Origin: Orenia metallireducens
GTDB taxonomy: Bacteria > Bacillota > Halanaerobiia > Halobacteroidales > Halobacteroidaceae
Length of the DNA stretch: 64,000 nucleotides
Assembly (NCBI RefSeq): GCF_003001995.1
Contig: NZ_PVNB01000002.1
Coordinates: forward strand, 124,001 to 188,000
Direction of reading: 5' to 3'
Shown here: positions 1 through 64,000 of the stretch, in pieces
Numbering within the stretch: the stretch's first letter is position 1
Layout: each line of letters starts with the position of its first letter
Notes under the pieces: generated by a model
What the model was told of the DNA's origin: nothing
What the model saw: the letters and a program-made list of their open reading frames with translations, nothing else
Database searches by the model: none
Position numbers and translations under genes: made by a program

Positions 1-1
1 G

Positions 2-52
2 ATTAGTCTGCGTAAGAAGAGAGGTAAAGTTAGGTTGGTGATTATTGGCTGA
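2..52 (+). CDS. Possible 3' end of a gene entering from the left (partial)
   Basis: The window opens in a reading frame of 16 basic and hydrophobic codons that ends in TGA at 50-52. A ribosome binding site for the next gene follows about 20 bases later, as expected for the end of an upstream gene in the same operon. The fragment is too short to assign a family and could be chance. Confidence 0.3.
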   Translation: MSLRKKRGKVRLVIIG

Positions 53-83
53 TTGTAATGTTAAAAATAAGGAGGTGATACTT

Positions 84-227
84 ATGGAAGAGAAAAGAGT
101 CTATCGTTGTAAAGAGTGTGGAAATAAAAAGATGATTGTCAGTCCAAGTAATAAGGGAATTATCTGCTGTGGAGGGATAATGAATAAGGTTAACTTTGCC
201 AAAAAAGAGAAAGTTCTTAGTAAGTAA
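84..227 (+). CDS. Small zinc-ribbon protein, 47 aa
   Basis: A 47-residue protein with an N-terminal CxxC (C9, C12) and a CC pair (C28, C29). This spacing resembles the desulforedoxin / rubredoxin-like metal site at the N-terminus of desulfoferrodoxin, so it probably binds iron or zinc; the function is unknown. The start is ATG 84, placed by the strong site AAGGAGGTGATA just upstream. An earlier in-frame start at 45 lacks such a site and would add thirteen residues of no obvious character. The tail is lysine-rich. No partner gene is visible downstream. Confidence 0.65.
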   Translation: MEEKRVYRCKECGNKKMIVSPSNKGIICCGGIMNKVNFAKKEKVLSK

Positions 228-333
228 TAAGTTATTAGCTATCAGATTAAGCTGGATTAGAAGAGTTATTTACAGAAGTAGATTTAGAGTCAATATTAGA
301 TTACTTTGGCTAATCGGAGTTCTTCTTTAAGCT

Positions 334-385
334 ATTTTATGTGCTAGAAGGTAGGATAAAGGGTATATGTTCTAGCACATAAAAT
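334..385. repeat. Perfect 16-bp inverted repeat
   Basis: The arm ATTTTATGTGCTAGAA (334-349) recurs exactly inverted at 370-385 with a 20-base loop. It could be an old terminator or a mobile-element end. There is no T-tract immediately after it, which argues against a simple terminator. Confidence 0.6.
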
Positions 386-545
386 CTGGTCTTAATAGAA
401 TTTAAAGGTAAAGAGGTCTGTAGAAGCTGTATAGCAGAGATGGAAGATAAAACTGAGAGTAATATTGCTAGGCTAAATATCAATTGATACAATTGTTAGT
501 GCTTACATTCTGAGGTCAAGCTCATCAGTTTTTATGCACTAAATT

Positions 546-660
546 CTATAACATAGAGTCTGTATCTATTCATACCCCAATAAATTTTAAATCTCTATAC
601 CTCCCTTATATGAGAGATAAATTTAATATAATAGATACGGGCTCTATGCTATGGTATTTA
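546..660. repeat. Nested long hairpin, MITE-like
   Basis: Outer arms at about 546-570 and 632-656 pair as ATAGAGTCTGTATCTATT against AATAGATACGGGCTCTAT with few mismatches. Inner arms near 580-600 and 608-627 (AAATCTCTATA against TATGAGAGAT) also pair. The whole folds into one rod of roughly 115 bases. It has the shape of a miniature inverted-repeat element or a structured RNA, and no coding frame crosses it. Confidence 0.5.
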
Positions 661-752
661 ACAGATAGAAGGTGCAGTTTAATTGAGATAATAGATAAAT
701 TTAAGAAAAGCTTGATTTTTCGATATTTGCTATCAAGTGAGGAGGGACTAGG

Positions 753-1097
753 ATGAGAGGACTTAATAAAGTTAGAGAATATAAGAAGATTAAATTAGAA
801 TTGATGGATTCAACCAATAAGGAAGGTTATTTAGCCATAAAGGTTTATAACTGTCTATTGAGAGCAGATGATGTTCAATTTTTAGGAGTGGATAGTGATG
901 GGAAGATTGTCGGTGATACTCCAGTTACTGCTACTCATTTAAATGAAAGGTGTGATCAAGGAACAGAGGTTTTATTTAATATCCAAGGGTTAATTGAGAG
1001 TGGACAGTTAGATGCTAAAGTTGTTAAGGCGATTATTAAAGTTGGAGATATTGAATTAGGACAAATTAATATAGGGTTGTTAGAAGCAGATTATTAA
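753..1097 (+). CDS. Hypothetical protein, 114 aa
   Basis: The start ATG 753 follows a clear GAGGAGGGA site. The product is soluble, without signal peptide, membrane segment or cysteine pairs, apart from two isolated cysteines. Alternating hydrophobic residues suggest a beta-rich fold with a short helical C-terminus. I do not recognise a family. It stands alone, followed at once by a strong terminator, so it is probably a monocistronic unit. The gene is real by its ribosome site, length and terminator, but its role is unknown. Confidence 0.7.
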   Translation: MRGLNKVREYKKIKLELMDSTNKEGYLAIKVYNCLLRADDVQFLGVDSDGKIVGDTPVTATHLNERCDQGTEVLFNIQGLIESGQLDAKVVKAIIKVGDIELGQINIGLLEADY

Positions 1098-1127
1098 TTT
1101 TTATAAGGTCTATAAAAGATTGCTCTT

Positions 1128-1169
1128 AAAAGTCCTACAAGAAATATTTCTTGTAGGACTTTTATTTTT
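1128..1169 (+). terminator. Rho-independent terminator
   Basis: Seventeen-base-pair stem (1128-1144 / 1147-1163) with a two-base loop, followed by TATTTTT. It ends the 114-aa hypothetical gene. Confidence 0.9.
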
Positions 1170-1771
1170 GCAGGAGATTATCAGTTATAGAAAGAAATTT
1201 AAATAAAGGAGAGGAGGTTAATAATAAATATTAGATTATATAAATAATAAAGGTAAAATTTATAAAAAATAATTATTAGATTCATACAATTCTAGGGTCA
1301 GCTTTGAAACTGATAGATAGCTTAAATTATCAGTTGTCTAAAGGGGTCTGTTAAGAGATTTAGAGCTAGCGGTAATTAACTAAGGTCAATTTTAAAGTAT
1401 GATACTTAACCTTTTTAAGCAAAATAAAAGAAAAATATCTTTTCTGTGTAATAATTAGTAATATATGTTATGGTAACTGAATAAAAGATATAGTAGTTAG
1501 AGGTTATTTAATTTAAATATAACCTCACATAATTATATTTTTTGAATTTTTATTGTTTTATGAAGGAACTAAATGTAAAAAAGTAGAATTAACTTTAACA
1601 AAGTACTTCTTATTAAAAAATCAGCAGGTTTATAAATCTAAACCTGATTTTTACATTTAAACTTTTAGTTTAAAGAAGATGATAAAATTGGTTAATGATA
1701 GAAGCTGCTGATTAAAGATTAATTATTAACTCAATAAAAAAAGAAATTATTAGAGATATGGAGGTTTAGTT
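1170..1771. other. 600-bp AT-rich intergenic region before glgB
   Basis: No gene of credible length is visible. It holds two weak inverted repeats: GAGGTTA / TAACCTC at 1500-1526, and CAGGTTTA / TAAACCTG at 1625-1646 followed by ATTTTTA. A GGAGAGGAGG motif near 1210 is not followed by an open frame. The glgB promoter presumably lies in the last 150 bases, but no consensus stands out. Confidence 0.5.
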
Positions 1772-3967
1772 ATGGCAACTTTAAATGAATATGAGATGAA
1801 CCTAGTATTAAATGCTCAAACAAAAGACCCTGCTTATTTATTAGGGATGCATCAATTAGCTCAAGATAAGGTAGTAGTAAGAGCTTTTGAACCACATGCT
1901 GAGAAAATCTTTCTAAAATCAGACCAGTTTGAAGAGGAAATTGAGTTGGAATTAGTCCATGGAGATGGTTTATTTGAGAAAGTATTTCAAACTAAAGAAT
2001 TTTTTGATTATAAGCTAAAGTACAGGGGATATCATGGTGGAGAATGGGAGAGAAGAGATCCATACTCATTTATTCCATACCTATCTGATTATGACTTATA
2101 CTTATTTAGTGAAGGTAATCACCATAGGGTTTATGAGAAGATGGGGGCTCATATAGTTACTCATCAAGGAGTAGAAGGGACTGTTTTTACAGTATGGGCA
2201 CCAGAAGCAGAGAGAGTAAGTGTAATTGGTAACTTCAATAGTTGGGATGGTAGAGTCCACCAAATGAGATTATTAGGCCATTCAGGGGTTTGGGAGATAT
2301 TCATCCCTAGCATAGGAGAGGGTGAGGTCTATCGATTTGAAATTCTCACTAAAGAAGGCTATACTTTAATTAAATCTGATCCTTATGCATTTTATAGTGA
2401 GCTTCGTCCAGCCAATGCTTCAATTGTCTATGACTATAACGGAAAGTATGAATGGGAAGATGATAAATGGATGGAAAAAAGGGCTAAAACGAGCTGGCTA
2501 GAAAGACCTATGTCTGTCTATGAAGTTAATCTAGGATCTTGGGCTAGAGTACCAGAAGAAGAGAATAGATTCTTAAGTTATAGAGAATTAGCTGATAAAC
2601 TAGTTGAGTATGTAAAAAAGCATAATTATACCCATGTAGAATTGATGCCAGTTGCCGAGCATCCTCTTGATGAATCTTGGGGATATCAGGTGACAGGTTA
2701 CTTTGCTGTAACAAGTCGCTTTGGTAAGCCTGAAGATTTAATGTATTTAATTGATCAATTCCATAAGAATGATATTGGAGTAATTTTAGATTGGGTTCCA
2801 GGTCACTTTCCTAAAGATGCTCATGGTCTAGGGCGTTTTGATGGTTCAGCAGTCTATGAGCATTTAGATCCAAGACTAGGAGAGCATCAAGATTGGGGAA
2901 CATATATCTTTAATTATGGGAGAAATGAGGTTAAAAACTTCTTAATTTCTAATGCCCTTTATTGGCTAGATAAATTCCATATTGATGGTTTAAGAGTAGA
3001 TGCGGTAGCTTCTATGATCTATTTAGATTATAGTAGAGAAGGTGATCAGTGGGTTCCAAATAAATATGGTGGTAGAGAGAACTTAGAAGCAATTGAATTC
3101 TTACAATATTTTAATTCTATTAGCCATGAATATTATCCAGGAATTCTAACTATAGCTGAGGAATCTACTGCCTTTGAAGGTGTATCAAGACCTACTTATC
3201 TTGGTGGTTTAGGTTTTTCTATGAAGTGGAATATGGGCTGGATGAATGATGCTTTAGAGTATATTGAAAAAGATCCTATCTATAGAAAGTATCATCATAA
3301 TAATTTAACATTTCCATTGGTATATGCATTCAATGAGAACTTTATGCTGGTCTTATCCCATGATGAGGTTGTGCATGGTAAGGGCTCAATGATTAATAAG
3401 ATGCCAGGTGATTATTGGCAGAAGTTTGCTAACTTACGTGCTTTTTATGCATATATGTATGCCCATCCAGGAAAGAATTTAACCTTTATGGGCGGCGAGT
3501 TTGGTCAATGGAAGGAGTGGAATGCTACCCAAAGTCTAGATTGGAATCTATTAGATTTTGAAGCACATCAGAAATTATTAGACTTTATGACAGATTTAAA
3601 TGGTATCTATCAAGAGCAAGAGGCTTTATGGGAGATAGATTTCAACTATGATGGCTTTGAATGGATAGATTGCCATGATGCCGATAATAGTATTCTCTCC
3701 TTTATGAGAAAAGCTAAGAATCCAGATGAATTTATTATTGCTGTCTTCAACTTTACCCCTATTGAAAGAAATAATTATAGAATAGGTGTTCCTAGAGAGG
3801 GATATTATGAAGAAATCTTAAATAGTAATGCAGGAAAGTACTGGGGAAGTAATTCTGGGAATATGGGTGGAGCCTGGTCTGAAGCTCACCCATGGCAGAA
3901 TAGAGGATATTCAATTAATATTACATTGCCTCCATTGAGTGGTTTATACTTTAAATATAAGAGATAA
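1772..3967 (+). CDS. glgB: 1,4-alpha-glucan branching enzyme
   Basis: It transfers alpha-1,4 glucan segments to O-6 positions, making branch points in glycogen. The 731 residues fit the long GlgB form: an N-terminal beta domain, a CBM48 domain (about 120-225), and a GH13 barrel. The barrel shows the nucleophile in GLRVDAVASM (D410), the general acid in TIAEES (E463) and the transition-state HDE motif (LSHDEVVHGK, about 530). A beta-sandwich C-terminus ends in a typical LPPLSGLYFKYK. The start ATG 1772 has TATGGAGG upstream. Other glycogen genes (glgA, glgC, glgP) are not nearby, so it is an isolated transcription unit closed by its own terminator. Confidence 0.96.
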   Translation: MATLNEYEMNLVLNAQTKDPAYLLGMHQLAQDKVVVRAFEPHAEKIFLKSDQFEEEIELELVHGDGLFEKVFQTKEFFDYKLKYRGYHGGEWERRDPYSFIPYLSDYDLYLFSEGNHHRVYEKMGAHIVTHQGVEGTVFTVWAPEAERVSVIGNFNSWDGRVHQMRLLGHSGVWEIFIPSIGEGEVYRFEILTKEGYTLIKSDPYAFYSELRPANASIVYDYNGKYEWEDDKWMEKRAKTSWLERPMSVYEVNLGSWARVPEEENRFLSYRELADKLVEYVKKHNYTHVELMPVAEHPLDESWGYQVTGYFAVTSRFGKPEDLMYLIDQFHKNDIGVILDWVPGHFPKDAHGLGRFDGSAVYEHLDPRLGEHQDWGTYIFNYGRNEVKNFLISNALYWLDKFHIDGLRVDAVASMIYLDYSREGDQWVPNKYGGRENLEAIEFLQYFNSISHEYYPGILTIAEESTAFEGVSRPTYLGGLGFSMKWNMGWMNDALEYIEKDPIYRKYHHNNLTFPLVYAFNENFMLVLSHDEVVHGKGSMINKMPGDYWQKFANLRAFYAYMYAHPGKNLTFMGGEFGQWKEWNATQSLDWNLLDFEAHQKLLDFMTDLNGIYQEQEALWEIDFNYDGFEWIDCHDADNSILSFMRKAKNPDEFIIAVFNFTPIERNNYRIGVPREGYYEEILNSNAGKYWGSNSGNMGGAWSEAHPWQNRGYSINITLPPLSGLYFKYKR

Positions 3968-3976
3968 AGACTGATA

Positions 3977-4015
3977 GATAGCCTTTGTGAGATCGATTTC
4001 ACAAAGGCTATCTTT
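3977..4015 (+). terminator. Rho-independent terminator of glgB
   Basis: Fourteen-base-pair perfect stem (3977-3990 / 3999-4012) with an eight-base loop and a short T-run, ten bases after the glgB stop. Confidence 0.85.
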
Positions 4016-4154
4016 AAGTGGTGCTAAACTGGTACCAGACGTAGTAATGGAGAGTACTAATGGGCATAACAGCTCATCGGCTCTGGATATCTTGGAGCTA
4101 TTGAAGGTTAAGACTGCTAAGGATTTGCAATTAGACTTTCAAATTGATAAGTAA
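3978..4154 (+). pseudogene. Orphan 3' gene fragment, about 58 codons
   Basis: An open frame runs from just after a stop at 3975-3977 to TAA at 4154. Its last 45 codons have the look of a real soluble C-terminus (VPDVVMEST, then LDILELLKVKTAKDLQLDF). It has no ribosome site and its 5' end overlaps the glgB terminator, but its own terminator follows at 4189. I infer a gene truncated at its 5' end. The tail faintly resembles C-termini of SPFH/flotillin-like proteins; that is a weak impression. Confidence 0.4.
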
Positions 4155-4188
4155 AGCTGTGCTCAAAATTAAATTAAAAGGGGTTTTT

Positions 4189-4223
4189 AGTAACTCGGGA
4201 TATTATCCTGAGTTACTTTTTTT
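4189..4223 (+). terminator. Rho-independent terminator
   Basis: Stem AGTAACTCGGGAT (4189-4201) pairs with ATCCTGAGTTACT (4205-4217) and is followed by seven T. No intact gene lies immediately upstream, which supports the truncated gene ending at 4154. Confidence 0.85.
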
Positions 4224-4342
4224 GCAGAAAATAGTTTAATTTTACTTAGTCATTTATGACTACATAATTTAATGTAATAAATATAAAGGAATTAATTGAT
4301 AAAACTAGAATAGTAATTTACTAAATAAGAGGAGTGATAATT

Positions 4343-4864
4343 ATGGGAAGAATTGATACTAAATCAAAAGATTTTAAATTAAGATTTGCTCAAAAAGATG
4401 ATACTGGTTTAATATTAGATTTTATTAATGCTTTGGCAGAGTATGAAAATCTCTCCCATGAGGTAGTGGCTACTGAAGAGAGTTTACGAGAATCCTTATT
4501 TGAACGTAACGTAGCAGAGGTAATTATTGGGGAATATCAAGATAAAGCCGTCAGTTTTGCTTTATTTTTTCATAATTTCTCTACATTTTTAGGTAAACCG
4601 GGAATCTATTTAGAGGATCTATTTGTAAAGCCTGCTTATCGTGGTAAAGGATTTGGAAAAACCATGCTCTCCTATCTAGCTAAGTTGGCAAAAGAAAGGG
4701 GATGTGGACGCTTTGAATGGGCTTGCCTTGATTGGAATGAACCATCTATTGAATTCTATCAATCAGTGGGAGCAGTAGCGCTGGAAGAGTGGAGTATTTA
4801 TCGAGTAACAGGTGATGCTTTAGATCAATTAGCAGCAAAAGCAGAGATAGGTGCTAAAAAATAG
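4343..4864 (+). CDS. GNAT acetyltransferase, spermidine/diamine-acetyltransferase-like
   Basis: A 173-residue acetyl-CoA-dependent N-acetyltransferase. The GNAT core is clear: the conserved start LRFAQKDDTG, an acidic strand YLEDLFVKP (about 93-101), the acetyl-CoA loop YRGKGFGKTM (motif A), and WNEPSIEFYQSVGA (motif B). The NFSTFLGKPGIYLEDL segment is typical of the diamine / thialysine acetyltransferase subgroup, but the substrate is unproven. ATG 4343 is preferred because AAGAGGAG lies eight bases upstream; the GTG at 4334 sits inside that site. A second GNAT gene follows 48 bases later, probably in one transcript. Confidence 0.88.
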   Translation: MGRIDTKSKDFKLRFAQKDDTGLILDFINALAEYENLSHEVVATEESLRESLFERNVAEVIIGEYQDKAVSFALFFHNFSTFLGKPGIYLEDLFVKPAYRGKGFGKTMLSYLAKLAKERGCGRFEWACLDWNEPSIEFYQSVGAVALEEWSIYRVTGDALDQLAAKAEIGAKK

Positions 4865-4912
4865 AGCAAAATAGTTACTAAGAATTAATATAGTATAAAG
4901 AGGAGTAGATTA

Positions 4913-5398
4913 ATGAAGATTAGAAGAGCAAAAACAGAAGATTTAGAGAGAATAACCGATATTTATAATAGTGCAATTTTAAATACTACAGCAACCTTTG
5001 ATATAGAGACTAAGAGTGTAGATTCAAGAAGAGAGTGGTTTAATAGCCATGGTGAGAAATTACCTATCTTTGTTGCTGAAGCTGATGAAGTGATGGGCTG
5101 GGTATCTCTATCTAAACTTTTTGATAAAGGAGCTTATGCTGGGACGGTAGAAATCTCTATCTATATAGATCAAGAGTATAGAGGTAGGGGAGTGGGCAAT
5201 GCTTTGATGGAAAGGATAGTCTCTCATGCTAAAGATAATGATAAGATACATACTGTCATTGCTAGAATTACTGGAGAGAATAAGGTTAGTGTTCATCTTC
5301 ACCAGAAATTTGGTTTTGAATTTGTGGGAACTTTAAAGGAAGTAGGCTATAAATTTGATAGATATATAGATGTTCATCTATATCAATTATTGGTATAA
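4913..5398 (+). CDS. GNAT acetyltransferase, phosphinothricin/methionine-sulfoximine (MnaT/PAT) type
   Basis: 161 residues matching the PAT/MnaT group that acetylates phosphinothricin, methionine sulfoximine or related amino acids. Visible hallmarks are the N-terminal IRRAKTEDLERITDIYN, the TATFDIE segment, the acetyl-CoA loop YRGRGVGNALM (about 89-99) and the C-terminal HQKFGFEFVGTLKEVGYKF. The start has AAGAGGAG upstream. It is probably co-transcribed with the preceding GNAT gene and ends at a terminator directly after its stop. Family assignment is firm, substrate is not. Confidence 0.88.
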   Translation: MKIRRAKTEDLERITDIYNSAILNTTATFDIETKSVDSRREWFNSHGEKLPIFVAEADEVMGWVSLSKLFDKGAYAGTVEISIYIDQEYRGRGVGNALMERIVSHAKDNDKIHTVIARITGENKVSVHLHQKFGFEFVGTLKEVGYKFDRYIDVHLYQLLV

Positions 5399-5401
5399 GT
5401 T

Positions 5402-5432
5402 AGAGCCAGACACTCCGTCTGACTCTTTTTCT
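5402..5432 (+). terminator. Rho-independent terminator
   Basis: Ten-base stem AGAGCCAGAC / GTCTGACTCT with one mismatch, five-base loop, then a T-rich tail. It closes the two-gene GNAT unit. Confidence 0.8.
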
Positions 5433-5569
5433 TATTTTTTATAGTAACTTTAGATATAGTCACTTATGAACATAAAAACAATTAATCTATACAAATAAAA
5501 TAACTAAATTTAAATATCAGTTGATTTATGTTAAAATATAATTAATAATTATAAAAAGAGGGATATAAT

Positions 5570-5971
5570 ATGTTTAATTTTAGTGAAGCCCAAGTATTAA
5601 AATTATTAGGTAAGTTAGCAAACAAGTGGGGAACTGGTCATAATAGTATTACTAGAATACTAAGTAAGATTGAGAACTTTTTGGATAAGCATAGTGATAA
5701 ACTCAAATCATTGGATAAGGTTAAGCTATTGGTTGCTATGTTAAAGGACCACTCTGATCAAAAGTTTAAAATTGAAGATGGTGCTTTAGGAATGATTATT
5801 GCTTGTTTGGCCTATATAATATTACCTAGTGATGTAGTACCTGACTTTATTCCAATTGCTGGCTTTGCTGATGATGCAGCTGCCTTAAAGATAGCCTGGG
5901 ATCAAATTCGAGGAGAGGTTAAGCGCTATAAATTATGGCAAGCTAGTCAATTAATTGATAAAGCTCAATAA
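5570..5971 (+). CDS. DUF1232 (YkvA-like) small membrane-associated protein
   Basis: 133 residues with the DUF1232 signature at about 82-104: YIILPSDVVPDFIPIAGFADD, where the Pro-x-Asp, Pro-Asp and Gly-x-x-Asp-Asp residues are the conserved core. A single hydrophobic stretch precedes it. The N-terminal half is a charged helical region not usually present in the shortest family members. Function is unknown; family members are small envelope-associated proteins. The start follows AAAGAGGGATATAAT. It stands alone. Confidence 0.85.
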   Translation: MFNFSEAQVLKLLGKLANKWGTGHNSITRILSKIENFLDKHSDKLKSLDKVKLLVAMLKDHSDQKFKIEDGALGMIIACLAYIILPSDVVPDFIPIAGFADDAAALKIAWDQIRGEVKRYKLWQASQLIDKAQ

Positions 5972-6049
5972 AGTTAAATATTTTATTAAGAACTAATTTA
6001 GAGAAATTTTAACTGAATTGTTTCTCTAAAATACAGATAAAATAAATAC

Positions 6050-6063
6050 TTGATCTTTATAAA
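6050..6063 (+). promoter_or_regulatory. Candidate FNR-type box overlapping the fnr-like leader
   Basis: TTGATCTTTATAAA matches nine of ten positions of TTGAT-N4-ATCAA. It ends just before the ribosome site of the FNR-like gene, a position suited to repression (autoregulation). The assignment rests on one match and is weaker than the box at 6987. Confidence 0.4.
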
Positions 6064-6076
6064 TGGAGTGATGATA

Positions 6077-6778
6077 ATGTCCAACTGCTGTGATCGTTGC
6101 AAGAATAGATTATGTGCAAGTAAGGTTCCTATATTTTCTAATTTATCTGATTCTGAATTAATAGATATTATTAAAATGACAGGCCATGAAGAGTTTAAAA
6201 AAGGTGATACGATCTGCTTTGAAGGTTTGGAAGCAAATACTCTATATATCATTAATCAAGGTGAAATCAAATTATTCAAACATACTAAAGATGGTAAGGA
6301 ACAGATTCTTCATATCCTTACAACAGGTGATTTTTTTGGAGAATTGAACCTCTTAAAAGGAGGACACTATAGTTTTAGTGCAGAAGCAATTACTTCTACC
6401 AAATTATGTACTTTGACTAAAGATAAGATGAAGAGTATTATCTTAGAAAAACCAGGGATTGCTTTAAAGATAATGGAGACCTTAGCAGATAGGCTGAGTA
6501 GTTTAGAAACCTTAGCCCAGAATCTAGCTACCAATGAAGTTGAGGTGAGATTGGCCTATATGCTATTGGAACTGAAGAAGGAGTATGGTAAAGAGACTTC
6601 TGAAGGTATAGAAATGAAGATACCTATTACTAGAGAGGATATGTCCAATTATACTGGTGTAGCCCGTGAGACAGTCAGTAGGAAGTTGAAGACCTTTGAA
6701 GAAGAAGGGGTTATTAAGTTAGTAGGTAATAAGAAGATAATTATTTTAGATGAAGAGAGATTGAAATTAATGCAATAG
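6077..6778 (+). CDS. Crp/FNR-family transcription regulator with cysteine-rich N-terminus
   Basis: 233 residues. The N-terminus carries C4, C5, C8 and C13; C111 sits where E. coli FNR has its fourth cluster ligand (C122). A [4Fe-4S] centre sensing O2 or NO is therefore plausible. Residues 20-120 form the cyclic-nucleotide-like barrel, and 185-215 the helix-turn-helix with E198, S201 and R202, the three residues FNR uses to read TTGA. ATG 6077 is chosen over upstream starts because GGAG lies eight bases before it and the cysteine motif starts at residue 4. The next genes are a flavodiiron protein and Ric, fitting an oxidative/nitrosative stress role. HcpR-like regulators are an alternative subgroup. 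Confidence 0.88.
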   Translation: MSNCCDRCKNRLCASKVPIFSNLSDSELIDIIKMTGHEEFKKGDTICFEGLEANTLYIINQGEIKLFKHTKDGKEQILHILTTGDFFGELNLLKGGHYSFSAEAITSTKLCTLTKDKMKSIILEKPGIALKIMETLADRLSSLETLAQNLATNEVEVRLAYMLLELKKEYGKETSEGIEMKIPITREDMSNYTGVARETVSRKLKTFEEEGVIKLVGNKKIIILDEERLKLMQ

Positions 6779-6787
6779 TCAATGACT

Positions 6788-6806
6788 AGTAACGAGTGAA
6801 GAGTAA
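6788..6806. repeat. Dispersed AGTAACGAGTGA-type short repeat
   Basis: AGTAACGAGTGAAGAGTAA lies just after the fnr-like stop. Near copies occur at 8332-8350, 42813-42830 (inverted), 45571-45588 (inverted) and 51882-51900 (inverted). It looks like degenerate heptamer-type intergenic DNA. Confidence 0.5.
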
Positions 6807-6911
6807 CTTAGCTTAAAATCAGAATCAAAACTAAGTAAGTTTAAGAAATATTCTGTTCAATCTTAGAACTAAAGTTATTAAATTAAATCAGTTAAAATAA
6901 TAAGCTTATAT

Positions 6912-6951
6912 AAAAACTCCAAGAAATTTGACTGTCTTGGAGTTTTTATAT
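6912..6951 (+). terminator. Rho-independent terminator
   Basis: Thirteen-base-pair perfect stem AAAAACTCCAAGA / TCTTGGAGTTTTT with a ten-base loop. It separates the fnr-like gene from the flavodiiron gene, so the latter has its own promoter. Confidence 0.88.
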
Positions 6952-6986
6952 TCATAAGAGGTATTAATTTAACTTTTCCCTTAAAT

Positions 6987-7035
6987 TTGATTACAATCAC
7001 ATCTTTCTTCTCCTACTTATCCTATAATTAAGTTG
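6987..7035 (+). promoter_or_regulatory. FNR-type box and -10 element of the flavodiiron promoter
   Basis: TTGATTACAATCAC (6987-7000) matches TTGAT-N4-ATCAA at nine of ten positions. TATAAT lies at 7023-7028, giving a start near 7035 and a box centre at -41.5, the classical class II activation position for Crp/FNR proteins. No good -35 hexamer is present, as usual for such promoters. The FNR-like gene just upstream is the obvious regulator. Confidence 0.65.
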
Positions 7036-7089
7036 AGCTTAAGGAAAAGAGATAACCAAAACTTAATTATAAATTAGGAGGAGATAAAG

Positions 7090-8319
7090 ATGACTAAAGA
7101 GATTAAGGTTGCTGAAAATGCTTATTGGGTAGGTTATGTTGATGATAGAAAGGTTCCTTTTCACCGCTTAACCTTGGAGAAAGGTACAACCTATAATAGT
7201 TATTTATTAAAGACAGAAAAGCCAACTGTGATTGATACTGTTGATATTAGCTTTGGAAAGATATTTATAGATAAATTAAGTGAGCATATTGATCCAGCAG
7301 AGATTAAATATATAGTAATTAACCATGTAGAGCCAGACCATTCAGGTGGATTGCCTGCATTAACAAATAAAGCTAAAGATGCAGTAATTGTAACTACTGA
7401 ATTAGGAGCTAAAGAGTTAAAGGAGATGTATCGTTTACATGATAGGGAGTTTTTAATTGTTAAGGATGGAGATAAGCTAGATATTGGAGGAAAGCAGTTA
7501 ATCTTCTTTGAAACCCCATATCTACACACAGAAGAGACAATGATTACCTACTGTATTGAGGATAAAGTCCTATATCCTTGTGATATTTTCAGTACTCATG
7601 TAGCAACCTATAAATTATTCAATGATTTAGCAGCAGAAGATATCACAGAAGATTTTGAAGTTTATTATCAATTGATTATGCATCCTCATCGCCCTTATGT
7701 GCAAGATATGATTAAGAAGATTGAAAATTTAGAGATAGAGACTATTGCTCCATCCCATGGATATATCTTAAGGGATAATCCCCAAAAGTATATCGATAGC
7801 TATGATAGGATGAGTAAACCTACTAACGAGGAGAAAAATGCCTTAATTCTCTATTCAACAATGACTGGAAATACCAGAACTATCGCTAAAGAATTACGTG
7901 AAGGATTAGAGGAGAAAGGGATAATTACTAAAGTGATTAATGTTAAGAAGAATGCTGATGTAAATCAAATTAAAGAGGAGATTGAGAACTCAGACCTTAT
8001 CTTATTTGGAAGCTCAACTAGATATGCTGATATAGTTGGAGGAATTGAAGAGGTATTAAAGGAGTTAGCAGAGATGGACTTATCAGATAAATTTGGTGTT
8101 GCTTTTGGTTCCTATGGTTGGAGTGGTGAAGCTATAGAGGTAATTAATGATTACCTAGAGGATAGTAATATTAAAGTAATAGATAGCTCACTGATTATTA
8201 AGAGTACTGGAATAGATGACTTGAAATTCCCAATTAGAGTCAAATTCTCTCCAGGAGAAATTGAAAGCCAAAGTCTGAAAGAGTCAGCTTATGTAGTAGG
8301 AGATTTATTGTTAGCCTAA
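7090..8319 (+). CDS. fprA: Flavodiiron protein (A-type flavoprotein, O2/NO reductase)
   Basis: 409 residues. The N-terminal metallo-beta-lactamase-like domain carries all di-iron ligands: H79, E81, D83, H84 (NHVEPDHSGG), H146, D165 and H223. The C-terminal flavodoxin domain (about 254-405) begins with the FMN phosphate loop YSTMTGNTRTIA. The enzyme reduces O2 to water or NO to N2O in anaerobes and protects against both. ATG 7090 follows AGGAGGAGATAAAG. It sits between an FNR-like regulator and the iron-cluster repair gene, with an FNR-type box in its promoter, so induction under O2 or NO stress is likely. Family assignment is secure; preference for O2 or NO cannot be read from sequence. Confidence 0.95.
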   Translation: MTKEIKVAENAYWVGYVDDRKVPFHRLTLEKGTTYNSYLLKTEKPTVIDTVDISFGKIFIDKLSEHIDPAEIKYIVINHVEPDHSGGLPALTNKAKDAVIVTTELGAKELKEMYRLHDREFLIVKDGDKLDIGGKQLIFFETPYLHTEETMITYCIEDKVLYPCDIFSTHVATYKLFNDLAAEDITEDFEVYYQLIMHPHRPYVQDMIKKIENLEIETIAPSHGYILRDNPQKYIDSYDRMSKPTNEEKNALILYSTMTGNTRTIAKELREGLEEKGIITKVINVKKNADVNQIKEEIENSDLILFGSSTRYADIVGGIEEVLKELAEMDLSDKFGVAFGSYGWSGEAIEVINDYLEDSNIKVIDSSLIIKSTGIDDLKFPIRVKFSPGEIESQSLKESAYVVGDLLLA

Positions 8320-8355
8320 TTTGCAGCGACAAGTAACGAGTGATGAGTAATCAGT

Positions 8356-8401
8356 AAAACTAAAAGATATTTCTAAAACGAAGTTTATTCTTTTAGGTTT
8401 T
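8356..8401 (+). terminator. Imperfect stem-loop after fprA
   Basis: AAAACTAAAAGA pairs with TCTTTTAGGTTTT with one bulged base across a loop of about 22 bases. It is a moderate candidate terminator between fprA and ric; some read-through to ric is possible. Confidence 0.45.
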
Positions 8402-8457
8402 GCTCATCAATTGTCACTAATAACTTATTACTGAATTTAAAAGAAGGAGGAGATATC

Positions 8458-9171
8458 ATGAAAGAGAATAAATTTACTATAAAAGATAGAATAGGTACTA
8501 TTGTAGCAGAGTTTCCTAAAGCAGTTGAAACTTTTATGAAGTATAATATAGATTTTTGTTGTGGTGGTGATAGACCACTTCAGACAGCTCTTGAAGAGGG
8601 GGATTTACCACAAGAGAAGGTGATTGAAGAGTTAAATCAAGCTTATTGTGAGTTTGATCGTAAAGCAGAGGATATCGATTGGCGTCAAGAGAGTATGACT
8701 GATTTAATAGATTATGTGGTTAACACTCATCATCAGTTTATGAGAGAAGAGTTACCTGTATTAAATGAGCTATTAAATAGAATTTTAAAAGCCCATTATT
8801 TAAAAGAAGGGGAGTTATTAGGAAGAATTCATAAGCTCTTTTATCAATTAAGAGGTGAAATTGAGGAGCATTTAATTAAAGAAGAGAAATTGCTCTTCCC
8901 AGCAATTAAAGAATATGAAGCTAAAGGAACAGAGGAAAAATTAGAAAAAGCATTAAAGATAATGGCAGAGACTGAAGATGAACATGACCATGCAGGGGAT
9001 ATCTTAAAGGAGGTTAGAAGTTTAACAGATAACTATCAATTACCTGAGGGTGTCTGCAGAACCTTTGCTCTAACCTATGATAAGTTTGAAGAAATAGAAC
9101 AAGACTTGTTCCAGCATATTCATTTAGAGAATAATATTCTATTTGAAAGACTAAAAAATATTAATTCTTAA
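8458..9171 (+). CDS. ric: Iron-sulfur cluster repair di-iron protein (Ric/YtfE/ScdA)
   Basis: 237 residues. The N-terminal ScdA_N domain shows the diagnostic FMKYNIDFCCGGDRPL with the Cys-Cys pair. A hemerythrin-like domain follows, with histidines and acids that bind two irons (HHQFMREE at about 91-98, EIEEHLIKEEKLLFP, ETEDEHDHAGDIL, HIHLENNILF). The family repairs iron-sulfur clusters damaged by NO or peroxide. AAGGAGGAGATATC precedes ATG 8458. Its place directly after the flavodiiron gene supports a common stress response. No clear FNR-type box lies in its own upstream region. Confidence 0.94.
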   Translation: MKENKFTIKDRIGTIVAEFPKAVETFMKYNIDFCCGGDRPLQTALEEGDLPQEKVIEELNQAYCEFDRKAEDIDWRQESMTDLIDYVVNTHHQFMREELPVLNELLNRILKAHYLKEGELLGRIHKLFYQLRGEIEEHLIKEEKLLFPAIKEYEAKGTEEKLEKALKIMAETEDEHDHAGDILKEVRSLTDNYQLPEGVCRTFALTYDKFEEIEQDLFQHIHLENNILFERLKNINS

Positions 9172-9176
9172 ATAAT

Positions 9177-9208
9177 AAAAGGTGGTAGCAAATTTGCTAC
9201 CACCTTTT
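9177..9208. terminator. Rho-independent terminator of ric
   Basis: A 32-base perfect palindrome, AAAAGGTGGTAGCAAA and its inverse, six bases after the stop, followed by AT-rich DNA. Confidence 0.9.
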
Positions 9209-9328
9209 ATTATTATGTAAATATTGGAATTTGAAGGATAAAGCTAAAGATTATAGAATAAAAGAGTGTCAAGAATTTATTATTAATAATCAATTATGTG
9301 AGATTGTCATTTACATCAGGAGGTACTT

Positions 9329-9862
9329 ATGAAAGAAGAAGAGATTATTCTAAAACTGAATAATTTTAATGAACTATTTATTCCAAGAGAGACGAACCCT
9401 TTAGAACAAGAAGACTTATTTGAAAGTGGAATGAAGAAGATATATATGACATTAAATAATGATTGGAAAGCAGTGAAATATCATATTAAGATATTTGTTC
9501 CAGAGGATGAAATAGATAGCTATACAGTAAAAGAGGTTAGAGATGCTATTAATAGATATTGTGATTATAAGATTAAAGAGGTAAAAAAGAAGAATAGATT
9601 CCATAAAATAGAGTTTATTAAGACTTCTGCTCAGGGAATTTCAGTCTTAGTCTTAGCATTATTTGTATCCTTTTTTATTGAAAAGAAAGCTTTTTTGAAT
9701 CCTTTATTTAATAGAATTATAAGAGAAGGATTATTTATCGGTGCTTGGGTGAGTCTCTGGCATCCCTTTGAGTTGATATTATACAATCGTTGGAATGATA
9801 AGTGGGAGTATTTGATTTATGAAGAGATTAAAAAGATAAAGGTTAGTATAAGTAGCAATTAA
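9329..9862 (+). CDS. Hypothetical membrane protein, 177 aa
   Basis: The start is set by AGGAGGTACTT. The first 100 residues are soluble and charged. Two hydrophobic segments follow (about 105-123, QGISVLVLALFVSFF; and about 132-150, EGLFIGAWVSLWHPFELIL). A basic stretch VKKKNRFHKIEF just before the first suggests a cytoplasmic N-terminus. I do not recognise a family. The next frame downstream also encodes a small membrane-anchored protein, so the two may act together. Confidence 0.65.
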   Translation: MKEEEIILKLNNFNELFIPRETNPLEQEDLFESGMKKIYMTLNNDWKAVKYHIKIFVPEDEIDSYTVKEVRDAINRYCDYKIKEVKKKNRFHKIEFIKTSAQGISVLVLALFVSFFIEKKAFLNPLFNRIIREGLFIGAWVSLWHPFELILYNRWNDKWEYLIYEEIKKIKVSISSN

Positions 9863-9880
9863 TCGGTGTGATAAAAGATC

Positions 9881-10273
9881 ATTAAAAATAGCTTTAGCTT
9901 TAAAAATAAGTATTTAAAAGTTTTTAATCTAGTTGTATTTAGCTTAATCAGTATTCTCTCGATTATGTTTATTTTAAGTTTGCTAAATGATATGATTCTT
10001 ACTATTGAAGAAGGTCATGATCCTAGCTTTAAAAAAGTTCAGCAAATAAAGATTGATGATTATATTGTCAATGTGTATTTGACTAATGGAGGAGCTATCA
10101 CAGATTTTGGTATCATAATTAGACAAGAAAAAGAAATAATCTTAGGTTTGTTACTAGTTAAGAATATCTATACTAAATATCATCAAAAGAATATTGCAGT
10201 GAAAAAGGTGGGAGAAGATTTATTAGAGATAGATAATCAGCTAATTAAATTAAATAGATATGTTTACTTTTAG
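9881..10273 (+). CDS. Hypothetical single-span membrane protein, non-canonical start suspected
   Basis: The frame is open from about 9875. Between 9881 and the first ATG (9965) it encodes a basic N-terminus (NSFSFKNKYLK) and a hydrophobic helix (VFNLVVFSLISILSIMFIL), the natural start of a membrane-anchored protein. No ATG, GTG or TTG precedes that helix; the codons after the weak GGTGTGAT site are ATC (9878) and ATT (9881). Either translation starts at ATT/ATC, or the start codon has mutated, or a shorter form starts at ATG 9965 without a ribosome site. The soluble remainder is beta-like and unrecognised. Confidence 0.5.
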   Translation: MKNSFSFKNKYLKVFNLVVFSLISILSIMFILSLLNDMILTIEEGHDPSFKKVQQIKIDDYIVNVYLTNGGAITDFGIIIRQEKEIILGLLLVKNIYTKYHQKNIAVKKVGEDLLEIDNQLIKLNRYVYF

Positions 10274-10322
10274 ATTCAGTATTAGAATTAAATTTATAAA
10301 GATATTAATGGAGTGTTTTTTG

Positions 10323-10460
10323 ATGAATAAGAGAATAATTCAAATTATCTTAGTAATAAGTATAATTTCTCTATGCATAACTGGATGTACAACTAGAATA
10401 AGTGAAGAAGAAACTAGAGAGCTACTTAATAAGAATAAAGAAATCTATTTAGATTATTAA
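10323..10460 (+). CDS. Small lipoprotein, 45 aa (possibly truncated)
   Basis: ATG 10323 has GGAG nine bases upstream. The product starts MNKRIIQIILVISIISL and reaches a lipobox ITGC, so it should be lipidated and exported. The mature part is only about 24 residues, very short for a lipoprotein. Shifting frame just after the stop gives another short open stretch with protein-like composition (ending near 10510), so the gene may be a frameshifted remnant of a longer one. It follows two small membrane-protein genes and may belong to the same unit. Confidence 0.5.
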   Translation: MNKRIIQIILVISIISLCITGCTTRISEEETRELLNKNKEIYLDY

Positions 10461-10576
10461 GTAATTATTCCATTGAAAGATATGCCTTTATATTATTAGA
10501 CAGAATCTAAAGTTGGTGTATTATCTTACTAATATGTACAGAATAAATAGTAATCAGAAGGTAGGAGGTAAAACTA

Positions 10577-11635
10577 ATGAAAAGATATATTTCTGATGTT
10601 AAAACTCCTAAAGTCAGTATTGCGCCGATGATAGATAGAACTGTTAGACACTTTAGATACTTCTGTAGATTACTGACTAAAAGGTCATTACTATATACAG
10701 AGATGATAACTACTCATGCTATCATTCATGGTAATAGGGATATAATTTTAGGGTTTGATGATTTCGAAAAACCTATTGCTTTGCAGGTAGCTGGCTCCAA
10801 TCCAGAAGAAATCTATCAAGCAGTTAAGATTGCTGAAAAATGGGACTATGATGAGATCAACTTAAATGTTGGTTGTCCTTCTAATCGGGTCTCGGGACAT
10901 ATGATGGGAGCTGTGTTGATGGCTTATCCCAAGTTAGTAGCTGAGATGGTAAGTGCAATAAGAGAGGCTACCGATAAGCCAGTAACTGTTAAACATAGAA
11001 TTGGAATTGATGGAAGAGGAATTCTGCCAGAAGACTCTCCCAAAATTGTTTTTGATAAATATGAGGATATGAGCAAATTTATCGAGATAGTAGAAAAATC
11101 TAAGGTTGATAGATTTACTGTTCATGCTAGAATAGCAATCTTAGCTGGGCTAAGTGCTAAAGAGAATAGAAATGTTCCTCCTTTAAAATATGAAGATGTT
11201 TATAGGTTAAAGAAAGACTTTCCTTATTTGAATATAGAGATTAATGGTGGAATTAAAACTCTATCTCAAATTAATGAACATCTTAATTATGTAGATGGAG
11301 TCATGTTAGGTAGAGTAGCCTATGATAATCCTTATCTTTTAACAGAGATAGATGGATTATTTGAGAATGGTGATGTCAATAATATTAGTAGAAAAGAAGT
11401 AATAGAAGGATTAATTACTTATATCGAGAAAATAGAAAATAATGGGGGTAATGTTTATGAAGCTTTGCGCCACACTCTAGGATTATTTTATGGAGTGGCA
11501 GGTAGTAAAGAGTGGAGGCGTTTAATTACACCACCATGGAAAAAGGGTTATAGTGGAAAAGACATATTAGAAGAAGCATTAAGAATTTTACCTAAAGAAT
11601 CATTAGCAGAAAGTGAATTGATAATGAACAGTTAA
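10577..11635 (+). CDS. dusA: tRNA-dihydrouridine synthase (DusA type)
   Basis: 352 residues. It reduces uridine to dihydrouridine in the tRNA D-loop with FMN and NADPH. Hallmarks: SIAPMIDRTVRHFRYFCRLL and LLYTEMITTHAIIHG, both DusA-type; LNVGCPSNRVSGHMMGAVLM with catalytic C100; VKHRIGIDG; and the FMN phosphate loop INGGIKT followed by GVMLGRVAYDNPYLL. AGTAGGAGGTAAAACTA precedes the start. The next gene begins about 20 bases after the stop, suggesting a two-gene unit with the nitroreductase. Confidence 0.93.
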   Translation: MKRYISDVKTPKVSIAPMIDRTVRHFRYFCRLLTKRSLLYTEMITTHAIIHGNRDIILGFDDFEKPIALQVAGSNPEEIYQAVKIAEKWDYDEINLNVGCPSNRVSGHMMGAVLMAYPKLVAEMVSAIREATDKPVTVKHRIGIDGRGILPEDSPKIVFDKYEDMSKFIEIVEKSKVDRFTVHARIAILAGLSAKENRNVPPLKYEDVYRLKKDFPYLNIEINGGIKTLSQINEHLNYVDGVMLGRVAYDNPYLLTEIDGLFENGDVNNISRKEVIEGLITYIEKIENNGGNVYEALRHTLGLFYGVAGSKEWRRLITPPWKKGYSGKDILEEALRILPKESLAESELIMNS

Positions 11636-11654
11636 TTTAAAAGGAGGATTGGAA

Positions 11655-12395
11655 ATGAATCAAACAATAGAAACAATGAAAGACCATAGAAGTATTAGAA
11701 GCTATTTAGACAAAGATATCTCTGAAGAGATTATTGACAATCTAATCGAGGTTGCTCAATCTGCACCAACTTCTATTAATGGTCAAAGCCCATCAATAAT
11801 TGTAGTGAAGGATAAAGAGAGAAAGACAAAGGTAGCAGAGCTGGCAGGGGGGCAACCTTGGATTTCTGAGGCACCAGTTTTCTTCTTATTTGTAGGTGAT
11901 TTTTATAAGGCCAAGCTAGCAGCAGATAAGGTTGATAAAGAGTTAGTAATTACAGATAGTGTAGAATCCTCACTTGTAGCTGCTGTCGATATAGGATTAG
12001 CTATGCAGAATGTAATTACAGCAGCTGAGTCTTTAGGTTTAGGGATTGTTCCTATTGGAGGTATCCGTCGCAACCCTCAAAAGATGATAGAGTTATTCAA
12101 TTTACCTAAATATGCGTACCCTATGGTAGGTTTAGTAATTGGATACCCAGCAGATAGATCTAAGAAGAAGCCACGGATGCCCAAAGAGGCTTTTAGGCAT
12201 GATGAAGAGTATAATAAAGAGAAGCTACCTGCCTTAATAGATGATTATGATCAGGAGATGGCAACTTATCTTAAAGAGATTGGTAGAGAACAAGAAAAAA
12301 ATTGGACTTCTTATATCATGGAATTTTATAATAAGGTCTATTTCCCTAAGGTCTATCCTACTATGAAAGACCATGGATTTAAAAACGAAAAATAA
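11655..12395 (+). CDS. NADPH-dependent nitroreductase / FMN reductase (NfsA/NfrA type)
   Basis: 246 residues, the usual NfsA/NfrA length. The family start is clear (DHRSIRSYLDKDISEEIIDNLI, given here in parts), with the FMN-binding SAPTSINGQS and the C-terminal GLVIGYPADRS. It transfers electrons from NAD(P)H to nitro compounds, quinones or free flavin. ATG 11655 is chosen because AAGGAGG lies seven bases upstream; the in-frame TTG at 11649 is too close to that site. It is probably co-transcribed with dusA and ends at a terminator. Confidence 0.88.
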   Translation: MNQTIETMKDHRSIRSYLDKDISEEIIDNLIEVAQSAPTSINGQSPSIIVVKDKERKTKVAELAGGQPWISEAPVFFLFVGDFYKAKLAADKVDKELVITDSVESSLVAAVDIGLAMQNVITAAESLGLGIVPIGGIRRNPQKMIELFNLPKYAYPMVGLVIGYPADRSKKKPRMPKEAFRHDEEYNKEKLPALIDDYDQEMATYLKEIGREQEKNWTSYIMEFYNKVYFPKVYPTMKDHGFKNEK

Positions 12396-12410
12396 TATAG
12401 TTTTAGTTAA

Positions 12411-12440
12411 TGGTCTACTTATATAAGTAGACCATTTTTA
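12411..12440. terminator. Rho-independent terminator
   Basis: Stem TGGTCTACTT / AAGTAGACCA (12411-12420 / 12425-12434) followed by TTTTTATTT. Confidence 0.88.
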
Positions 12441-12565
12441 TTTCTATAAATTAAGATAAGTATAATTTTATAAAGGAATTGAGGTAGAGTTAGAGAATAT
12501 ATTAAATAGGAATCTTTATCAATAATCAATACACTATCTTTAATGGTAATAAAGGAGGAACTTAA

Positions 12566-13330
12566 ATGAAGATCTATTCTTGGAATGTAAATGGTATTAG
12601 AGCAGTGCATAAGAAAGGTTTTTTAGATTGGGTAGCAGAAGAGGGTCCTGATATCCTCTGCTTACAGGAGATTAGAGTACAGGAAGATCAATTAATCAAC
12701 AAGTTAAAAGAGATAGATGGATATAACTCTTATTTTAATTATGGCGAGAGAAAAGGGTATAGTGGGGTAGCTATTTATAGTAAAGAGAAGCCTTTATCTG
12801 TCCGTAATGGTATTGGAATTGAGCGTTTTGATGAAGAAGGAAGGGTGATTATAGCAGAGTACAGTGAATTTACTCTGATTAATATCTACTTCCCCAATGG
12901 TCGAAGTAGTAAGAAGAGGCTTCAATATAAGCTTGATTTTCATGAGGCTATCCTTGAATATTGTGAAGAATTAAAGAAGAATGGTAAGAGATTAGTTATC
13001 TGTGGTGACTATAATATTGCCCATACTGAGATAGATTTGAAGAATCCAAAGGATAATGAGGATAAGTCTGGATTCTTACCTGAAGAAAGAGCTTGGCTAG
13101 ATAAGTTGATAGACCATGGCTATGTGGATACCTATAGAAGCTTTTATCCCGATAAGGTGAAATACTCTTGGTGGAGTTATAGAACTAGAGCTAGAGAGAG
13201 GGATGCAGGGTGGAGAATAGATTATCACTTTGTCAGTGAAAATTTAATGAAAGAAGTAAGTGATGCTGGAATTTTAACTGAGGTGATGGGCTCAGACCAT
13301 TGCCCAGTAATGATAGAATTGAATATCTAA
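12566..13330 (+). CDS. xth: Exodeoxyribonuclease III / AP endonuclease
   Basis: 254 residues of the EEP family. It cleaves abasic sites and trims 3' ends in base-excision repair. The catalytic set is visible: SWNVNGIR (N8), LCLQEIR (E35), CGDYNIAHTEIDL (D-x-N), WWSYR, and the C-terminal GSDHCPVMIEL with the active-site His. AAAGGAGGAACTTAA precedes ATG 12566. It has its own terminator and no clear operon partner. The assignment is firm. Confidence 0.95.
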   Translation: MKIYSWNVNGIRAVHKKGFLDWVAEEGPDILCLQEIRVQEDQLINKLKEIDGYNSYFNYGERKGYSGVAIYSKEKPLSVRNGIGIERFDEEGRVIIAEYSEFTLINIYFPNGRSSKKRLQYKLDFHEAILEYCEELKKNGKRLVICGDYNIAHTEIDLKNPKDNEDKSGFLPEERAWLDKLIDHGYVDTYRSFYPDKVKYSWWSYRTRARERDAGWRIDYHFVSENLMKEVSDAGILTEVMGSDHCPVMIELNI

Positions 13331-13334
13331 TCCA

Positions 13335-13371
13335 AGAAGAACCTCTTGTATTTAAGGGGTTCTTCTTTCTG
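13335..13371 (+). terminator. Rho-independent terminator of xth
   Basis: Thirteen-base stem AGAAGAACCTCTT / AAGGGGTTCTTCT with one G-T pair, then T-rich DNA. Confidence 0.85.
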
Positions 13372-13463
13372 TAAATAGATTAATAAAGTTTAGCATTTAT
13401 GATATACTGTTAATATAAAGAATTCAATTAAAATAATAATAAATCATAAAAAGTGGTGGTAAA

Positions 13464-14135
13464 ATGAGTAATCTAAGTATTTTTGATATCATTGGTCCAG
13501 TAATGGTTGGACCATCAAGCTCCCATACTGCTGGAGCTGTTCGAATAGGCAATTTGGCCAGAAAGATAATTGGAGAGGAGTTCAATCAGGTAAAGATATA
13601 TCTACATGGCTCCTTTAAAGAGACTTATCAGGGTCATGGTACTGATAAAGCTATTATCGGTGGATTATTGGGCTTAAAGACTGATAATCCAATAATTAAA
13701 GAGGCCTTTACCTTAGCTAAAGCAAGAGGATTAAAGTATGAATTTCTTCCTATAGATTTAGATAATGCCCATCCTAATACTATCAAGCTAGAGATCGAGA
13801 ATATTAAAGGGAAAGTTATTAGTATTATCGCTTCATCTATTGGTGGAGGGAGTGTGGTCATAAATGAAATTGATGGAATTAAGGTGGGAGTTACAGCAGA
13901 ACTACCAACATTACTTACTATTCATCAGGATAAACCGGGAATAATAGCTAAAATCTCTAAGGTCTTAGAGGATTATAAATTAAACATTGCTTACATGAAG
14001 GTACTAAGGGAGTATAAAGGCTCTTTGGCAACAGCAGTCATTGAAGTTGATGAGGAGATTGAAGGTGAGATTATAGATAAAATCAAGGAGATAACAGAGG
14101 TTGAAGAGATTAAATTGATAGGACCCATTAATTAG
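13464..14135 (+). CDS. sdaAB: L-serine dehydratase, beta subunit
   Basis: 223 residues. Part of the iron-sulfur L-serine deaminase that makes pyruvate and ammonia. The N-terminal signature DIIGPVMVGPSSSHTAGAVR is diagnostic. A C-terminal ACT domain (about 148-222, KPGIIAKISKVLEDYKLNIA) is the usual place for serine regulation. GTGGTGG-type ribosome site before ATG 13464. The alpha subunit follows 12 bases after the stop, so the two form one operon. Confidence 0.95.
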   Translation: MSNLSIFDIIGPVMVGPSSSHTAGAVRIGNLARKIIGEEFNQVKIYLHGSFKETYQGHGTDKAIIGGLLGLKTDNPIIKEAFTLAKARGLKYEFLPIDLDNAHPNTIKLEIENIKGKVISIIASSIGGGSVVINEIDGIKVGVTAELPTLLTIHQDKPGIIAKISKVLEDYKLNIAYMKVLREYKGSLATAVIEVDEEIEGEIIDKIKEITEVEEIKLIGPIN

Positions 14136-14147
14136 GGAGGAGTTATC

Positions 14148-15026
14148 ATGTATAATTTTAACAGATTATCGGAATTGATAGAGTTAGCTAAAAAAGAGCA
14201 ATTATCTATAGTAGATATAATCATTGGTCGTGAGCAAGAGTTGACAAATAAATCAAGGGGTGAGATCAGAGCTAAGATGGCTAAGGCTTTAACAGTGATG
14301 AGAGAATCCGTTGAGATAGGCCTAAGTGAAGATATCAAATCTACTAGTGGATTAAGTGGTGGTGATGCTAAATTACTAATTGAAGCTCAGAAGAAAGGAG
14401 CTACTGTAACCGGTACTCTACTAAGTTCAGCAATTGCTAAGGCGATAGCTGTAGCAGAAGTAAATGCTGCTATGGGCCGAATCGTTGCAGTCCCTACAGC
14501 TGGTTCTTGTGGAATCTTACCTGGGGCATTATTAGCAGTAGCAGAAGCTAAAGACCTTGATGATGAGGCTATTATCGATGGATTATTCGTGGCCTCTGGG
14601 ATAGGGTTGATTATAGCCAAGCAGGCAACTGTCTCTGGAGCAGAAGGTGGTTGTCAGGCTGAATGTGGTTCTGCAGCAGCTATGGCAGCAGGAGCAATTG
14701 TCTATATGTTAGAGGGTAAGGAAGAGCAAGTACTTGATGCAGTAGCAATTGCTTTAAAGAATGTACTGGGTCTAGTCTGTGATCCAGTAGCTGGATTAGT
14801 GGAAGTGCCTTGTATCAAAAGAAATGCTGGAGGAGCTACTAATTCCTTAATGGCAGCAGAGTTGGCTTTGGCAGGAATAAAGAGCCATATCCCTGCTGAT
14901 GAGGTGATTATAGCGATGAAGAAGATTGGTCAAGCTCTAGCACCACAGCTTAAGGAAACGTCTTTAGGAGGATTAGCTGTGACACCAACAGGTTGTAAGC
15001 TTAAGGATGAAATATTGAGCAAATAA
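14148..15026 (+). CDS. sdaAA: L-serine dehydratase, alpha subunit
   Basis: 292 residues. It holds the [4Fe-4S] catalytic centre of L-serine deaminase. Visible motifs are PTAGSCGILPGALLAVAEA, AEGGCQAECGSAAAMAAGA and VCDPVAGLVEVPCIKRNAGG, which contain the conserved cluster cysteines. AGGGAGGAGTTATC precedes ATG 14148, tightly behind sdaAB. This two-subunit arrangement is the typical Firmicute form. The enzyme would let the organism use serine as a carbon source or pyruvate supply. Confidence 0.95.
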   Translation: MYNFNRLSELIELAKKEQLSIVDIIIGREQELTNKSRGEIRAKMAKALTVMRESVEIGLSEDIKSTSGLSGGDAKLLIEAQKKGATVTGTLLSSAIAKAIAVAEVNAAMGRIVAVPTAGSCGILPGALLAVAEAKDLDDEAIIDGLFVASGIGLIIAKQATVSGAEGGCQAECGSAAAMAAGAIVYMLEGKEEQVLDAVAIALKNVLGLVCDPVAGLVEVPCIKRNAGGATNSLMAAELALAGIKSHIPADEVIIAMKKIGQALAPQLKETSLGGLAVTPTGCKLKDEILSK

Positions 15027-15368
15027 TTAAGATATAACCTTAAGATTAAAACTATCTATAACCCTAAAATTTGTTAGCAAAGCTTATAGATTTACAGAGA
15101 GCTATGCGAATATTAATACATCCCCCTGTATGCAACCCCCCGGATATTTCGAGACAATATTAATGTTTTTGTATAATTATGCAAAACAGTGATTATAACC
15201 TCTGCTAAAAAGAATAAATCAACAAATAAAGGGATGCGATTTTTCGCATCCCTTTATTTTGAGATAATAACTGGAATTTTATTAATTATTAAAGGACTTA
15301 GCTTTAAAAAATATCTAAAATTAGATATAATAACCTTAAGGTAATCTTTGAAGAAAGGGATGATATAG
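15027..15368. other. 342-bp intergenic region after sdaAA
   Basis: No gene is visible. A conspicuous C-rich patch lies at about 15120-15153 (CATCCCCCTGTATG, then CAACCCCCCGG), flanked by GAATATTAAT and CAATATTAATG. It is unlike the surrounding AT-rich DNA and could be a remnant of a repeat. A strong terminator follows at 15224. The promoter of the next gene should lie in 15260-15360. Confidence 0.5.
15224..15260. terminator. Rho-independent terminator
   Basis: Sixteen-base perfect stem AAATAAAGGGATGCGA (15224-15239) and its inverse (15244-15259), with a four-base T loop and a T tail. Confidence 0.9.
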
Positions 15369-16286
15369 ATGAAGATTGGAGTAATTGGTTTGGGAAGTAT
15401 TGCCCAGAAGGCTTATCTACCAGTAATTACTGCTAAAGAGGAGTTAGATCTATTTTTTCTTACCCGCAACCAAGAGAAGTTGGAGTCTTTAGCAAAAAAG
15501 TATAGAATAAGCAATAAGAGCAGCAACCTCGATGATTTGATAGACTTTGGAGTTGAAGCTGCCTTTGTTCATACGGCTACTACAGCTCATGTTCCTATTA
15601 TAGAAAGATTATTAAATCATGGTGTCCATGTTTATGTGGACAAGCCTATCTCTTACTCTTTAGCAGAGTCCAAGAGAATGGTAGAATTGGCAAAGGAGAA
15701 TAATTTAAAGTTGATGGTCGGTTTTAATCGTAGATTTGTACCAATGTACCAACAGTTAAAGAGGGAGTTTACAGCTGAAACTATTTTATTAGAGAAGAAT
15801 AGGTTAAATAACCCCCAAAACTTTAAAATAGCTATCTATGATGATTTTATTCATGTAATTGATACCATTCGTTTTCTAGCTGAGGGGCAGTTAGCAGATT
15901 TGATGATAGATGCTATTTTAGATGGAGAGCTATTAAAGCAGTTAGTAATTAAACTTAAGGGAGAAAGGTTGACTGCTATTGGAATAATGAATAGGGACAG
16001 TGGAGTTAATCAAGAAATACTCCAAGTAATCGGTAAAAAAAGAAAGGCTATAATTAAAGACTTGGTAGAGAGAGTTGACTATCAAGGGGGAGAAGAGAGA
16101 ATAAGTAGAAGTGCTAGTTGGCACCCTACTCTATATAATAGAGGATTTGTAAATATAGTCGATGAATTTATCAAGGTAGTGCAGGAGGATATAGCAATTG
16201 ATCAGCTTCTTGATGACGCATTAGTAACCCATAAGCTTTGTGAAGAGATTATAGAGAAGATTGAGGAAGAGATTAGTAAGGAATGA
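15369..16286 (+). CDS. Gfo/Idh/MocA-family oxidoreductase
   Basis: 305 residues. The Rossmann start KIGVIGLGSIAQKAYLPVI binds NAD(P), and VYVDKPISYSLAESKRMVELA carries the family EKP-like motif (here DKP) followed by LMVGFNRRFVP. Members oxidise or reduce sugars, inositols and related compounds; the substrate cannot be told. GGGATGATATAG precedes the start. The next gene, a nucleotide-sugar-epimerase-like protein, starts about 40 bases after the stop, so a shared sugar-related pathway is possible. Confidence 0.88.
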   Translation: MKIGVIGLGSIAQKAYLPVITAKEELDLFFLTRNQEKLESLAKKYRISNKSSNLDDLIDFGVEAAFVHTATTAHVPIIERLLNHGVHVYVDKPISYSLAESKRMVELAKENNLKLMVGFNRRFVPMYQQLKREFTAETILLEKNRLNNPQNFKIAIYDDFIHVIDTIRFLAEGQLADLMIDAILDGELLKQLVIKLKGERLTAIGIMNRDSGVNQEILQVIGKKRKAIIKDLVERVDYQGGEERISRSASWHPTLYNRGFVNIVDEFIKVVQEDIAIDQLLDDALVTHKLCEEIIEKIEEEISKE

Positions 16287-16325
16287 TAAAGCAAGTAGAA
16301 GAAAATTATGTTAGGATGTGATAAA

Positions 16326-17294
16326 GTGAAGGATGCTTTAGTTATGGGAGGAACAGAGTTTGTCAGTAAAGCAATAGCTAAGTATTTAATCTCCTTAGGA
16401 TATACTGTAGATATCTTTACCCGTGGTAGAAGAGAGGTCGACTATGAAGGGATTAGAGAGCACTTACAAGGGGATAGGCATTCAGTAGAGGAGCTACAAA
16501 GGGAGTTGGGAGATAGGTCTTATAACTATATCTTTGATATCACTGCTTATACTAAAGAAGATGTAGCCAAACTGGTCAAAGTAGTTAAGAGGGATGATTT
16601 AAAGAGGTATCTTTTCTGTAGTTCTGGAGCTGTCTATCTACCCAATAAAGGGGTTAGCTCTGAAGATTTTCCAAGAGGAAGAAACCCCCATTGGGGAAGC
16701 TATGGCTTAGATAAGGCACTCGCTGAAGACTACCTATTTGATTTATATCATCAGGAAGGCTTTCCAATTACTATCTTTAGACCCACCTATATCTATGGTG
16801 AAGGTAATAATCTATATCGTGAAGCTTACTTTTTTGATAGGATTAGAGAGGGATTGGCAATACCTATTCCAGCAGGAGAACAGGAGGTACAGTTTGTCTA
16901 TATCGGTGATCTGGTAAAGAGTTTTGTCAGTGGAGCTATTTCTGAAGATGCTTTAGGTAAAGCTTATAATCTTACTAATGATAGAACTATTACTTGGAAG
17001 AAGCTCTTAACTACAGCTATGGAGGTGGTCGGTAAAGAGGTAGAGCTAGTAGAGGTTGATAAGGCTACCAGAAAGGAATTTAATCTAGTATCCAAGAACT
17101 TCTTTCCCTTTAGAAATATCACCTTTTTACTAAGTATAACTAGATTGAAAGAGGATAATTTATATATCCCTAAGACTACTTTAAAGCAAGGGTTAAGCAG
17201 GGCCTATCAATGGTACTTAAAAGATAATAACAATGATTTTAATCATTCGATGGACAAAATTGATTTTATCTTAACTAAGCATAAGACCATCTAA
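16326..17294 (+). CDS. NAD-dependent epimerase/dehydratase family protein
   Basis: An atypical short-chain dehydrogenase. The nucleotide-binding turn is DALVMGGTEFVSKAIAK, followed by FTRGRR and the FCSSGAVYLP strand. The YGLDKALAEDYLF motif gives the catalytic Tyr-x-x-x-Lys, and FRPTYIYGEGN is the usual substrate-loop region. This subgroup includes plant-type chloroplast RNA-binding/epimerase-like proteins. GTG 16326 is preferred: AGGATGTGAT precedes it and the Rossmann strand then starts at residue 2. ATG 16308 would add six residues. The substrate is unknown; it probably shares a transcript with the upstream oxidoreductase. Confidence 0.82.
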   Translation: MKDALVMGGTEFVSKAIAKYLISLGYTVDIFTRGRREVDYEGIREHLQGDRHSVEELQRELGDRSYNYIFDITAYTKEDVAKLVKVVKRDDLKRYLFCSSGAVYLPNKGVSSEDFPRGRNPHWGSYGLDKALAEDYLFDLYHQEGFPITIFRPTYIYGEGNNLYREAYFFDRIREGLAIPIPAGEQEVQFVYIGDLVKSFVSGAISEDALGKAYNLTNDRTITWKKLLTTAMEVVGKEVELVEVDKATRKEFNLVSKNFFPFRNITFLLSITRLKEDNLYIPKTTLKQGLSRAYQWYLKDNNNDFNHSMDKIDFILTKHKTI

Positions 17295-17309
17295 TTTAAA
17301 ATAATTTCT

Positions 17310-17350
17310 AAGAAACCTAGTGGGAATAATTGTTTTAGGTTTCTTTTTCT
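17310..17350 (+). terminator. Rho-independent terminator
   Basis: Stem AAGAAACCT / AGGTTTCTT (17310-17318 / 17337-17345) with an 18-base loop and TTTTCTTTTT tail. Confidence 0.75.
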
Positions 17351-17398
17351 TTTTGTGGTATGATTAAATAAAAGCTTGAGAATAAGGAGAAAAAACTT

Positions 17399-18343
17399 AT
17401 GTTTAAAAGAGTATTTCTAATTTTTATAGCCCTGTTAATGCTATTTTCTAATAATCTATTGGCACAAGGAGACTATGATTATTCCAGCAAGAAGTTCTGG
17501 CAAGAACTCTATAGCAAAAATAAGGTTGTTGATTATCCTCTAATCTTTATCCATGGGATAGGTGCTAATATAGACTATTGGAAGCAGAGTATGGAGGCTA
17601 TTGATCCTGATTATTATGAGATGAGATTTATAGCAGAGGATAAGATTTATCATAATTATGATGGGAAGAAGAAGGATTATACCATCTGGGGGATATCCTA
17701 TTATACTTTAAATCCTATGGAAGAAGCCCTTAGAGGGAATTTGGACTTATATGCTTTAAGGGTTGAGAAGATGGTGAATCTAATTAAGGATTTAACTGGT
17801 AAAGATAAGGTGATTATTGTAGCTCATAGTATGGGAGGTCTTGTTTCTAGAAGGTATATGACCTTAAGCCAAAATAATTGGGATTCAGTCCATAAAATAT
17901 TAACAGTAGGAACTCCTAATGAAGGGGTCAAGACCTCTGTAGAGCTTGTAGGGCAGCTGGTAGATTTAAAGGAAGGTAGCTTATTTTTGAACAAACTCAA
18001 TAAAGATTGGCAAAAATTAAGTTTGGACAACTCCGCTAAACTGTGGGGGGTTGTAGGGGGGATAGATAAGAGTATGCCCTTTAATTTAGAAACAGATCCT
18101 GATGCTACTGATTCAGCAGGAGCTGGTTTTGTAAGTATAGCTTCTTCAATACCTTATGGAGAATGGAAGAGTGCTGTAGGTGATAATTTTAATATTAGCT
18201 ATTTTGATACTCCTAATTTTGGATTTAGATTGGCTGTTGATGCTACTCATATGGAACTATTATTTCATCAAGGTACTTTTAGAGGAATAGCCTGGACCTT
18301 AACTAATTTTACAGCTAATGAGAAGGGCAGAGAAGAATTCTAA
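17399..18343 (+). CDS. Secreted alpha/beta-hydrolase (lipase/esterase-like)
   Basis: 314 residues. A signal peptide (VFLIFIALLMLFSNNLLAQG) directs export. The hydrolase fold shows the oxyanion HG in PLIFIHGIGAN, the nucleophile elbow VAHSMGGLVSRR (S144), and a late His in DATHMELLFH. The HGIGAN and AHSMGGL pattern resembles PGAP1/LCAT-type lipases and esterases. The gene lies alone with a signal to export, so it probably degrades lipids or esters outside the cytoplasm. Substrate is not predictable. Confidence 0.85.
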   Translation: MFKRVFLIFIALLMLFSNNLLAQGDYDYSSKKFWQELYSKNKVVDYPLIFIHGIGANIDYWKQSMEAIDPDYYEMRFIAEDKIYHNYDGKKKDYTIWGISYYTLNPMEEALRGNLDLYALRVEKMVNLIKDLTGKDKVIIVAHSMGGLVSRRYMTLSQNNWDSVHKILTVGTPNEGVKTSVELVGQLVDLKEGSLFLNKLNKDWQKLSLDNSAKLWGVVGGIDKSMPFNLETDPDATDSAGAGFVSIASSIPYGEWKSAVGDNFNISYFDTPNFGFRLAVDATHMELLFHQGTFRGIAWTLTNFTANEKGREEF

Positions 18344-18562
18344 TTGCTAACTTTACAAAGAATTACCTTTGCAAATTCCTTTAAAATAAGAGAAAATATA
18401 AGAGTGACTTAAGTCTAAGGTTAAGTTTAAGCAGAGTATTTAATCTCTTGTATAACTACTTAATCTTAATTTTAAACTTAATTATAATCTACATTTAATC
18501 TACTATTAGCTCTAGTAAAGAGAATTTAAAATAAAATTAGCTACTTAGAAAGGGTTAGAGCC

Positions 18563-19246
18563 ATGCAGAAAAGAAAAAAATATAATAATCTAATTATATA
18601 TATACTCATATTCACTTTAATCTTCCCAATGCTATCAGGCTTTGTCCTGATTAGTCCTGTTTTTGCTGCCGAAGGGGGCTTGGCAGGATTAACAGGTAAC
18701 AAAGGGATTATGTCTGTCTTTAAAGGCTTACTGATGTTATTCTTTTTCTCCTTTTTATCAAAGAAGGATGATGCTTCCGAGGTTTTAGATGACTCATACC
18801 AGTCTGCTGTTCAAGAAGAACCTAACATCCAAAATGGCTCTTCTTCAGCCCAACGTTTGGATGTGACAGCAGAGGACTTTGATTGGTTGGCTAAAGGGGT
18901 TTATTCTGAGTCTAGAGGTGAACCCTTTGAAGGTCAGGTTGCAGTAGCAGCTGTTATTATCAATAGAGTATTAAGCTCTGAGTTCCCTAATACAGTGGAA
19001 GGTGTTATTTTGGAAAGACCAGGTGGTAGAGCCTATGCCTTCTCTGCTGTATTAGATGGACAGATTCATTTAACTCCTGATAAGACAGCATATCAGGCAG
19101 TAGATTACGCTCTTAAAGGGTGGGATCCCACTGGTGGGGCTTTATACTATTATAATCCTGTTAAAGCTACTGCTAGCTGGATTTTTGAAAATACTACTCC
19201 AAAAATTACAATTGGAAACCATATCTTTGCTGATTTAAAGAAGTAA
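18563..19246 (+). CDS. SleB/CwlJ-type cell-wall hydrolase
   Basis: 227 residues. An N-terminal hydrophobic segment (about 9-36) exports or anchors it. A low-complexity linker follows, then the Hydrolase_2 (SleB) domain (about 108-226) with AKGVYSESRGEPFEGQVAVA, the catalytic Glu in YSESRGE, and the terminal GGALYYYNP and IGNHIFA. The family cleaves spore cortex muramic-lactam peptidoglycan during germination or acts as a vegetative lytic enzyme. No peptidoglycan-binding repeat is present, and no ypeB partner is adjacent, so the spore role is likely but not certain. Confidence 0.88.
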   Translation: MQKRKKYNNLIIYILIFTLIFPMLSGFVLISPVFAAEGGLAGLTGNKGIMSVFKGLLMLFFFSFLSKKDDASEVLDDSYQSAVQEEPNIQNGSSSAQRLDVTAEDFDWLAKGVYSESRGEPFEGQVAVAAVIINRVLSSEFPNTVEGVILERPGGRAYAFSAVLDGQIHLTPDKTAYQAVDYALKGWDPTGGALYYYNPVKATASWIFENTTPKITIGNHIFADLKK

Positions 19247-19255
19247 AAATTTATA

Positions 19256-19289
19256 AAAAGAGGGCATCCTAAGTAAAGGGTGCTCTTTT
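19256..19289 (+). terminator. Rho-independent terminator
   Basis: Stem of AAAAGAGGGCATCCT against AGGGTGCTCTTTT with a small bulge, then a T-run. Confidence 0.75.
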
Positions 19290-19460
19290 ACATATACATT
19301 ATTATCAGCTATAGCTGATAATAATTGAGATTAATTATTAAAATAATCGATTAAAAGAGGAGAATGGGTTCAATTCAAGAATTATAAGATAAGTAAATTG
19401 TTTAATTATTGTTTAATTTAGGTTTTACTATTTAAATATTTTGGAAGGGAGGTTATTAAG

Positions 19461-19946
19461 GTGAGATATACGAAATGGTTGACTAGAACAGCAATCTTAT
19501 TAGCCTTGACTTTGGTAGTTCAGGCCTTAGGATTTCCTCTTTATGTAACAGGTCCTTTGGTCAATATGATGTTATTATTGGCTACAATATTGGTCGGTTT
19601 AGAGAGTGGTCTATTAATCGGAGCTCTTACTCCATGGATAGCTCTGTTAAGAGGTATCTTACCACCACCTTTGGCAGTAATGATTCCCTTTATTATTATC
19701 GGTAATCTATTATGGGTCTTAATCTATCATTTCTTAGCTAAGAAGAATAAATACCTAGGGGTTGGACTAGCTGCTTTGAGTAAATATGGGGTGTTGGCTT
19801 CAGCTGTCAACTTCTTAGTAAATGTACCACCTAAGATAGCTACTGTAATGCAAATTCCTCAATTACTTACAGCTTTAGCAGGAGGATTATTGGCATTATC
19901 TATAGTCAGAGCTATTAATCTTAGTGATATTATTAAAGAGAATTAA
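19461..19946 (+). CDS. ECF-transporter S-component-like membrane protein
   Basis: 161 residues, five to six hydrophobic helices, basic start MRYTKWLTRTAIL, and the GPLVNMMLLLATILVG and ALTPWIALLRGILPPP segments typical of energy-coupling-factor substrate-binding subunits. It would bind a vitamin or similar small molecule and work with a shared EcfAAT module not present here. GTG 19461 follows GGGAGGTTATTAAG. No riboswitch is evident upstream, so the ligand is unknown. Confidence 0.72.
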   Translation: MRYTKWLTRTAILLALTLVVQALGFPLYVTGPLVNMMLLLATILVGLESGLLIGALTPWIALLRGILPPPLAVMIPFIIIGNLLWVLIYHFLAKKNKYLGVGLAALSKYGVLASAVNFLVNVPPKIATVMQIPQLLTALAGGLLALSIVRAINLSDIIKEN

Positions 19947-19970
19947 TTTGTTTATAAAGACTTATTTTCA

Positions 19971-19996
19971 GCTACAGGCTTTAACCTGTAGCCTTA
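19971..19996 (+). terminator. Hairpin after the S-component gene (dispersed palindrome family)
   Basis: GCTACAGG / CCTGTAGC with six-base loop. It belongs to a family of similar palindromes at 32316, 38899, 38937 and 47314. The T-run is weak, so termination is uncertain. Confidence 0.6.
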
Positions 19997-20043
19997 TTAA
20001 TATCTGGTTTAACTTATAGATTTGATTAGAGAGGAAGAATGAT

Positions 20044-21531
20044 ATGGAGAATTATTTATTAGCTATCTTTGCAGGAATACTATTAGGAATCCCTTTTAAA
20101 TTTCCTAGCTTAGCTTTACTAGCTTGGGTAGGATTGATTCCACTTTTATTTGCTTTAGAGAATAATAAAGGAAAGGCTTCCTTTAAATTAGGTTGGACAA
20201 CTGGAATGGTCTTCTTGGCTATCAGCAGCTATTGGCTATTAATCTCTGTAGCCAACTTTAGTGACTATCCTTTGATAGTCTCTACATTGATCTTTGTTGT
20301 TGCAATAGCGATTGTTAGTCTTTATTTTGGGTTATTTGCTCTGCTCTTAAATAGTCTCAAAGGCAAGATATCTATACTAATTATTACACCTCTAGTCTGG
20401 ACTGGAGTAGAGTTTTTAAGGACTGTCTTTTCATTTCAGTTCTTATTTGCTTTTTTAGGTTATTCACAGGCTTTTATCCCTCAGCTGATTCAATTAGCCC
20501 AGTATGGTGGGGTATATCTAGTTACTTTTATCATCAGTCTTGTTAATACTCTTCTTTATGTAGCTTTAAAAGAGAGAAAGATTAAATATTTACTTACAGC
20601 AGCTCTGATTTTTGCTCTCTTATTTACTTATGGTAATACTACCTTAAAACAAGAGGTAGTGGCTAAAAAAGAGTTTACAGTAGGGGTTATGCAGCCTAAT
20701 ATCCCCCAAGAGATGAAATTAAGCAGGGATAAGCAAGGGGAGGTTATTAATAAGATATTGAACTTAACCTCACAGGAATTGGCAAAAGGAGACCCAGATT
20801 TAATGATTTGGCCAGAAACAGCTATTTTAAGAGGGTATTATGAGGATAGAAAGTTTCCTTATGCCTTTTACCGAGACAACCCACTCTTTATCGGTGGTCA
20901 TATTAGGGAGAATGGTCATTATCTAAATAGTGCCTTTCTAGTGGATAGTAATCGGGATATAGTTCAACGTTATAGTAAGGTCAAGCTTGTTCCTTGGGGC
21001 GAATATGTACCTTTTCCTAAATTAATACCAGATATCATTGAAACAACCTTAAATCATATTACTCCAGGTAATAAATTAGTTGCTTTTAATTTAAAGGGAG
21101 TTACTTGGATTAGTCCTATTTGCTCAGAGATACTAAATCCTTTTTACATTAGAAAACTATATCAACAGAATGACTTTATGATTAACATCTCTAATGAAGC
21201 TTGGTTTGGTAAGAGTCATGCCTCTTTACAGGTTCTACAAGCAGCTATCTTTAGAGCAGTAGAGCATAGAACACCTGTAGTTAAGGTTGGTAATACAGGA
21301 ATTAGTGGGGTAATAAGTCAACGAGGTGAAATTTTAGCAAGAACCAAGATATTTAAAACAAAAACTTTTACCTTTAATCTACCTATCTCTGAACGTAAAG
21401 AGACCTTTTATGATAAGTTTGGAGATGTTTTTGGATGGCTTAATTTAATTGTAACAGTATCATTATTGATTATTCATAACAGAAATAAGATTAATTTCTT
21501 TAAAAATATAAATAATTCTAAAAATAATTAA
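20044..21531 (+). CDS. lnt: Apolipoprotein N-acyltransferase
   Basis: 495 residues. It adds the third acyl chain to the N-terminal cysteine of lipoproteins in the inner membrane. Six N-terminal hydrophobic segments precede a nitrilase domain from about 210 with the catalytic triad E258 (MIWPETAI), K314 (SKVKLVPWGEYVPF) and C360 (ISPICSEI). NISNEAWFGKSHA is also typical. A C-terminal membrane helix ends the protein. Lnt is mainly found in diderm bacteria, so its presence beside spore genes supports an outer-membrane Firmicute. GAGGAAGAATGAT precedes ATG 20044. Confidence 0.94.
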   Translation: MENYLLAIFAGILLGIPFKFPSLALLAWVGLIPLLFALENNKGKASFKLGWTTGMVFLAISSYWLLISVANFSDYPLIVSTLIFVVAIAIVSLYFGLFALLLNSLKGKISILIITPLVWTGVEFLRTVFSFQFLFAFLGYSQAFIPQLIQLAQYGGVYLVTFIISLVNTLLYVALKERKIKYLLTAALIFALLFTYGNTTLKQEVVAKKEFTVGVMQPNIPQEMKLSRDKQGEVINKILNLTSQELAKGDPDLMIWPETAILRGYYEDRKFPYAFYRDNPLFIGGHIRENGHYLNSAFLVDSNRDIVQRYSKVKLVPWGEYVPFPKLIPDIIETTLNHITPGNKLVAFNLKGVTWISPICSEILNPFYIRKLYQQNDFMINISNEAWFGKSHASLQVLQAAIFRAVEHRTPVVKVGNTGISGVISQRGEILARTKIFKTKTFTFNLPISERKETFYDKFGDVFGWLNLIVTVSLLIIHNRNKINFFKNINNSKNN

Positions 21532-21560
21532 AGAGTAGCGATTATCGCTACTCTTTTTCT
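21531..21560 (+). terminator. Rho-independent terminator of lnt
   Basis: Stem AAGAGTAGCGA / TCGCTACTCTT directly after the stop, with TTTTTCTT tail. Confidence 0.88.
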
Positions 21561-21945
21561 TATGGTGTAATTTGTAAATTATAGAGGTGCTAAGAAGAGT
21601 ATTTTAGTCTCTGTTTATTTTAGAGTATTATTATGATATAATATAAAAAAGTAATTATTTATATATATTAGAAATTTATTCTATAAACATGGCGATTTAT
21701 ATACAAATCATAAAATAGATAATGATAAAGATTATTAGAGGAAAAATCAAAGTTACAGTATTTATACAGAATATTATGAAAATTGCTCTACATATTATAA
21801 TCATAGTAGCTATTACTGTAATACTTACAAGTTCAATTATCTTTAATACTGTTTATATCTGATCCATTTAATAATTTTGAATATCTAACTCCAAATATTT
21901 TGTATAAGACTGATTAAATAAATACTAAATTTTAGGAGGCTAAGA
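21561..21945. other. 385-bp AT-rich intergenic region with a short hydrophobic frame
   Basis: No established gene. A 46-codon frame (21722-21862) encodes a basic start and one membrane helix (HIIIIVAITVILTSSIIF) but has no ribosome site. It could be the remnant N-terminus of a membrane protein. The rest holds no clear repeat or promoter. Confidence 0.35.
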
Positions 21946-24216
21946 ATGAGAAGAAGAGAAGGGATCAATTTAAGGTTAATGATGTCTGTCTTGATGATTT
22001 GTACTGCAGTAGTCTTTATGTATACAGTAGTAGCCGCAGCCAGTGTTCAGATGGAAAGATTAGATCGTGGGGCTGTGGCTGTAAAAGTAGATAATGGTGT
22101 CTATGTAGGGTGGCGTATGTTAGGTATAGAGTCGATGGATGTTGGCTATAATTTATACCGGGGTAGCACAAAGCTTAATTCTACTCCTATTACTTCTAGC
22201 ACTAATTATCTTGACACAAGTGGCACTACTAGCTCAACTTATTCTGTAAGTGCCGTTGTCGATGGTGTTGAGCAGCCTAGATCAGCGGAAGTATCTGTTT
22301 GGGGAGCAGATTATATGTCTATTCCTCTAAATATTCCAGCAGACGGGACAACTCCTGATGGAGTTTCATATACTTATAGTGCTAATGATGCTAGTGTAGG
22401 TGATCTTGATGGTGATGGAGATTATGAGGTTGTTATTAAATGGGATCCATCTAATTCTAAAGATAACTCACAAAATGGCTATACAGGAAATGTATATCTA
22501 GATGCATATACCTTGGAAGGTGAGCAGCTATGGAGAATTGATTTGGGAAGAAATATTTGAGCAGGTGCTCATTATACCCAATTTATAGTATATGATCTAG
22601 ATGGCAATGGTAGGGCAGAGGTGGCTTGTAAAACAGCAGATGGGACAGTTGACGGTGAAGGTAATGTTATTGGAGACTCTAGTAGAGATTATAGAAATTC
22701 AGCAGGACGAATTTTAGAGGGTCCTGAGTATCTAACTATATTTGAAGGTATTAGTGGAAAGGCTTTAGTAACAACTGATTATTTACCAGCAAGAGGAACT
22801 GTATCTGACTGGGGAGATAGCTATGGTAATAGAGTAGATCGTTTTCTAGCAACACCAGCTTATCTTGATGGTCAGAGACCAAGTCTTGTTATGGCTAGAG
22901 GTTATTACACAAGAATGGTATTAGTAGCTTGGGATTGGAGAGATGGTCAGCTGACAAAGCGCTGGACCTTTGATTCAAATAATAATCCAGCTTACTATGG
23001 CCAAGGTGATCATGACATAAGTGTATGTGATGTTGACTTTGATGGAAGAGATGAGATTATTTATGGATCAGCAGCTATAGATGATGATGGCACCGGATTA
23101 TATTCAACAGGATCTGGACATGGAGATGCCCTACATCTAAGTGATATGAATCCTGATCGCGATGGCTATGAGATATGGCAGGTACATGAAGAACATCCAG
23201 ATTCAGCTTTACGTGATGCAGCAACTGGATTAACTATATTCAGTTTGCCAGCTTCTTCAGATGTTGGGCGTGGGATGGCTTCAGATATTGACCCCCGTTA
23301 TAAAGGTTATGAATTATGGTCATCTGCAAGTGGAGGTGTCTATTCTGTAACAGGATCAAAGATTACTTCATCAATGCCTGCTTCTATAAATTTTGGAATC
23401 TGGTGGGATGGAGATCTATTAAGAGAATTACTTGATGGTGATAAGCTTGATAAATGGGATTATAATAACGGAAGATCAAATAGACTAAAGACCCTATATC
23501 TTAGTCCTTATAATGGTGCTAAAAATAATGGAACAAAAGCTAACCCATGTCTAAGTGCAGATATATTAGGTGATTGGAGAGAAGAAATCCTGATCAGAAC
23601 AGCAGATAATACTAAACTTAATATCATTACAACAACTGCTTTAACTAATCATCGTATCTATACCTTAATGCATAATCGTAAATATAGACTCAGTATTGCC
23701 TGGCAGAATGTTGGTTATAATCAACCTCCCCATCCTGATTATTATTTAGGTCAAGGCATGAGCACCCCAACAATGCCAGATATTTATTTAGTAGATTTTG
23801 AGGGTTATTACAAGATAGAAAACCGTAATGTATCAAATATGTATATTGATGGTATGGGAAGAACTACAGATGGTAGTGATGTCGGTCAATATAGTGGTAG
23901 TATTAGTTTTAATCAACAGTGGGAGGTTATTCATGCCACTGGGCCATACTATAAGCTAAAAAATCGTAGCACTGGTCTATTTTTAGATGGGATGGGACAG
24001 ACGGCTAATGGTTCTATTGCAAGCCAGTGGAGTAGCAGCCCATCCTATAATCAGCAATGGGAGATTATCAACTTAGGCAATGGCTATTATCAGTTTAAAA
24101 ATCGTTATAGTGGAATGATGTTAGATGGTGCTGGAACAACTACTGATGGTGCTTCATTAAAGCAATGGAGCGTTAGTAGTCATTACAACCAACAATGGAA
24201 GCTGTATAAGCAGTGA
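21946..24216 (+). pseudogene. Secreted rhamnogalacturonan lyase (PL11) with CBM13, interrupted by one in-frame TGA
   Basis: One continuous frame of 757 codons is broken only by TGA at 22558-22560. Translation resumes in the same frame with AGAHYTQFIVYDLDGNG, so the stop replaces one residue, probably Arg of the family motif GRNIRAGAHYTQF. A signal peptide (about 10-35) is followed by the PL11 beta-propeller with Asp-rich calcium motifs (DLDGDGDYEVVIKWD, VDFDGRDEI). The C-terminus holds three ricin-type repeats with NQQW signatures, a carbohydrate-binding CBM13. The enzyme would cleave pectin rhamnogalacturonan I outside the cell. As written it yields a 204-residue fragment. AGGAGG precedes ATG 21946. 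No other pectin gene is near. Confidence 0.85.
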
Positions 24217-24269
24217 TAATGTTGATTTTATATAAATAATAGTAAAAGAATATATCATTAATAGTTCAT

Positions 24270-24303
24270 AAAAAGATCGGAAGTTTTTACTTCCGATCTT
24301 TTT
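24270..24303. terminator. Bidirectional terminator
   Basis: Fifteen-base stem AAAAAGATCGGAAGT and its inverse with a short T loop. It serves the lyase gene and the convergent membrane-protein gene at 24344. Confidence 0.88.
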
Positions 24304-24343
24304 ATTTGGTGTGATTTGTAAGTGTTAAAAGCTTAGCTATCTA

Positions 24344-24727
24344 TTAAATTTCCCTAGCTTTGTTTTGATCAATGATCTCATTATAGATAGCATCTTTTTT
24401 CTTAGTTGTTTTTGTAAAGAGCTTACTGAGGGCAGCTAAAATAATAACTAAGTCAATAAACAACATAAGTAAGATAGTTACTTGTCCTAAAGTAAAACTC
24501 TGTAAATCAGTAAAATCAATACTTGCTAGTTCTTGTGGGTTTTGAGAAGTAATATAAATTAATAAAGCTACAATATACAAAGAACTATTAGAGATAAATC
24601 TGAAGAATAAATTAAGCACTTCTTGTGAGTCTTTTTCATGATTAGATTTTAGATTTTTTAAAAGAATTGTCCCTTGGGCTAAGATCATTATTACAAAAGA
24701 AACTCCTATTACTAACTCTATATTCAT
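24344..24727 (-). CDS. Hypothetical membrane protein, about 127 aa
   Basis: Three hydrophobic helices (residues about 3-22, 46-62 and 80-103) with a charged tail rich in lysine (SKLFTKTTKKKDAIYNEI). The start ATG at 24727 follows AAAAGGAGGAGAGATTTTG; the TTG one codon upstream is less well spaced. I recognise no family. It points leftward into the shared terminator and stands alone. Confidence 0.65.
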   Translation of the reverse strand: MNIELVIGVSFVIMILAQGTILLKNLKSNHEKDSQEVLNLFFRFISNSSLYIVALLIYITSQNPQELASIDFTDLQSFTLGQVTILLMLFIDLVIILAALSKLFTKTTKKKDAIYNEIIDQNKAREI

Positions 24728-24967
24728 CAAAATCTCTCCTCCTTTTAATGTAGTTTTAAGCTAAAATAAAAATAATTGCCAAGCTTTTATTAAAATCCTA
24801 TATTAATATTTTAACATATTACAGAGACTTTTCAATATAAATCAAGTTGCTGGCCTAATTAGATTTTGAAATTCACTAACTAAAGAGGAGGATTTTATTG
24901 AAGTTTTCCTTATAGTCTGTTATAATTATCTTTGATTTAATAATATTATATATATAATTGAATAGAA

Positions 24968-25048
24968 GCACTGGGGGTGCCTCTAGGCTGAGAAGAGCTT
25001 TGCTCTAACCCTTAAACCTGATTGGGATAATACCTGCGTAGGGAAGTG
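24968..25048 (+). promoter_or_regulatory. TPP riboswitch (THI element)
   Basis: All signature segments are present in order: ACTGGGGGTGCC, GGCTGAGA, ACCCTTAAACCTGAT, GGGATAATACCTGCGTAGGGAAGTG in parts. A terminator follows at 25068. It should switch off thiT-thiN when thiamine pyrophosphate is abundant. Confidence 0.96.
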
Positions 25049-25067
25049 GAAGTATAATATTAATTGT

Positions 25068-25095
25068 AACCACTCTCTTAAGAGTGGTTTTTTAT
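25068..25095 (+). terminator. Riboswitch-controlled terminator
   Basis: AACCACTCT / AGAGTGGTT with a four-base loop and TTTTTTA tail, between the TPP aptamer and thiT. Confidence 0.9.
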
Positions 25096-25132
25096 ATAGA
25101 TAAGCTAATTTAATATAGAAGGGATGATATTG

Positions 25133-25594
25133 ATGGAGAATATAAAGATTAGAAAACTAACAGAACGCTGGGGTTGGAGAGAAGGGTTCTTTCTAGGTAC
25201 TACATATGGTCTGTTGCAATTGTTACTGGGAGCTAGTATCTACTATCCTCTACAAGCAATTCTTGATTATCCTTTAGCTTATGGTCTTGTGGGGTTAGCG
25301 GGATTAGTTGCTAAATTAATTACTAAGAGTTCTTTTAAAGTCAGATCTATTTTGATAAGTATGGCAATAATCTTAGGCTCTAGCTTTAGATTCTTAGCCC
25401 ATGTGATTTCAGGGGTAGTCTTTTTTGGGGAGTATGCCCCTGAAGGTATAGATGTCTGGGTTTACTCTTTAGGTTATAATGCAAGCTATATGATTCCTCA
25501 AATCGTAATAACGATAATAGCTATGGTACTATTAAGTAAAGGATTAGAAAACACCCCTCTAGCTACTATCAATAAGAGTCAGGAATTAAAATAG
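25133..25594 (+). CDS. thiT: Thiamine ECF-transporter S component ThiT
   Basis: About 153 residues, six hydrophobic helices. The thiamine-binding signatures are clear: GLLQLLLGASIYYPLQAILD with DYPLAYGLVGLAG, and HVISGVVFFGEYAPEG followed by WVYSLGYNASYM. It captures thiamine for import with the EcfAAT module. ATG 25133 is favoured because AAGGGATGAT lies about nine bases upstream; ATG 25124 is inside that site. The TPP riboswitch directly upstream confirms the role, and the next gene (thiN) overlaps its stop. Confidence 0.94.
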   Translation: MENIKIRKLTERWGWREGFFLGTTYGLLQLLLGASIYYPLQAILDYPLAYGLVGLAGLVAKLITKSSFKVRSILISMAIILGSSFRFLAHVISGVVFFGEYAPEGIDVWVYSLGYNASYMIPQIVITIIAMVLLSKGLENTPLATINKSQELK

Positions 25595-26232
25595 TGGAGC
25601 GAGCAATCCTATTTATCAACGGGGAGCTAATAGGTGATGATGATTTTTATTTAAATTATATTAAAGCAGCAGATAAAGTAGTCTGTGCCGATGGAGGAGC
25701 GGATCATGCTTATAAATTAGGGCTAATTCCTGATTTGATTTTAGGTGATTTGGATTCAATCTCTTCTAAGGCGTTAGAACATTATCAAACAGAACAGGTC
25801 GAATTTGCTAAATATCCTGTAGCTAAAGATAAGACCGATACTCAACTTATTTTGGAAGAGTTAATTGGACTAGAGTATAAAGAGATTATTATCTTTGCAG
25901 GTCTTGGCGGACGTCTAGATCATACTTTGGCTAATCTCTATCTCTTAGATTTCTTAGTAGAATTTGATACTAAAATTAAATTCATCAGTCCTAAAGAACA
26001 GGTAGAGATAGTTTGTAAAGAAAAGATTCTAGTAAATGAAGTTGACAAGACTCTCTCTTTATTACCTTTAAGCGATGAAGTAACAGGGGTTTATTTGGAA
26101 GGTTTTAAGTATGGACTAGAGGATGCCAGTTTTAAGCGAGGAGACACTTTGGGCTTGAGTAATATCGTACAAGAGAGTCCGGCTAAGATAAAACTAGCTA
26201 GTGGTAAACTGTTGATGATAATTAATAATTAA
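25594..26232 (+). CDS. thiN: Thiamine pyrophosphokinase
   Basis: 212 residues. It converts thiamine directly to thiamine pyrophosphate with ATP. Motifs: VCADGGADHAYKLG, PDLILGDLDSIS, KDKTDTQL, and FAGLGGRLDHTLANLYLL. GTG 25594 overlaps the thiT stop codon, indicating translational coupling. Import by ThiT and phosphorylation by ThiN make a simple thiamine salvage pathway under one riboswitch. Confidence 0.95.
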   Translation: MERAILFINGELIGDDDFYLNYIKAADKVVCADGGADHAYKLGLIPDLILGDLDSISSKALEHYQTEQVEFAKYPVAKDKTDTQLILEELIGLEYKEIIIFAGLGGRLDHTLANLYLLDFLVEFDTKIKFISPKEQVEIVCKEKILVNEVDKTLSLLPLSDEVTGVYLEGFKYGLEDASFKRGDTLGLSNIVQESPAKIKLASGKLLMIINN

Positions 26233-26245
26233 ATAGTAAGTTATG

Positions 26246-26275
26246 AGGCTAACCTACACTGGTTAGTCTTTTTTA
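26246..26275 (+). terminator. Rho-independent terminator of thiT-thiN
   Basis: AGGCTAACC / GGTTAGTCT stem, six-base loop, six T. Confidence 0.85.
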
Positions 26276-26360
26276 TTTATTAGAATTATAATGAATTCAC
26301 ATATTCGGTCTTCTTTTAATATATTAGTATAATAACTGCTTTGTTATACAGGAGGTTATA

Positions 26361-26654
26361 ATGACAGATTATTATACAGGAAGAACAAGGGGTGGGGAGA
26401 AGTACACTTTGACTTATCTTGTTGATGTTGATTGGGATAAATGCATCGGTTGTGCTGCTTGTGTTAAGGCCTGTGGGCAAGATGTATTGATGATGGTCAA
26501 CACCTCTTCTGGTTACAAGGCTAAATTATTAGCACCTAGTAAATGTTTAGGTGAAGGTCATTGTATGAAAAAGTGTCCTACAGATGCTCTTCAATTAGAA
26601 TTTATAGAAGTTAAAGAAAATGGAGAAGATACTTCTGATAGAAAAAGAAAGTAA
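26361..26654 (+). CDS. 2[4Fe-4S] ferredoxin, nif-FdxB-like
   Basis: 97 residues. First cluster motif CIGCAACVKAC (about 31-41) lacks the usual Pro after the fourth Cys, and the second half CLGEGHCMKKCP gives further ligands with an unusual spacing. The Met-Met-Val segment between them and the N-terminal GRTRGGEKYTLTYL resemble the nitrogenase-associated FdxB group. It would carry electrons in the cytoplasm. AGGAGGTTATA precedes the start. An eight-cysteine protein gene follows 75 bases later, suggesting a pair. No nif genes are visible here. Confidence 0.82.
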   Translation: MTDYYTGRTRGGEKYTLTYLVDVDWDKCIGCAACVKACGQDVLMMVNTSSGYKAKLLAPSKCLGEGHCMKKCPTDALQLEFIEVKENGEDTSDRKRK

Positions 26655-26729
26655 ACTTTATTTTCTATCCACTATATGTTAAACTAACATAGATAAAGAA
26701 GATAGTCTATTAAACAGGAGGTAAATTAG

Positions 26730-26900
26730 ATGTCGGCAGAAGAGTGTGTTTTAAAGGAAAAGATTTGTAATGACTGTGGAGAATGTTTAGTTTGTGACTT
26801 AGATAGAAGTAAGGAGTGTAATAACTGTATGGACTGTATCGATATCGAAGCAGACTTTAGTGCAATTGAGATAGATGATATCATTTATGATGAGGAGTAA
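26730..26900 (+). CDS. Small eight-cysteine protein, 56 aa
   Basis: ATG 26730 follows AACAGGAGGTAAATTAG. The 56 residues contain eight cysteines: C6, C13, C16, C19, C22, C30, C33 and C36, as CxxCxxCxxC and CxxCxxC runs, followed by an acidic tail. Such spacing would suit iron-sulfur clusters or zinc. It lies directly behind the ferredoxin gene and before a terminator, so the two are probably one operon and may share electron-transfer work. I know no named family for it. Confidence 0.75.
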   Translation: MSAEECVLKEKICNDCGECLVCDLDRSKECNNCMDCIDIEADFSAIEIDDIIYDEE

Positions 26901-26920
26901 GTGGAATAACAGTTAACTAG

Positions 26921-26953
26921 AAGCTCTTGCTGATTTAGCAAGAGCTTTAATTT
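26921..26953 (+). terminator. Rho-independent terminator
   Basis: Eleven-base perfect stem AAGCTCTTGCT / AGCAAGAGCTT with five-base loop, T-rich tail. Confidence 0.88.
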
Positions 26954-26995
26954 TAAGGAAGAATATTAGTTTGTCCAACTAGTGAGGTGAATGAG

Positions 26996-27391
26996 ATGAA
27001 AACTAGATTGTCATATATGGGCTTGGCTTTGTTTTCTTTTATATTAGGTCTGTTGATTGTAGTGTTCTTTTCCAACTATTATTTCATTAGAGGTGTACTT
27101 GGAGATTTGCTTATTGTAGTCTTTACATACTCCTTGATTAAGTCTTTTTATCAAGTTGATTCTAAGCTTCTTAGCTTTATAGTAATATTAACCTTCTTTA
27201 TGGTAGAGGGGTTTCAATATTTGAATCTTATCAAGTATATAGGTCTATCTGAAAATAAAATAGCCAAAATAGTGTTAGGAGCAACCTTTGATCCTATTGA
27301 TTTACTCTTTTATCTTTTAGGAGGGCTTCTCGTTTACTACATAGATATAAAGTTAATTGATTCTGAGCAAAAGAAGATAAATAATATATAA
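26996..27391 (+). CDS. DUF2809 family membrane protein
   Basis: About 131 residues with four hydrophobic helices. The signatures FIRGVLGDLLIVVFTYSLIK and LGATFDPIDLLFYLLGG match DUF2809, an uncharacterised group of small membrane proteins. ATG 26996 is chosen because GAGGTG lies six bases upstream; the GTG at 26987 is part of that site. It is followed by a long gene-free stretch. Role unknown. Confidence 0.8.
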   Translation: MKTRLSYMGLALFSFILGLLIVVFFSNYYFIRGVLGDLLIVVFTYSLIKSFYQVDSKLLSFIVILTFFMVEGFQYLNLIKYIGLSENKIAKIVLGATFDPIDLLFYLLGGLLVYYIDIKLIDSEQKKINNI

Positions 27392-27569
27392 TAGAATCTA
27401 AAATTCATTCAATAATTATCAAAAACAAGATTACTTTGAGATGTACAAATCCACAGTAAAAATTATAATTTTGCATTTTTAAGCTCTGTGCTTTAGTGTG
27501 ATAAAGTGTAGTTTTTGGCTGATAGCACTCATTAAATCAATATATAGAACATGAAAAAAATTGAATTAA

Positions 27570-27681
27570 TTTAGCAACGAATTAATGCCAATTCTACGAA
27601 TCAAAAACAGAAGTTATAAATCAATATTTTTAAGTACTTATTGTTTTAAATTCGAGATAATTAGTAAGATTCGTTGCTAAA
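27570..27681. repeat. 112-bp element with 12-bp terminal inverted repeats
   Basis: TTTAGCAACGAA (27570-27581) is exactly inverted as TTCGTTGCTAAA (27670-27681). A solo TTCGTTGCTAA copy with similar left flank (AATTCGTGTTAA) is at 56940-56961. The arrangement is MITE-like and non-coding. Confidence 0.55.
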
Positions 27682-27930
27682 AGATTATTTTTATTCTTTA
27701 AGAATTAATCATGCTTTTTAATATGAAATATTAATCGGTTTCTATATATTTTCTATAGAATAATTACAAATAATGCTATTGATAATACAATTTCAAATAT
27801 CGATAATAAATCCTAGGTTACCACATAAGAAAAAGATGATAAAGATTAAATAAGATGGAGTGTTGTGTTTTAGTTTAGAAACTAGTGTACATGAATCAAA
27901 AGAGGGGAGTGGGATTATACCTTTATATTA

Positions 27931-27956
27931 TTTCGCAAAATGTGAATTTTGCGAAA
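27931..27956. repeat. Perfect 11-bp hairpin/operator-like palindrome
   Basis: TTTCGCAAAAT (27931-27941) and ATTTTGCGAAA (27946-27956) with loop GTGA. It lies about 107 bases before the recombinase start, without a T-run, so an operator or recombination site is possible. Confidence 0.5.
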
Positions 27957-28062
27957 ATAGAAAGAAAAAGAGGATTAAAAACTTGGTAATTTGAATTATA
28001 TCGTTAAAAATATTATAATTTAGATATACAGAGCAATTTAATATCTTGGAGGTGCAATTACT

Positions 28063-28998
28063 TTGCAACAAAACTTAAAATATAGACAAGCAGTTAAGAG
28101 CTTTATGAAATACCTAATAGCCGAACGTGGTTATTCCAAATTAACTATCAAAGAATATAAATCTGATTTAAATCTATTTGCTAGATATCTTGAAGATGAA
28201 TTTGATTGTAATGTTGATCGACTGACTATAGATGAAATCAATCAGTTTCAATTAGCCGAATTTTTAAGTGACATCATCTTAATCAATGATAATTCAGCTG
28301 CAACCCGTAATCGTAAATTATATAGTTTGCGTTCCTTCTTCAATTTTTTGGTTAAAAGAAATCTATTACCCCATAACCCAACTTTAGCTATAGATGCTAC
28401 TAAGGTCAATTTAAAATCTGAGCCAGTCTACTTAAAAGGAACTGATATTAATGATTATCTAAAAGCCATAGAAAACTATAATTCTAAAGCTCGTAGCCGT
28501 GATTTGGCGATTAATAAGATGTTTTTATACTGTGGATTACGTATCTCTGAGCTAGTCAACTTAGATCTTGATGATATCAATTATGAGGATAACTCTATTA
28601 AATTCTATGGTAAAGGTAATAAAGAGCGCTATGTCCCTCTACATGAAGAGGTTATCTTGGCCGTTAAAAACTATTTGCCAGATAGAGCCCAAATTGAAGC
28701 AAATAATGATGATGCTACTCAAGCCCTGTTCTTATCAAATCGTGGTAACAGAATCAATATACGAACAGTTCAAATGATGGTTAAAAAATATGCTAAGCTT
28801 GCTGGGGTCAAGAATGCTAATGACGTAACCCCTCATAAATTACGCCATACATTTGCTTCTATGTTATATAAAGAGACTAAGGATTTAAGAGTTTTACAGG
28901 AATTATTGGGTCATAGTAACATCTCTACAACCCAAATCTATACCCATACTGACAAAGAAGAACGTAAACGTGCTGTTGAACAACTACCAAAACTATAA
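28063..28998 (+). CDS. Tyrosine recombinase, XerC/XerD-like
   Basis: 311 residues. An N-terminal SAM-like core-binding domain (about 8-105) precedes the catalytic domain with all active residues: R160 (CGLRISEL), K184 (YGKGNKER), H258 and R261 (HKLRHTF), H284 (LLGHSNIST) and Y293. It cuts and rejoins DNA at short sites; chromosome-dimer resolution at dif is the usual job of this subgroup. TTG 28063 follows TTGGAGGTGCAATTAC. It is slightly longer than usual Xer proteins, and no phage or integron genes are adjacent. Its stop abuts the stop of the convergent gene. Confidence 0.9.
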   Translation: MQQNLKYRQAVKSFMKYLIAERGYSKLTIKEYKSDLNLFARYLEDEFDCNVDRLTIDEINQFQLAEFLSDIILINDNSAATRNRKLYSLRSFFNFLVKRNLLPHNPTLAIDATKVNLKSEPVYLKGTDINDYLKAIENYNSKARSRDLAINKMFLYCGLRISELVNLDLDDINYEDNSIKFYGKGNKERYVPLHEEVILAVKNYLPDRAQIEANNDDATQALFLSNRGNRINIRTVQMMVKKYAKLAGVKNANDVTPHKLRHTFASMLYKETKDLRVLQELLGHSNISTTQIYTHTDKEERKRAVEQLPKL

Positions 28999-29454
28999 CT
29001 ACATTATACCGAAGGTATCCTTAAGAGTGTTCTCATAATCTCTAAGATTATAAGTAGCTATCATTACTATAGTGTCCATCGTGTCTATCAGGAAGTCTTC
29101 ATCGACATTGTTATAATTTTCACTAACTTCCTCGATGTCTTCTAGAATTACTTCTAGATTCTTAATCTCTTCCTCTATCTTATATATAGGATCTAATTGA
29201 TAGTTTTGATACTGCTTTATAATAAACTTAACTTCTTCTTCTTCTGGAAAATTATCAATTAATTCGATATTAAGTTTATTAATCTCTATCATCTTATTTA
29301 ATAATTTACGCCCTGTCTTTAACAGTTGTAAATCCTGATATTCCTGATAAATCACATAATCCGATAGATTTATCATATCTTGTAGTAAATTAAATTGATG
29401 GTCCATTAACTTTTCATAGTCATTGCTGATATTTTGAATGTCTGTTGTTGTCAT
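28999..29454 (-). CDS. Hypothetical helical protein, 151 aa
   Basis: A highly charged, all-helical protein without signal, membrane segment or cysteines. Leu/Ile spacing across residues about 10-115 suggests a coiled coil, and the middle is acidic (EIKNLEVILEDIEEVSE). CAGAGGTGATAGC precedes ATG 29454. Its stop codon touches the recombinase stop with no spacer, so the two genes converge without a terminator. Family not recognised. Confidence 0.7.
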   Translation of the reverse strand: MTTTDIQNISNDYEKLMDHQFNLLQDMINLSDYVIYQEYQDLQLLKTGRKLLNKMIEINKLNIELIDNFPEEEEVKFIIKQYQNYQLDPIYKIEEEIKNLEVILEDIEEVSENYNNVDEDFLIDTMDTIVMIATYNLRDYENTLKDTFGIM

Positions 29455-29578
29455 GCTATCACCTCTGTTGTGTTATTACTAATACCTTATACTTTAGATT
29501 GCCCTTTATCTTAAGAACAAATACATTTCCAGTATAAAAAGCTAAAAATCGAACACCCTAATATTAGGAGGTGATTTT

Positions 29579-29791
29579 ATGGCAAACATGAAATGCATTG
29601 AGGTTGCCTGTAATGTAAACAATTGCCATTATTATGGAGAAGGAGATATCTGTACAGCAAGTAAAATCCAAGTAAGCAATATTGAATTTGGAACTAAGAT
29701 GGGTGATATGGAGGCTGGTAGACTTGACAAGCCTGCACCATCTGCTAATTCCCACTCTACCCAATGTGTGACCTTTAAACCTAAACAATAA
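29579..29791 (+). CDS. DUF1540 cysteine-rich protein
   Basis: 70 residues with one DUF1540 unit: KCIEVACNVNNCHYY, GDICTASKI, and SHSTQCVTF. The four or five cysteines probably bind a metal. The family is common in spore-forming Clostridia and of unknown function. TAGGAGGTGATTTT precedes ATG 29579. It is monocistronic and closed by a strong terminator shared with the convergent small gene. Confidence 0.9.
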   Translation: MANMKCIEVACNVNNCHYYGEGDICTASKIQVSNIEFGTKMGDMEAGRLDKPAPSANSHSTQCVTFKPKQ

Positions 29792-29809
29792 CAAAATTTA
29801 CTACTGAAA

Positions 29810-29839
29810 AGACGGAGTTATTCAACTCCGTCTCTCTTT
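29810..29839. terminator. Bidirectional terminator
   Basis: AGACGGAGTT / AACTCCGTCT stem with four-base loop. It lies after DUF1540 and overlaps the 3' end of the small minus-strand gene. Confidence 0.85.
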
Positions 29840-29971
29840 ATCTTTAACTATTAATAATTTATATATTTCTTTAAGTTCTGCCTCTTCAAAAGCTGTAATT
29901 TGATTCTTGTCCCGTTTAGCCTTTAAGTTTTTGGCAACTCTAATTAGATGCTCTATCTCGCTATCTTTCAT
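29822..29971 (-). CDS. Small hypothetical protein, 49 aa
   Basis: Reading leftward, ATG at 29971 follows AAGGGGGAGGAGGT, a very strong though close ribosome site. The 49 codons give a basic helical peptide with 13 lysines and arginines and no cysteine. The stop lies inside the terminator stem. It resembles small Spo0E-like or regulator peptides only in size; the Spo0E SQELD motif is absent. Function unknown. Confidence 0.6.
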   Translation of the reverse strand: MKDSEIEHLIRVAKNLKAKRDKNQITAFEEAELKEIYKLLIVKDKERRS

Positions 29972-30048
29972 ACCTCCTCCCCCTTAATAAGTACTACTTA
30001 ATCCAATATATTTAAGATAAAGCAATTTCGTTACTGTTAACGGTAACT

Positions 30049-30078
30049 AAAAAGGTCACCTAGCTAGGTGACCTTTTT
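30049..30078. terminator. Bidirectional terminator, perfect palindrome
   Basis: AAAAAGGTCACCTAG and its exact inverse, 30 bases, no loop spacer. It ends the DUF5667-like gene to the right. An adjacent shorter palindrome GTTACTGTTAACGGTAAC lies at 30030-30047. Confidence 0.88.
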
Positions 30079-30112
30079 AGAATCAATTAGTAGAACTTAA
30101 TTTAAGATCAAC

Positions 30113-30565
30113 TCAATCAAAGAAGCCATTGACCTTCTCCTTTAAAGCTTCAATCGATAAGTTATTTTCAACTATTAAATCCTTCAACTCTTCAATTGTA
30201 TTAGTTATCTCAACCTTAATCCTCTTAAATTCTTCACTATCAGCGACATACTCTTTAGACAATCTAAGAGCTTCGGAGAATTCATTTAAAGCTTCTTTAA
30301 ATAGTTCTTTAGCCTTATCATCCTTATCTTTTTTGAACAGATCCTTGGCTTCTAATAATCTTTCATAAGAATTTCTAAACTTCAACTTAACCTTATCCTT
30401 CTTAGAAGCAAATAAGTAACTGATACTCTCTTCTGTCTTATCTAAGAAATAAAAAGGTGAATCAGGGCCAAGTCCCTTTTTAGGTAGAGGTTCTTCTTCT
30501 TTAGCTAGAACAGGAATAGTAATTAGAGCAAATAATAGTGTGATTATAATTGTCTTTTTTAGCAA
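30113..30565 (-). CDS. Exported DUF5667-like protein
   Basis: About 150 residues. A signal peptide (KKTIIITLLFALITIPVLA) is followed by the DUF5667 opening GPDSPFYFLDKTEESISYLF and an all-helical, lysine-rich remainder. TTG 30565 is favoured: GGGAGG lies eight bases upstream, while the in-frame GTG 30574 overlaps that site. Members of the family are extracytoplasmic with unknown function, possibly envelope stress related. Confidence 0.78.
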   Translation of the reverse strand: MLKKTIIITLLFALITIPVLAKEEEPLPKKGLGPDSPFYFLDKTEESISYLFASKKDKVKLKFRNSYERLLEAKDLFKKDKDDKAKELFKEALNEFSEALRLSKEYVADSEEFKRIKVEITNTIEELKDLIVENNLSIEALKEKVNGFFD

Positions 30566-30745
30566 CCTTCTCACCTCCCTTATAATTTATTCCACAGCAA
30601 AATCCTTAACCCTCTTTAAATTTCTATAATTATTCTTAATCGACACTGCTATTTATTAATAGAAAAAGTAATAATTATAATCCTTACCTTAATAGACTAT
30701 AGTATATATTAACGTCTTACCCCCAACTACCTAATAAAAAAAGGA

Positions 30746-32296
30746 GTGATTATAATAAAACAACAGTCATTAATTAAAGGTGCCTTTATTCTGATGATAG
30801 CAGGTCTTTTAAATAGGGTTTTAGGCTTTATCTTAAGAATCATACTAGTTAGAATAATTGGTGATGAGGGATTGGGACTATTTCAGATGGTCTTTCCTAT
30901 CTTTGTAACCTGTTCTATCATCACTACCCTTGGACTACCAGTAGCCATTTCTAAATTCGTCTCTAAAGAGGTTGCTCAAAATAGATATCGCAATGCCCTA
31001 AAGATTTTTAAAATTTCATTGTTGATTGTAGTAGGTAGTACTATACTAGTAGTATCACTATTTGCTAAAAATACCGATTTTATTGCAGCTAATCTGTTAA
31101 ACGATACTAGAACCAACCATATTCTATTAGCAATTACACCAGCCTTACTATTTGTTAGTATCTCATCAATCCTAAGAGGCTTCTTTCAAGGCTTAAGGAT
31201 TATGACACCCACAGCTATTTCACAAATCATTGAGCAGATAGCCAGAATGACTATCACTTTATTACTGTTGGCAAAGCTGATAGATACTTCCTTAAAATCT
31301 AAAACTCTAGCCCCAGCAATCGGAACATCGGCAGGAGAGTTTGTAGGATTATTAACTCTAGGGGCTATCTTTATGTATTACTTACCTCAGCTACGCAAAT
31401 ATAGAGATAATAAAAAAGCTGAATCTACTATAACTATCGTTAAAAATTTAATGAAGTTTGGCATACCGATTACTATTGGTAGAATAGTAGCTTCATTAAT
31501 GTATACTGTCGAAGCAATCACCATTCCAGGAAAATTACAGCAGGTTGGCTATAGCATCTCTGAAGCTACATCTTTATACGGACAACTTTCGGGGATGGTC
31601 TTACAGCTTATCTACTTACCGACTATTATCACTATAGCCTTAAGCTCTAATCTAGTTCCAGCTATCTCTGAATCCTTAGCCCAAAATAATGAGCAGGCTA
31701 TTAGAAAAAGGGCTCATGAAGCCATTAGATTGACCTTCTATTTTGGACTATTGGCTGTAAGTATCCTCTTTATAGTCCCTAATGAAATCTGTAATTTATT
31801 CTTTAACCATCCTCAAAGTGGAGATGTTTTAAGAATAATAGCAATTCCAGCTATCTTCTTATATTTAGCACAGATCTCTGGAGGAATTTTACAAGGCTTA
31901 GGCAAACCAAATTTAGTGGTAAAGAACTCAGTGCTTGGCTTGTTAGCAGAGATAGGGATGATCTATTCAGTTATTTACTTCCCCTCTACCCTTGCTTTTA
32001 AGATAATTACCCTAGCAATTGGAATTAGGTATTTGATTGTTGCTGTATTGAACTTTAAGTCAATCTCTAAATTTGTAAAGTTAAAACTGCCTATCAATCA
32101 TCTCTTTATCAAACCACTATTAGCAAGTACTATAGTCTTTTTAACCTTAAGACAGGTCTATCAAATGATGGACTATATCTCTTCTAGTTCTGTATTGAGC
32201 TTAAGTACTTCCATCATTATAAGTACCCTCTTTTACTTTGCCTTCTTGGTCTGGACTAACGGAATCAGTAGCGATGATTTCAAAAAAATTAAATAG
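30746..32296 (+). CDS. SpoVB/MurJ-like polysaccharide flippase
   Basis: About 516 residues and 12-14 hydrophobic helices of the MVF/MATE-like lipid-II or oligosaccharide flippase group. The opening QSLIKGAFILMIAGLLNRVLGFILRI and VRIIGDEGLGLFQMVFP are typical of stage V sporulation protein B. It moves lipid-linked wall precursors across the membrane, for spore cortex in SpoVB. The start is odd: AAAGGAG is followed at proper spacing by ATA (30755), where the family's Met-Lys-x-x-Ser begins; the only regular start, GTG 30746, overlaps the ribosome site. Confidence 0.88.
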   Translation: MIIIKQQSLIKGAFILMIAGLLNRVLGFILRIILVRIIGDEGLGLFQMVFPIFVTCSIITTLGLPVAISKFVSKEVAQNRYRNALKIFKISLLIVVGSTILVVSLFAKNTDFIAANLLNDTRTNHILLAITPALLFVSISSILRGFFQGLRIMTPTAISQIIEQIARMTITLLLLAKLIDTSLKSKTLAPAIGTSAGEFVGLLTLGAIFMYYLPQLRKYRDNKKAESTITIVKNLMKFGIPITIGRIVASLMYTVEAITIPGKLQQVGYSISEATSLYGQLSGMVLQLIYLPTIITIALSSNLVPAISESLAQNNEQAIRKRAHEAIRLTFYFGLLAVSILFIVPNEICNLFFNHPQSGDVLRIIAIPAIFLYLAQISGGILQGLGKPNLVVKNSVLGLLAEIGMIYSVIYFPSTLAFKIITLAIGIRYLIVAVLNFKSISKFVKLKLPINHLFIKPLLASTIVFLTLRQVYQMMDYISSSSVLSLSTSIIISTLFYFAFLVWTNGISSDDFKKIK

Positions 32297-32315
32297 CTAT
32301 AGCATTGATAATAAT

Positions 32316-32339
32316 AGCCACAGGTTTAAACCTGTGGCT
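32316..32339. repeat. Perfect 24-bp palindrome, dispersed family
   Basis: AGCCACAGGTTT and its exact inverse. Related palindromes occur at 19971, 38899, 38937 and 47314. It sits between the flippase and convergent nhaC and may terminate both, though T-runs are poor. Confidence 0.6.
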
Positions 32340-32357
32340 CAAAATTTGTTGTATACT

Positions 32358-33731
32358 TTATTTGATTTTCTCCATAGTAAAACCAGTATAAGCATAAATG
32401 ATAGAAATAATCGGTGTAATCAAACACAGGAAGGAATAAGGCAGATATTCTAATACTGGTACATCTAAGGTATTAGCAATAAAGGCCCCACTTAAGCCCC
32501 AAGGGACTATCGCATTAAATAATGTCCCTGAATCCTCTAATACTCTAGAAAGATTCTTAGGAGCTAGCTTCAACTTCTGATAGGCATGAGCATACATCTT
32601 ACCTGGTAAAATAATAGATAAGTATTGGTCTGCCAATAAAATATTAACCCCTAAACAGGTCAAGACTGTAACTAGGACAAGGTTTCCTCGACTCTTGACC
32701 ATAGTAGATATCTTCTTTAAAATCACCTTTAACACCCTAGTCTTATCAAGTACCCCTCCAAAGGATAGAGAGATTAAGATTAAAGAGACAGACCAGAGCA
32801 TATTATGTAAGCCACCTCTAGTTAGAAGTTTGTCGATAAACTCTACCCCACTTTGACTCTGATAACCATAATGCATCACATTAATCACTTCTGTTAAACT
32901 AGCTTCCTGAAATATCATTCCAAACACTCCCCCTAGCAATGTAGCCAAGAGTAAAGTAGGTAAAGCAGGAGATTTTCTAATAGCTAACAGGACTACCAAA
33001 ATCGGTGGAATCAATAAGACTGGACTGATATAAAAAGCTCCATTTAAATTATTTAAGATTATATTAATCTTCTCAGCATCGATTGCCCCTGTCGTATATT
33101 TAGCACCTAAAATCCAATATAGAATTAAAGATATAATCAAACTAGGAGTTACAGTATAGAACATATGCTTGATATGCTCAAATAAAGTACTCTCTGCTAC
33201 TGCTGGGGCCAAATTCGTAGTATCAGAAAGGGGAGACATCTTATCTCCAAAAAAAGCACCAGAGACGATTGCTCCTGTAGTTATAGGCAGAGGAATATTC
33301 AAGCTTTGAGCAATGCCGATCAAGGCCACACCAACAGTTCCAACAGTTGTCCAAGAGCTGCCTGTAGCTAAAGATACAATCCCACAGATTAATACTGTAG
33401 CTACTAAGAATATCTTTGGTGATAATAAGTTTAAGCCATAATAAATCATAGTCTGTACCGTCCCACTTAAAATCCAAGTTCCAATTACAGTTCCAACGAT
33501 CATTAAAATCAAGATAGAAGGTAAGCCGATATTAATTCCTTTGATGATACTATCCTGTATCTCCTTCCATGAATAACCTAGATATAACGCTACTATTGCT
33601 ACTATAGCTGTAGAGAATAATAATGGAATTTGAGGAGCTACTTTCAACCCTAAAATCCCTACACTTAAAATTAGAATACTTACTGCGATTACGATTAAAG
33701 CTAAGAGTATATTTGGTTCCTTGCTATTCAT
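32358..33731 (-). CDS. nhaC: Na+/H+ antiporter, NhaC family
   Basis: 457 residues with about 11 hydrophobic helices. Signatures: ATGSSWTTVGTVGVALIGIA, GAIVSGAFFGDKMSPLSDTTNLAPA, and FNAIVPWGLSGAF, all characteristic of NhaC. It exports Na+ in exchange for protons, as expected in a salt-adapted organism; malate:lactate-type relatives also exist in this family. GGGAGATGAAAGCAG precedes the start. The lone rpsN gene lies upstream on the same strand but is separated by a terminator. Confidence 0.9.
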   Translation of the reverse strand: MNSKEPNILLALIVIAVSILILSVGILGLKVAPQIPLLFSTAIVAIVALYLGYSWKEIQDSIIKGINIGLPSILILMIVGTVIGTWILSGTVQTMIYYGLNLLSPKIFLVATVLICGIVSLATGSSWTTVGTVGVALIGIAQSLNIPLPITTGAIVSGAFFGDKMSPLSDTTNLAPAVAESTLFEHIKHMFYTVTPSLIISLILYWILGAKYTTGAIDAEKINIILNNLNGAFYISPVLLIPPILVVLLAIRKSPALPTLLLATLLGGVFGMIFQEASLTEVINVMHYGYQSQSGVEFIDKLLTRGGLHNMLWSVSLILISLSFGGVLDKTRVLKVILKKISTMVKSRGNLVLVTVLTCLGVNILLADQYLSIILPGKMYAHAYQKLKLAPKNLSRVLEDSGTLFNAIVPWGLSGAFIANTLDVPVLEYLPYSFLCLITPIISIIYAYTGFTMEKIK

Positions 33732-33764
33732 CTGCTTTCATCTCCCTTGAAATTAATTTAACAT

Positions 33765-33791
33765 AAAAAAGACCCCCATCTCAGGAGGTCT
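33765..33791 (-). terminator. Rho-independent terminator of rpsN
   Basis: Read leftward: AGACCTCC, loop TGAGAT, GGGGGTCT, then six T. Confidence 0.88.
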
Positions 33792-33800
33792 ATCATAGAT

Positions 33801-33986
33801 TTACCAACTAGCTTTCTTAACTCCTGGTAATTTACCTTCGTGAGCTAGTTCTCTAAAACAGAGTCTACATAATTCAAATTTGCGGATAACACCATGAGGT
33901 CTTCCACACTTACGGCATCTGTGTTCTTTTCTTGTAGAAAATTTAGGTTTTCTATTTGCTTTATTGACTTTTGCTTTACGAGCCAC
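33801..33986 (-). CDS. rpsN: Ribosomal protein S14, zinc-binding type Z
   Basis: 61 residues, the short form with two CxxC pairs (C24, C27, C40, C43) that bind zinc. The C-terminus [22 protein letters not shown], given in parts, is highly conserved. It belongs to the 30S head. The gene starts at GTG 33986 behind GAAAGGGGGTATATT. S14 normally sits between rplE and rpsH in the spc operon; here it is alone with its own terminator, so it is either relocated or a second copy. Unlike usual Zur-controlled spare copies, it keeps all zinc ligands. Confidence 0.93.
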
Positions 33987-34155
33987 AATATACCCCCTTT
34001 CTATCTAGGAAATTCCTTTATTAATATCTTATTTTGATTAAATTATCAATTAGAAAATATCAATTTATTATAACATATATCGATTTATAATACAAATTCG
34101 ATCGCTATTAAGCTTAAAACCTCTATAATTATCTAAAATCTATCATAATATAACT

Positions 34156-34470
34156 TTAAATTAAAGTAATTAAAATACTCATAATTACTATCGGTAAAGA
34201 GATAATAATCAATTCTAGTCCACGATTTAAATTATCACCTCCTTTTTCCCTTCCCTCTTTACTTTCCTTAATCTTAAATAGAAATTCCTCTTTAATAGCT
34301 AGAAAAGAAGCTAAAACTAACAGAATTAAAAATTCACTAAATAAAGCATTACTGATCTTGATTAATGTCAAAGGTATCCCTCTTATTATCGAGATTAACA
34401 ACAGAACAACTATAGTAGCTCCTATAAAGATACACCCTGTTATCAATAATTTCTTTATTCTCTCTTTCAT
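34156..34470 (-). CDS. Hypothetical membrane protein, 104 aa
   Basis: Three hydrophobic segments (about 7-27, 42-60 and 87-103), separated by a charged loop (KIKESKEGREKGGDNL). GAGAGGAGAGATCTTTAA precedes ATG 34470. A good ribosome-site-like AAGGAGGTGATAATTT lies inside the gene, in the loop, but no usable start follows. Family not recognised; it stands alone. Confidence 0.6.
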   Translation of the reverse strand: MKERIKKLLITGCIFIGATIVVLLLISIIRGIPLTLIKISNALFSEFLILLVLASFLAIKEEFLFKIKESKEGREKGGDNLNRGLELIIISLPIVIMSILITLI

Positions 34471-34845
34471 TTAAAGATCTCTCCTCTCTAAAATTACTTA
34501 AACTTAGCCTTAACCTTACCTTGGTCTGCGACTTTATAGAAAAATCTTTTCTATAAATCACTCACACCTATTTATCCACTGCATATCATGTGAATAGAGC
34601 GGGTAAAGAAAAGAAATCAACTCATTTATTAACATAAATAACATTATATTCTTCACAGATTTATAACTAAGCTCATATTATAATAACAAATAATCACAAG
34701 AAATCAATAGTTAATCACTGATAATCTAAATTAATAGTATTTAATGTTAAAACAAATATATTTTTCATGTGCCATTTAGGCAGTCCTTTGAATATTATAA
34801 CCTATCAAGTCTCTAGTCTATCTTTAATATGAAAGGGGATTGTCT
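34471..34845. other. 375-bp intergenic region before the Cys-rich protein genes
   Basis: No gene. It should hold divergent promoters. GCATATCATG near 34583 faintly recalls forespore sigma -35 elements, and CATGTGCCATTT near 34767 is non-AT-rich, but no complete promoter can be claimed. Confidence 0.4.
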
Positions 34846-35913
34846 ATGGATTTTAATACCTTGGTTAATGTGACTATTGAACTGTTCAATATGAATAATA
34901 GACAATTAGGAGAATTACAGAATTTTTTACATAATTTAATAGGTAATAAATTAAGAAGGGAGGTAAAGTTTCTAATGGACGAACAGTTTATTGATAATAA
35001 AAAGATTGAAGTAGATTTATCAGATCAAAGAGTAGATATTGTTGACTTAACAGAAGAGAATCTATTTACAGATAGCTTAACTGATGATAATTTAACTAAG
35101 CAGGTCAGACAGATACTTGAAGATGATCAGATTATGAGTAAGATAAATATTGAAAATATAATTGAAGAAAAATTGAATAATCCTGCAATAATAGAGGAAT
35201 TAAAGGAATTGAAGATGGAATTTAATACATTAAAAGAAGAGTTAGTTGATCAACAGGAATCAATTATTGAAATTGCCCTTCAGAAGATGAAAGAAGAAAA
35301 TTCTTTGAAAGGAGGTGATAAAATGGCTGATGAAAAAGTAACGCTTGAACAGGTTGATTGTCCTGGCTGTCCAGAAGGATGTGGTGATATTGGGGATTTA
35401 AACCCATGTGACACTCCACTTGAAACTATAAGCTTTTGTTGTACCTTAGTTATTCCAGGTGGCTTTACTATACCAGTACCTCCAGAAGAGAGAGCTGCAT
35501 ATATTGAAGATAACTTTGATATCGCTGCTTACTTCTTAGAAGATGAAGGATGCTTTAGCTGTAGAACAATTGATTGTGTTGTTGTTGCAGGTACTTTTGG
35601 TGAAATTGCTGTAAAACAAGTATTGATTGAAGGATGCATTAAATTTATAGGTGGATTCTGTGTAGCTAGTGATTCAGCTTTAGATACTGGTTCTCAAGCT
35701 CCTGTATGCTGTGAAGGAATAATCTGTGTTCCTGATGAAGTTCCTGTTTGTATTGGCGGAGCTGATACTAGTTGCGATAACCTTAGAGTTATCAGAGCTG
35801 ATAATGTAACTGCTACTTTCAACGCTCCTACTACTTGTGATGAAATTGGTGGCGGAGATGCTGTTTGGGAAATAACTGGTGACCTTGTCTTTGCTTGTGG
35901 CCCATGTGAATAA
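34846..35913 (+). CDS. Fused acidic helical protein plus Cys-rich domain, 355 aa, with internal start
   Basis: ATG 34846 follows GAAAGGGGATTGTCT. Residues 1-158 are acidic and helical, with a coiled-coil-like stretch. Residues 160-355 form a cysteine-rich domain with about 20 cysteines (VDCPGCPEGCGDIG, SFCCTLVIPGGF, CFSCRTIDC, QAPVCCEGIICVP, VFACGPC). At the junction, AAAGGAGGTGATAAA is a near-perfect ribosome site for the in-frame ATG 35323, and the next gene starts at the equivalent point. So the second part is probably also made alone (196 aa). No signal peptide. Family unrecognised; a spore-coat or surface structural role is my inference. Confidence 0.75.
   Translation: MDFNTLVNVTIELFNMNNRQLGELQNFLHNLIGNKLRREVKFLMDEQFIDNKKIEVDLSDQRVDIVDLTEENLFTDSLTDDNLTKQVRQILEDDQIMSKINIENIIEEKLNNPAIIEELKELKMEFNTLKEELVDQQESIIEIALQKMKEENSLKGGDKMADEKVTLEQVDCPGCPEGCGDIGDLNPCDTPLETISFCCTLVIPGGFTIPVPPEERAAYIEDNFDIAAYFLEDEGCFSCRTIDCVVVAGTFGEIAVKQVLIEGCIKFIGGFCVASDSALDTGSQAPVCCEGIICVPDEVPVCIGGADTSCDNLRVIRADNVTATFNAPTTCDEIGGGDAVWEITGDLVFACGPCE
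35323..35913 (+). CDS. Cys-rich protein from internal start, 196 aa
   Basis: This is the same frame as the longer product but starting at ATG 35323, six bases after AAAGGAGGTG. The first residues MADEKVTLEQ parallel MAESKTTIIQQ of the next gene. About 20 cysteines and few lysines suggest a disulfide- or metal-rich structural protein. Whether the fused form, this form or both are made cannot be read from sequence alone. Confidence 0.55.
   Translation: MADEKVTLEQVDCPGCPEGCGDIGDLNPCDTPLETISFCCTLVIPGGFTIPVPPEERAAYIEDNFDIAAYFLEDEGCFSCRTIDCVVVAGTFGEIAVKQVLIEGCIKFIGGFCVASDSALDTGSQAPVCCEGIICVPDEVPVCIGGADTSCDNLRVIRADNVTATFNAPTTCDEIGGGDAVWEITGDLVFACGPCE
35350..35907 (+). repeat. Tandem duplication, copy 1
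   Basis: Nearly identical at nucleotide level to 36034-36588 (copy 2); only a handful of base changes and one 3-base difference (codons for VVVAGT versus VLQDT) are seen. A very recent duplication or ongoing gene conversion. Confidence 0.9.
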
Positions 35914-35928
35914 TAATATCTTTCTACA

Positions 35929-35957
35929 GTGTGGGTTAATAATCCCACACTTCTTTT
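35929..35957 (+). terminator. Stem-loop between the two Cys-rich genes
   Basis: GTGTGGG / CCCACAC with an eight-base loop, then TTCTTTT. Probably a partial terminator between the duplicates. Confidence 0.65.
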
Positions 35958-36000
35958 ATCAATTTTTTTACTTTAAATAAATTAGGAAAGAGGTGAAAAA

Positions 36001-37206
36001 ATGGCAGAGAGTAAAACAACTATAATACAACAACAGGTTGATTGCCCTGGTTGTCCAGAAGGATGCGGTGATATTGGGGATTTAAACCCATGTGACACTC
36101 CACTTGAAACTATAAGCTTTTGTTGTACCTTAGTTATTCCAGGTGGCTTTACTATACCAGCACCTCCAGAAGAGAGAGCTGCATATATTGAAGATAACTT
36201 TGATATCGCTGCTTACTTCTTAGAAGATGAAGGATGCTTTAGCTGTAGAACAATTGATTGTGTTCTTCAAGATACTTTTGGTGAAATTGCTGTAAAACAA
36301 GTATTGATTGAAGGATGCATTAAATTTATAGGTGGATTCTGTGTAGCTAGTGATTCAGCTTTAGATACTGGTTCTCAAGCTCCTGTATGCTGTGAAGGAA
36401 TAATCTGTGTTCCTGATGAAGTTCCTGTTTGTATTGGCGGAACTGATACTAGTTGCGATAACCTTAGAGTTATCAGAGCTGATAATATAACTGCTACTTT
36501 CAACGCTCCTACTACTTGTGATGAAATTGGTGGCGGAGATGCTGTTTGGGAAATAACTGGTGACCTTGTCTTTGCTTGTGGCCCATGTCCAGTTACAACA
36601 ACTACTACCACAACAACTACGACCTCTACTACTTCAACAACCACAACTACTACCGATACTACTACTACCACAACAACTACTACTTCAACTACTACTTCAA
36701 CTACTACTTCAACTACTACCACTACAGCCGAGCCTGAGCAAGTTTGTTTTTGCCAAGTAACAACTGCGCCTGGAGCAACAATTGATGACTGTGATATTAT
36801 TATCGGTGATGGTTGCCCTTGTGATTGTAGCTTAATGGTTGAAGTCTGCACAGGATGTATGGTTAATGGTAGCCAAATAACCTATATAGAAGGAGATAAC
36901 TCTCTTCTATACCAACAAGTTGGAGGTAGTCCATTTAACGTAGGAGAATTATGTTCAGTGACCTGCCCAACTGATGATACAGCAGTGATTGAAGGAATAG
37001 GAGAGTGGAATGGTGAGTTATGTAACTTCCGTATAACTTTAACTGAAGTTCCTGGTGAAGATGATGAAGGAACTATCACTATCTTCTGTCCTGTAGTCTC
37101 CTGCTCTGAAGACTTTGACGATGATGATATAGTCTATCGGGCAGAATTTGAGTTTGCAGGAAATTCAGTCAATATTAACCCCCAGCCTTGTGAAGCACAA
37201 GAATAA
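36001..37206 (+). CDS. Cys-rich protein with mucin-like Thr/Ser linker, 401 aa
   Basis: Residues 12-196 repeat the Cys-rich domain of the previous gene almost exactly. Residues 198-243 are nearly pure Thr with interspersed Ser and one Asp, a mucin-like linker suited to O-glycosylation. Residues 246-401 form a second, different Cys-rich beta domain (CFCQVTTAPGATIDDC, CPCDCSLMVEVCTGC, FCPVVSCSEDFDDDD). No signal peptide, as in spore-coat proteins made in the mother cell. AAAGAGGTGAAAA precedes ATG 36001. A glycosyltransferase-like and a sulfotransferase gene converge on it. Family unrecognised; the structural role is inferred from composition. Confidence 0.8.
   Translation: MAESKTTIIQQQVDCPGCPEGCGDIGDLNPCDTPLETISFCCTLVIPGGFTIPAPPEERAAYIEDNFDIAAYFLEDEGCFSCRTIDCVLQDTFGEIAVKQVLIEGCIKFIGGFCVASDSALDTGSQAPVCCEGIICVPDEVPVCIGGTDTSCDNLRVIRADNITATFNAPTTCDEIGGGDAVWEITGDLVFACGPCPVTTTTTTTTTTSTTSTTTTTTDTTTTTTTTTSTTTSTTTSTTTTTAEPEQVCFCQVTTAPGATIDDCDIIIGDGCPCDCSLMVEVCTGCMVNGSQITYIEGDNSLLYQQVGGSPFNVGELCSVTCPTDDTAVIEGIGEWNGELCNFRITLTEVPGEDDEGTITIFCPVVSCSEDFDDDDIVYRAEFEFAGNSVNINPQPCEAQE
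36034..36588 (+). repeat. Tandem duplication, copy 2
   Basis: Second copy of the 35350-35907 unit, ending exactly where the Thr linker begins. Confidence 0.9.
36592..36725 (+). repeat. Low-complexity ACN-rich tract encoding poly-Thr
   Basis: Runs of ACA/ACT/ACC with TCA/TCT interruptions (units like ACTACTTCA repeated three times near 36686-36716). The tract can expand or contract by slippage, changing linker length. Confidence 0.85.
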
Positions 37207-37221
37207 TCTAATCAATAGAAG

Positions 37222-37257
37222 AATAAAGCGTATTGGATATATCCAATACGCTTTATT
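37222..37257. terminator. Bidirectional terminator, perfect palindrome
   Basis: Eighteen-base arms AATAAAGCGTATTGGATA and inverse, no loop spacer. It serves the Thr-rich gene and the convergent sulfotransferase operon. Confidence 0.92.
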
Positions 37258-37293
37258 TATATATCGTAATAATAAATACTTAAAAAACTAAAA

Positions 37294-37893
37294 TCAACTA
37301 TAAGAATATCCATAAAAATCACAAAAGAACCTATACTCTATAATCAATTCCTGATTACAGTTCTTCTTAATCTCTTCATAGCTTAATTTAGAATGCTTTC
37401 TAGCATTAACATTAGTAGGCAAAGTTTCCAAAGGAAATTCTACATCTTCTTCTAATTGATACCTTAGATAATAGTATAAGGTCTGTTCTGGGTTGGCATC
37501 TACTTTAAGAATCAACTCTGGGTTCTGAGCTTGAATTATCTTATACCAGCCTAATACACTTTTAACTGCTTTCTCTATCTCATTCAACCCTGTAAAGTCA
37601 ATATACTTTGCTCTTAAGTTATAGCTGACAGGGACAGTATTTTCAGTATACAGTACACTAGAGATAATATCTAAAGGCTTTCTAATATTCATAATCAGAT
37701 GCTCAAATTCATAATTTTTTCTATTAACTCCACGTGGTCCCCAAAACTGATCCTCTTCAACAGCAAACATCCAACTGCTGATCCCATCTTCACCTAAGAC
37801 CTCATGCCCAACATCATAAGCAAATTTTTTTAATAACTTAGAGGTGAAGCCAGTACCACTTCGCGGATGACCAATATTTAAAAATTTTCTCAC
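37294..37893 (-). CDS. Sulfotransferase-family protein
   Basis: About 199 residues. The N-terminal P-loop FLNIGHPRSGTGFTSKLL is the PAPS 5'-phosphosulfate-binding loop of sulfotransferases, and HLIMNIRKPLDIISSVLY matches the 3'-phosphate strand with Arg and Ser. It would transfer sulfate to a sugar, peptide or small molecule. GTG 37893 is chosen: AGGAGG lies eight bases upstream, while GTG 37902 overlaps that site. It is the second gene of a two-gene unit behind a glycosyltransferase-like gene, and both point toward the Thr-rich protein gene. Sulfation of a glycan on that protein is my inference. Confidence 0.78.
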   Translation of the reverse strand: MRKFLNIGHPRSGTGFTSKLLKKFAYDVGHEVLGEDGISSWMFAVEEDQFWGPRGVNRKNYEFEHLIMNIRKPLDIISSVLYTENTVPVSYNLRAKYIDFTGLNEIEKAVKSVLGWYKIIQAQNPELILKVDANPEQTLYYYLRYQLEEDVEFPLETLPTNVNARKHSKLSYEEIKKNCNQELIIEYRFFCDFYGYSYS

Positions 37894-37951
37894 CCATAGC
37901 ACCTCCTAATCATTATTTTCTCAAGAAGCGAATAAATACTTTTATCAGTTT

Positions 37952-38791
37952 TCATCTATTAACCTCTTGGGATTTTAGTGCCATATACAAGCAATAATTC
38001 CTAACCTTATCTATATCTAAATTTTCAGTTGATAAGTGATTATAATTACCTGCCTTAAATTGACCCTTAGAGAACATATTCTTGGTATGCCAACAATGGA
38101 TATGAGGGTGTGTATCAATTGAATCACTTCCAGTGCTACCATAATCCAGCTTATCTCCATCAATTACAAAGTTATTGACAAGGTGATTAACTGCAATTTC
38201 ACAGCTATACATGGTGGTTAACCCCCGATACCATCCAGGCCATGCACCTTTATCAACTTTAAACTCAGTTGTCAATAAATATTCTGATATCGATAAAGCT
38301 AAAGTACAGACACTTCTTACTAACCTAGCCTTACCATAATGAGTCGAACCCAAATTATGAATCCCCTGATGCCTAAGTCCAAAGTGCTTAGCTATCCTTT
38401 TAATATTATCTCTAACTTCATCATTATTAGTGTATTGACCTCGTCCTACTGTATATAACTGAGGATAAAAAGAGTTCCAAGCAGGAGTTAAAAAGGTATC
38501 AACATCTGTCCTTAGAATCAAATCATAATCATCTAGAAAATCAGCCTGACTACCAACCAAACAACTAATAGAATTAATAAATCGATATTTTAGGAATTCT
38601 GCTGGGTCACTTAAAACACCATATTCTACTTTAATACAGTCATCTGCTACCCACTTCAAAGCACTCTTCGTCCCAAATACAACTAGATCGGTATCTTCAC
38701 TCTGTATATGCTTATATGATGTATATAAGCATTGAAATTGTAGCTTTAGCTTTCTTTTATCTTCAACAAAGACAACTATCGCCCTACGCAT
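37952..38791 (-). CDS. Glycosyltransferase-like protein (DUF7164-like)
   Basis: About 279 residues without signal or membrane segment. YDLILRTDVDTFLTPAW contains a DxD metal motif in the context used by nucleotide-sugar transferases, and HNLGSTHYGKARLVR plus the late HPHIHCWHTKN are strongly conserved-looking. The pattern resembles the DUF7164 group; I am moderately sure. AAGGAGGTGTTAATT places the start at ATG 38791. The sulfotransferase gene starts about 60 bases after its stop. The pair could decorate the Thr-rich tract of the neighbouring protein. Confidence 0.7.
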   Translation of the reverse strand: MRRAIVVFVEDKRKLKLQFQCLYTSYKHIQSEDTDLVVFGTKSALKWVADDCIKVEYGVLSDPAEFLKYRFINSISCLVGSQADFLDDYDLILRTDVDTFLTPAWNSFYPQLYTVGRGQYTNNDEVRDNIKRIAKHFGLRHQGIHNLGSTHYGKARLVRSVCTLALSISEYLLTTEFKVDKGAWPGWYRGLTTMYSCEIAVNHLVNNFVIDGDKLDYGSTGSDSIDTHPHIHCWHTKNMFSKGQFKAGNYNHLSTENLDIDKVRNYCLYMALKSQEVNR

Positions 38792-38867
38792 AATTAACAC
38801 CTCCTTCTAAGAAAGAAATATTTTAATTTATCATCTAATATCACTATATTAAGTCAAATTTAAGATT

Positions 38868-38995
38868 AATGGGGATATTGTGATACTTTAAGTTTTAGCT
38901 ACGGGTTTTAACCCGTAGTGTAACATGTCGTCATCACCACAGGTTGAAACCTGTGGCTAGTAAATTTATTATTATAAAAAGTGTCTTAATATCAT
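38868..38995. mobile_element. MITE-like element, copy A
   Basis: Left end AATGGGGATATTGTGATACTTT and right end AAAAAGTGTCTTAATATCATT (given from 38977) are imperfect inverse copies. Similar ends bound 51768-51881 and 57047-57152. Inside are two palindromes (38899-38918 and 38937-38956). Non-coding, 128 bp. Confidence 0.6.
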
Positions 38996-39153
38996 TCTAC
39001 AAGGACAGGTTTATAGATGTAACAACTGCTTAATTTGATAGCGTTATTTACCAATGATACTATATATTATGAAGTACTTAACCTTTTAGTTACATTAATT
39101 TTGGATAAGATCACTTTAAGTTACTTATATGATAGATTTCTAGCTACCAATAG

Positions 39154-39193
39154 AAAAAGTCGAGTTCCGTGTTAACACAGAACTCGACTTTTT
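39154..39193 (-). terminator. Rho-independent terminator of metY
   Basis: Fourteen-base outer stem AAAAAGTCGAGTTC / GAACTCGACTTTTT with an inner GTGTTAACAC palindrome. Confidence 0.92.
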
Positions 39194-39227
39194 TAATTTA
39201 ACTCTAAAATATATAATTTGAACTATA

Positions 39228-40566
<1,339 letters not shown>

Positions 40567-40577
40567 ACCTCCTAAAT

Positions 40578-40607
40578 AAAAAACCCCTTCGCTAAGAAGA
40601 GGTTTTG
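40578..40607 (-). terminator. SAM-riboswitch-controlled terminator
   Basis: Read leftward: AAAACCTCTTC, loop TTAGC, GAAGGGGTTTTTT. It lies about 20 bases after the aptamer. Confidence 0.9.
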
Positions 40608-40625
40608 AATTTCTATAGACCACTT

Positions 40626-40735
40626 CTTATCTATCAACACCCTTAAGGTATTGCTGGAATTGGCACCGCCATAGTAATCAGTTACTACCGGTTGCCGGGC
40701 TTCATCGGGCCAGTCCCTCCACCACTCTTGATAAG
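40626..40735 (-). promoter_or_regulatory. SAM-I (S-box) riboswitch
   Basis: On the minus strand it reads CTTATCAAGAG, GGTGGAGGGACTGGCCC, GATGAAGCCCGGCAACC, then a variable arm and GGTGCCAATTCC, closing with GATAAG. These are the core S-box segments. High S-adenosylmethionine should form the terminator at 40578 and turn off metY. Confidence 0.96.
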
Positions 40736-40801
40736 ATTTAAGAATATTTTCTATTTTTTATAATGATAACATAACCAAGTAAACCTGTCAAGCTTTAATT
40801 A

Positions 40802-42202
40802 TTAATTCTCCTCAGCTTTTTCTGTTTTGTCTTGATTAAAGTAGTTTTGGCTTTCATTAATAATATCATCAACTACCCTATCTACACTTAATGTCTTTAA
40901 CCAAAACTCTTGATAATGTTTGTCAATTATATCTTTTAACTCTTCTTCTAAGCTGTAGTTAGAAGTTATTCTTCTGTAGATACCTCTGTCAACATAACTT
41001 AGCATCTCTTCTTTCAGCTGATTATTTAGATTTACTCTTTCCTGCCATATGCTCTGTAAAGGTAGATAAGCTGGTACAACTCTCAACTTTTCTGCTAGAT
41101 ATAAACTCTTCTCTTGATTGATAAATTTAGCAAATTGGTAGACTGCTTTACTATGATCATCACCTTGATATTCTTTTTGCCTAAAGAGGAGTAAAGAAGT
41201 GACTTTTAGCGGTGCTTTACGTTTCATTGAATTACTTGGAACAGGTAATAAAGTTATATCAATGTATCTCTCCTTTAAATCCCGCTTAAGCAAGTTGTTT
41301 AATAAAAAGGTATTAACAGGTGCTATTATTCCAGCTTCCCCTTTCCAAAAACCTGCTATTAACCGTTTATTCATCTTATTTATCTTTCTAGGGAATAGCT
41401 TCTCTTTACGTAATCTATCTAAAAAAGTAAAGATAGCAACTAAAGATTTTCGGTTAAAAGAACCACCATCAGGCGATAATAGATTATTTTCATCTATATT
41501 AGCTAATAACTGATAAAAGATATCTGTATTATAAGGATTGAACACAATATAAGACTTATCATCTAAATCTTTAACCTTAATAGCACTCTGGTAAAATTCA
41601 TCCCAGCTCCATCCTTGAGATTTAATCTTAGCTAAATCAACCTTAGCTCTATTTAATATTCTTTGATTTCCTACCCAGATTTGAGGAATTAACCAATTAG
41701 GCAAACCCCATATCTTATTATCATAAGTCAAAGCAGATATACCTAGTTGCTTATACCTAGCTTGATCACTTTCTCCAAACAATAGATTAACAGGAATCTG
41801 TAACTCTTCACTGATTAATCGACTAGAGAAGATATCATCATAGATATCTGGTGGAGTCCCTAACTCTACTGCTTCTTGTAGTTTCTGCTCTCCTCTAGAG
41901 AAAGGTAAGAGTTGATAAGTGACCTTAATATTTGGATATATATTACTGAACTCTTCAATTGTTTGTTGGAGAAATTGATTATAATCTTCACTCTGACCAA
42001 TCAGCAGGTCATAATCCCAATAACTTATCCGGTATTCCTTATTAGGGTCTATTGCTACTTCAGGGTCGATAGTAAAGGGTTTAGCTCCCTCTATCTGTTG
42101 ATATCTAAGATAGAAGGTGATTCCACCACTAACTAGAAAAACAACTAACATTATAATTATAATCATCTTCCAATTTAGCTTTTCTTTTTTGTTTTTAAGC
42201 AA
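40802..42202 (-). CDS. Membrane-anchored extracellular solute-binding protein (family 1)
   Basis: 466 residues. An N-terminal uncleaved-looking membrane helix (MIIIIMLVVFLVSGGITFYL) has no lipobox cysteine. The mature part is a sugar-type binding protein: YRISYWDY, FSNIYPNIKVTYQLLP, GTPPDIYDD, IWGLPNWLIPQ, GFWKGEAGIIAP. It would capture a carbohydrate for an ABC importer. No permease or ATPase is adjacent, so it is an orphan, perhaps a sensor partner or using permeases elsewhere. TTG 42202 follows GGGAGGAGTATATA. Confidence 0.85.
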   Translation of the reverse strand: MLKNKKEKLNWKMIIIIMLVVFLVSGGITFYLRYQQIEGAKPFTIDPEVAIDPNKEYRISYWDYDLLIGQSEDYNQFLQQTIEEFSNIYPNIKVTYQLLPFSRGEQKLQEAVELGTPPDIYDDIFSSRLISEELQIPVNLLFGESDQARYKQLGISALTYDNKIWGLPNWLIPQIWVGNQRILNRAKVDLAKIKSQGWSWDEFYQSAIKVKDLDDKSYIVFNPYNTDIFYQLLANIDENNLLSPDGGSFNRKSLVAIFTFLDRLRKEKLFPRKINKMNKRLIAGFWKGEAGIIAPVNTFLLNNLLKRDLKERYIDITLLPVPSNSMKRKAPLKVTSLLLFRQKEYQGDDHSKAVYQFAKFINQEKSLYLAEKLRVVPAYLPLQSIWQERVNLNNQLKEEMLSYVDRGIYRRITSNYSLEEELKDIIDKHYQEFWLKTLSVDRVVDDIINESQNYFNQDKTEKAEEN

Positions 42203-42480
42203 TATATACTCCTCCCTGAAATCAAATCTAAGTCTAAACCTAGGTAAACCATTAAAAGAGTGTTTTATTATTTACTCAAGCTTAAAATGTCTTGATATCT
42301 CTAATTATATCAACTATTATAATAGCGCTAGAAAACTTTCATTTATTTCTTATCTTATCAATAATTATGTAAAGAATAGTTAAAATATACAGTTTAGTTT
42401 CTTCACAATTTAATTTTTTTCAAAACAGATAATTAAAGATTCTCATATACTATTATAAACCTATAAAGGAGGACATTAAG

Positions 42481-42744
42481 ATGTGCTGCTTAAATTCAAC
42501 TTCACCAGAGAACCTGGCAGTTTTAGCTACATTAGTCGGAGTTATATTGGCTAGTGATTTAGATGCCAATACTCAAAATTCCTTAGGAAATTTTCTAGAA
42601 GCCGTTGGTCAGACGATATTGACCATTGCTGCCCAAGAGCAATGCTTAGCTACTGATGAAAGTTCAAAGTTAGAATATGAAAGATTACAAAAACAGATTG
42701 AAGAACTTAGCCTAGAGATTAATGCACTAAAAAAGGAAGAATAG
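42481..42744 (+). CDS. Small conserved clostridial-type protein, 87 aa
   Basis: Starts MCCLNSTSPENLAVLATLVGV in parts; a hydrophobic helix (about 11-28) is followed by NSLGNFLEAVGQTILTIAAQEQ, and then a coiled-coil tail (YERLQKQIEELSLEINALK). The LGNFLxAVGQxxLTIAAQ pattern is one I associate with small uncharacterised proteins of spore-forming Clostridia. AAAGGAGGACATTAAG precedes ATG 42481. Its stop lies inside the terminator stem. Confidence 0.75.
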   Translation: MCCLNSTSPENLAVLATLVGVILASDLDANTQNSLGNFLEAVGQTILTIAAQEQCLATDESSKLEYERLQKQIEELSLEINALKKEE

Positions 42745-42768
42745 CTATTAAAAATAGCTATTCTTCCT
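42734..42768 (+). terminator. Rho-independent terminator overlapping the stop codon
   Basis: Sixteen-base arms AGGAAGAATAGCTATT (42734-42749) and inverse (42753-42768), three-base loop. Confidence 0.85.
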
Positions 42769-42834
42769 TACTCTTAAAATATTTTAGATATTTAGGGATT
42801 GGATGCTACTGGCTACTCTTCACTCGTAACTACC

Positions 42835-44019
42835 TTATTTATATGGATTAATAGTAATAATCTCTACCTCATCGATAGCTTTTTCAATCAAATCATCTAT
42901 ATGTAGATCTTTTTCTCCTTCTTTAACATCATCTGGAGTAGCCTTAGTAGCAGGCTTTTCTGGAACAAAGACAGTGCAGCAATCCTCATAAGGTTGAATT
43001 GAAGTTTCATAAGTTCCAATTCTTTTAGCAATCTCGATAATCTCCACCTTATCTAAGCCAATCAACGGTCTAAAGATAGGCATTTCAGGAACCATATTGG
43101 TAACATACATCGATTCCATCGTCTGGCTAGCAACCTGCCCCATACTCTCACCTGTTAATAGAGATTTACCTCCATTATTTAAAGTGATCTGTTCAGCAAT
43201 TCTCATCATGATTCTTCTCATGATAATCGTAGTCAATTCTGCTGGACATTTATCATTCATCTCTGTTTGGATATCGGTAAAGTGGACTACATGTAATTTA
43301 GTCTCACCTTGGTAAGTAGCCAGAGTCTCGGTCAAGTCAATAACTTTCTCTTTAGCTCTATCACTGGTAAAAGGAAAGCTATGAAAATAGATTGGTATTA
43401 TCTTAACTCCACGTTTCATCAGCATCCAGCCAGCTACCGGACTATCAATTCCTCCTGATAATAATAGACCAGCTGTTCCTGTTACTCCAACAGGTAAGCC
43501 TCCACAACCAGGGATGTCCTGAGTATAGATATAGACAGCCTTCTTTCTGACCTCTACATTAACCATCAATTCAGGGTTATGGACATCTACCTGTAAGCGT
43601 CCATCTTCAGTATTGATTAAGATATGAGCCCCTAACTCTCTATTTAATTCCATACTATTTAGGGGGAAGGACTTATTGTTGCGGCGGGCATTGACTTTGA
43701 AAGTGGTTACTCCTGATTTAGGTAAAGCCTCTTGTACCATCTCCAAACAATTCTTCTTGACCTCATCTACATCAAGCTCCACTTCACGGGCTGGAGCGAT
43801 ACCGACAATCCCAAAGACCTTCTGCAACTTCGCGATAACCTTATCTCTAGCAAGGTCAGTCTCTACATAAATACGACCATAGGTCTTATAAACATCTAAT
43901 TCATCAGATTCCTTCTTTAAAGCCTTAATGATATTAGAGATTAACTTATCTTCAAACATAAACCTATTCTTACCCTTCAAACCAATCTCACCATAACGAA
44001 TCAAATATAACCTTTTCAC
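42835..44019 (-). CDS. thiI: tRNA 4-thiouridine synthetase
   Basis: About 394 residues: N-terminal ferredoxin-like domain (LYLIRYGEIGLKGKNR), THUMP domain (to about 165) and PP-loop ATPase (LLSGGIDSPVAGWMLMKRG). It activates U8 of tRNA and inserts sulfur. The C-terminal rhodanese domain of the E. coli form is missing, as usual in Firmicutes, so sulfur must come from a partner such as the IscS encoded directly upstream. GTG 44019 is favoured with GAGGTG upstream; GTG 44028 overlaps the iscS stop. The adjacent thiamine-binding protein is noteworthy but ThiI here probably serves tRNA. Confidence 0.93.
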   Translation of the reverse strand: MKRLYLIRYGEIGLKGKNRFMFEDKLISNIIKALKKESDELDVYKTYGRIYVETDLARDKVIAKLQKVFGIVGIAPAREVELDVDEVKKNCLEMVQEALPKSGVTTFKVNARRNNKSFPLNSMELNRELGAHILINTEDGRLQVDVHNPELMVNVEVRKKAVYIYTQDIPGCGGLPVGVTGTAGLLLSGGIDSPVAGWMLMKRGVKIIPIYFHSFPFTSDRAKEKVIDLTETLATYQGETKLHVVHFTDIQTEMNDKCPAELTTIIMRRIMMRIAEQITLNNGGKSLLTGESMGQVASQTMESMYVTNMVPEMPIFRPLIGLDKVEIIEIAKRIGTYETSIQPYEDCCTVFVPEKPATKATPDDVKEGEKDLHIDDLIEKAIDEVEIITINPYK

Positions 44020-44024
44020 TCTTA

Positions 44025-45176
44025 TCACCTCTGCATTATTTTTCTCAGCATCTTAACTGCATCTTTTAGCTTGTCTACTGTGTAATTTACCTCTTCTTCA
44101 GTCGTTGAAGGAGCAAAACTGAACCTAATTGCCCCTTCAATCAACTTAGGCTTAACCTTCATAGCCTCTAACACATAACTTGGTGTATCTTGCTTTGAGG
44201 AGCAGGCTGCTCCTGTCGATAAATAGATATTATCCCGCTCTAAAGTATGAATTAAGACCTCACCCTTCACCCCAGCAAAGGAGATATTAGCAATATGGGC
44301 TGCCCCAGAATGAATCTTAGGGCCATTAAGGTAACTCTCTTCAATTTCATCTAAGATTCTAGTAACCAATAACTCTTTTAGCCGATACATCTTCTCTTTA
44401 TCATCTTGACTAGGAAGCAACTCTACTGCTTGACCAAAGCCTGCAATCCCAGGAACATTCTCAGTTCCAGGCCTAATTCCAGACTCCTGCTTACTACCTG
44501 AAATCAGATTATCTATCCTTGTTCCTCTCTTTATGTATAATGCCCCTGTCCCCTTAGAACCATGGATCTTATGAGCACTGATAGAGTACAAATCGATACC
44601 TATTTTAGATAATGGGATATCTACCTTGCCAAAGCTCTGTACTCCATCTACATGGAAATAGAGATTATCATAGTCCGATAGCAACTCTCCAATTTCAGCT
44701 AAAGGTTGAATAGACCCCGTTTCATTATTAACACCCATGATACTAACTAAAATCGTCTCATCATTCAAATATGCTTTCAACTCTTCTAAATCAATAATTC
44801 CTTCATTATCGACCTGAAGATATTTAACATCATAACCCTCACTTTCAAGCCTCTTAAATAAATTCAACACCGATGGATGCTCTATGGAGCTAGTAATCAA
44901 TCGCTTCCCATGACGTTTTAGGGAATTGACTGCTCCTTTGATAGCCAAATTATTTGACTCTGTTCCACCAGAGGTAAAATATACCTCTTTATCACTGACA
45001 TCTAACTTAGAGGCAATGTTCTTTCTAGCCTCTTTGATCATCTTTTCTGCCTCTATACCCATTCTATGTAAAGAAGAAGGATTACCATAGGTTGTAGTCA
45101 AAGCTATTTTCATCTTCTCTACAACCTCTGGATAGGGTTTAGTCGTTGCTGCATTGTCTAAATAAATCTCTTCCAT
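44025..45176 (-). CDS. iscS: Cysteine desulfurase (IscS/NifS type)
   Basis: 383 residues, PLP-dependent. It removes sulfur from cysteine. EIYLDNAATTKP starts the family; K203 in SAHKIHGSKGTGALY binds PLP; C325 in STGAACSSKQD is the catalytic cysteine on a loop of group I length. Its stop lies within a few bases of thiI, so it is coupled to it and probably the dedicated sulfur donor for 4-thiouridine. No iscU is adjacent. ATG 45176 has GGAGGAATTTCT upstream. Confidence 0.94.
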   Translation of the reverse strand: MEEIYLDNAATTKPYPEVVEKMKIALTTTYGNPSSLHRMGIEAEKMIKEARKNIASKLDVSDKEVYFTSGGTESNNLAIKGAVNSLKRHGKRLITSSIEHPSVLNLFKRLESEGYDVKYLQVDNEGIIDLEELKAYLNDETILVSIMGVNNETGSIQPLAEIGELLSDYDNLYFHVDGVQSFGKVDIPLSKIGIDLYSISAHKIHGSKGTGALYIKRGTRIDNLISGSKQESGIRPGTENVPGIAGFGQAVELLPSQDDKEKMYRLKELLVTRILDEIEESYLNGPKIHSGAAHIANISFAGVKGEVLIHTLERDNIYLSTGAACSSKQDTPSYVLEAMKVKPKLIEGAIRFSFAPSTTEEEVNYTVDKLKDAVKMLRKIMQR

Positions 45177-45234
45177 AGAAATTCCTCCATTTTTAATTCT
45201 TCATACCTAGTAATTAGTGATTATGGCTAGCAAA

Positions 45235-45534
45235 TTATAATTTACTTGCTACCGACTCTAGCTTTTGATACATAGTAGCCTTCTTATCACGACGGTCATC
45301 GATTTTAATATTAGTATATACTCGTTGGGCTTCATTGTTAAAGGGAAGTTGATGTAATTTCTTAATTATATCAAAAATAACATCTAACTCTCCTTCGATA
45401 ATACTCCCCATCGGTGTCAATTGATAATGAATATCCTTTTCTTCAGCTAAGATCTTTTGACAACCAGCTACATACTTACTCAAGCTAGTATCACCAGTTC
45501 CTAAAGGTACTACACTTACTTCTACAATAGCCAA
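45235..45534 (-). CDS. MTH1187-family thiamine-binding protein
   Basis: 99 residues from TTG 45534 (site GGGGTGATAAAT), starting AIVEVSVVPLGTGDTSLSKYV. YQLTPMGSIIEGELDVIFDII is the second family signature. MTH1187/YkoF-like proteins bind thiamine or related compounds and form tetramers. It points the same way as iscS-thiI and lies about 60 bases upstream of iscS, so one transcript is possible. A longer start at 45555 would add an unlikely N-terminus. Confidence 0.88.
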   Translation of the reverse strand: MAIVEVSVVPLGTGDTSLSKYVAGCQKILAEEKDIHYQLTPMGSIIEGELDVIFDIIKKLHQLPFNNEAQRVYTNIKIDDRRDKKATMYQKLESVASKL

Positions 45535-45781
45535 ATTTATCACCCCAAAATTCAATTAATAATTTCTTTTACTCGTCACTGCTCTTACACTGCCTTATTA
45601 TTATATCAATTTAAGAATAAAATTAAAAGTATCCAAGGGATTTTATGTGATTATATCTTGCTAGAAGGGATTGAAAATTGACATCTAAGATTAAAAAGAA
45701 TAAACTATTAATATATTCAGTTAGAGATTAAGTAAAAATTATACTTAAGCTTCTACTTAATTTTAGTTTAGGAGGTGTATT

Positions 45782-46558
45782 ATGAAAATTGGTGGCAGAG
45801 CCTACAAAAATGGTGTCAGGCTAGTAGGACCAAATTATTCTGTCAAAGCCTATTACCAGAATGGGGAATTAAGGTATAGTATAAGTAAGAAACTGGTTAA
45901 AGATAATCAAGTTATAGCATTAATCAAGAAAATTCCTATACTTAGAGGAATTTACAGTCTATTTACAGCCTTAATCTCCTTCTTTAAGGAAGCTACAGGA
46001 AATCCTAAGAGATACTGGCTAATATTACTGCTTTTATTGCTAGATATTATCATAGAAGGTTATCTAATATTAATGCCTGAAAGTAGTAGTGCTTTATTAA
46101 ACTCTATTCCAGATTTGAATATATATTGGGATATTTTAATTTGGACTTCTATTGCCTTTTTATTGAGGGCAACACTCTTAAAAGAGACCTTTAAATTCCA
46201 TGGTGCCGAGCATAAAGCCGTTAATCATTATGAAAATAACTTCAAAAATCCCTTAATAGAGCAATCAAGGTTGGCCAATCGCTGTGGAACCAATTTGGTG
46301 GTATTTTATATGATAATTCTTAATCTTTTTATCTTCTTAGGGATTAACATTAATGAACTTTTAGGAAATCTGTTAGCTATCGGTATCGCTTATGAAATTA
46401 TCACTTATGGAACCGATAGTCTCTTATCAGTAGCTTACTTAGCACAATGCTTTACTACTCTAGAGCCTGATGAGAAGCATCTTAGAGCAGCAGAAACTGC
46501 ATTAAGGGTTTTAATTAGTAAGGAAGAGGAAGAAACACCTCCCTCTATCATAGTTTAA
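45782..46558 (+). CDS. DUF1385 (YqhQ-like) membrane protein
   Basis: 258 residues with four hydrophobic helices. KIGGRAYKNGVRLVGPNY is a variant of the family start GGQAxxEGVMMRGP. FKFHGAEHKAVNHYEN carries the conserved metal-like His/Glu motif, and NRCGTNLVVFYMIIL follows. The function is not established; some relatives are called metal-dependent membrane enzymes. TTAGGAGGTGTATT precedes ATG 45782. Monocistronic. Confidence 0.87.
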   Translation: MKIGGRAYKNGVRLVGPNYSVKAYYQNGELRYSISKKLVKDNQVIALIKKIPILRGIYSLFTALISFFKEATGNPKRYWLILLLLLLDIIIEGYLILMPESSSALLNSIPDLNIYWDILIWTSIAFLLRATLLKETFKFHGAEHKAVNHYENNFKNPLIEQSRLANRCGTNLVVFYMIILNLFIFLGININELLGNLLAIGIAYEIITYGTDSLLSVAYLAQCFTTLEPDEKHLRAAETALRVLISKEEEETPPSIIV

Positions 46559-46706
46559 GAAGGATTAAATAGATTTATAGAGAACTTAATTAATGGTAAC
46601 TTATAATTGATATTTGAGTTTAAGGATAAGTCTGGACTTTACTTTTACTTACCCTTAAACTTAAGACTATATATTTTAGATAAATTGAATTTGTTGGGGT
46701 GATAGA

Positions 46707-47273
46707 ATGAAAAGAATAATTGGTGTAGATATCGATGCAGTATTAACAGATGAAGGGCGTGGTACAGAGAATATTTGGTATAAAAATCTTTGTGCTTATT
46801 TTAATTTAGACGGTAGAGTCAGTAATTCTTATGATTTTAGAGATGCTTATGGATTAAGTACTGAAGAGGTAGAGGACTTTATAAATAAGAAGGGTTTAGA
46901 GATATTTGAGACTGTGCCCCCTCGCCCTAAGTGCAAAGAGGTATTGACTAGATTAAAAGCCAAAGGCTATCAGATTATCTTAGTAACAGCTAGACCCGAA
47001 GAGAATAATCAGGTTACCTTGGAATGGCTAAGCAAACATGAGATTCCTTTTGATAAGCTCTATCATAGTGACGAAAAGATCAATATCTGTAAAAAAGAGG
47101 AAATAGAGTTCTTTATCGATGATAATCCTGAACATCTACTTCCAATGATGAAAGCTTTAGAGATTCCTGTATTTCTGATGAACATGGACCATAATCAAGA
47201 CCATAAAATAGATTTTAATCGAGTTGATAATTGGACTGATATTGAAGAGAAGATCCTAGACTATTTTGAATAA
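46707..47273 (+). CDS. HAD-superfamily 5'-nucleotidase-like phosphatase
   Basis: 188 residues of the NT5C-like group. Motif I VDIDAVLTDEG gives nucleophile D8 and acid D10 (Ala replaces the usual Gly between). Motif II is LVTARP, motif III a Lys near YHSDEKINICKK, motif IV FFIDDNPEHL. It probably dephosphorylates nucleotides or similar small phosphates. GGGGTGATAGA precedes ATG 46707. Substrate not predictable. Confidence 0.87.
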   Translation: MKRIIGVDIDAVLTDEGRGTENIWYKNLCAYFNLDGRVSNSYDFRDAYGLSTEEVEDFINKKGLEIFETVPPRPKCKEVLTRLKAKGYQIILVTARPEENNQVTLEWLSKHEIPFDKLYHSDEKINICKKEEIEFFIDDNPEHLLPMMKALEIPVFLMNMDHNQDHKIDFNRVDNWTDIEEKILDYFE

Positions 47274-47302
47274 AAGGTCGAGTTATCATTAACTTATTTT
47301 AA

Positions 47303-47346
47303 AAATAAACTCAGCTAGAGGTTTAAACCTCTAGCTGAGTTTATTT
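47303..47346. terminator. Bidirectional terminator, perfect 44-base palindrome
   Basis: Twenty-two-base arms from AAATAAACTCAGCTAGAGG through GTTTAAAC. It ends both the nucleotidase gene and the convergent NSS transporter gene and shares the GGTTTAAACC core of the dispersed palindromes. Confidence 0.92.
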
Positions 47347-47357
47347 GCTTATAATAT

Positions 47358-48830
47358 TTACTCTTCTTTTCTCCATTTAACAGAGCTTAAAATTATAGCC
47401 AATGCTAAAGCAGCCAGTGCTACTAGCCAGCCAATTCTTAGACCAGTAATTGGATAATCTCCATAGCCATCTTTAATTTCACTGATAAAGCTTAAAATTA
47501 GCATGATTCCCAAAACTAGTGGAGTAAGATACTTGATTGTAAAGTCCCACCAGCTACCAATCTGGAAGTTAGAGACAGGATTGAAAAATTCTCGTAATTT
47601 AGTGCTTTTATAGATCCATCCTATAGCAATACATTGCAAGATCCCAATCGTTACTATCCCAAATTGCATATTAAAGTAATCGATTATATCTAAGAAATAA
47701 AGCCCTGCTCCTGTAGTAAAGATTAAACTTCCTAAGACTCCCAATACAGCTACCACAGTAGCTGCCTTCTTTCTACTCCAGCCAAACTTATCATTAAGGG
47801 GTTTAACCACTGCTTCTACCATAGATATACTTGAAGATATTCCTGCAATCACTAAGGCTGAAAAGAATAAAACTCCAAATAAGGTATTAAAAGCAGGTAA
47901 CATATTGATAGCTTTAGGAAAAGCAATAAAAGCCAATCCTATGCTCTGGGTTACCACCTCTTCTAAAGGTACCCCACTATGAGTAGCCATATACCCTAAG
48001 ATACCAAAGACCCCTATCCCTACAATAAAACTGAAAGCACAGTTGGCAAGGGCTGTAATAAATGAATTGTTAACTACATCTGAATCCTTGGGAAGATAAC
48101 TGGCATAGGTTATCATTACCCCAAAGCAGACACTTAAGGTAAAGAATATCTGACCATAAGCAGCTAACCAAACTTTAGAGTTTAATAGTTGTGAAAAGTC
48201 TGGATTTAGAAACTTATTGATTCCAGCAACTGCACCAGGTAAGGTGATTCCTCTGATAGTAATAATTAACATTAAAAAAGCCAATAAAGGCATAAAGATT
48301 TTAGATGCCTTTTCAATCCCCTTTTCAATACCATTATAGACGATAAAATAGTTGATTGCCCATAAAGCGACTACACTGATTAAGACAGTAAGATTGACTC
48401 CACCTAGACTCTCTATCCCTGAAGTTAGCTTTAAATTTGTGCCATAAAAAAAGCCTTCTGGATTAGAACCCCAAGCTTGGTTAAAAGCATAAAAAATATA
48501 CTTAAGGCTCCAACTGACAATAACTATATAATAAGTAAGTAAGATAAACACACTGATAACAGGCCACCAACCAATCCATTCCCATTTACTAGATAGTTTC
48601 TTATAGGCTAGTACTGTTGAACCTCTCATCTTTGTTCCAAAACCAAACTCTAAAATCAATAATGGAATCCCTGTTGTTAATAATGCTACTAAGTATGGGA
48701 TTAGAAATGCTCCTCCTCCATTCTCATAGGCAACATAACTAAAACGCCAGATGTTACCTAAACCTACTGCTGAACCGACAGTAGCTAAGATGAAGCCTAA
48801 TCTACTCCCCCACTGATTATTCTCTGACAT
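47358..48830 (-). CDS. Na+-dependent transporter, NSS/SNF family
   Basis: 490 residues, about 12 helices of the LeuT fold. Helix 1 signature GSRLGFILATVGSAVGLGNIWRFSYVAYENGGGAFL, given here by its first residues GSRLGFILATVGSAVGLGN, is typical. It imports an amino acid or compatible solute with Na+, fitting a saline habitat. GAGGAGGAATTTAT precedes ATG 48830. A consensus promoter lies 150 bases upstream and a hairpin sits in the leader, so expression is probably attenuated. Substrate unknown. Confidence 0.93.
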   Translation of the reverse strand: MSENNQWGSRLGFILATVGSAVGLGNIWRFSYVAYENGGGAFLIPYLVALLTTGIPLLILEFGFGTKMRGSTVLAYKKLSSKWEWIGWWPVISVFILLTYYIVIVSWSLKYIFYAFNQAWGSNPEGFFYGTNLKLTSGIESLGGVNLTVLISVVALWAINYFIVYNGIEKGIEKASKIFMPLLAFLMLIITIRGITLPGAVAGINKFLNPDFSQLLNSKVWLAAYGQIFFTLSVCFGVMITYASYLPKDSDVVNNSFITALANCAFSFIVGIGVFGILGYMATHSGVPLEEVVTQSIGLAFIAFPKAINMLPAFNTLFGVLFFSALVIAGISSSISMVEAVVKPLNDKFGWSRKKAATVVAVLGVLGSLIFTTGAGLYFLDIIDYFNMQFGIVTIGILQCIAIGWIYKSTKLREFFNPVSNFQIGSWWDFTIKYLTPLVLGIMLILSFISEIKDGYGDYPITGLRIGWLVALAALALAIILSSVKWRKEE

Positions 48831-48875
48831 ATAAATTCCTCCTCTGCTACTAATAATTATTAGATATTAAATTAA

Positions 48876-48916
48876 AAGGCCTTTACACCCCTGGATAATA
48901 GGAATGGAAAGGCCTT
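48876..48916 (-). promoter_or_regulatory. Leader hairpin / candidate attenuator of the NSS gene
   Basis: On the minus strand AAGGCCTTT pairs with AAAGGCCTT across 23 bases, then TTTTAATTT. It lies inside the transcribed leader, between promoter and start codon. No known riboswitch consensus is recognised in the roughly 95 bases before it. Confidence 0.55.
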
Positions 48917-48978
48917 GGTTAATCAAAAATTCAGAGACCAATCTTATTTTATCTCAACTAGTATAGATTATGTAAATC

Positions 48979-49007
48979 AATATATCATCTCTTTAGAATA
49001 ATGTCAA
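48979..49007 (-). promoter_or_regulatory. Sigma-A promoter of the NSS transporter gene
   Basis: TTGACA (49007-49002), 17-base spacer, TATATT (48984-48979). The start should be near 48972, giving a leader of about 140 bases. Confidence 0.8.
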
Positions 49008-49066
49008 GATTTTAAAATGAATTATAAATTTATATGAACAGAGTTATCATTATTAATTCAACTAAA

Positions 49067-49348
49067 TTATTGTTCAATCTTTCTGTTGATTTTACTTAAA
49101 TCCTCTTTGATATCGACAAATACTAGCAGCAGTTCCCCTAAGCCATATAGAACTACAGTCTGTAAAATACCAAAATATATTGGGAAGAGATTATTAAAGA
49201 GAATGACAATTCGATTCTGTCCCATACCTGGGGTCATTCCTCCAGCAAAGATACTACCAATCGTTGTTACAAAGCTGCCGATAAAACCGATCACAGCAAG
49301 AACCTTTAATAAAAGAGCAATAGTTCTTAATATTCTATAATCCTTCAA
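49067..49348 (-). CDS. Hypothetical membrane protein, 93 aa
   Basis: Two hydrophobic segments (about 6-30, LLLKVLAVIGFIGSF; and about 52-76, NLFPIYFGILQTVVLYGLGELLLVF) with a charged tail KEDLSKINRKIEQ. TTG 49348 is chosen because AAAGGAGG lies seven bases upstream; the open frame reaches 49375 but that part contains the ribosome site. It lies behind the splB-like gene on the same strand, about 55 bases away, and may share its transcript. Family unrecognised. Confidence 0.65.
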   Translation of the reverse strand: MKDYRILRTIALLLKVLAVIGFIGSFVTTIGSIFAGGMTPGMGQNRIVILFNNLFPIYFGILQTVVLYGLGELLLVFVDIKEDLSKINRKIEQ

Positions 49349-49404
49349 AATAATACCTCCTTTCTGGAAAGACATGAATTATCAAGAGTTTATTCTACGG
49401 TATT

Positions 49405-50418
49405 TTAAGTAAAATATTCTATTTTGGCCTGAGGAAATAACTCTTTTATATTATCCTCCATAAAAGTCTTTAGCTCTTCAGCTTCATCAGCTGGATAAAC
49501 ATATTTACCAAATCCTTTGTGCTGGTATCGCTCTTTATCTAAAGTTAATTTAGTGTTAGGAAATCTAGCTTCTATTAAATTCTTAGACTTGGTTGTAAAG
49601 CGATGCATAATCAATTCAAAGCTCAACTCTTCATCTTCAGGTGAGCTTAACTCCTTATGAAGATTAAGTAGCATATCCTTATAACCTTCTTTCCAGCCCT
49701 CATAAAGCATTAAAGGAGCGACAATAAACCCTAATGGGTAGCCTGCTTGTTGTATTTTATTAGCAGCTACTATCCGTTCTTTTAAACTAGCAGTTAAGTG
49801 TTCAAAACTATCGATAACATAATTAGAGTTGATACTAAAGCGGAATTTAGTATGATTATTATGGTCTAAATCTAATAACTTGTCGACAAAAGCAAATTTA
49901 CTTACTACCCTAAGTCGCCCCTTCTCTTCTTTAGCAAAAAAATCGATCATCTGCTGCAAACTACCTGTCAAATGCTCAACAGCTAGAGGATCAGAAGAAC
50001 TACTAGCTTCAAAAGTAACAATCTCTCCCTCTCCCTTTTTAATGTGCTTTTTAACCGCTTCTAAGATCTCATCAATATTTACATAGACTCTAAGATAAGA
50101 GGCAGAGCCTAAACTTTTAGCCAGATAACAATACTCACATTTAGCTGGACAACTTGTATTAGTAACGAGCCGATAATCTGCAGAGGGTTGGCATGATTGA
50201 AACCTTAATGTCTTCTTAACACCGACCACCAAGGTCTCTTTAGTCCAATTAAATAAAGCAGTTGGGCTCATCTCTTCTTTAGGATTGAGGCGATTGTGAG
50301 ATTCTATATACTCTACTGGAATTCCTTGACTCTTAAATTTATCATCTAATTCTTGGGCTAAACTGTATTTTAATGCTCCCTCTTCAATAAATACACGTTT
50401 TGGCTTAAATAGTTTCAT
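49405..50418 (-). CDS. Spore photoproduct lyase homologue lacking the catalytic cysteine
   Basis: 337 residues, radical SAM. The cluster cysteines C90, C94, C97 (TSCPAKCEYCYL) stand at the family positions, and the C-terminus YGKYVY-type GKYVYPADEAEELKTFM to QAKIEYFT is collinear with SplB. SplB repairs the thymine dimer spore photoproduct. However, the hydrogen-donor cysteine (C140/C141 in studied enzymes, in an EA-x-C-T-S-D context) is Ser here: FEASSSSDPLAVEHL. No cysteine lies anywhere near. So it may be an inactive, altered or differently acting lyase. GGAGGCAAAATTAT precedes ATG 50418. Confidence 0.85.
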   Translation of the reverse strand: MKLFKPKRVFIEEGALKYSLAQELDDKFKSQGIPVEYIESHNRLNPKEEMSPTALFNWTKETLVVGVKKTLRFQSCQPSADYRLVTNTSCPAKCEYCYLAKSLGSASYLRVYVNIDEILEAVKKHIKKGEGEIVTFEASSSSDPLAVEHLTGSLQQMIDFFAKEEKGRLRVVSKFAFVDKLLDLDHNNHTKFRFSINSNYVIDSFEHLTASLKERIVAANKIQQAGYPLGFIVAPLMLYEGWKEGYKDMLLNLHKELSSPEDEELSFELIMHRFTTKSKNLIEARFPNTKLTLDKERYQHKGFGKYVYPADEAEELKTFMEDNIKELFPQAKIEYFT

Positions 50419-50490
50419 ATAATTTTGCCTCCATTATTGTGATAGGTTATATATACTGTTTGGACGACTCAACCTTAACTTAAATTCCCT

Positions 50491-51477
50491 TTACATCTTC
50501 AGTTTAAAACCAAAATATCTTCTGATCTCATTTTTAGATAGTCCTTCACCTAACAATAACATCAAAGCCAGCCGTGCTTTTGTGCTATTAAGATTACCTG
50601 CAAAGATAATATCCATCTTTGCAATATTTGCTCCACCTATTGAAGCACCATAGAGGTTATAGACTCTACCTTCTAAGCAACGAGAAGTCACTACTATAGG
50701 TATCTCCTCTTCTTTTGCTCTGATCAGCCCTGAGCTTATATTCTTAGGAAGTGTTCCTAAGCCAAAACCCTCTAAGATTAATCCTTTATATCCATAATCT
50801 AAGGCCGCTTGAATCAACTTATCATCACTGCCAATAGATAATTTAATAATCTCTATACGCTCCTCTAATTTTTCAGGTCTAATGGTAATCTGCTTAGTTA
50901 AATCATAAAAATAGTTGACACCACAATGGTCAATATAACCAATAGGACCTGTATTGACAGATGAAAAGGCTGTTAATTTATTGGTATGAAGCTTAGATAC
51001 AAATCTAGCTGCATGAATTTGATTGTTCAAAACTACTAGCACACCTTTGTTCTTACTGTGAGGCTCAATAATAGTTTGTAGAGACTGGACTAGATTAGCT
51101 TCTCCATCAGAGCTAAGCTGATTAAAGCTTCTTAATGCTCCAGTAATTACAACAGGTTTTGTCGTATCTAAGAGTAGATCCAGTAGATATGCTGTCTCTT
51201 CTAAAGTATCAGTACCATGGGTGATCAATACTCCACTAATCTCTTCCTCTGCCAAAGACCCTTCCACTAATTTAGCCAAATCCCAAATCATCTGAGGTGT
51301 TAGCTGGGAGCTATCTAGGTTGGTATATTGGATTAAATCTAACTTAGCCATATTTTTTAATTGAGGAACATGACTTAACAGCTCTTCTCCAGATAATTTA
51401 GGAACTATCTGATGAGTAGACTTATCCTCTCCCATAGCAATAGTGCCACCAGTGGTAATGACCTTAATTTTCTTCAC
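50491..51477 (-). CDS. ansA: L-asparaginase, type I
   Basis: 328 residues. It hydrolyses asparagine to aspartate and ammonia. Motif 1 VITTGGTIAMG provides the nucleophile T12; motif 2 ITHGTDTLEETAYLL provides the second Thr, Asp and nearby Lys. GTG 51477 follows GGGAGGGAAACG. Length and lack of signal peptide fit the cytoplasmic AnsA form. The splB-like gene follows 70 bases later on the same strand. Confidence 0.93.
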   Translation of the reverse strand: MKKIKVITTGGTIAMGEDKSTHQIVPKLSGEELLSHVPQLKNMAKLDLIQYTNLDSSQLTPQMIWDLAKLVEGSLAEEEISGVLITHGTDTLEETAYLLDLLLDTTKPVVITGALRSFNQLSSDGEANLVQSLQTIIEPHSKNKGVLVVLNNQIHAARFVSKLHTNKLTAFSSVNTGPIGYIDHCGVNYFYDLTKQITIRPEKLEERIEIIKLSIGSDDKLIQAALDYGYKGLILEGFGLGTLPKNISSGLIRAKEEEIPIVVTSRCLEGRVYNLYGASIGGANIAKMDIIFAGNLNSTKARLALMLLLGEGLSKNEIRRYFGFKLKM

Positions 51478-51923
51478 CGTTTCCCTCCCTTTTATCAGTG
51501 ACTAGCAATTAGCTCTTTGTAGTAATAAATTAATCTAATCATGCTGTTGGTAGTCACCACTTAACAAATCTATCCTTAGTATTAGATTATGTATTTTAAT
51601 ATTTCAAAATACATTCTTTCTACTTTTATTTTAATTCCTAAAGATAACAAGTGAATATATAGCTTCTATCCCAAAATTATCAACTTCTAAGTTGTAGCTT
51701 GATTAATAACTATTATACTGAGAGATTGAATTGAGATCTTGTGTTCTAAAAATAAAACAATTGATAGATAATGCGACACTTTGTTTATTAGGTAGACAGG
51801 TGGGTAGGTGGTTAGGAACTGTCTAACTACCTAAATTTCTAACTCCTAACCACCAAAGAAAAAGTATCGCAATATCCCCATTACTCGTCACTACTCACTA
51901 TGATTTAACAAGGAGGAATTACG
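51478..51923. other. 446-bp intergenic region with repeats
   Basis: No gene. It contains a small hairpin ATGTATTTT / AAAATACAT at 51589-51614, the MITE-like copy at 51768-51881 and an AGTAACGAGTGA-type remnant at 51882-51900. Confidence 0.55.
51768..51881. mobile_element. MITE-like element, copy B
   Basis: Ends ATAATGCGACACTTT and AAAGTATCGCAATATCCCCAT resemble those of copies A and C. The interior folds twice: TAGGTAGACAG / CTGTCTAACTACCTA and GGTGGTTAGGA / TCCTAACCACC. Non-coding, 114 bp. Confidence 0.6.
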
Positions 51924-52130
51924 ATGTGCCCTTTTTTATTGATAGCCAATAGTAACCTGTTTCCAAGTGCCAAAACTTTTACAGAATTTGAAAGATTTAA
52001 AGATAAGCTGATAGAAGCTAGTGAATGTATTAGTGGAGAGTGCCATTGGTATTATGAAGCTAGTGGAGAATGTAAACTAAATCAATTGACTAGACTAGAG
52101 GATATTTATACTGCTTTGATGAGAAACTAA
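51924..52130 (+). CDS. Small hypothetical protein, 68 aa
   Basis: AAGGAGGAATTACG precedes ATG 51924. The product carries four cysteines (C2, C35, C40, C50) and the pattern ECISGECHWYYEASGECKLNQ, which may bind metal or form disulfides. It has a helical C-terminus (LEDIYTALMRN). Downstream is a strong terminator shared with the candidate small RNA. Family unrecognised. Confidence 0.7.
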   Translation: MCPFLLIANSNLFPSAKTFTEFERFKDKLIEASECISGECHWYYEASGECKLNQLTRLEDIYTALMRN

Positions 52131-52138
52131 AACTTGTT

Positions 52139-52250
52139 CAAAAAATATAAGAAAGGGCATTTATGCCCTTTCTTATATTTGATATAAATTTAGTTTGATA
52201 TAAACTTGGAGTTGAATCTCAATTCTTCTTAATTGAAAATGATTTTCGAT
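52139..52250 (-). ncRNA. Candidate Fur-regulated small RNA
   Basis: A consensus promoter (TTGACA, 17 bases, TATAAT) at 52285-52257 on the minus strand predicts a start near 52250. A strong stem-loop at 52180-52143 followed by six T would end the transcript near 52139, giving about 110 nt. No start codon with an open frame lies between. A Fur-like box (52235-52253) overlaps the start. The unit lies between two convergent gene ends, so it does not serve either neighbour. Confidence 0.5.
52143..52180. terminator. Bidirectional terminator, 18-bp stem
   Basis: AAATATAAGAAAGGGCAT (52143-52160) and its exact inverse (52163-52180), two-base loop; A-run on the left and T-run on the right. Confidence 0.92.
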
Positions 52251-52253
52251 ATC
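52235..52253. promoter_or_regulatory. Fur-like box
   Basis: GAAAATGATTTTCGATATC matches 14 of 19 positions of the classical GATAATGATAATCATTATC. It overlaps the predicted start of the minus-strand promoter at 52257-52285. On the plus strand it also falls between TTGAAA (52234) and TATTAT (52257), a second, weaker promoter. Confidence 0.55.
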
Positions 52254-52256
52254 GTT

Positions 52257-52285
52257 ATTATATCCTATAAAGATATCCTTGTCAA
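52257..52285 (-). promoter_or_regulatory. Consensus sigma-A promoter between convergent genes
   Basis: TTGACA (52285-52280), exactly 17 bases, TATAAT (52262-52257). Both hexamers are perfect. It drives the candidate small RNA. Confidence 0.75.
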
Positions 52286-52329
52286 CTATATAAGCATATT
52301 TTTTCAAATTTTAAAGATTATTAGCTATA

Positions 52330-53385
52330 TTATCTAATTCGCTTCTTTACCTCTGTTACAAAATCATATCTCGGTCCTATACTAAGCCCCTCAAAGACCT
52401 CCCAGGCCTTCTCTTTAGAATATCTAGTAGCAATTACCAATAGCAACAGAGCAAATAGGATCATGCTTGGTGCCCAATAGGGTTCTTCTCTTGTATATAC
52501 TAAATCAATACACTTTTTGATAGACTGTGAATACTCTTTAAGTAAATCACCAAGCTCCTTTATATTATTTACACCTATATAGTGAAACTCCCTAGGTAGA
52601 CTCTTTAGCCAATAACTATCCTTATCAGGCTTTAAACCTTTTCCAAACCAGTCTGTAAAAAAGACCTTTAAATCCTCCATAACTTGATTTGAATTAATAA
52701 ACTTCTGTAGTGATACCTTGTTTATACTGGTAGCTTCTGGTGTATATTTAATCTCTCTTTCAACCTTGCTTCCATAACTATCTAAATCATCCCTTAAACG
52801 CACAAATTCATCATCACCTAATTCAAGCAGAGCTGCTAGCTTGGCAAAACGCCTCTTGATAGCATCAGGTATACCTTCCTCATTTTTATAACCCAAATCA
52901 TGTTCAATCTCTGCCCAAGCATGCTGTAAAATAGACCTGATCTGTATTTCAAAAAAGAGCCCTCTAAATTTAGAATAACCCTCTAAATCAACTCTTGATA
53001 AATTAAGCCTTCCTACCTTATGTAAGGAACTATAGCCAAATTCAGCATAATCCCATTCCTTTCTCTTATCTATTGAGTTTTTTTGATCGATTTCAAACTC
53101 CTTTTCAATCAGTTCTGCTACTTTATCTACATCATCTGCAAAATATGTAATGATACGCACTCCAGATAAGTCTTTGATATCCTTTAACTTCTGATAGACC
53201 TTATTTGGTCTGCTAATCTTTTCAGCCAGACTCTCTATCCCTTTAGTTCGCGAGGTAACAGAGTGAATACAGACTTCATCATCAGCTAATATCTTTTTAA
53301 TCAAGTTTTTTAAACTTGTAGTAAAATCATTATATAATCCTTGCTCTCTTTTAAACTCCTCTAAAATTAGCTCCTTATTAGACAT
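52330..53385 (-). CDS. RelA/SpoT-domain (p)ppGpp synthetase-like protein, 351 aa
   Basis: The synthetase fold shows EKISRPNKVYQKLKDIKDLSGVRII, given by its core KDLSGVRIITYF, the G-loop YSSLHKVGRL, and EIQIRSILQHAWAEIEHDLGYK in parts. No hydrolase domain precedes it and no TGS/ACT follows, so it is a stand-alone synthetase longer than usual small alarmone synthetases (about 200-260). The extra C-terminal third ends with a hydrophobic segment (APSMILFALLLLVIATRY). It could be a small alarmone synthetase or a toxSAS-type relative, but no antitoxin partner is adjacent. ATG 53385 follows AAGGGGCTATTGTG. Confidence 0.82.
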   Translation of the reverse strand: MSNKELILEEFKREQGLYNDFTTSLKNLIKKILADDEVCIHSVTSRTKGIESLAEKISRPNKVYQKLKDIKDLSGVRIITYFADDVDKVAELIEKEFEIDQKNSIDKRKEWDYAEFGYSSLHKVGRLNLSRVDLEGYSKFRGLFFEIQIRSILQHAWAEIEHDLGYKNEEGIPDAIKRRFAKLAALLELGDDEFVRLRDDLDSYGSKVEREIKYTPEATSINKVSLQKFINSNQVMEDLKVFFTDWFGKGLKPDKDSYWLKSLPREFHYIGVNNIKELGDLLKEYSQSIKKCIDLVYTREEPYWAPSMILFALLLLVIATRYSKEKAWEVFEGLSIGPRYDFVTEVKKRIR

Positions 53386-53410
53386 CACAATAGCCCCTTT
53401 AATTGATTAA

Positions 53411-53436
53411 AGGAGTTATGAAATTTCATAACTCCT
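53411..53436 (-). terminator. Terminator after the M42 operon
   Basis: AGGAGTTATGAAA and its exact inverse, 26 bases, followed leftward by TTTAAT. Confidence 0.75.
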
Positions 53437-53451
53437 AATTATCTAATCACT

Positions 53452-54462
53452 TTATTCAAATAATCCTGTATAGCTACTCTCTAAAAGCTGTGTTAATAAC
53501 TTAATACTATTATCTACATCATTGATATCAACCATCTCTGATGGAGAATGGACATAGCGGCAAGGGATAGATAAAGCACCAGAAGGTATACCCTCCCTTG
53601 TTAAATGAATTGCCCCTGCATCGGTTCCACCAGACACTAAAACCTCTAATTGATAAGGAATATTATTCTCTTCAGCAATATCGATCATCAAATTCTTAAC
53701 CTGAGGATGAACCAGCACTGAGCTATCCTTGATCTTAATAGCTGGACCTTTACCTAGACCAACCTCCATTCTTCTGGCTTCTGGCATATCACCTGTCAAG
53801 GTAACATCTACTGCAATCCCTAAATCAGGATTGATCCCAAAAGAAGAGGTCTTAGCTCCTCTTAAACCTACCTCCTCTTGTACAGTGAAGACAAAATAGG
53901 TATCATAAGTAGGAATACTCTCTAAGCGATTCAAAGTCTCCAATAAGACTACACATCCAATTCTATCATCCATCGCCTTAGAGACTAATTTATCACCTAA
54001 ATCATCCATCTGACGATAATAGCTAGCTGTATCACCAACCTTAACCTTAGCTGCTGCTTCTTCTTTATTAGTAGCGCCAATATCAGCATACAGCTTTTCA
54101 TGCTTTAATTTACTGATATCATCTAACTTCCCTTCTTTATCGATAACTCCAATTGTCTCACCATTGAATAGAACTCTAGCTCCCAATAACATATAAGGAG
54201 ATAGTCCACCAACATTGGAAAAACGGATAAACCCATCATCATCAATATGGGTAGCAATTAATCCAATTTCATCCATATGGGCTGCTAGCATTACTCTCTT
54301 ACTAGAATCCTTTCCTTTCTTTAAGGCGATTAAATTGCCCAAACTATCAGTTCGTAGCTCATCAACTTTGTCCTCAATTTTAGCTTTAATGATCTCTCTA
54401 ATTCTATCTTCATGCCCTGATGGGCCATAGGCTTCTACCAACTCTTTAATCAACTCTTTCAT
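53452..54462 (-). CDS. M42-family aminopeptidase, third of three
   Basis: 336 residues of the TET/CelM group: large self-compartmentalising, metal-dependent aminopeptidases. Ligand motifs: LAAHMDEIGLIATH, SKAMDDRIGCVVLLE, VQEEVGLRGAKTS (catalytic Glu pair), GIAVDVTLTGD and RYVHSPSEMVD. Its start overlaps the preceding paralogue by 17 bases, so the three genes are one translationally coupled operon. N-terminal residue preference cannot be read from sequence. Ends at the terminator at 53411. Confidence 0.93.
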   Translation of the reverse strand: MKELIKELVEAYGPSGHEDRIREIIKAKIEDKVDELRTDSLGNLIALKKGKDSSKRVMLAAHMDEIGLIATHIDDDGFIRFSNVGGLSPYMLLGARVLFNGETIGVIDKEGKLDDISKLKHEKLYADIGATNKEEAAAKVKVGDTASYYRQMDDLGDKLVSKAMDDRIGCVVLLETLNRLESIPTYDTYFVFTVQEEVGLRGAKTSSFGINPDLGIAVDVTLTGDMPEARRMEVGLGKGPAIKIKDSSVLVHPQVKNLMIDIAEENNIPYQLEVLVSGGTDAGAIHLTREGIPSGALSIPCRYVHSPSEMVDINDVDNSIKLLTQLLESSYTGLFE

Positions 54463-55483
54463 TTAAAAAACCCCCTTTTTCAATATCATGGCAGAATTCA
54501 TCTGCTAAATCTATCATAGCTTGATAATCCTTTAAATTCATAACAGCTGCTGGTGAGTGGATATAACGGCATGGTACGGAGATAACCGCTGTTGGAATCC
54601 CCTCTTGGGTCAGATAAATCTTACCACCATCAGTCCCTGCTTTAGTAAATTTTCTAAGCTGATAGTTAATTTGATTATCCTCTGCAACCTTAATCAATCT
54701 ATCCAATAAAGGTTTATAGGTAATCATCGCACCATCTCTAAAGGTTAGTGCAGGTCCATCTCCTAACTTAGTGACATGACCTTCCTCTTTGATATCAGGT
54801 ACATCAGCTGCTGTAGTTCCTTCAAGAACTAATGCTAAATCTGGCTCTATATCATAAGCTGCAACAGTAGCCCCGCGAGCACCAACCTCCTCTTGTACAG
54901 TAAAAACACCATAGACAGGGAAGTCATAATCCTTCTTCATTAGCTCTACCAAAGCTGCACAGCCTACCCTATCATCAAAGGCCTTCCCTTTAACAGTATC
55001 CTCTCCTAACTGCTCATATTTACTATCAAAGCTGGCCATAGTACCCAACTCTACTAATTTCTCACTCTCTTTTTTATCCTTAGTACCTATATCTATGTAA
55101 AGCTGTTTATAATCTAAAGGCTTCTTTCTCTCATTGGGTTTCTGTAAATGAATTGCTTTAGCGCCAATTACTCCAGGAATTTTATCCTCACCAACCAAGA
55201 CCCTCTTTGATACCAAAACCCTCTTATCTATCCCGCCAACAGGCTTAAAGCTTAAGAGTCCATCATCGGTAATGTCAGTAATCATCAGTCCAATCTCATC
55301 CATATGGGCTGTAATCATCAATCTAGGGCTTGATTGCTTTCCTTTCTTATAAGCAATCAGGTTACCTAAAGCATCAGTTCTTAATTCATCAACATAATTG
55401 ACTAACTCTTCTCTGATTATATTTCTGACCTCATCCTCTTTACTTGAAACACCTATCGCTTCACTTAATCTCTTTAAAAGCAT
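54446..55483 (-). CDS. M42-family aminopeptidase, second of three
   Basis: 345 residues. Motifs: ITAHMDEIGLMI, GKAFDDRVGCAALVE, VQEEVGARGATVAAY, VLEGTTAADVP and RYIHSPAAVMN. In the second metal site Glu (LEGT) replaces Asp (VDVT/IDVC) seen in the other two; both occur in the family, but the change marks a different subtype. GGAGGGGTTAAG precedes ATG 55483, which overlaps the end of the upstream gene by 10 bases. Confidence 0.93.
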   Translation of the reverse strand: MLLKRLSEAIGVSSKEDEVRNIIREELVNYVDELRTDALGNLIAYKKGKQSSPRLMITAHMDEIGLMITDITDDGLLSFKPVGGIDKRVLVSKRVLVGEDKIPGVIGAKAIHLQKPNERKKPLDYKQLYIDIGTKDKKESEKLVELGTMASFDSKYEQLGEDTVKGKAFDDRVGCAALVELMKKDYDFPVYGVFTVQEEVGARGATVAAYDIEPDLALVLEGTTAADVPDIKEEGHVTKLGDGPALTFRDGAMITYKPLLDRLIKVAEDNQINYQLRKFTKAGTDGGKIYLTQEGIPTAVISVPCRYIHSPAAVMNLKDYQAMIDLADEFCHDIEKGGFLNERVD

Positions 55484-56529
55484 CTTAACCCCTCCACAAA
55501 CTCATCATTTATTTCTACAATAAAATGGGCTAATAATCTAGCTCCCCGCTTAATATCATCTAAGCTGGCTGTCTCTACAGAAGTATGCATATACCTTAGT
55601 GGGATAGAGAGTAATGCCGTTGGAATTCCAGCACGGGTAACTTGGATAGCATAAGCATCAGTTCCTCCTGGACGATTTGATGGTTCCACTTGATAGGGTA
55701 TATCCAGCTCCTTAGCTATCTCTGTTAACTTTTTAAATATCTTTGGATGGACATGGGGACCAAAGCCAATAGCAGGACCTTTACCCAACTCAGCTGCATC
55801 CTCTTTACTGACACCAGGCATAGTAGCATGGCAGACATCTATAGCTATCCCTATATCAGGAACAATTCCATAAGTACTAGTGATAGCCCCTCTGACTCCA
55901 ACCTCTTCTTGCACAGTAGCTACCCCATAAACATCTATTTGGTGCTTTAACTTATTTAAATTCTTTAGTGTTTCTAAGATCATCAATACCCCTGCTCTAT
56001 CATCAAGGGCTTTTCCTGTTATTCTATCATTCTTTAATTCACAGAACTCTCTTTTAATAGAGATAATGTCACCTACTCTAATTTGAGACTTTACCTGCTC
56101 TTCATTAAGTCCTAAATCTATGTACATATCCTCCATCTTATAGGCCTTGGTGACCTCTTCAGCACTTTGGATGTGAGGTGCTTTGGCTCCAATCACCCCT
56201 TGTAAGCTCTCTTTGCCATGGACTAATACCTCTTGTCCAACTAAGGTTCTTTGGTCAACACCACCTACAGGGGTAAAGCGTAAAAAGCCACCTTCTTCTA
56301 TCTTGGTGACCATTAACCCAATCTCATCCATATGGGCTGCTAGCATAATTTTTAACTGAGAAAAATTACCCTTGCCTCTTTTACAAGAGATTAAATTTCC
56401 CAAGGCATCATATTCAATTTCATCAGTATATTGCTCAAAGGCTGTGGCTACTTGCTTAGATATTTTCTTTTCATAGCCAGATACACCTACTGCGTTAGAT
56501 AACTCTGCTACAAATCTCTTTCCTTCCAT
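55474..56529 (-). CDS. M42-family aminopeptidase, first of three
   Basis: 351 residues. Motifs: LAAHMDEIGLMVTK, GKALDDRAGVLMILE, VQEEVGVRGAITSTY, IAIDVCHATMPG and RYMHTSVETAS. It starts the three-gene operon with GAGGAGGGACGTAAG before ATG 56529. The three paralogues share the fold but differ in the second-site acid and in substrate-pocket surroundings (CHATMPG, GTTAAD, TLTGDM), suggesting different residue preferences within one peptide-degradation system. Confidence 0.93.
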   Translation of the reverse strand: MEGKRFVAELSNAVGVSGYEKKISKQVATAFEQYTDEIEYDALGNLISCKRGKGNFSQLKIMLAAHMDEIGLMVTKIEEGGFLRFTPVGGVDQRTLVGQEVLVHGKESLQGVIGAKAPHIQSAEEVTKAYKMEDMYIDLGLNEEQVKSQIRVGDIISIKREFCELKNDRITGKALDDRAGVLMILETLKNLNKLKHQIDVYGVATVQEEVGVRGAITSTYGIVPDIGIAIDVCHATMPGVSKEDAAELGKGPAIGFGPHVHPKIFKKLTEIAKELDIPYQVEPSNRPGGTDAYAIQVTRAGIPTALLSIPLRYMHTSVETASLDDIKRGARLLAHFIVEINDEFVEGLRCF

Positions 56530-57163
56530 CTTACGTCCCTCCTCTATTAGATTAATCTCTTTAAATTCATTTGAGTAAAGTTGAGGATAAAGTTAAAATT
56601 ATCCTTAATTATTATTTCGTATAGAATAGCAAATGTCAATACAATGAGTTTATTTTATTTGATAATTATTTATTATTTTATTCAATCTTCTAGCAGTTTT
56701 ATTTGTAATAGCTTAAAAAACTATTATCTATAGATAAACAATTCTAGAACGGAATTTAAATATTCTACTAATTTAATACATTTAACTTCTTAACCAAAAA
56801 CTTAAAAGATAACTTTCAGCAACTAATCTCCCGCGCCCTGAGGGGAATTATACCGAAGAAGTACTCTTGGGGTGAATCTACGCCAATGAGACCAAATAAT
56901 TTGAAATATTAATTAATTATTTACTCTTTAATTTGTAAAATTCGTGTTAATTCGTTGCTAATCTTTAGTTTTTGAACTTTAGTCTTTTATTTTACTTTGG
57001 ACTTGGACATCCATAGCTTGTCTTAGCTTTTAAAAAAAGATATAGCAAAATGATATTAAGACACCTTTGTTTTGGTAGTTAGATGGTTAGGCTTAACCTA
57101 GCTAGCCAACCATCTTTCCACCTAACCCTCAAATTATCGTAATATATCACTTGAATTATTAAT
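56530..57163. other. 634-bp intergenic region with repeats and a GC-rich patch
   Basis: No gene. A GC-rich, structured patch at about 56829-56892 (CCCGCGCCCTGAGGGG, then CTCTTGGGGTGAATCTACGCC) differs sharply from its surroundings. A TTCGTTGCTAA repeat lies at 56951 and MITE-like copy C at 57047-57152. Confidence 0.6.
57047..57152. mobile_element. MITE-like element, copy C
   Basis: Ends AATGATATTAAGACACCTTTG and AAATTATCGTAATATATC resemble copies A and B; the interior again holds GGTAGTTAGATGGTTAGG with an inverse copy CCAACCATCTTTCCACCTAACC, given here in parts. Non-coding, about 106 bp. Confidence 0.55.
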
Positions 57164-58678
57164 TTAAAGATATTCTCTAATCAACTCAGCAGCTCTATCT
57201 AAACCCGGACCTCCAATTATTAATAAGAGGTCATTTCTCTTAGTTTTGCCCAAAGCCAATTCGATTGCTTCTTGTAACCTAGCAGTATTCTTAATATTAA
57301 TACCCTTATTCCTGATAATCTCAGTAAAGACTGCCTCTTCCTCTAATAATACTTTATTCTTGTAAATTACCTCTTCTTCAGCTCTAGTAGTAATAAGATC
57401 TGCTAAATTCAATCTTTTAGCCCACTTACCAATAAGCTGAGCATTTAAGCGATTGGCCTGAAGTCCTCGTCTTCCTTTTAAAAAGTGGACCATAATTAAA
57501 TCATTATAATCAAAGCTTTTAATAGTTTGAAAGTTGGCCGTTAAGCTTGCTGGATTATGAGCAAAATCATCGATAATAGTAAAATCTTGATCATAAATCA
57601 CTTCCATTCTTCTTCTAATTCCAGTAAAGGACTCTAAAGCTGCTTTGACCTTTAATAATGGGAATCCTAAGATTAAGGCTGTAGTAAAAGCAGCTAAAAT
57701 ATTATATATATTATGATAACCTAATAATGGTGTCCTTAATCTAAGAACTGTAGGATGAACCATCTTTCCAAGATTACTAATAATATCACGATTAATACTA
57801 ATTTTAAATTCCAAACCATTTTGATTCATTTTTATATCTTCAGCTTTAATATCTCCATGCTTATTATAGATACTATAGGTATATATCTTTGCTTCTGTAA
57901 TCTTTACTAACCTGTTAGTATACTTGTCATCTAAATTAAACACGGCAGCCTTATCCTCAGCTAAATATCTAAATAACCGCTCTTTACTTTGATAATAGTC
58001 CTCTAAACTCTTATGAAACTCCATATGGTCATAAGATAGATTGGTAAAGACACCTACATCATAATCTACACCCCAAACCCGATCCAACTTCAAGCCATGG
58101 GAAGATACCTCCATGGTCAAATAGTCTGTCTTACTCTTTCTCATCTTAGTAAAGAATTTATTTAAGGTGATAATGTCTGGAGTAGTACATTTGGTAGGGT
58201 CATAAAGGTACTCTGTTCCAATCTTATTATATAGTGTCCCAATTAAGCCACTACTACCGACTATATCAGTTATAATATGATCTATCATAGAGCTTGTAGT
58301 CGTCTTGCCTGTAGTACCAGTTACCCCAATTATCCTTAGTTTGTGACTAGGGTTATCATATACTCTATTGACCAGCTCTGCTAATACCTTCCTACTATTC
58401 TTGACTCTGATATAGGTGAAATCTTTGTTATTTTCAATCTTATCTTCACCAATGATAGCAATAGCACCCTGACTTATAGCTTCATTAATATATTGGTGAC
58501 CATCTACATTAAACCCTTTAATAGCTACAAATAATGAGTTAGCTTTGACATTTTTAGAATTATCTGTTACATGGTCTATCTCCCAATTTTGAAAGTTATC
58601 AATTTCTATTATATCCAAACCTCTAATCAATTCATCTAATAACAGTTCATTTAAATCTACCAAGGGATTTGAAAACAC
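57164..58678 (-). CDS. MurE-like ATP-dependent ligase, divergent
   Basis: 504 residues, Mur ligase fold: VTDNSKNVKANSLFVAIKG substrate domain, ATP loop GVTGTTGKTTTSS, EVSSHGLKLDRV, and FTNLSYDHMEFHKS, all as in MurE (UDP-MurNAc-tripeptide synthetase). The C-terminal domain lacks the DNPR-type motif that selects diaminopimelate (LITTRAEEEVI stands near its place), and DDFAHNPASL replaces DYAHTPD. So it may add a different amino acid or act outside classic wall synthesis. It lies outside any mur cluster. GTG 58678 follows AAAGGGGGGATAAA. Confidence 0.85.
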   Translation of the reverse strand: MFSNPLVDLNELLLDELIRGLDIIEIDNFQNWEIDHVTDNSKNVKANSLFVAIKGFNVDGHQYINEAISQGAIAIIGEDKIENNKDFTYIRVKNSRKVLAELVNRVYDNPSHKLRIIGVTGTTGKTTTSSMIDHIITDIVGSSGLIGTLYNKIGTEYLYDPTKCTTPDIITLNKFFTKMRKSKTDYLTMEVSSHGLKLDRVWGVDYDVGVFTNLSYDHMEFHKSLEDYYQSKERLFRYLAEDKAAVFNLDDKYTNRLVKITEAKIYTYSIYNKHGDIKAEDIKMNQNGLEFKISINRDIISNLGKMVHPTVLRLRTPLLGYHNIYNILAAFTTALILGFPLLKVKAALESFTGIRRRMEVIYDQDFTIIDDFAHNPASLTANFQTIKSFDYNDLIMVHFLKGRRGLQANRLNAQLIGKWAKRLNLADLITTRAEEEVIYKNKVLLEEEAVFTEIIRNKGINIKNTARLQEAIELALGKTKRNDLLLIIGGPGLDRAAELIREYL

Positions 58679-58944
58679 TTTATCCCCCCTTTTATAAGCT
58701 TTTAAAAAACAAATTCAGATATAAATTTTCTGAAGTTACTATAACTATATGTACTAATTAAGGTGATTATTAAGACAAGAGCTATATCCAGACTGATAAA
58801 ATTAATTATACTTTATATTATATATAATACTTTTAAATTTTTAAAATGATAGAATCATCTACTAATTATGGAATTAAATCAAATACATATTTATGATAGC
58901 TTTAACAGATTATAAAAATATATTAAAGATTGGGGGATAAAATA

Positions 58945-59868
58945 ATGAATCGCAATGATAAAAAACAAACTTCAATTGTAATCTTAATAGTACTAGTCAC
59001 CTTGATTCTTAGTTTTATCATCTCAATACCAGACAAAAATAACCTCTCTAAATCTAAAAAAGAATTAGGAACTGATGAGCCATTCTTTCTTAAGGTAGTA
59101 AGACCAGAAGTATCATTAGAAGGATTAAATATAGGAGGACTAAATGTTAATCAGATCAATCAGCTTTTACACAAATTGTCCCCCAAAAAGAGTATAGAAC
59201 CTCAAAATGCCTTTATCTTCAGGGATAAAATCTTTGATAGTAAATTAGGCAGATCAATAGATACTAAAAAAACTATGCAAAATATTCTCTCTGCTAAAAC
59301 AGAAGATAAGATAAGTTGCTCCTATACTACTATAGCCCCTACTATCAGTAAAGAAATGCTTAAGAGTAAAGGTATCTTTTATTTTACAAAAATAGATAAA
59401 TCAAAATCAAAAGGTAGAATATTAGGGCACTATACCACTTATCTTGCAAATAATTCGCTAAACCGAAGGAATAATATTAGGATAGCTCTTGAAGATATAA
59501 ATTATTATGAACTTAAACCCAAAGAAGAGTTCTCATTTAATCAGATTATCGGACTACCTAGTCAAGAGAAAGGATATAAAAAAGCACCTATTATCGACTC
59601 TGGTAAATTCATCCCTAAAGTCGGTGGAGGTATCTGTCAAGTTTCTACAACTCTTTATAACGCCACTTTAGAAGCAAAGCTTAAAATTACAGAAAGGCAT
59701 CGCCATAGCAAAGTTCTTTCCTATATAAAAGCAGGCCAAGATGCTACAGTAGTTCCACAACAAAAAGACTTTAAATTTGTTAATAATACAGAAAATCCCC
59801 TTATCATCTTAACAGATATTATAGATAGGTATGTAGCTATTTATATCCTAGAAGAGATAAGGGATTAA
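58945..59868 (+). CDS. VanW-family protein, membrane-anchored
   Basis: 307 residues. An N-terminal helix (TSIVILIVLVTLILSFIISI) anchors an outside domain. An N-terminal peptidoglycan-binding-like region (about 60-120, VSLEGLNIGGLNVNQINQLL) precedes the VanW domain (about 155-290) with FSFNQIIG, GGGICQVSTTLYNATLEA, ERHRHSKVLSY and AGQDATVV. Its role is unclear; relatives occur in glycopeptide-resistance clusters and spore formers. ATG 58945 with GGGGGATAAA upstream is preferred over TTG 58930. It converges on the paralogous pair to its right. Confidence 0.9.
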   Translation: MNRNDKKQTSIVILIVLVTLILSFIISIPDKNNLSKSKKELGTDEPFFLKVVRPEVSLEGLNIGGLNVNQINQLLHKLSPKKSIEPQNAFIFRDKIFDSKLGRSIDTKKTMQNILSAKTEDKISCSYTTIAPTISKEMLKSKGIFYFTKIDKSKSKGRILGHYTTYLANNSLNRRNNIRIALEDINYYELKPKEEFSFNQIIGLPSQEKGYKKAPIIDSGKFIPKVGGGICQVSTTLYNATLEAKLKITERHRHSKVLSYIKAGQDATVVPQQKDFKFVNNTENPLIILTDIIDRYVAIYILEEIRD

Positions 59869-60896
59869 AAGATTATTAAGATAAAGATAATTATAATTAT
59901 AAATAATGTTATGAAGAATAAAAGCATAAAGGTTCCTTGGTCTATAGCCGCTCCTTCTTTATTCTTTATACTCTTTTCTTCTGCCTGTGGTGTTGATATT
60001 TTAATCTGAGGACTGACCGATAGATTCCCATAGATATTGGGACCAAATTTAATTAAAACCCAATATCTCTCTGTAGCTTGATTGAACTCTCTATCTTCAA
60101 TTGTTGCCTTAATCATCCCTGTTGTATCTTTTAATAAACTTGCTAAATATCTGCCCATCTCACTATTGTCACTAATTTTGACTAAAATTTCATCCCCATT
60201 AAGCAACTCTTCAACTCTTTTTCCACTACTAGGAGAAATAACAGGCTGACAAGTCAGATTTATATCTAAGCCTAACTTCTTCTCTTCTCCTTCTTGTTTT
60301 GCAGAATGATTATCATCATTTTGAGCTTGTTCTTCTTTAAAGAAGAGATCAGGATAATAGGTTTTTAATTTAACCTTAGTTAAAGTTTTAGCAAATAGCT
60401 TTAAATTTATCTCCTCTTTAAGAAACTCCTCTAATTTTTCTTTAAAAATCATTTTAAATTTAGAGAGATCATCTGCTTTTAATAGTGTAAATAGTTCGTA
60501 TATCTCAGCAGCAGTAAATAGCCTCTCAAACTTTAAATGGGACTCCTTAGAATTAAGACTTTTTTTACTTTTAACATTGACATCAGTTAAAGTCTTAGTA
60601 AAGACCATATGGTCTATGTTAAGACTTATATTCTCCACATCCTCTTTGGAGGTTGTTACCAGATCAGAGCTTAATATCTCTCCATCCCTTCCATCACTTA
60701 CGATACTGAATAAGAGATAGGTCTTGTTATAAGCACCATAGCCGACTCTACCATGAATAATCATATAACTTTGGCTGACATAATCGACCATCTGTAATGC
60801 CTTATCTAAATCACCTTCAGCTAACTTTAAAGCCTGTTTAGCCTCATCTTGATTTATTTCTGCAGTCTGTTGTATTACTCCAATTTTTTGGTCCAT
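59865..60896 (-). CDS. Tail-anchored protein with UBA-like N-terminus, paralogue 2
   Basis: 343 residues. Residues 1-40 (KIGVIQQTAEINQDEAKQAL in part, then EGDLDKALQMV) look like a UBA/EF-Ts-N three-helix domain. A long soluble middle follows, then LDINLTCQPVISPSSGKRV and FGPNIYGNLSVSPQIKIST, and a C-terminal hydrophobic helix (GTFMLLFFITLFIIIIIFILIIF) with only a few residues after it. So it is tail-anchored, cytoplasm-facing. ATG 60896 matches the paralogue's start; GTG 60905 lies in the ribosome site. Its stop overlaps the convergent VanW stop by four bases. Function unknown. Confidence 0.78.
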   Translation of the reverse strand: MDQKIGVIQQTAEINQDEAKQALKLAEGDLDKALQMVDYVSQSYMIIHGRVGYGAYNKTYLLFSIVSDGRDGEILSSDLVTTSKEDVENISLNIDHMVFTKTLTDVNVKSKKSLNSKESHLKFERLFTAAEIYELFTLLKADDLSKFKMIFKEKLEEFLKEEINLKLFAKTLTKVKLKTYYPDLFFKEEQAQNDDNHSAKQEGEEKKLGLDINLTCQPVISPSSGKRVEELLNGDEILVKISDNSEMGRYLASLLKDTTGMIKATIEDREFNQATERYWVLIKFGPNIYGNLSVSPQIKISTPQAEEKSIKNKEGAAIDQGTFMLLFFITLFIIIIIFILIIF

Positions 60897-61035
60897 GGTC
60901 TTCACCCTTTATTAAATGAACTTAGCTAGACTAATTTCATAGAATCTAATGATTATTATCGTACTCTATATAGTCTTTTAATATTTGAATTCTTTTTAAG
61001 TTGATTGTACCCTTTAATGAAATATTATATCCTAA

Positions 61036-62067
61036 TTAAAGATAATTATAGAGAATGATTCCTAGAATAATTATAACGATGATAATTGAAAATATAGTTA
61101 AATTATTTTTATTAATCTTTCCCTTATCGATTTCTTTATTATTACTAATTTCAGAGTCTACAGTACTTATCTTAACTTCAGGCTCTACAATTAAATTACC
61201 ATAGATATTAGGACCAAACTGTACCACAACTGAATAACGCCTTAGATTTTCATTGAAGGACATTTTACTTATAACACCTGTAGCTGTTCCTGAGGAGTCT
61301 TTGAGTAATTTATTGAGATATTGACCAATCTCTTTGTGGTCAGTAATCTTAACTTTGAGTTTATCACCTATATTTAGCTCACTTATCCGTTTACCCTTAG
61401 TAGCTGAAATAATAGGTACACAGCTTAAATTGATATCTAAACTACCTTTTGTCAGCTTCCCTTCCCTCTTAGATCCCTTCTCTTCTATCTCTTCTACAGG
61501 AGCTTCTTCAAAAAATTCAGGAAAGAGATTTCTTAATTTTGCTTTTGTTATTAATTCTAGGTAAATTTCTAAATCAAAAGCACCTTCAAGGACATTCATC
61601 ATCTTCTCTTTAATAAAATCATGTAACTGTTCTATCTGATCTTCTTTACTCATTTTGAATATCTTAAAGATAAGTGTTGGATTAAATATTTCTTCTATCT
61701 TCTTCTTAATTTGATATTCAAAATTAAAATTTTCTGACTGCTTTATCTTCTGCAAAGCTTTCATAAAGACCTGAGGATCTACCTTTAACTCTATATTAGA
61801 AATTAATTCTCTATCATTAATAGCAACATCACTATTAACAAATTCTCCTTCTTTTCCATTCCAAACAACTCCAATCAGTCCATAATTTTTATTATGGTTA
61901 CTAGCACCTGAAGTGAATTTGATCTGAAGTAGAATATAATCTCTAGCTACATAATCACCCATGTATAATGCTTTTTCTAAATCATCCTCAGCTAATTTTA
62001 GAGCCGTTTCAGCTTCTTCTTGATTAACCTCTAAGGTCTGCTGTATAATCTTAATCTTCTCGTCCAT
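61036..62067 (-). CDS. Tail-anchored protein with UBA-like N-terminus, paralogue 1
   Basis: 343 residues, collinear with the next gene: KIKIIQQTLEVNQEEAETAL, EDDLEKALYMGDYV, LDINLSCVPIISATKGKRI, FGPNIYGNLIVEPEVKIST and a C-terminal helix (TIFSIIIVIIILGIILYNYL). GGAGGTCTTT precedes ATG 62067. A 139-base gap separates it from paralogue 2, probably in one transcript. The repeated GxNIYGNL motif is shared. I do not recognise the family; it seems to be a lineage-specific duplicated membrane protein. Confidence 0.78.
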   Translation of the reverse strand: MDEKIKIIQQTLEVNQEEAETALKLAEDDLEKALYMGDYVARDYILLQIKFTSGASNHNKNYGLIGVVWNGKEGEFVNSDVAINDRELISNIELKVDPQVFMKALQKIKQSENFNFEYQIKKKIEEIFNPTLIFKIFKMSKEDQIEQLHDFIKEKMMNVLEGAFDLEIYLELITKAKLRNLFPEFFEEAPVEEIEEKGSKREGKLTKGSLDINLSCVPIISATKGKRISELNIGDKLKVKITDHKEIGQYLNKLLKDSSGTATGVISKMSFNENLRRYSVVVQFGPNIYGNLIVEPEVKISTVDSEISNNKEIDKGKINKNNLTIFSIIIVIIILGIILYNYL

Positions 62068-62231
62068 AAAGACCTCCTAATAACTTATTAAATTAATCTT
62101 TTGCACTCTAAATTTAATAAAACAAAAATTTCCCTATAAATTCAATTTATTTTATATAAAATAATTCTATGGATTTTACTTTAATACCTTTATTTAATTT
62201 TGATTTTATCTAAATTTAGTACTCTTTTATA

Positions 62232-62271
62232 AAAATAATCAAAGGGGCATTAATGCCCCTTTGATTATTTT
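62232..62271 (-). terminator. Rho-independent terminator of the UPF0182 gene
   Basis: Nineteen-base arms AAAATAATCAAAGGGGCAT and inverse with a two-base loop. The stem overlaps the stop codon. Confidence 0.92.
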
Positions 62272-64000
62272 TCTGCTTTCTCTTGTAATAAATTTAATTT
62301 CTCCTCTAAGTTCTTAATTAGTCTTCCATACTCTGTCCAATCTCCTGCTTTCAATGCTTCTTTAGAACTACTATAGAGCTTAGCAATCTCATTGATCAAT
62401 CCTTTAACACTAAGATTCTGCTTACCTTCTTCTGTTTCTTCTGTTTCTGCTGCTTTATCTTCTTTTAAATCTTCTTTATTAACTCTAAATAATCTTTGTA
62501 GTGCCAACTCTAAGCTATTCTCCATAATCACATCTTCACCATAAGAGACAATTACCTTCTTTAACTCAGGTAATTGGCTCTGTTCTGCTTGCAAGTAGAT
62601 CGGTTCAACATAAAGGATAGAATTTTTGATAGGAATAGTCAATAAATTACCTCTGATTACTCTTGATCCTCTTTGATTCCATAAGCTTAGCTGTTGGGAT
62701 ATCTCTGAATTTTGATCTATTCTTGCTTCAATCTGCATTGGACCATAGACTAACTCCCGTTTAGGGAACTTATATAAAACCAGTTTCCCATAATCATCAT
62801 GATCAGATTTAGCTGCTAACCAAGAGATCATATTATTCTTCCTCACAGGAGTAAAAGGTAACATCAATAAGAATCTCTCCTCTGCTTCATCAGGAAGCTT
62901 CATCAATGTATAATAAGGTTCCATCTCAATAGCAGTTCCTGCATAATTCTCCTGAGGTATATTCCATAAATCCTCTTTATTATAAAAGACTGTTGGATCC
63001 TCCATATGATAAATACTGTATAGCTTAGCTTGAATCTTAAATAGATCTACAGGATAACGAATATGAGCTTTAATATCTGCTGGCATTTCCTTAAATTTAC
63101 TGAATAGTTCAGGGAATATCTTCTGATAGGTTCTAATAATAGGGTCACTATTATCAACTACATAAAATTTAACCTTTCCTGTGTAAGCATTGGTTACTAC
63201 CTTAACAGAATTACGGATATAATTTCCCCAGTTCTGTGGTTCTGAATAGGGATATCTATTACTTGTAGTATAAGCATCATGAATCCAGTATAACTCTCCT
63301 AAATCGCTTACTACTAAGTATGGGTCATTATCATACCTTAAAAAAGGCGCAATCTTAGCTACCCTAGTTTTGATATTACGATTAAACATCAATCTACTCT
63401 CTGAGCTAATATCATCATTTAATAATAACTTTAAGGTAGCATATTTAGCGGCAAAGGCTAACCGTCTAATTGGTGAACTTAACTTAACCCCTCCATCGCC
63501 ATTATATTGAGTATAATTATTCCGATCACCTTCTGGATAATCAAATTCCTTAGCCTCAGTATTAACTATTACATATTCATTGCTTAACTCTCCATAGTAG
63601 ATTCTTGGCTGCTTGATTTTAAACTTCTTACTTTGTGGTGGGATGTCCTTAATTAGAAATTCTGGCAATCCCCCTGGACTTACCCTATTTACTGGGCTCA
63701 TTGCCAAACCAAAACCATGGGTATAATTTAATCGCTTATTTACCCAAGTTTTAGCTCTATTAGATAAGAGTTGTTGACTAAGTTCCCTAGCTCCTAACAT
63801 CACTTGTCTGGTTTCGCCATCTATTTGATACCTATCTATATCTATATCATTAAAGGAATAATAGGATCTAATCCCTTGCAGCTGACCATAGGTAGTCTTT
63901 AGAGGTCTATTGTCCCATAGTCTAATATTATTTATGGTAGTCTTATTACTAAGAATATCATCATAAGTTAAATCTTCTTTAAAATCAAAATCTCGCTTCT
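62265..64000 (-). CDS. UPF0182 family membrane protein, C-terminal part (5' end beyond window)
   Basis: At least 578 residues are present and the frame stays open to the window edge, so the N-terminus with its usual seven membrane helices lies outside. The visible soluble part is typical: YYSFNDIDIDRYQIDGETRQVMLGARELSQQLL in parts, WVNKRLNYTHGFGLAMSPVN, IYYGELSNEYVIVNT, and MPFTPVRKNNMISWLAAKSD-like LLMLPFTPVRKNNMISWLAA. The C-terminus carries an acidic linker and a short coiled coil (LKNLEEKLNLLQEKAEK-like). The function of UPF0182 is unknown; the domain is extracytoplasmic. Internal Met codons near 63803 are not the true start. Confidence 0.92.
   Translation of the reverse strand, partial: KRDFDFKEDLTYDDILSNKTTINNIRLWDNRPLKTTYGQLQGIRSYYSFNDIDIDRYQIDGETRQVMLGARELSQQLLSNRAKTWVNKRLNYTHGFGLAMSPVNRVSPGGLPEFLIKDIPPQSKKFKIKQPRIYYGELSNEYVIVNTEAKEFDYPEGDRNNYTQYNGDGGVKLSSPIRRLAFAAKYATLKLLLNDDISSESRLMFNRNIKTRVAKIAPFLRYDNDPYLVVSDLGELYWIHDAYTTSNRYPYSEPQNWGNYIRNSVKVVTNAYTGKVKFYVVDNSDPIIRTYQKIFPELFSKFKEMPADIKAHIRYPVDLFKIQAKLYSIYHMEDPTVFYNKEDLWNIPQENYAGTAIEMEPYYTLMKLPDEAEERFLLMLPFTPVRKNNMISWLAAKSDHDDYGKLVLYKFPKRELVYGPMQIEARIDQNSEISQQLSLWNQRGSRVIRGNLLTIPIKNSILYVEPIYLQAEQSQLPELKKVIVSYGEDVIMENSLELALQRLFRVNKEDLKEDKAAETEETEEGKQNLSVKGLINEIAKLYSSSKEALKAGDWTEYGRLIKNLEEKLNLLQEKAEK

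Follow-up and report, generated by a model that had tools for sequence, protein, structure and literature searches.

Four adjacent genes of Orenia metallireducens bring together two cysteine-rich proteins, one of them carrying a long Thr/Ser tract, and two putative modifying enzymes, which raises the question of what structure these genes build and whether the enzymes decorate it. The window analysed here is a 64,000-nucleotide stretch of contig NZ_PVNB01000002.1 (positions 124,001 to 188,000), and all coordinates refer to it unless another locus is named. A preliminary description had proposed that the four genes form one system making a disulfide-linked, glycosylated and sulfated spore or cell-surface layer.

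Architecture of the locus

All four genes are in place, as a tandem Cys-rich pair, Cys1 and Cys2, and, converging on it, a DUF7164 gene together with a gene for a P-loop protein. Cys1 (34846..35913, + strand) is an open reading frame of 355 aa with 19 Cys, has an orthologue of equal length in genome G012, and consists of an N-terminal extension followed by a stalkless Cys-rich N-domain. Cys2 (36001..37206, +), an open reading frame of 401 aa with 33 Cys, comprises an N-domain (residues 1-196), a Thr/Ser stalk (tract at residues 199-242; 36595..36726, +) and a Cys-rich C-domain (residues 245-401; 36733..37203, +), the last being common to proteins of other genera with Thr, Pro or Gly-Asn linkers. 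Inspection of the sequences revealed no evident signal peptide or membrane anchor in Cys1 or Cys2. This anatomy is as first described, with a tract of 44 residues in place of about 45.

On the opposite strand, the sulfotransferase-like protein (37294..37893, -) displays a GHPRSGTGF loop and is 47-48% identical to its counterpart at the corresponding position in Ectobacillus; its reading frame is open to 37902, the likelier start being a GTG at 37893 behind AGGAGG. The DUF7164 gene (37952..38791, -) encodes a glycosyltransferase-like protein matching PF23741 (E = 2.6e-54). The converging enzyme pair first described is thus real, and so is the element that it shares with the Cys-rich genes, a terminator-like palindrome (37222..37257) in the gap between the two operons, whose 16-bp stem is perfect. 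A search against Rfam gave no match. At a distance of 2.5 kb upstream there is a SpoVB-like gene, named by sequence resemblance, and the homologues in G012 and in G007 have such a gene nearby as well.

Cys1, Cys2 and their shared N-domain

The acidic N-terminal extension of Cys1 (159 aa; 34846..35322, +) shares 74% amino acid identity with the G012 gene at a dN/dS of 0.21, indicating that it is translated and under purifying selection. At its end, an in-frame internal Shine-Dalgarno sequence, AAAGGAGGTGA (35308..35318, +), precedes ATG 35323 and is kept in G012, and the homologues of G012, G007, G001 and G010 all have an equivalent Shine-Dalgarno and ATG. Because of this conserved internal start, Cys1 likely gives one long and one short product.

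The two N-domain copies (copy 1, 35323..35910, +; copy 2, 36001..36588, +) are 96.4% identical in DNA. Their dS is 0.05 within the window genome and 0.17 within G012, and about 0.7 between the species, suggesting that gene conversion keeps the copies alike within each species. Alignments place the exception in a loop around Cys87, which differs between copies in both species, the rest of the domain being near-identical. Gene conversion combined with a retained loop difference would fit two subunits sharing one lattice. In the gap between the genes, a hairpin with a T-rich tail (35928..35951, +), possibly a partial terminator, recurs in G012 (locus L013, 7664-7693) and could lower expression of the stalked Cys2.

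Comparison of Cys1 and Cys2 with Pfam, NCBIfam and PHROGs gave no match worth reporting; the Cys-rich domains matched nothing in Pfam at E < 1 save one chance match, and the endospore appendage (ENA) families DUF4183 and DUF3992 were not matched. The identity of the N-domain with the SPOCS/SipL domain (PF12673) was considered and is unsupported, as there is no Pfam match in Cys1 or Cys2 and profile comparison with SPOCS-like domains of Bacillales found no similarity. A model of the full-length Cys-rich protein reached a pLDDT of 63 overall and about 80 in the N-domain; a fold search with it gave no convincing PDB match, the results being dominated by the C-terminal part and barely covering the N-domain.

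Distribution of DUF7164

The DUF7164 protein scores 184.6 bits against PF23741 (cut-off 27), covering profile positions 6-329 of 353. A TDxDTF sequence is invariant in five aligned members, and the family is predicted to be glycosyltransferase-like on the basis of this GT-A-type DxD motif; no significant match was found among PDB sequences. DUF7164 is rare, occurring in 2 of 398 phylum-wide genomes (only G000 and G349) and in 6 of 397 genomes of the order to which Ectobacillus belongs, and among 13 genomes of the window's order in G000, G011, G012 and Halonatronum (G008). A scan of named genomes added Ectobacillus, Paraliobacillus, Filobacillus, Lysinibacillus, Virgibacillus, Rossellomorea and others. 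We take nearly all of these named carriers to be endospore-forming groups, the exceptions being one unclassified metagenome-assembled genome (MAG) and two Caballeronia plasmids (30% identity).

The N-domain is present in G000, G012 and G007 among the 13 genomes of the order, and only in G000 and G007 of the 398 in the phylum sample. Across the 13 genomes, where a look for the gene set had been suggested, N-domain and DUF7164 occur together in G000 and G012, and the N-domain occurs without DUF7164 in G007. As DUF7164 in turn accompanies other Cys-rich scaffolds and, at 11 of the 23 DUF7164 loci compared, no Thr/Ser tract, the idea of the four genes as one fixed system does not stand.

The sulfotransferase-like protein and sulfate supply

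The P-loop protein (202 aa) contains GHPRSGTGF as a 5' PSB loop near its N-terminus, invariant in both members (window and Ectobacillus), and a later RxPLDIISS motif also conserved in the Ectobacillus relative. A glycosylated spore stalk could be made here and yet carry no sulfate, the P-loop protein being some other P-loop transferase or unrelated to the layer, a reading we consider unlikely but the most probable of the alternatives. In its favor, the protein has no Pfam, NCBIfam or PHROG match, its AlphaFold model (pLDDT 32) is unusable for fold assignment, and a homologue was found in 1 of 16 DUF7164 genomes searched, with none elsewhere in the order, where G000 alone of 13 genomes has the gene. 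Searches for relatives in viruses and plasmids found none. Against this alternative, the Ectobacillus relative follows directly after DUF7164, in the same slot, and close by are ATP sulfurylase, APS kinase and a pair of proteins matching Pfam sulfotransferases; the DUF7164 gene of G011 likewise has a Pfam sulfotransferase, from a different family, as its neighbor. Profile comparison aligned just the 24-residue P-loop to sulfotransferases with P = 0.0017, though at a probability of only 15%, and the Ectobacillus relative scored 13.4 bits against the Pfam sulfotransferase profile, below the cut-off of 27.

Sulfation at the locus is plausible from these sequence features, and is the least secure step of the model. 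APS kinase was rejected as a discriminator because it is present in 12 of the 13 genomes of the order, that of the window included. Sulfotransferases were detected at just 3 of 23 DUF7164 loci, one of these with ATP sulfurylase and APS kinase. Judged by this gene content, the sulfotransferase is an accessory and not a fixed part of the system, and of the glycosylated, sulfated layer first proposed it is the spore-surface role and the link between glycosyltransferase and tract that survive.

The Thr/Ser tract and its glycosyltransferases

The Cys2 tract consists of 38 Thr, 5 Ser and 1 Asp. Its Thr codons are mixed (22 ACT, 9 ACA, 6 ACC and 1 ACG), which rules out simple triplet slippage as its origin in the window. 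The Halonatronum tract, by contrast, is written in regular ACA/ACC codons. A long-Thr pattern was found in 3 of 13 genomes of the order; each of the three has a single occurrence, in every case near DUF7164, so that chance is excluded as an explanation for the locus. The pattern is blind to tracts with AGY Ser codons, and genome-wide absences are valid for that pattern only; G011, empty by this measure, nevertheless encodes a tract several hundred residues long, at a distance of about 6 kb from DUF7164. Control loci totaling 141 kb contained no Thr/Ser tract.

Within the fetched flanks, a Thr/Ser tract protein lies nearby at 12 of 23 DUF7164 loci (window, G012, G011, Halonatronum, G349, Ectobacillus, Paraliobacillus, Rossellomorea, two MAGs, Filobacillus and G812), the tract of MAG locus L075 running off the contig edge. 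It is carried on at least four unrelated scaffolds, comprising the N-domain (window, G012), a short CC-domain (G011, Halonatronum, G349), and the Filobacillus/Paraliobacillus, Ectobacillus and MSFPNIP types. One particular GT4 glycosyltransferase accompanies 11 of the 12 tract loci and none of the 11 tractless ones, where MAG locus L068 has it only as a 70-residue fragment; the GT4 partner is absent from the window locus itself. Fisher's test, uncorrected for kinship, gives p = 1e-5 for this association. Only 2 changes of the tract label are required on the DUF7164 tree, each matched by GT4, and the association thus has few independent origins.

The C-domain provides the most direct hint that the DUF7164 enzyme may act on the Thr stalk, since linker chemistry tracks DUF7164. 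The linker of its homologues is poly-Pro in G010, short and Pro-rich in G004, and made of Gly-Asn repeats in both G001 and G005, and DUF7164 was not found in any of these four genomes; where the linker is Thr, as in the window genome, G012 and Halonatronum, DUF7164 is present. A second C-domain homologue in G000 (L032) is weak and has no Thr stalk.

DUF7164, GT4 and the sulfotransferase could instead make a crust-like spore-surface polysaccharide, with the tract proteins co-located and not the acceptor. Nucleotide-sugar and polysaccharide genes do occur at several DUF7164 loci (rmlABCD-type in G011 and sugar epimerase-like elsewhere, named by resemblance), and 11 of the loci are tractless. We nevertheless regard this as rather unlikely, as the C-domain's linker chemistry, the unrelated scaffolds and the fidelity of GT4 to the tract all speak against it. 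On the favored reading, stalk types (Thr, Pro, Gly-Asn or collagen) would seem to be interchangeable pieces set between unchanged anchor and head domains, and the modifying enzymes would go with the stalk.

Spore context

Loci of Bacillales with DUF7164 encode collagen-like proteins and a spore coat protein of the CotZ family (E = 1.6e-16) and show weak matches to SPOCS, and in Paraliobacillus and Filobacillus a SPOCS-like domain is mounted on a collagen stalk or a Thr/Ser stalk at the same locus. As tract and DUF7164 co-occur in distant endospore-formers beside CotZ, collagen-like and SPOCS-like proteins, a spore-surface role, together with the link between glycosyltransferase and Thr tract, is supported at the level of gene content. 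Each of the 13 genomes from the window's order has SpoIVA. The proposal to look for mother-cell sigma promoters yielded nothing convincing above shuffled sequences; this would suit a vegetative cell-surface or secreted glycoprotein, a reading that is very unlikely given the missing signal peptides and membrane anchors of Cys1 and Cys2, the CotZ and SPOCS-like neighbors in relatives, the presumed endospore-forming habit of nearly all carriers and the ubiquity of SpoIVA in the order.

Proposed mechanism and significance

The reading that we favor, and consider fairly probable, is that the locus encodes a disulfide-rich spore-surface layer made by the mother cell, with a mucin-like stalk that would receive its sugars in the cytosol and, in a few species, sulfate as well. 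Cys1 and Cys2, both without a signal peptide, would be made in the mother cell during sporulation. Their near-identical N-domains may co-assemble into one disulfide-linked lattice, as the anatomy and gene conversion suggest, in which Cys1 would supply bare subunits and Cys2 subunits bearing a Thr/Ser stalk and a Cys-rich head; the conserved intergenic hairpin may hold the stalked subunit to a minor share. DUF7164, cytosolic like its substrate, would put a sugar on Thr/Ser or extend such a sugar, with GT4 as its probable partner in most relatives, both roles being suggested by co-occurrence. In the window species, the P-loop enzyme could then move sulfate from PAPS to the glycan, which is the weakest step. 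Such a layer, part of the coat or exosporium, would clothe the spore of this halophile in a brush that is hydrophilic and possibly anionic.

A bolder version, which we hold tentatively and think somewhat doubtful, is that DUF7164, usually with GT4, represents a new polypeptide O-glycosyltransferase machinery for poly-Thr/Ser stalks, and that some spores bear a sulfated mucin, the first sulfated spore glycoprotein. The locus offers a testable function for an uncharacterised enzyme family, would make DUF7164 a marker of mucin-like spore proteins across Bacillota, and suggests a little-described way of building a sugar-coated spore surface.

Comparison with known systems

In eukaryotic mucins, a dense Thr/Ser O-glycan stalk lies between Cys-rich domains, is sometimes sulfated, and is made in the secretory pathway. 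The resemblance to the window locus is one of analogy only, as the bacterial product would be made in the cytosol.

The open-access papers searched do not name DUF7164, nor do they connect spore, exosporium and sulfotransferase in any passage; no description of sulfated spore glycans was found in open-access papers, covered in part by title and abstract. The early statement that no described system has this combination was therefore nearly right for open-access sources, and needs amending for one close functional precedent in Clostridioides difficile, treated last.

Among structural parallels, the collagen-like and CotZ-type proteins of Paraliobacillus and Filobacillus likewise show one domain on alternative stalks at DUF7164 loci, although the SPOCS-like domain used there has no profile similarity to the window N-domain. 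The BclA, F-Anchor and F-BclA exosporium filaments of the Bacillus cereus group similarly combine an anchor domain, a long stalk that is glycosylated or probably so and a C-terminal head, and in B. thuringiensis a glycosyltransferase gene lies close to that of F-BclA, whose collagen stalk is rich in Ser/Thr (PMC11952670). BclA and F-BclA differ in having collagen stalks and TNF/C1q or DUF4183 heads, where the window protein has a Thr stalk and heads that are Cys-rich and match nothing in Pfam; the collagen-like Gly-X-Y repeat of BclA-type stalks is absent from Cys2, whose stalk is Thr/Ser.

The closest functional precedent is BclA3/SgtA of C. difficile, in which SgtA, encoded immediately upstream of bclA3, was shown in vitro to add beta-O-GlcNAc to Thr in the collagen-like BclA3 stalk (PMC7157674). 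Common to the two systems would be a Thr-rich stalk on a protein of the spore surface and, adjoining its gene, a glycosyltransferase gene dedicated to it. They would differ in the stalk, collagen-like (Gly-Pro-Thr) in BclA3 and plain Thr/Ser here; probably in the enzyme family, DUF7164 taking the place of SgtA; and in the sulfotransferase-like gene that the window locus adds, none being mentioned in the passages of PMC7157674 consulted.

Possible internal start in Cys1 and tandem domains of Cys1 and Cys2

Inside Cys1, the first of the tandem Cys-rich genes (34846-35913), lie an internal, in-frame Shine-Dalgarno sequence and ATG; equivalents are present in homologues from four other genomes, and the arrangement suggests that this one gene gives two products. 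The tandem copies of the N-domain are in concerted evolution both in the window (35323-35910 and 36001-36588) and at locus L013 of genome G012 (7070-7654 and 7725-8291), yet one loop still differs between the copies in both species.

Genes adjoining C-domain, DUF7164 and CC-domain genes

In genome G010, the gas vesicle genes GvpN, GvpL and GvpA/J-like (L028, 2900-7350) directly adjoin a gene encoding a homologue of the Cys-rich C-domain of Cys2. As the abstract of PMC4187190 names halophilic spore-formers bearing gas vesicles, a link between this gene and spore-attached gas vesicles is worth testing.

At several loci, small, mostly paired protein-kinase-like genes lie next to the gene of the glycosyltransferase-like family DUF7164 (L013, 12602-14011; L015, 5899-7456; L033, 8366-9899), one G012 copy being apparently frameshift-broken. 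Short proteins beginning MSFPNIPN.TP..., a start common to them and the stalked proteins, recur several times at Bacillales loci with DUF7164 (L073, 1601 and 7005; L074, 9626 and 10891; L075, 4413 and 7690).

The short CC-domain (motif CCxxxGC...RxxxxIDCICA; L015, 4844-5767, and relatives) is an unnamed Cys-rich module that recurs, frequently in arrays, within the bacterial order of the window. On contig 20 of the window's own genome, a gene for a 345-aa protein of Asp-Ala and Ser-Glu repeats (L032, 7517-8554) has as neighbours several CC-domain genes, together with a weak homologue of the C-domain. In G011, tandem CC-domain genes adjoin rmlABCD-type genes (L117, 6033-8047); one product is nearly bare, while the other carries an (STTT)n tract of ~420 residues. 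This bare-plus-stalked arrangement is that of Cys1 and Cys2, carried by an unrelated scaffold.
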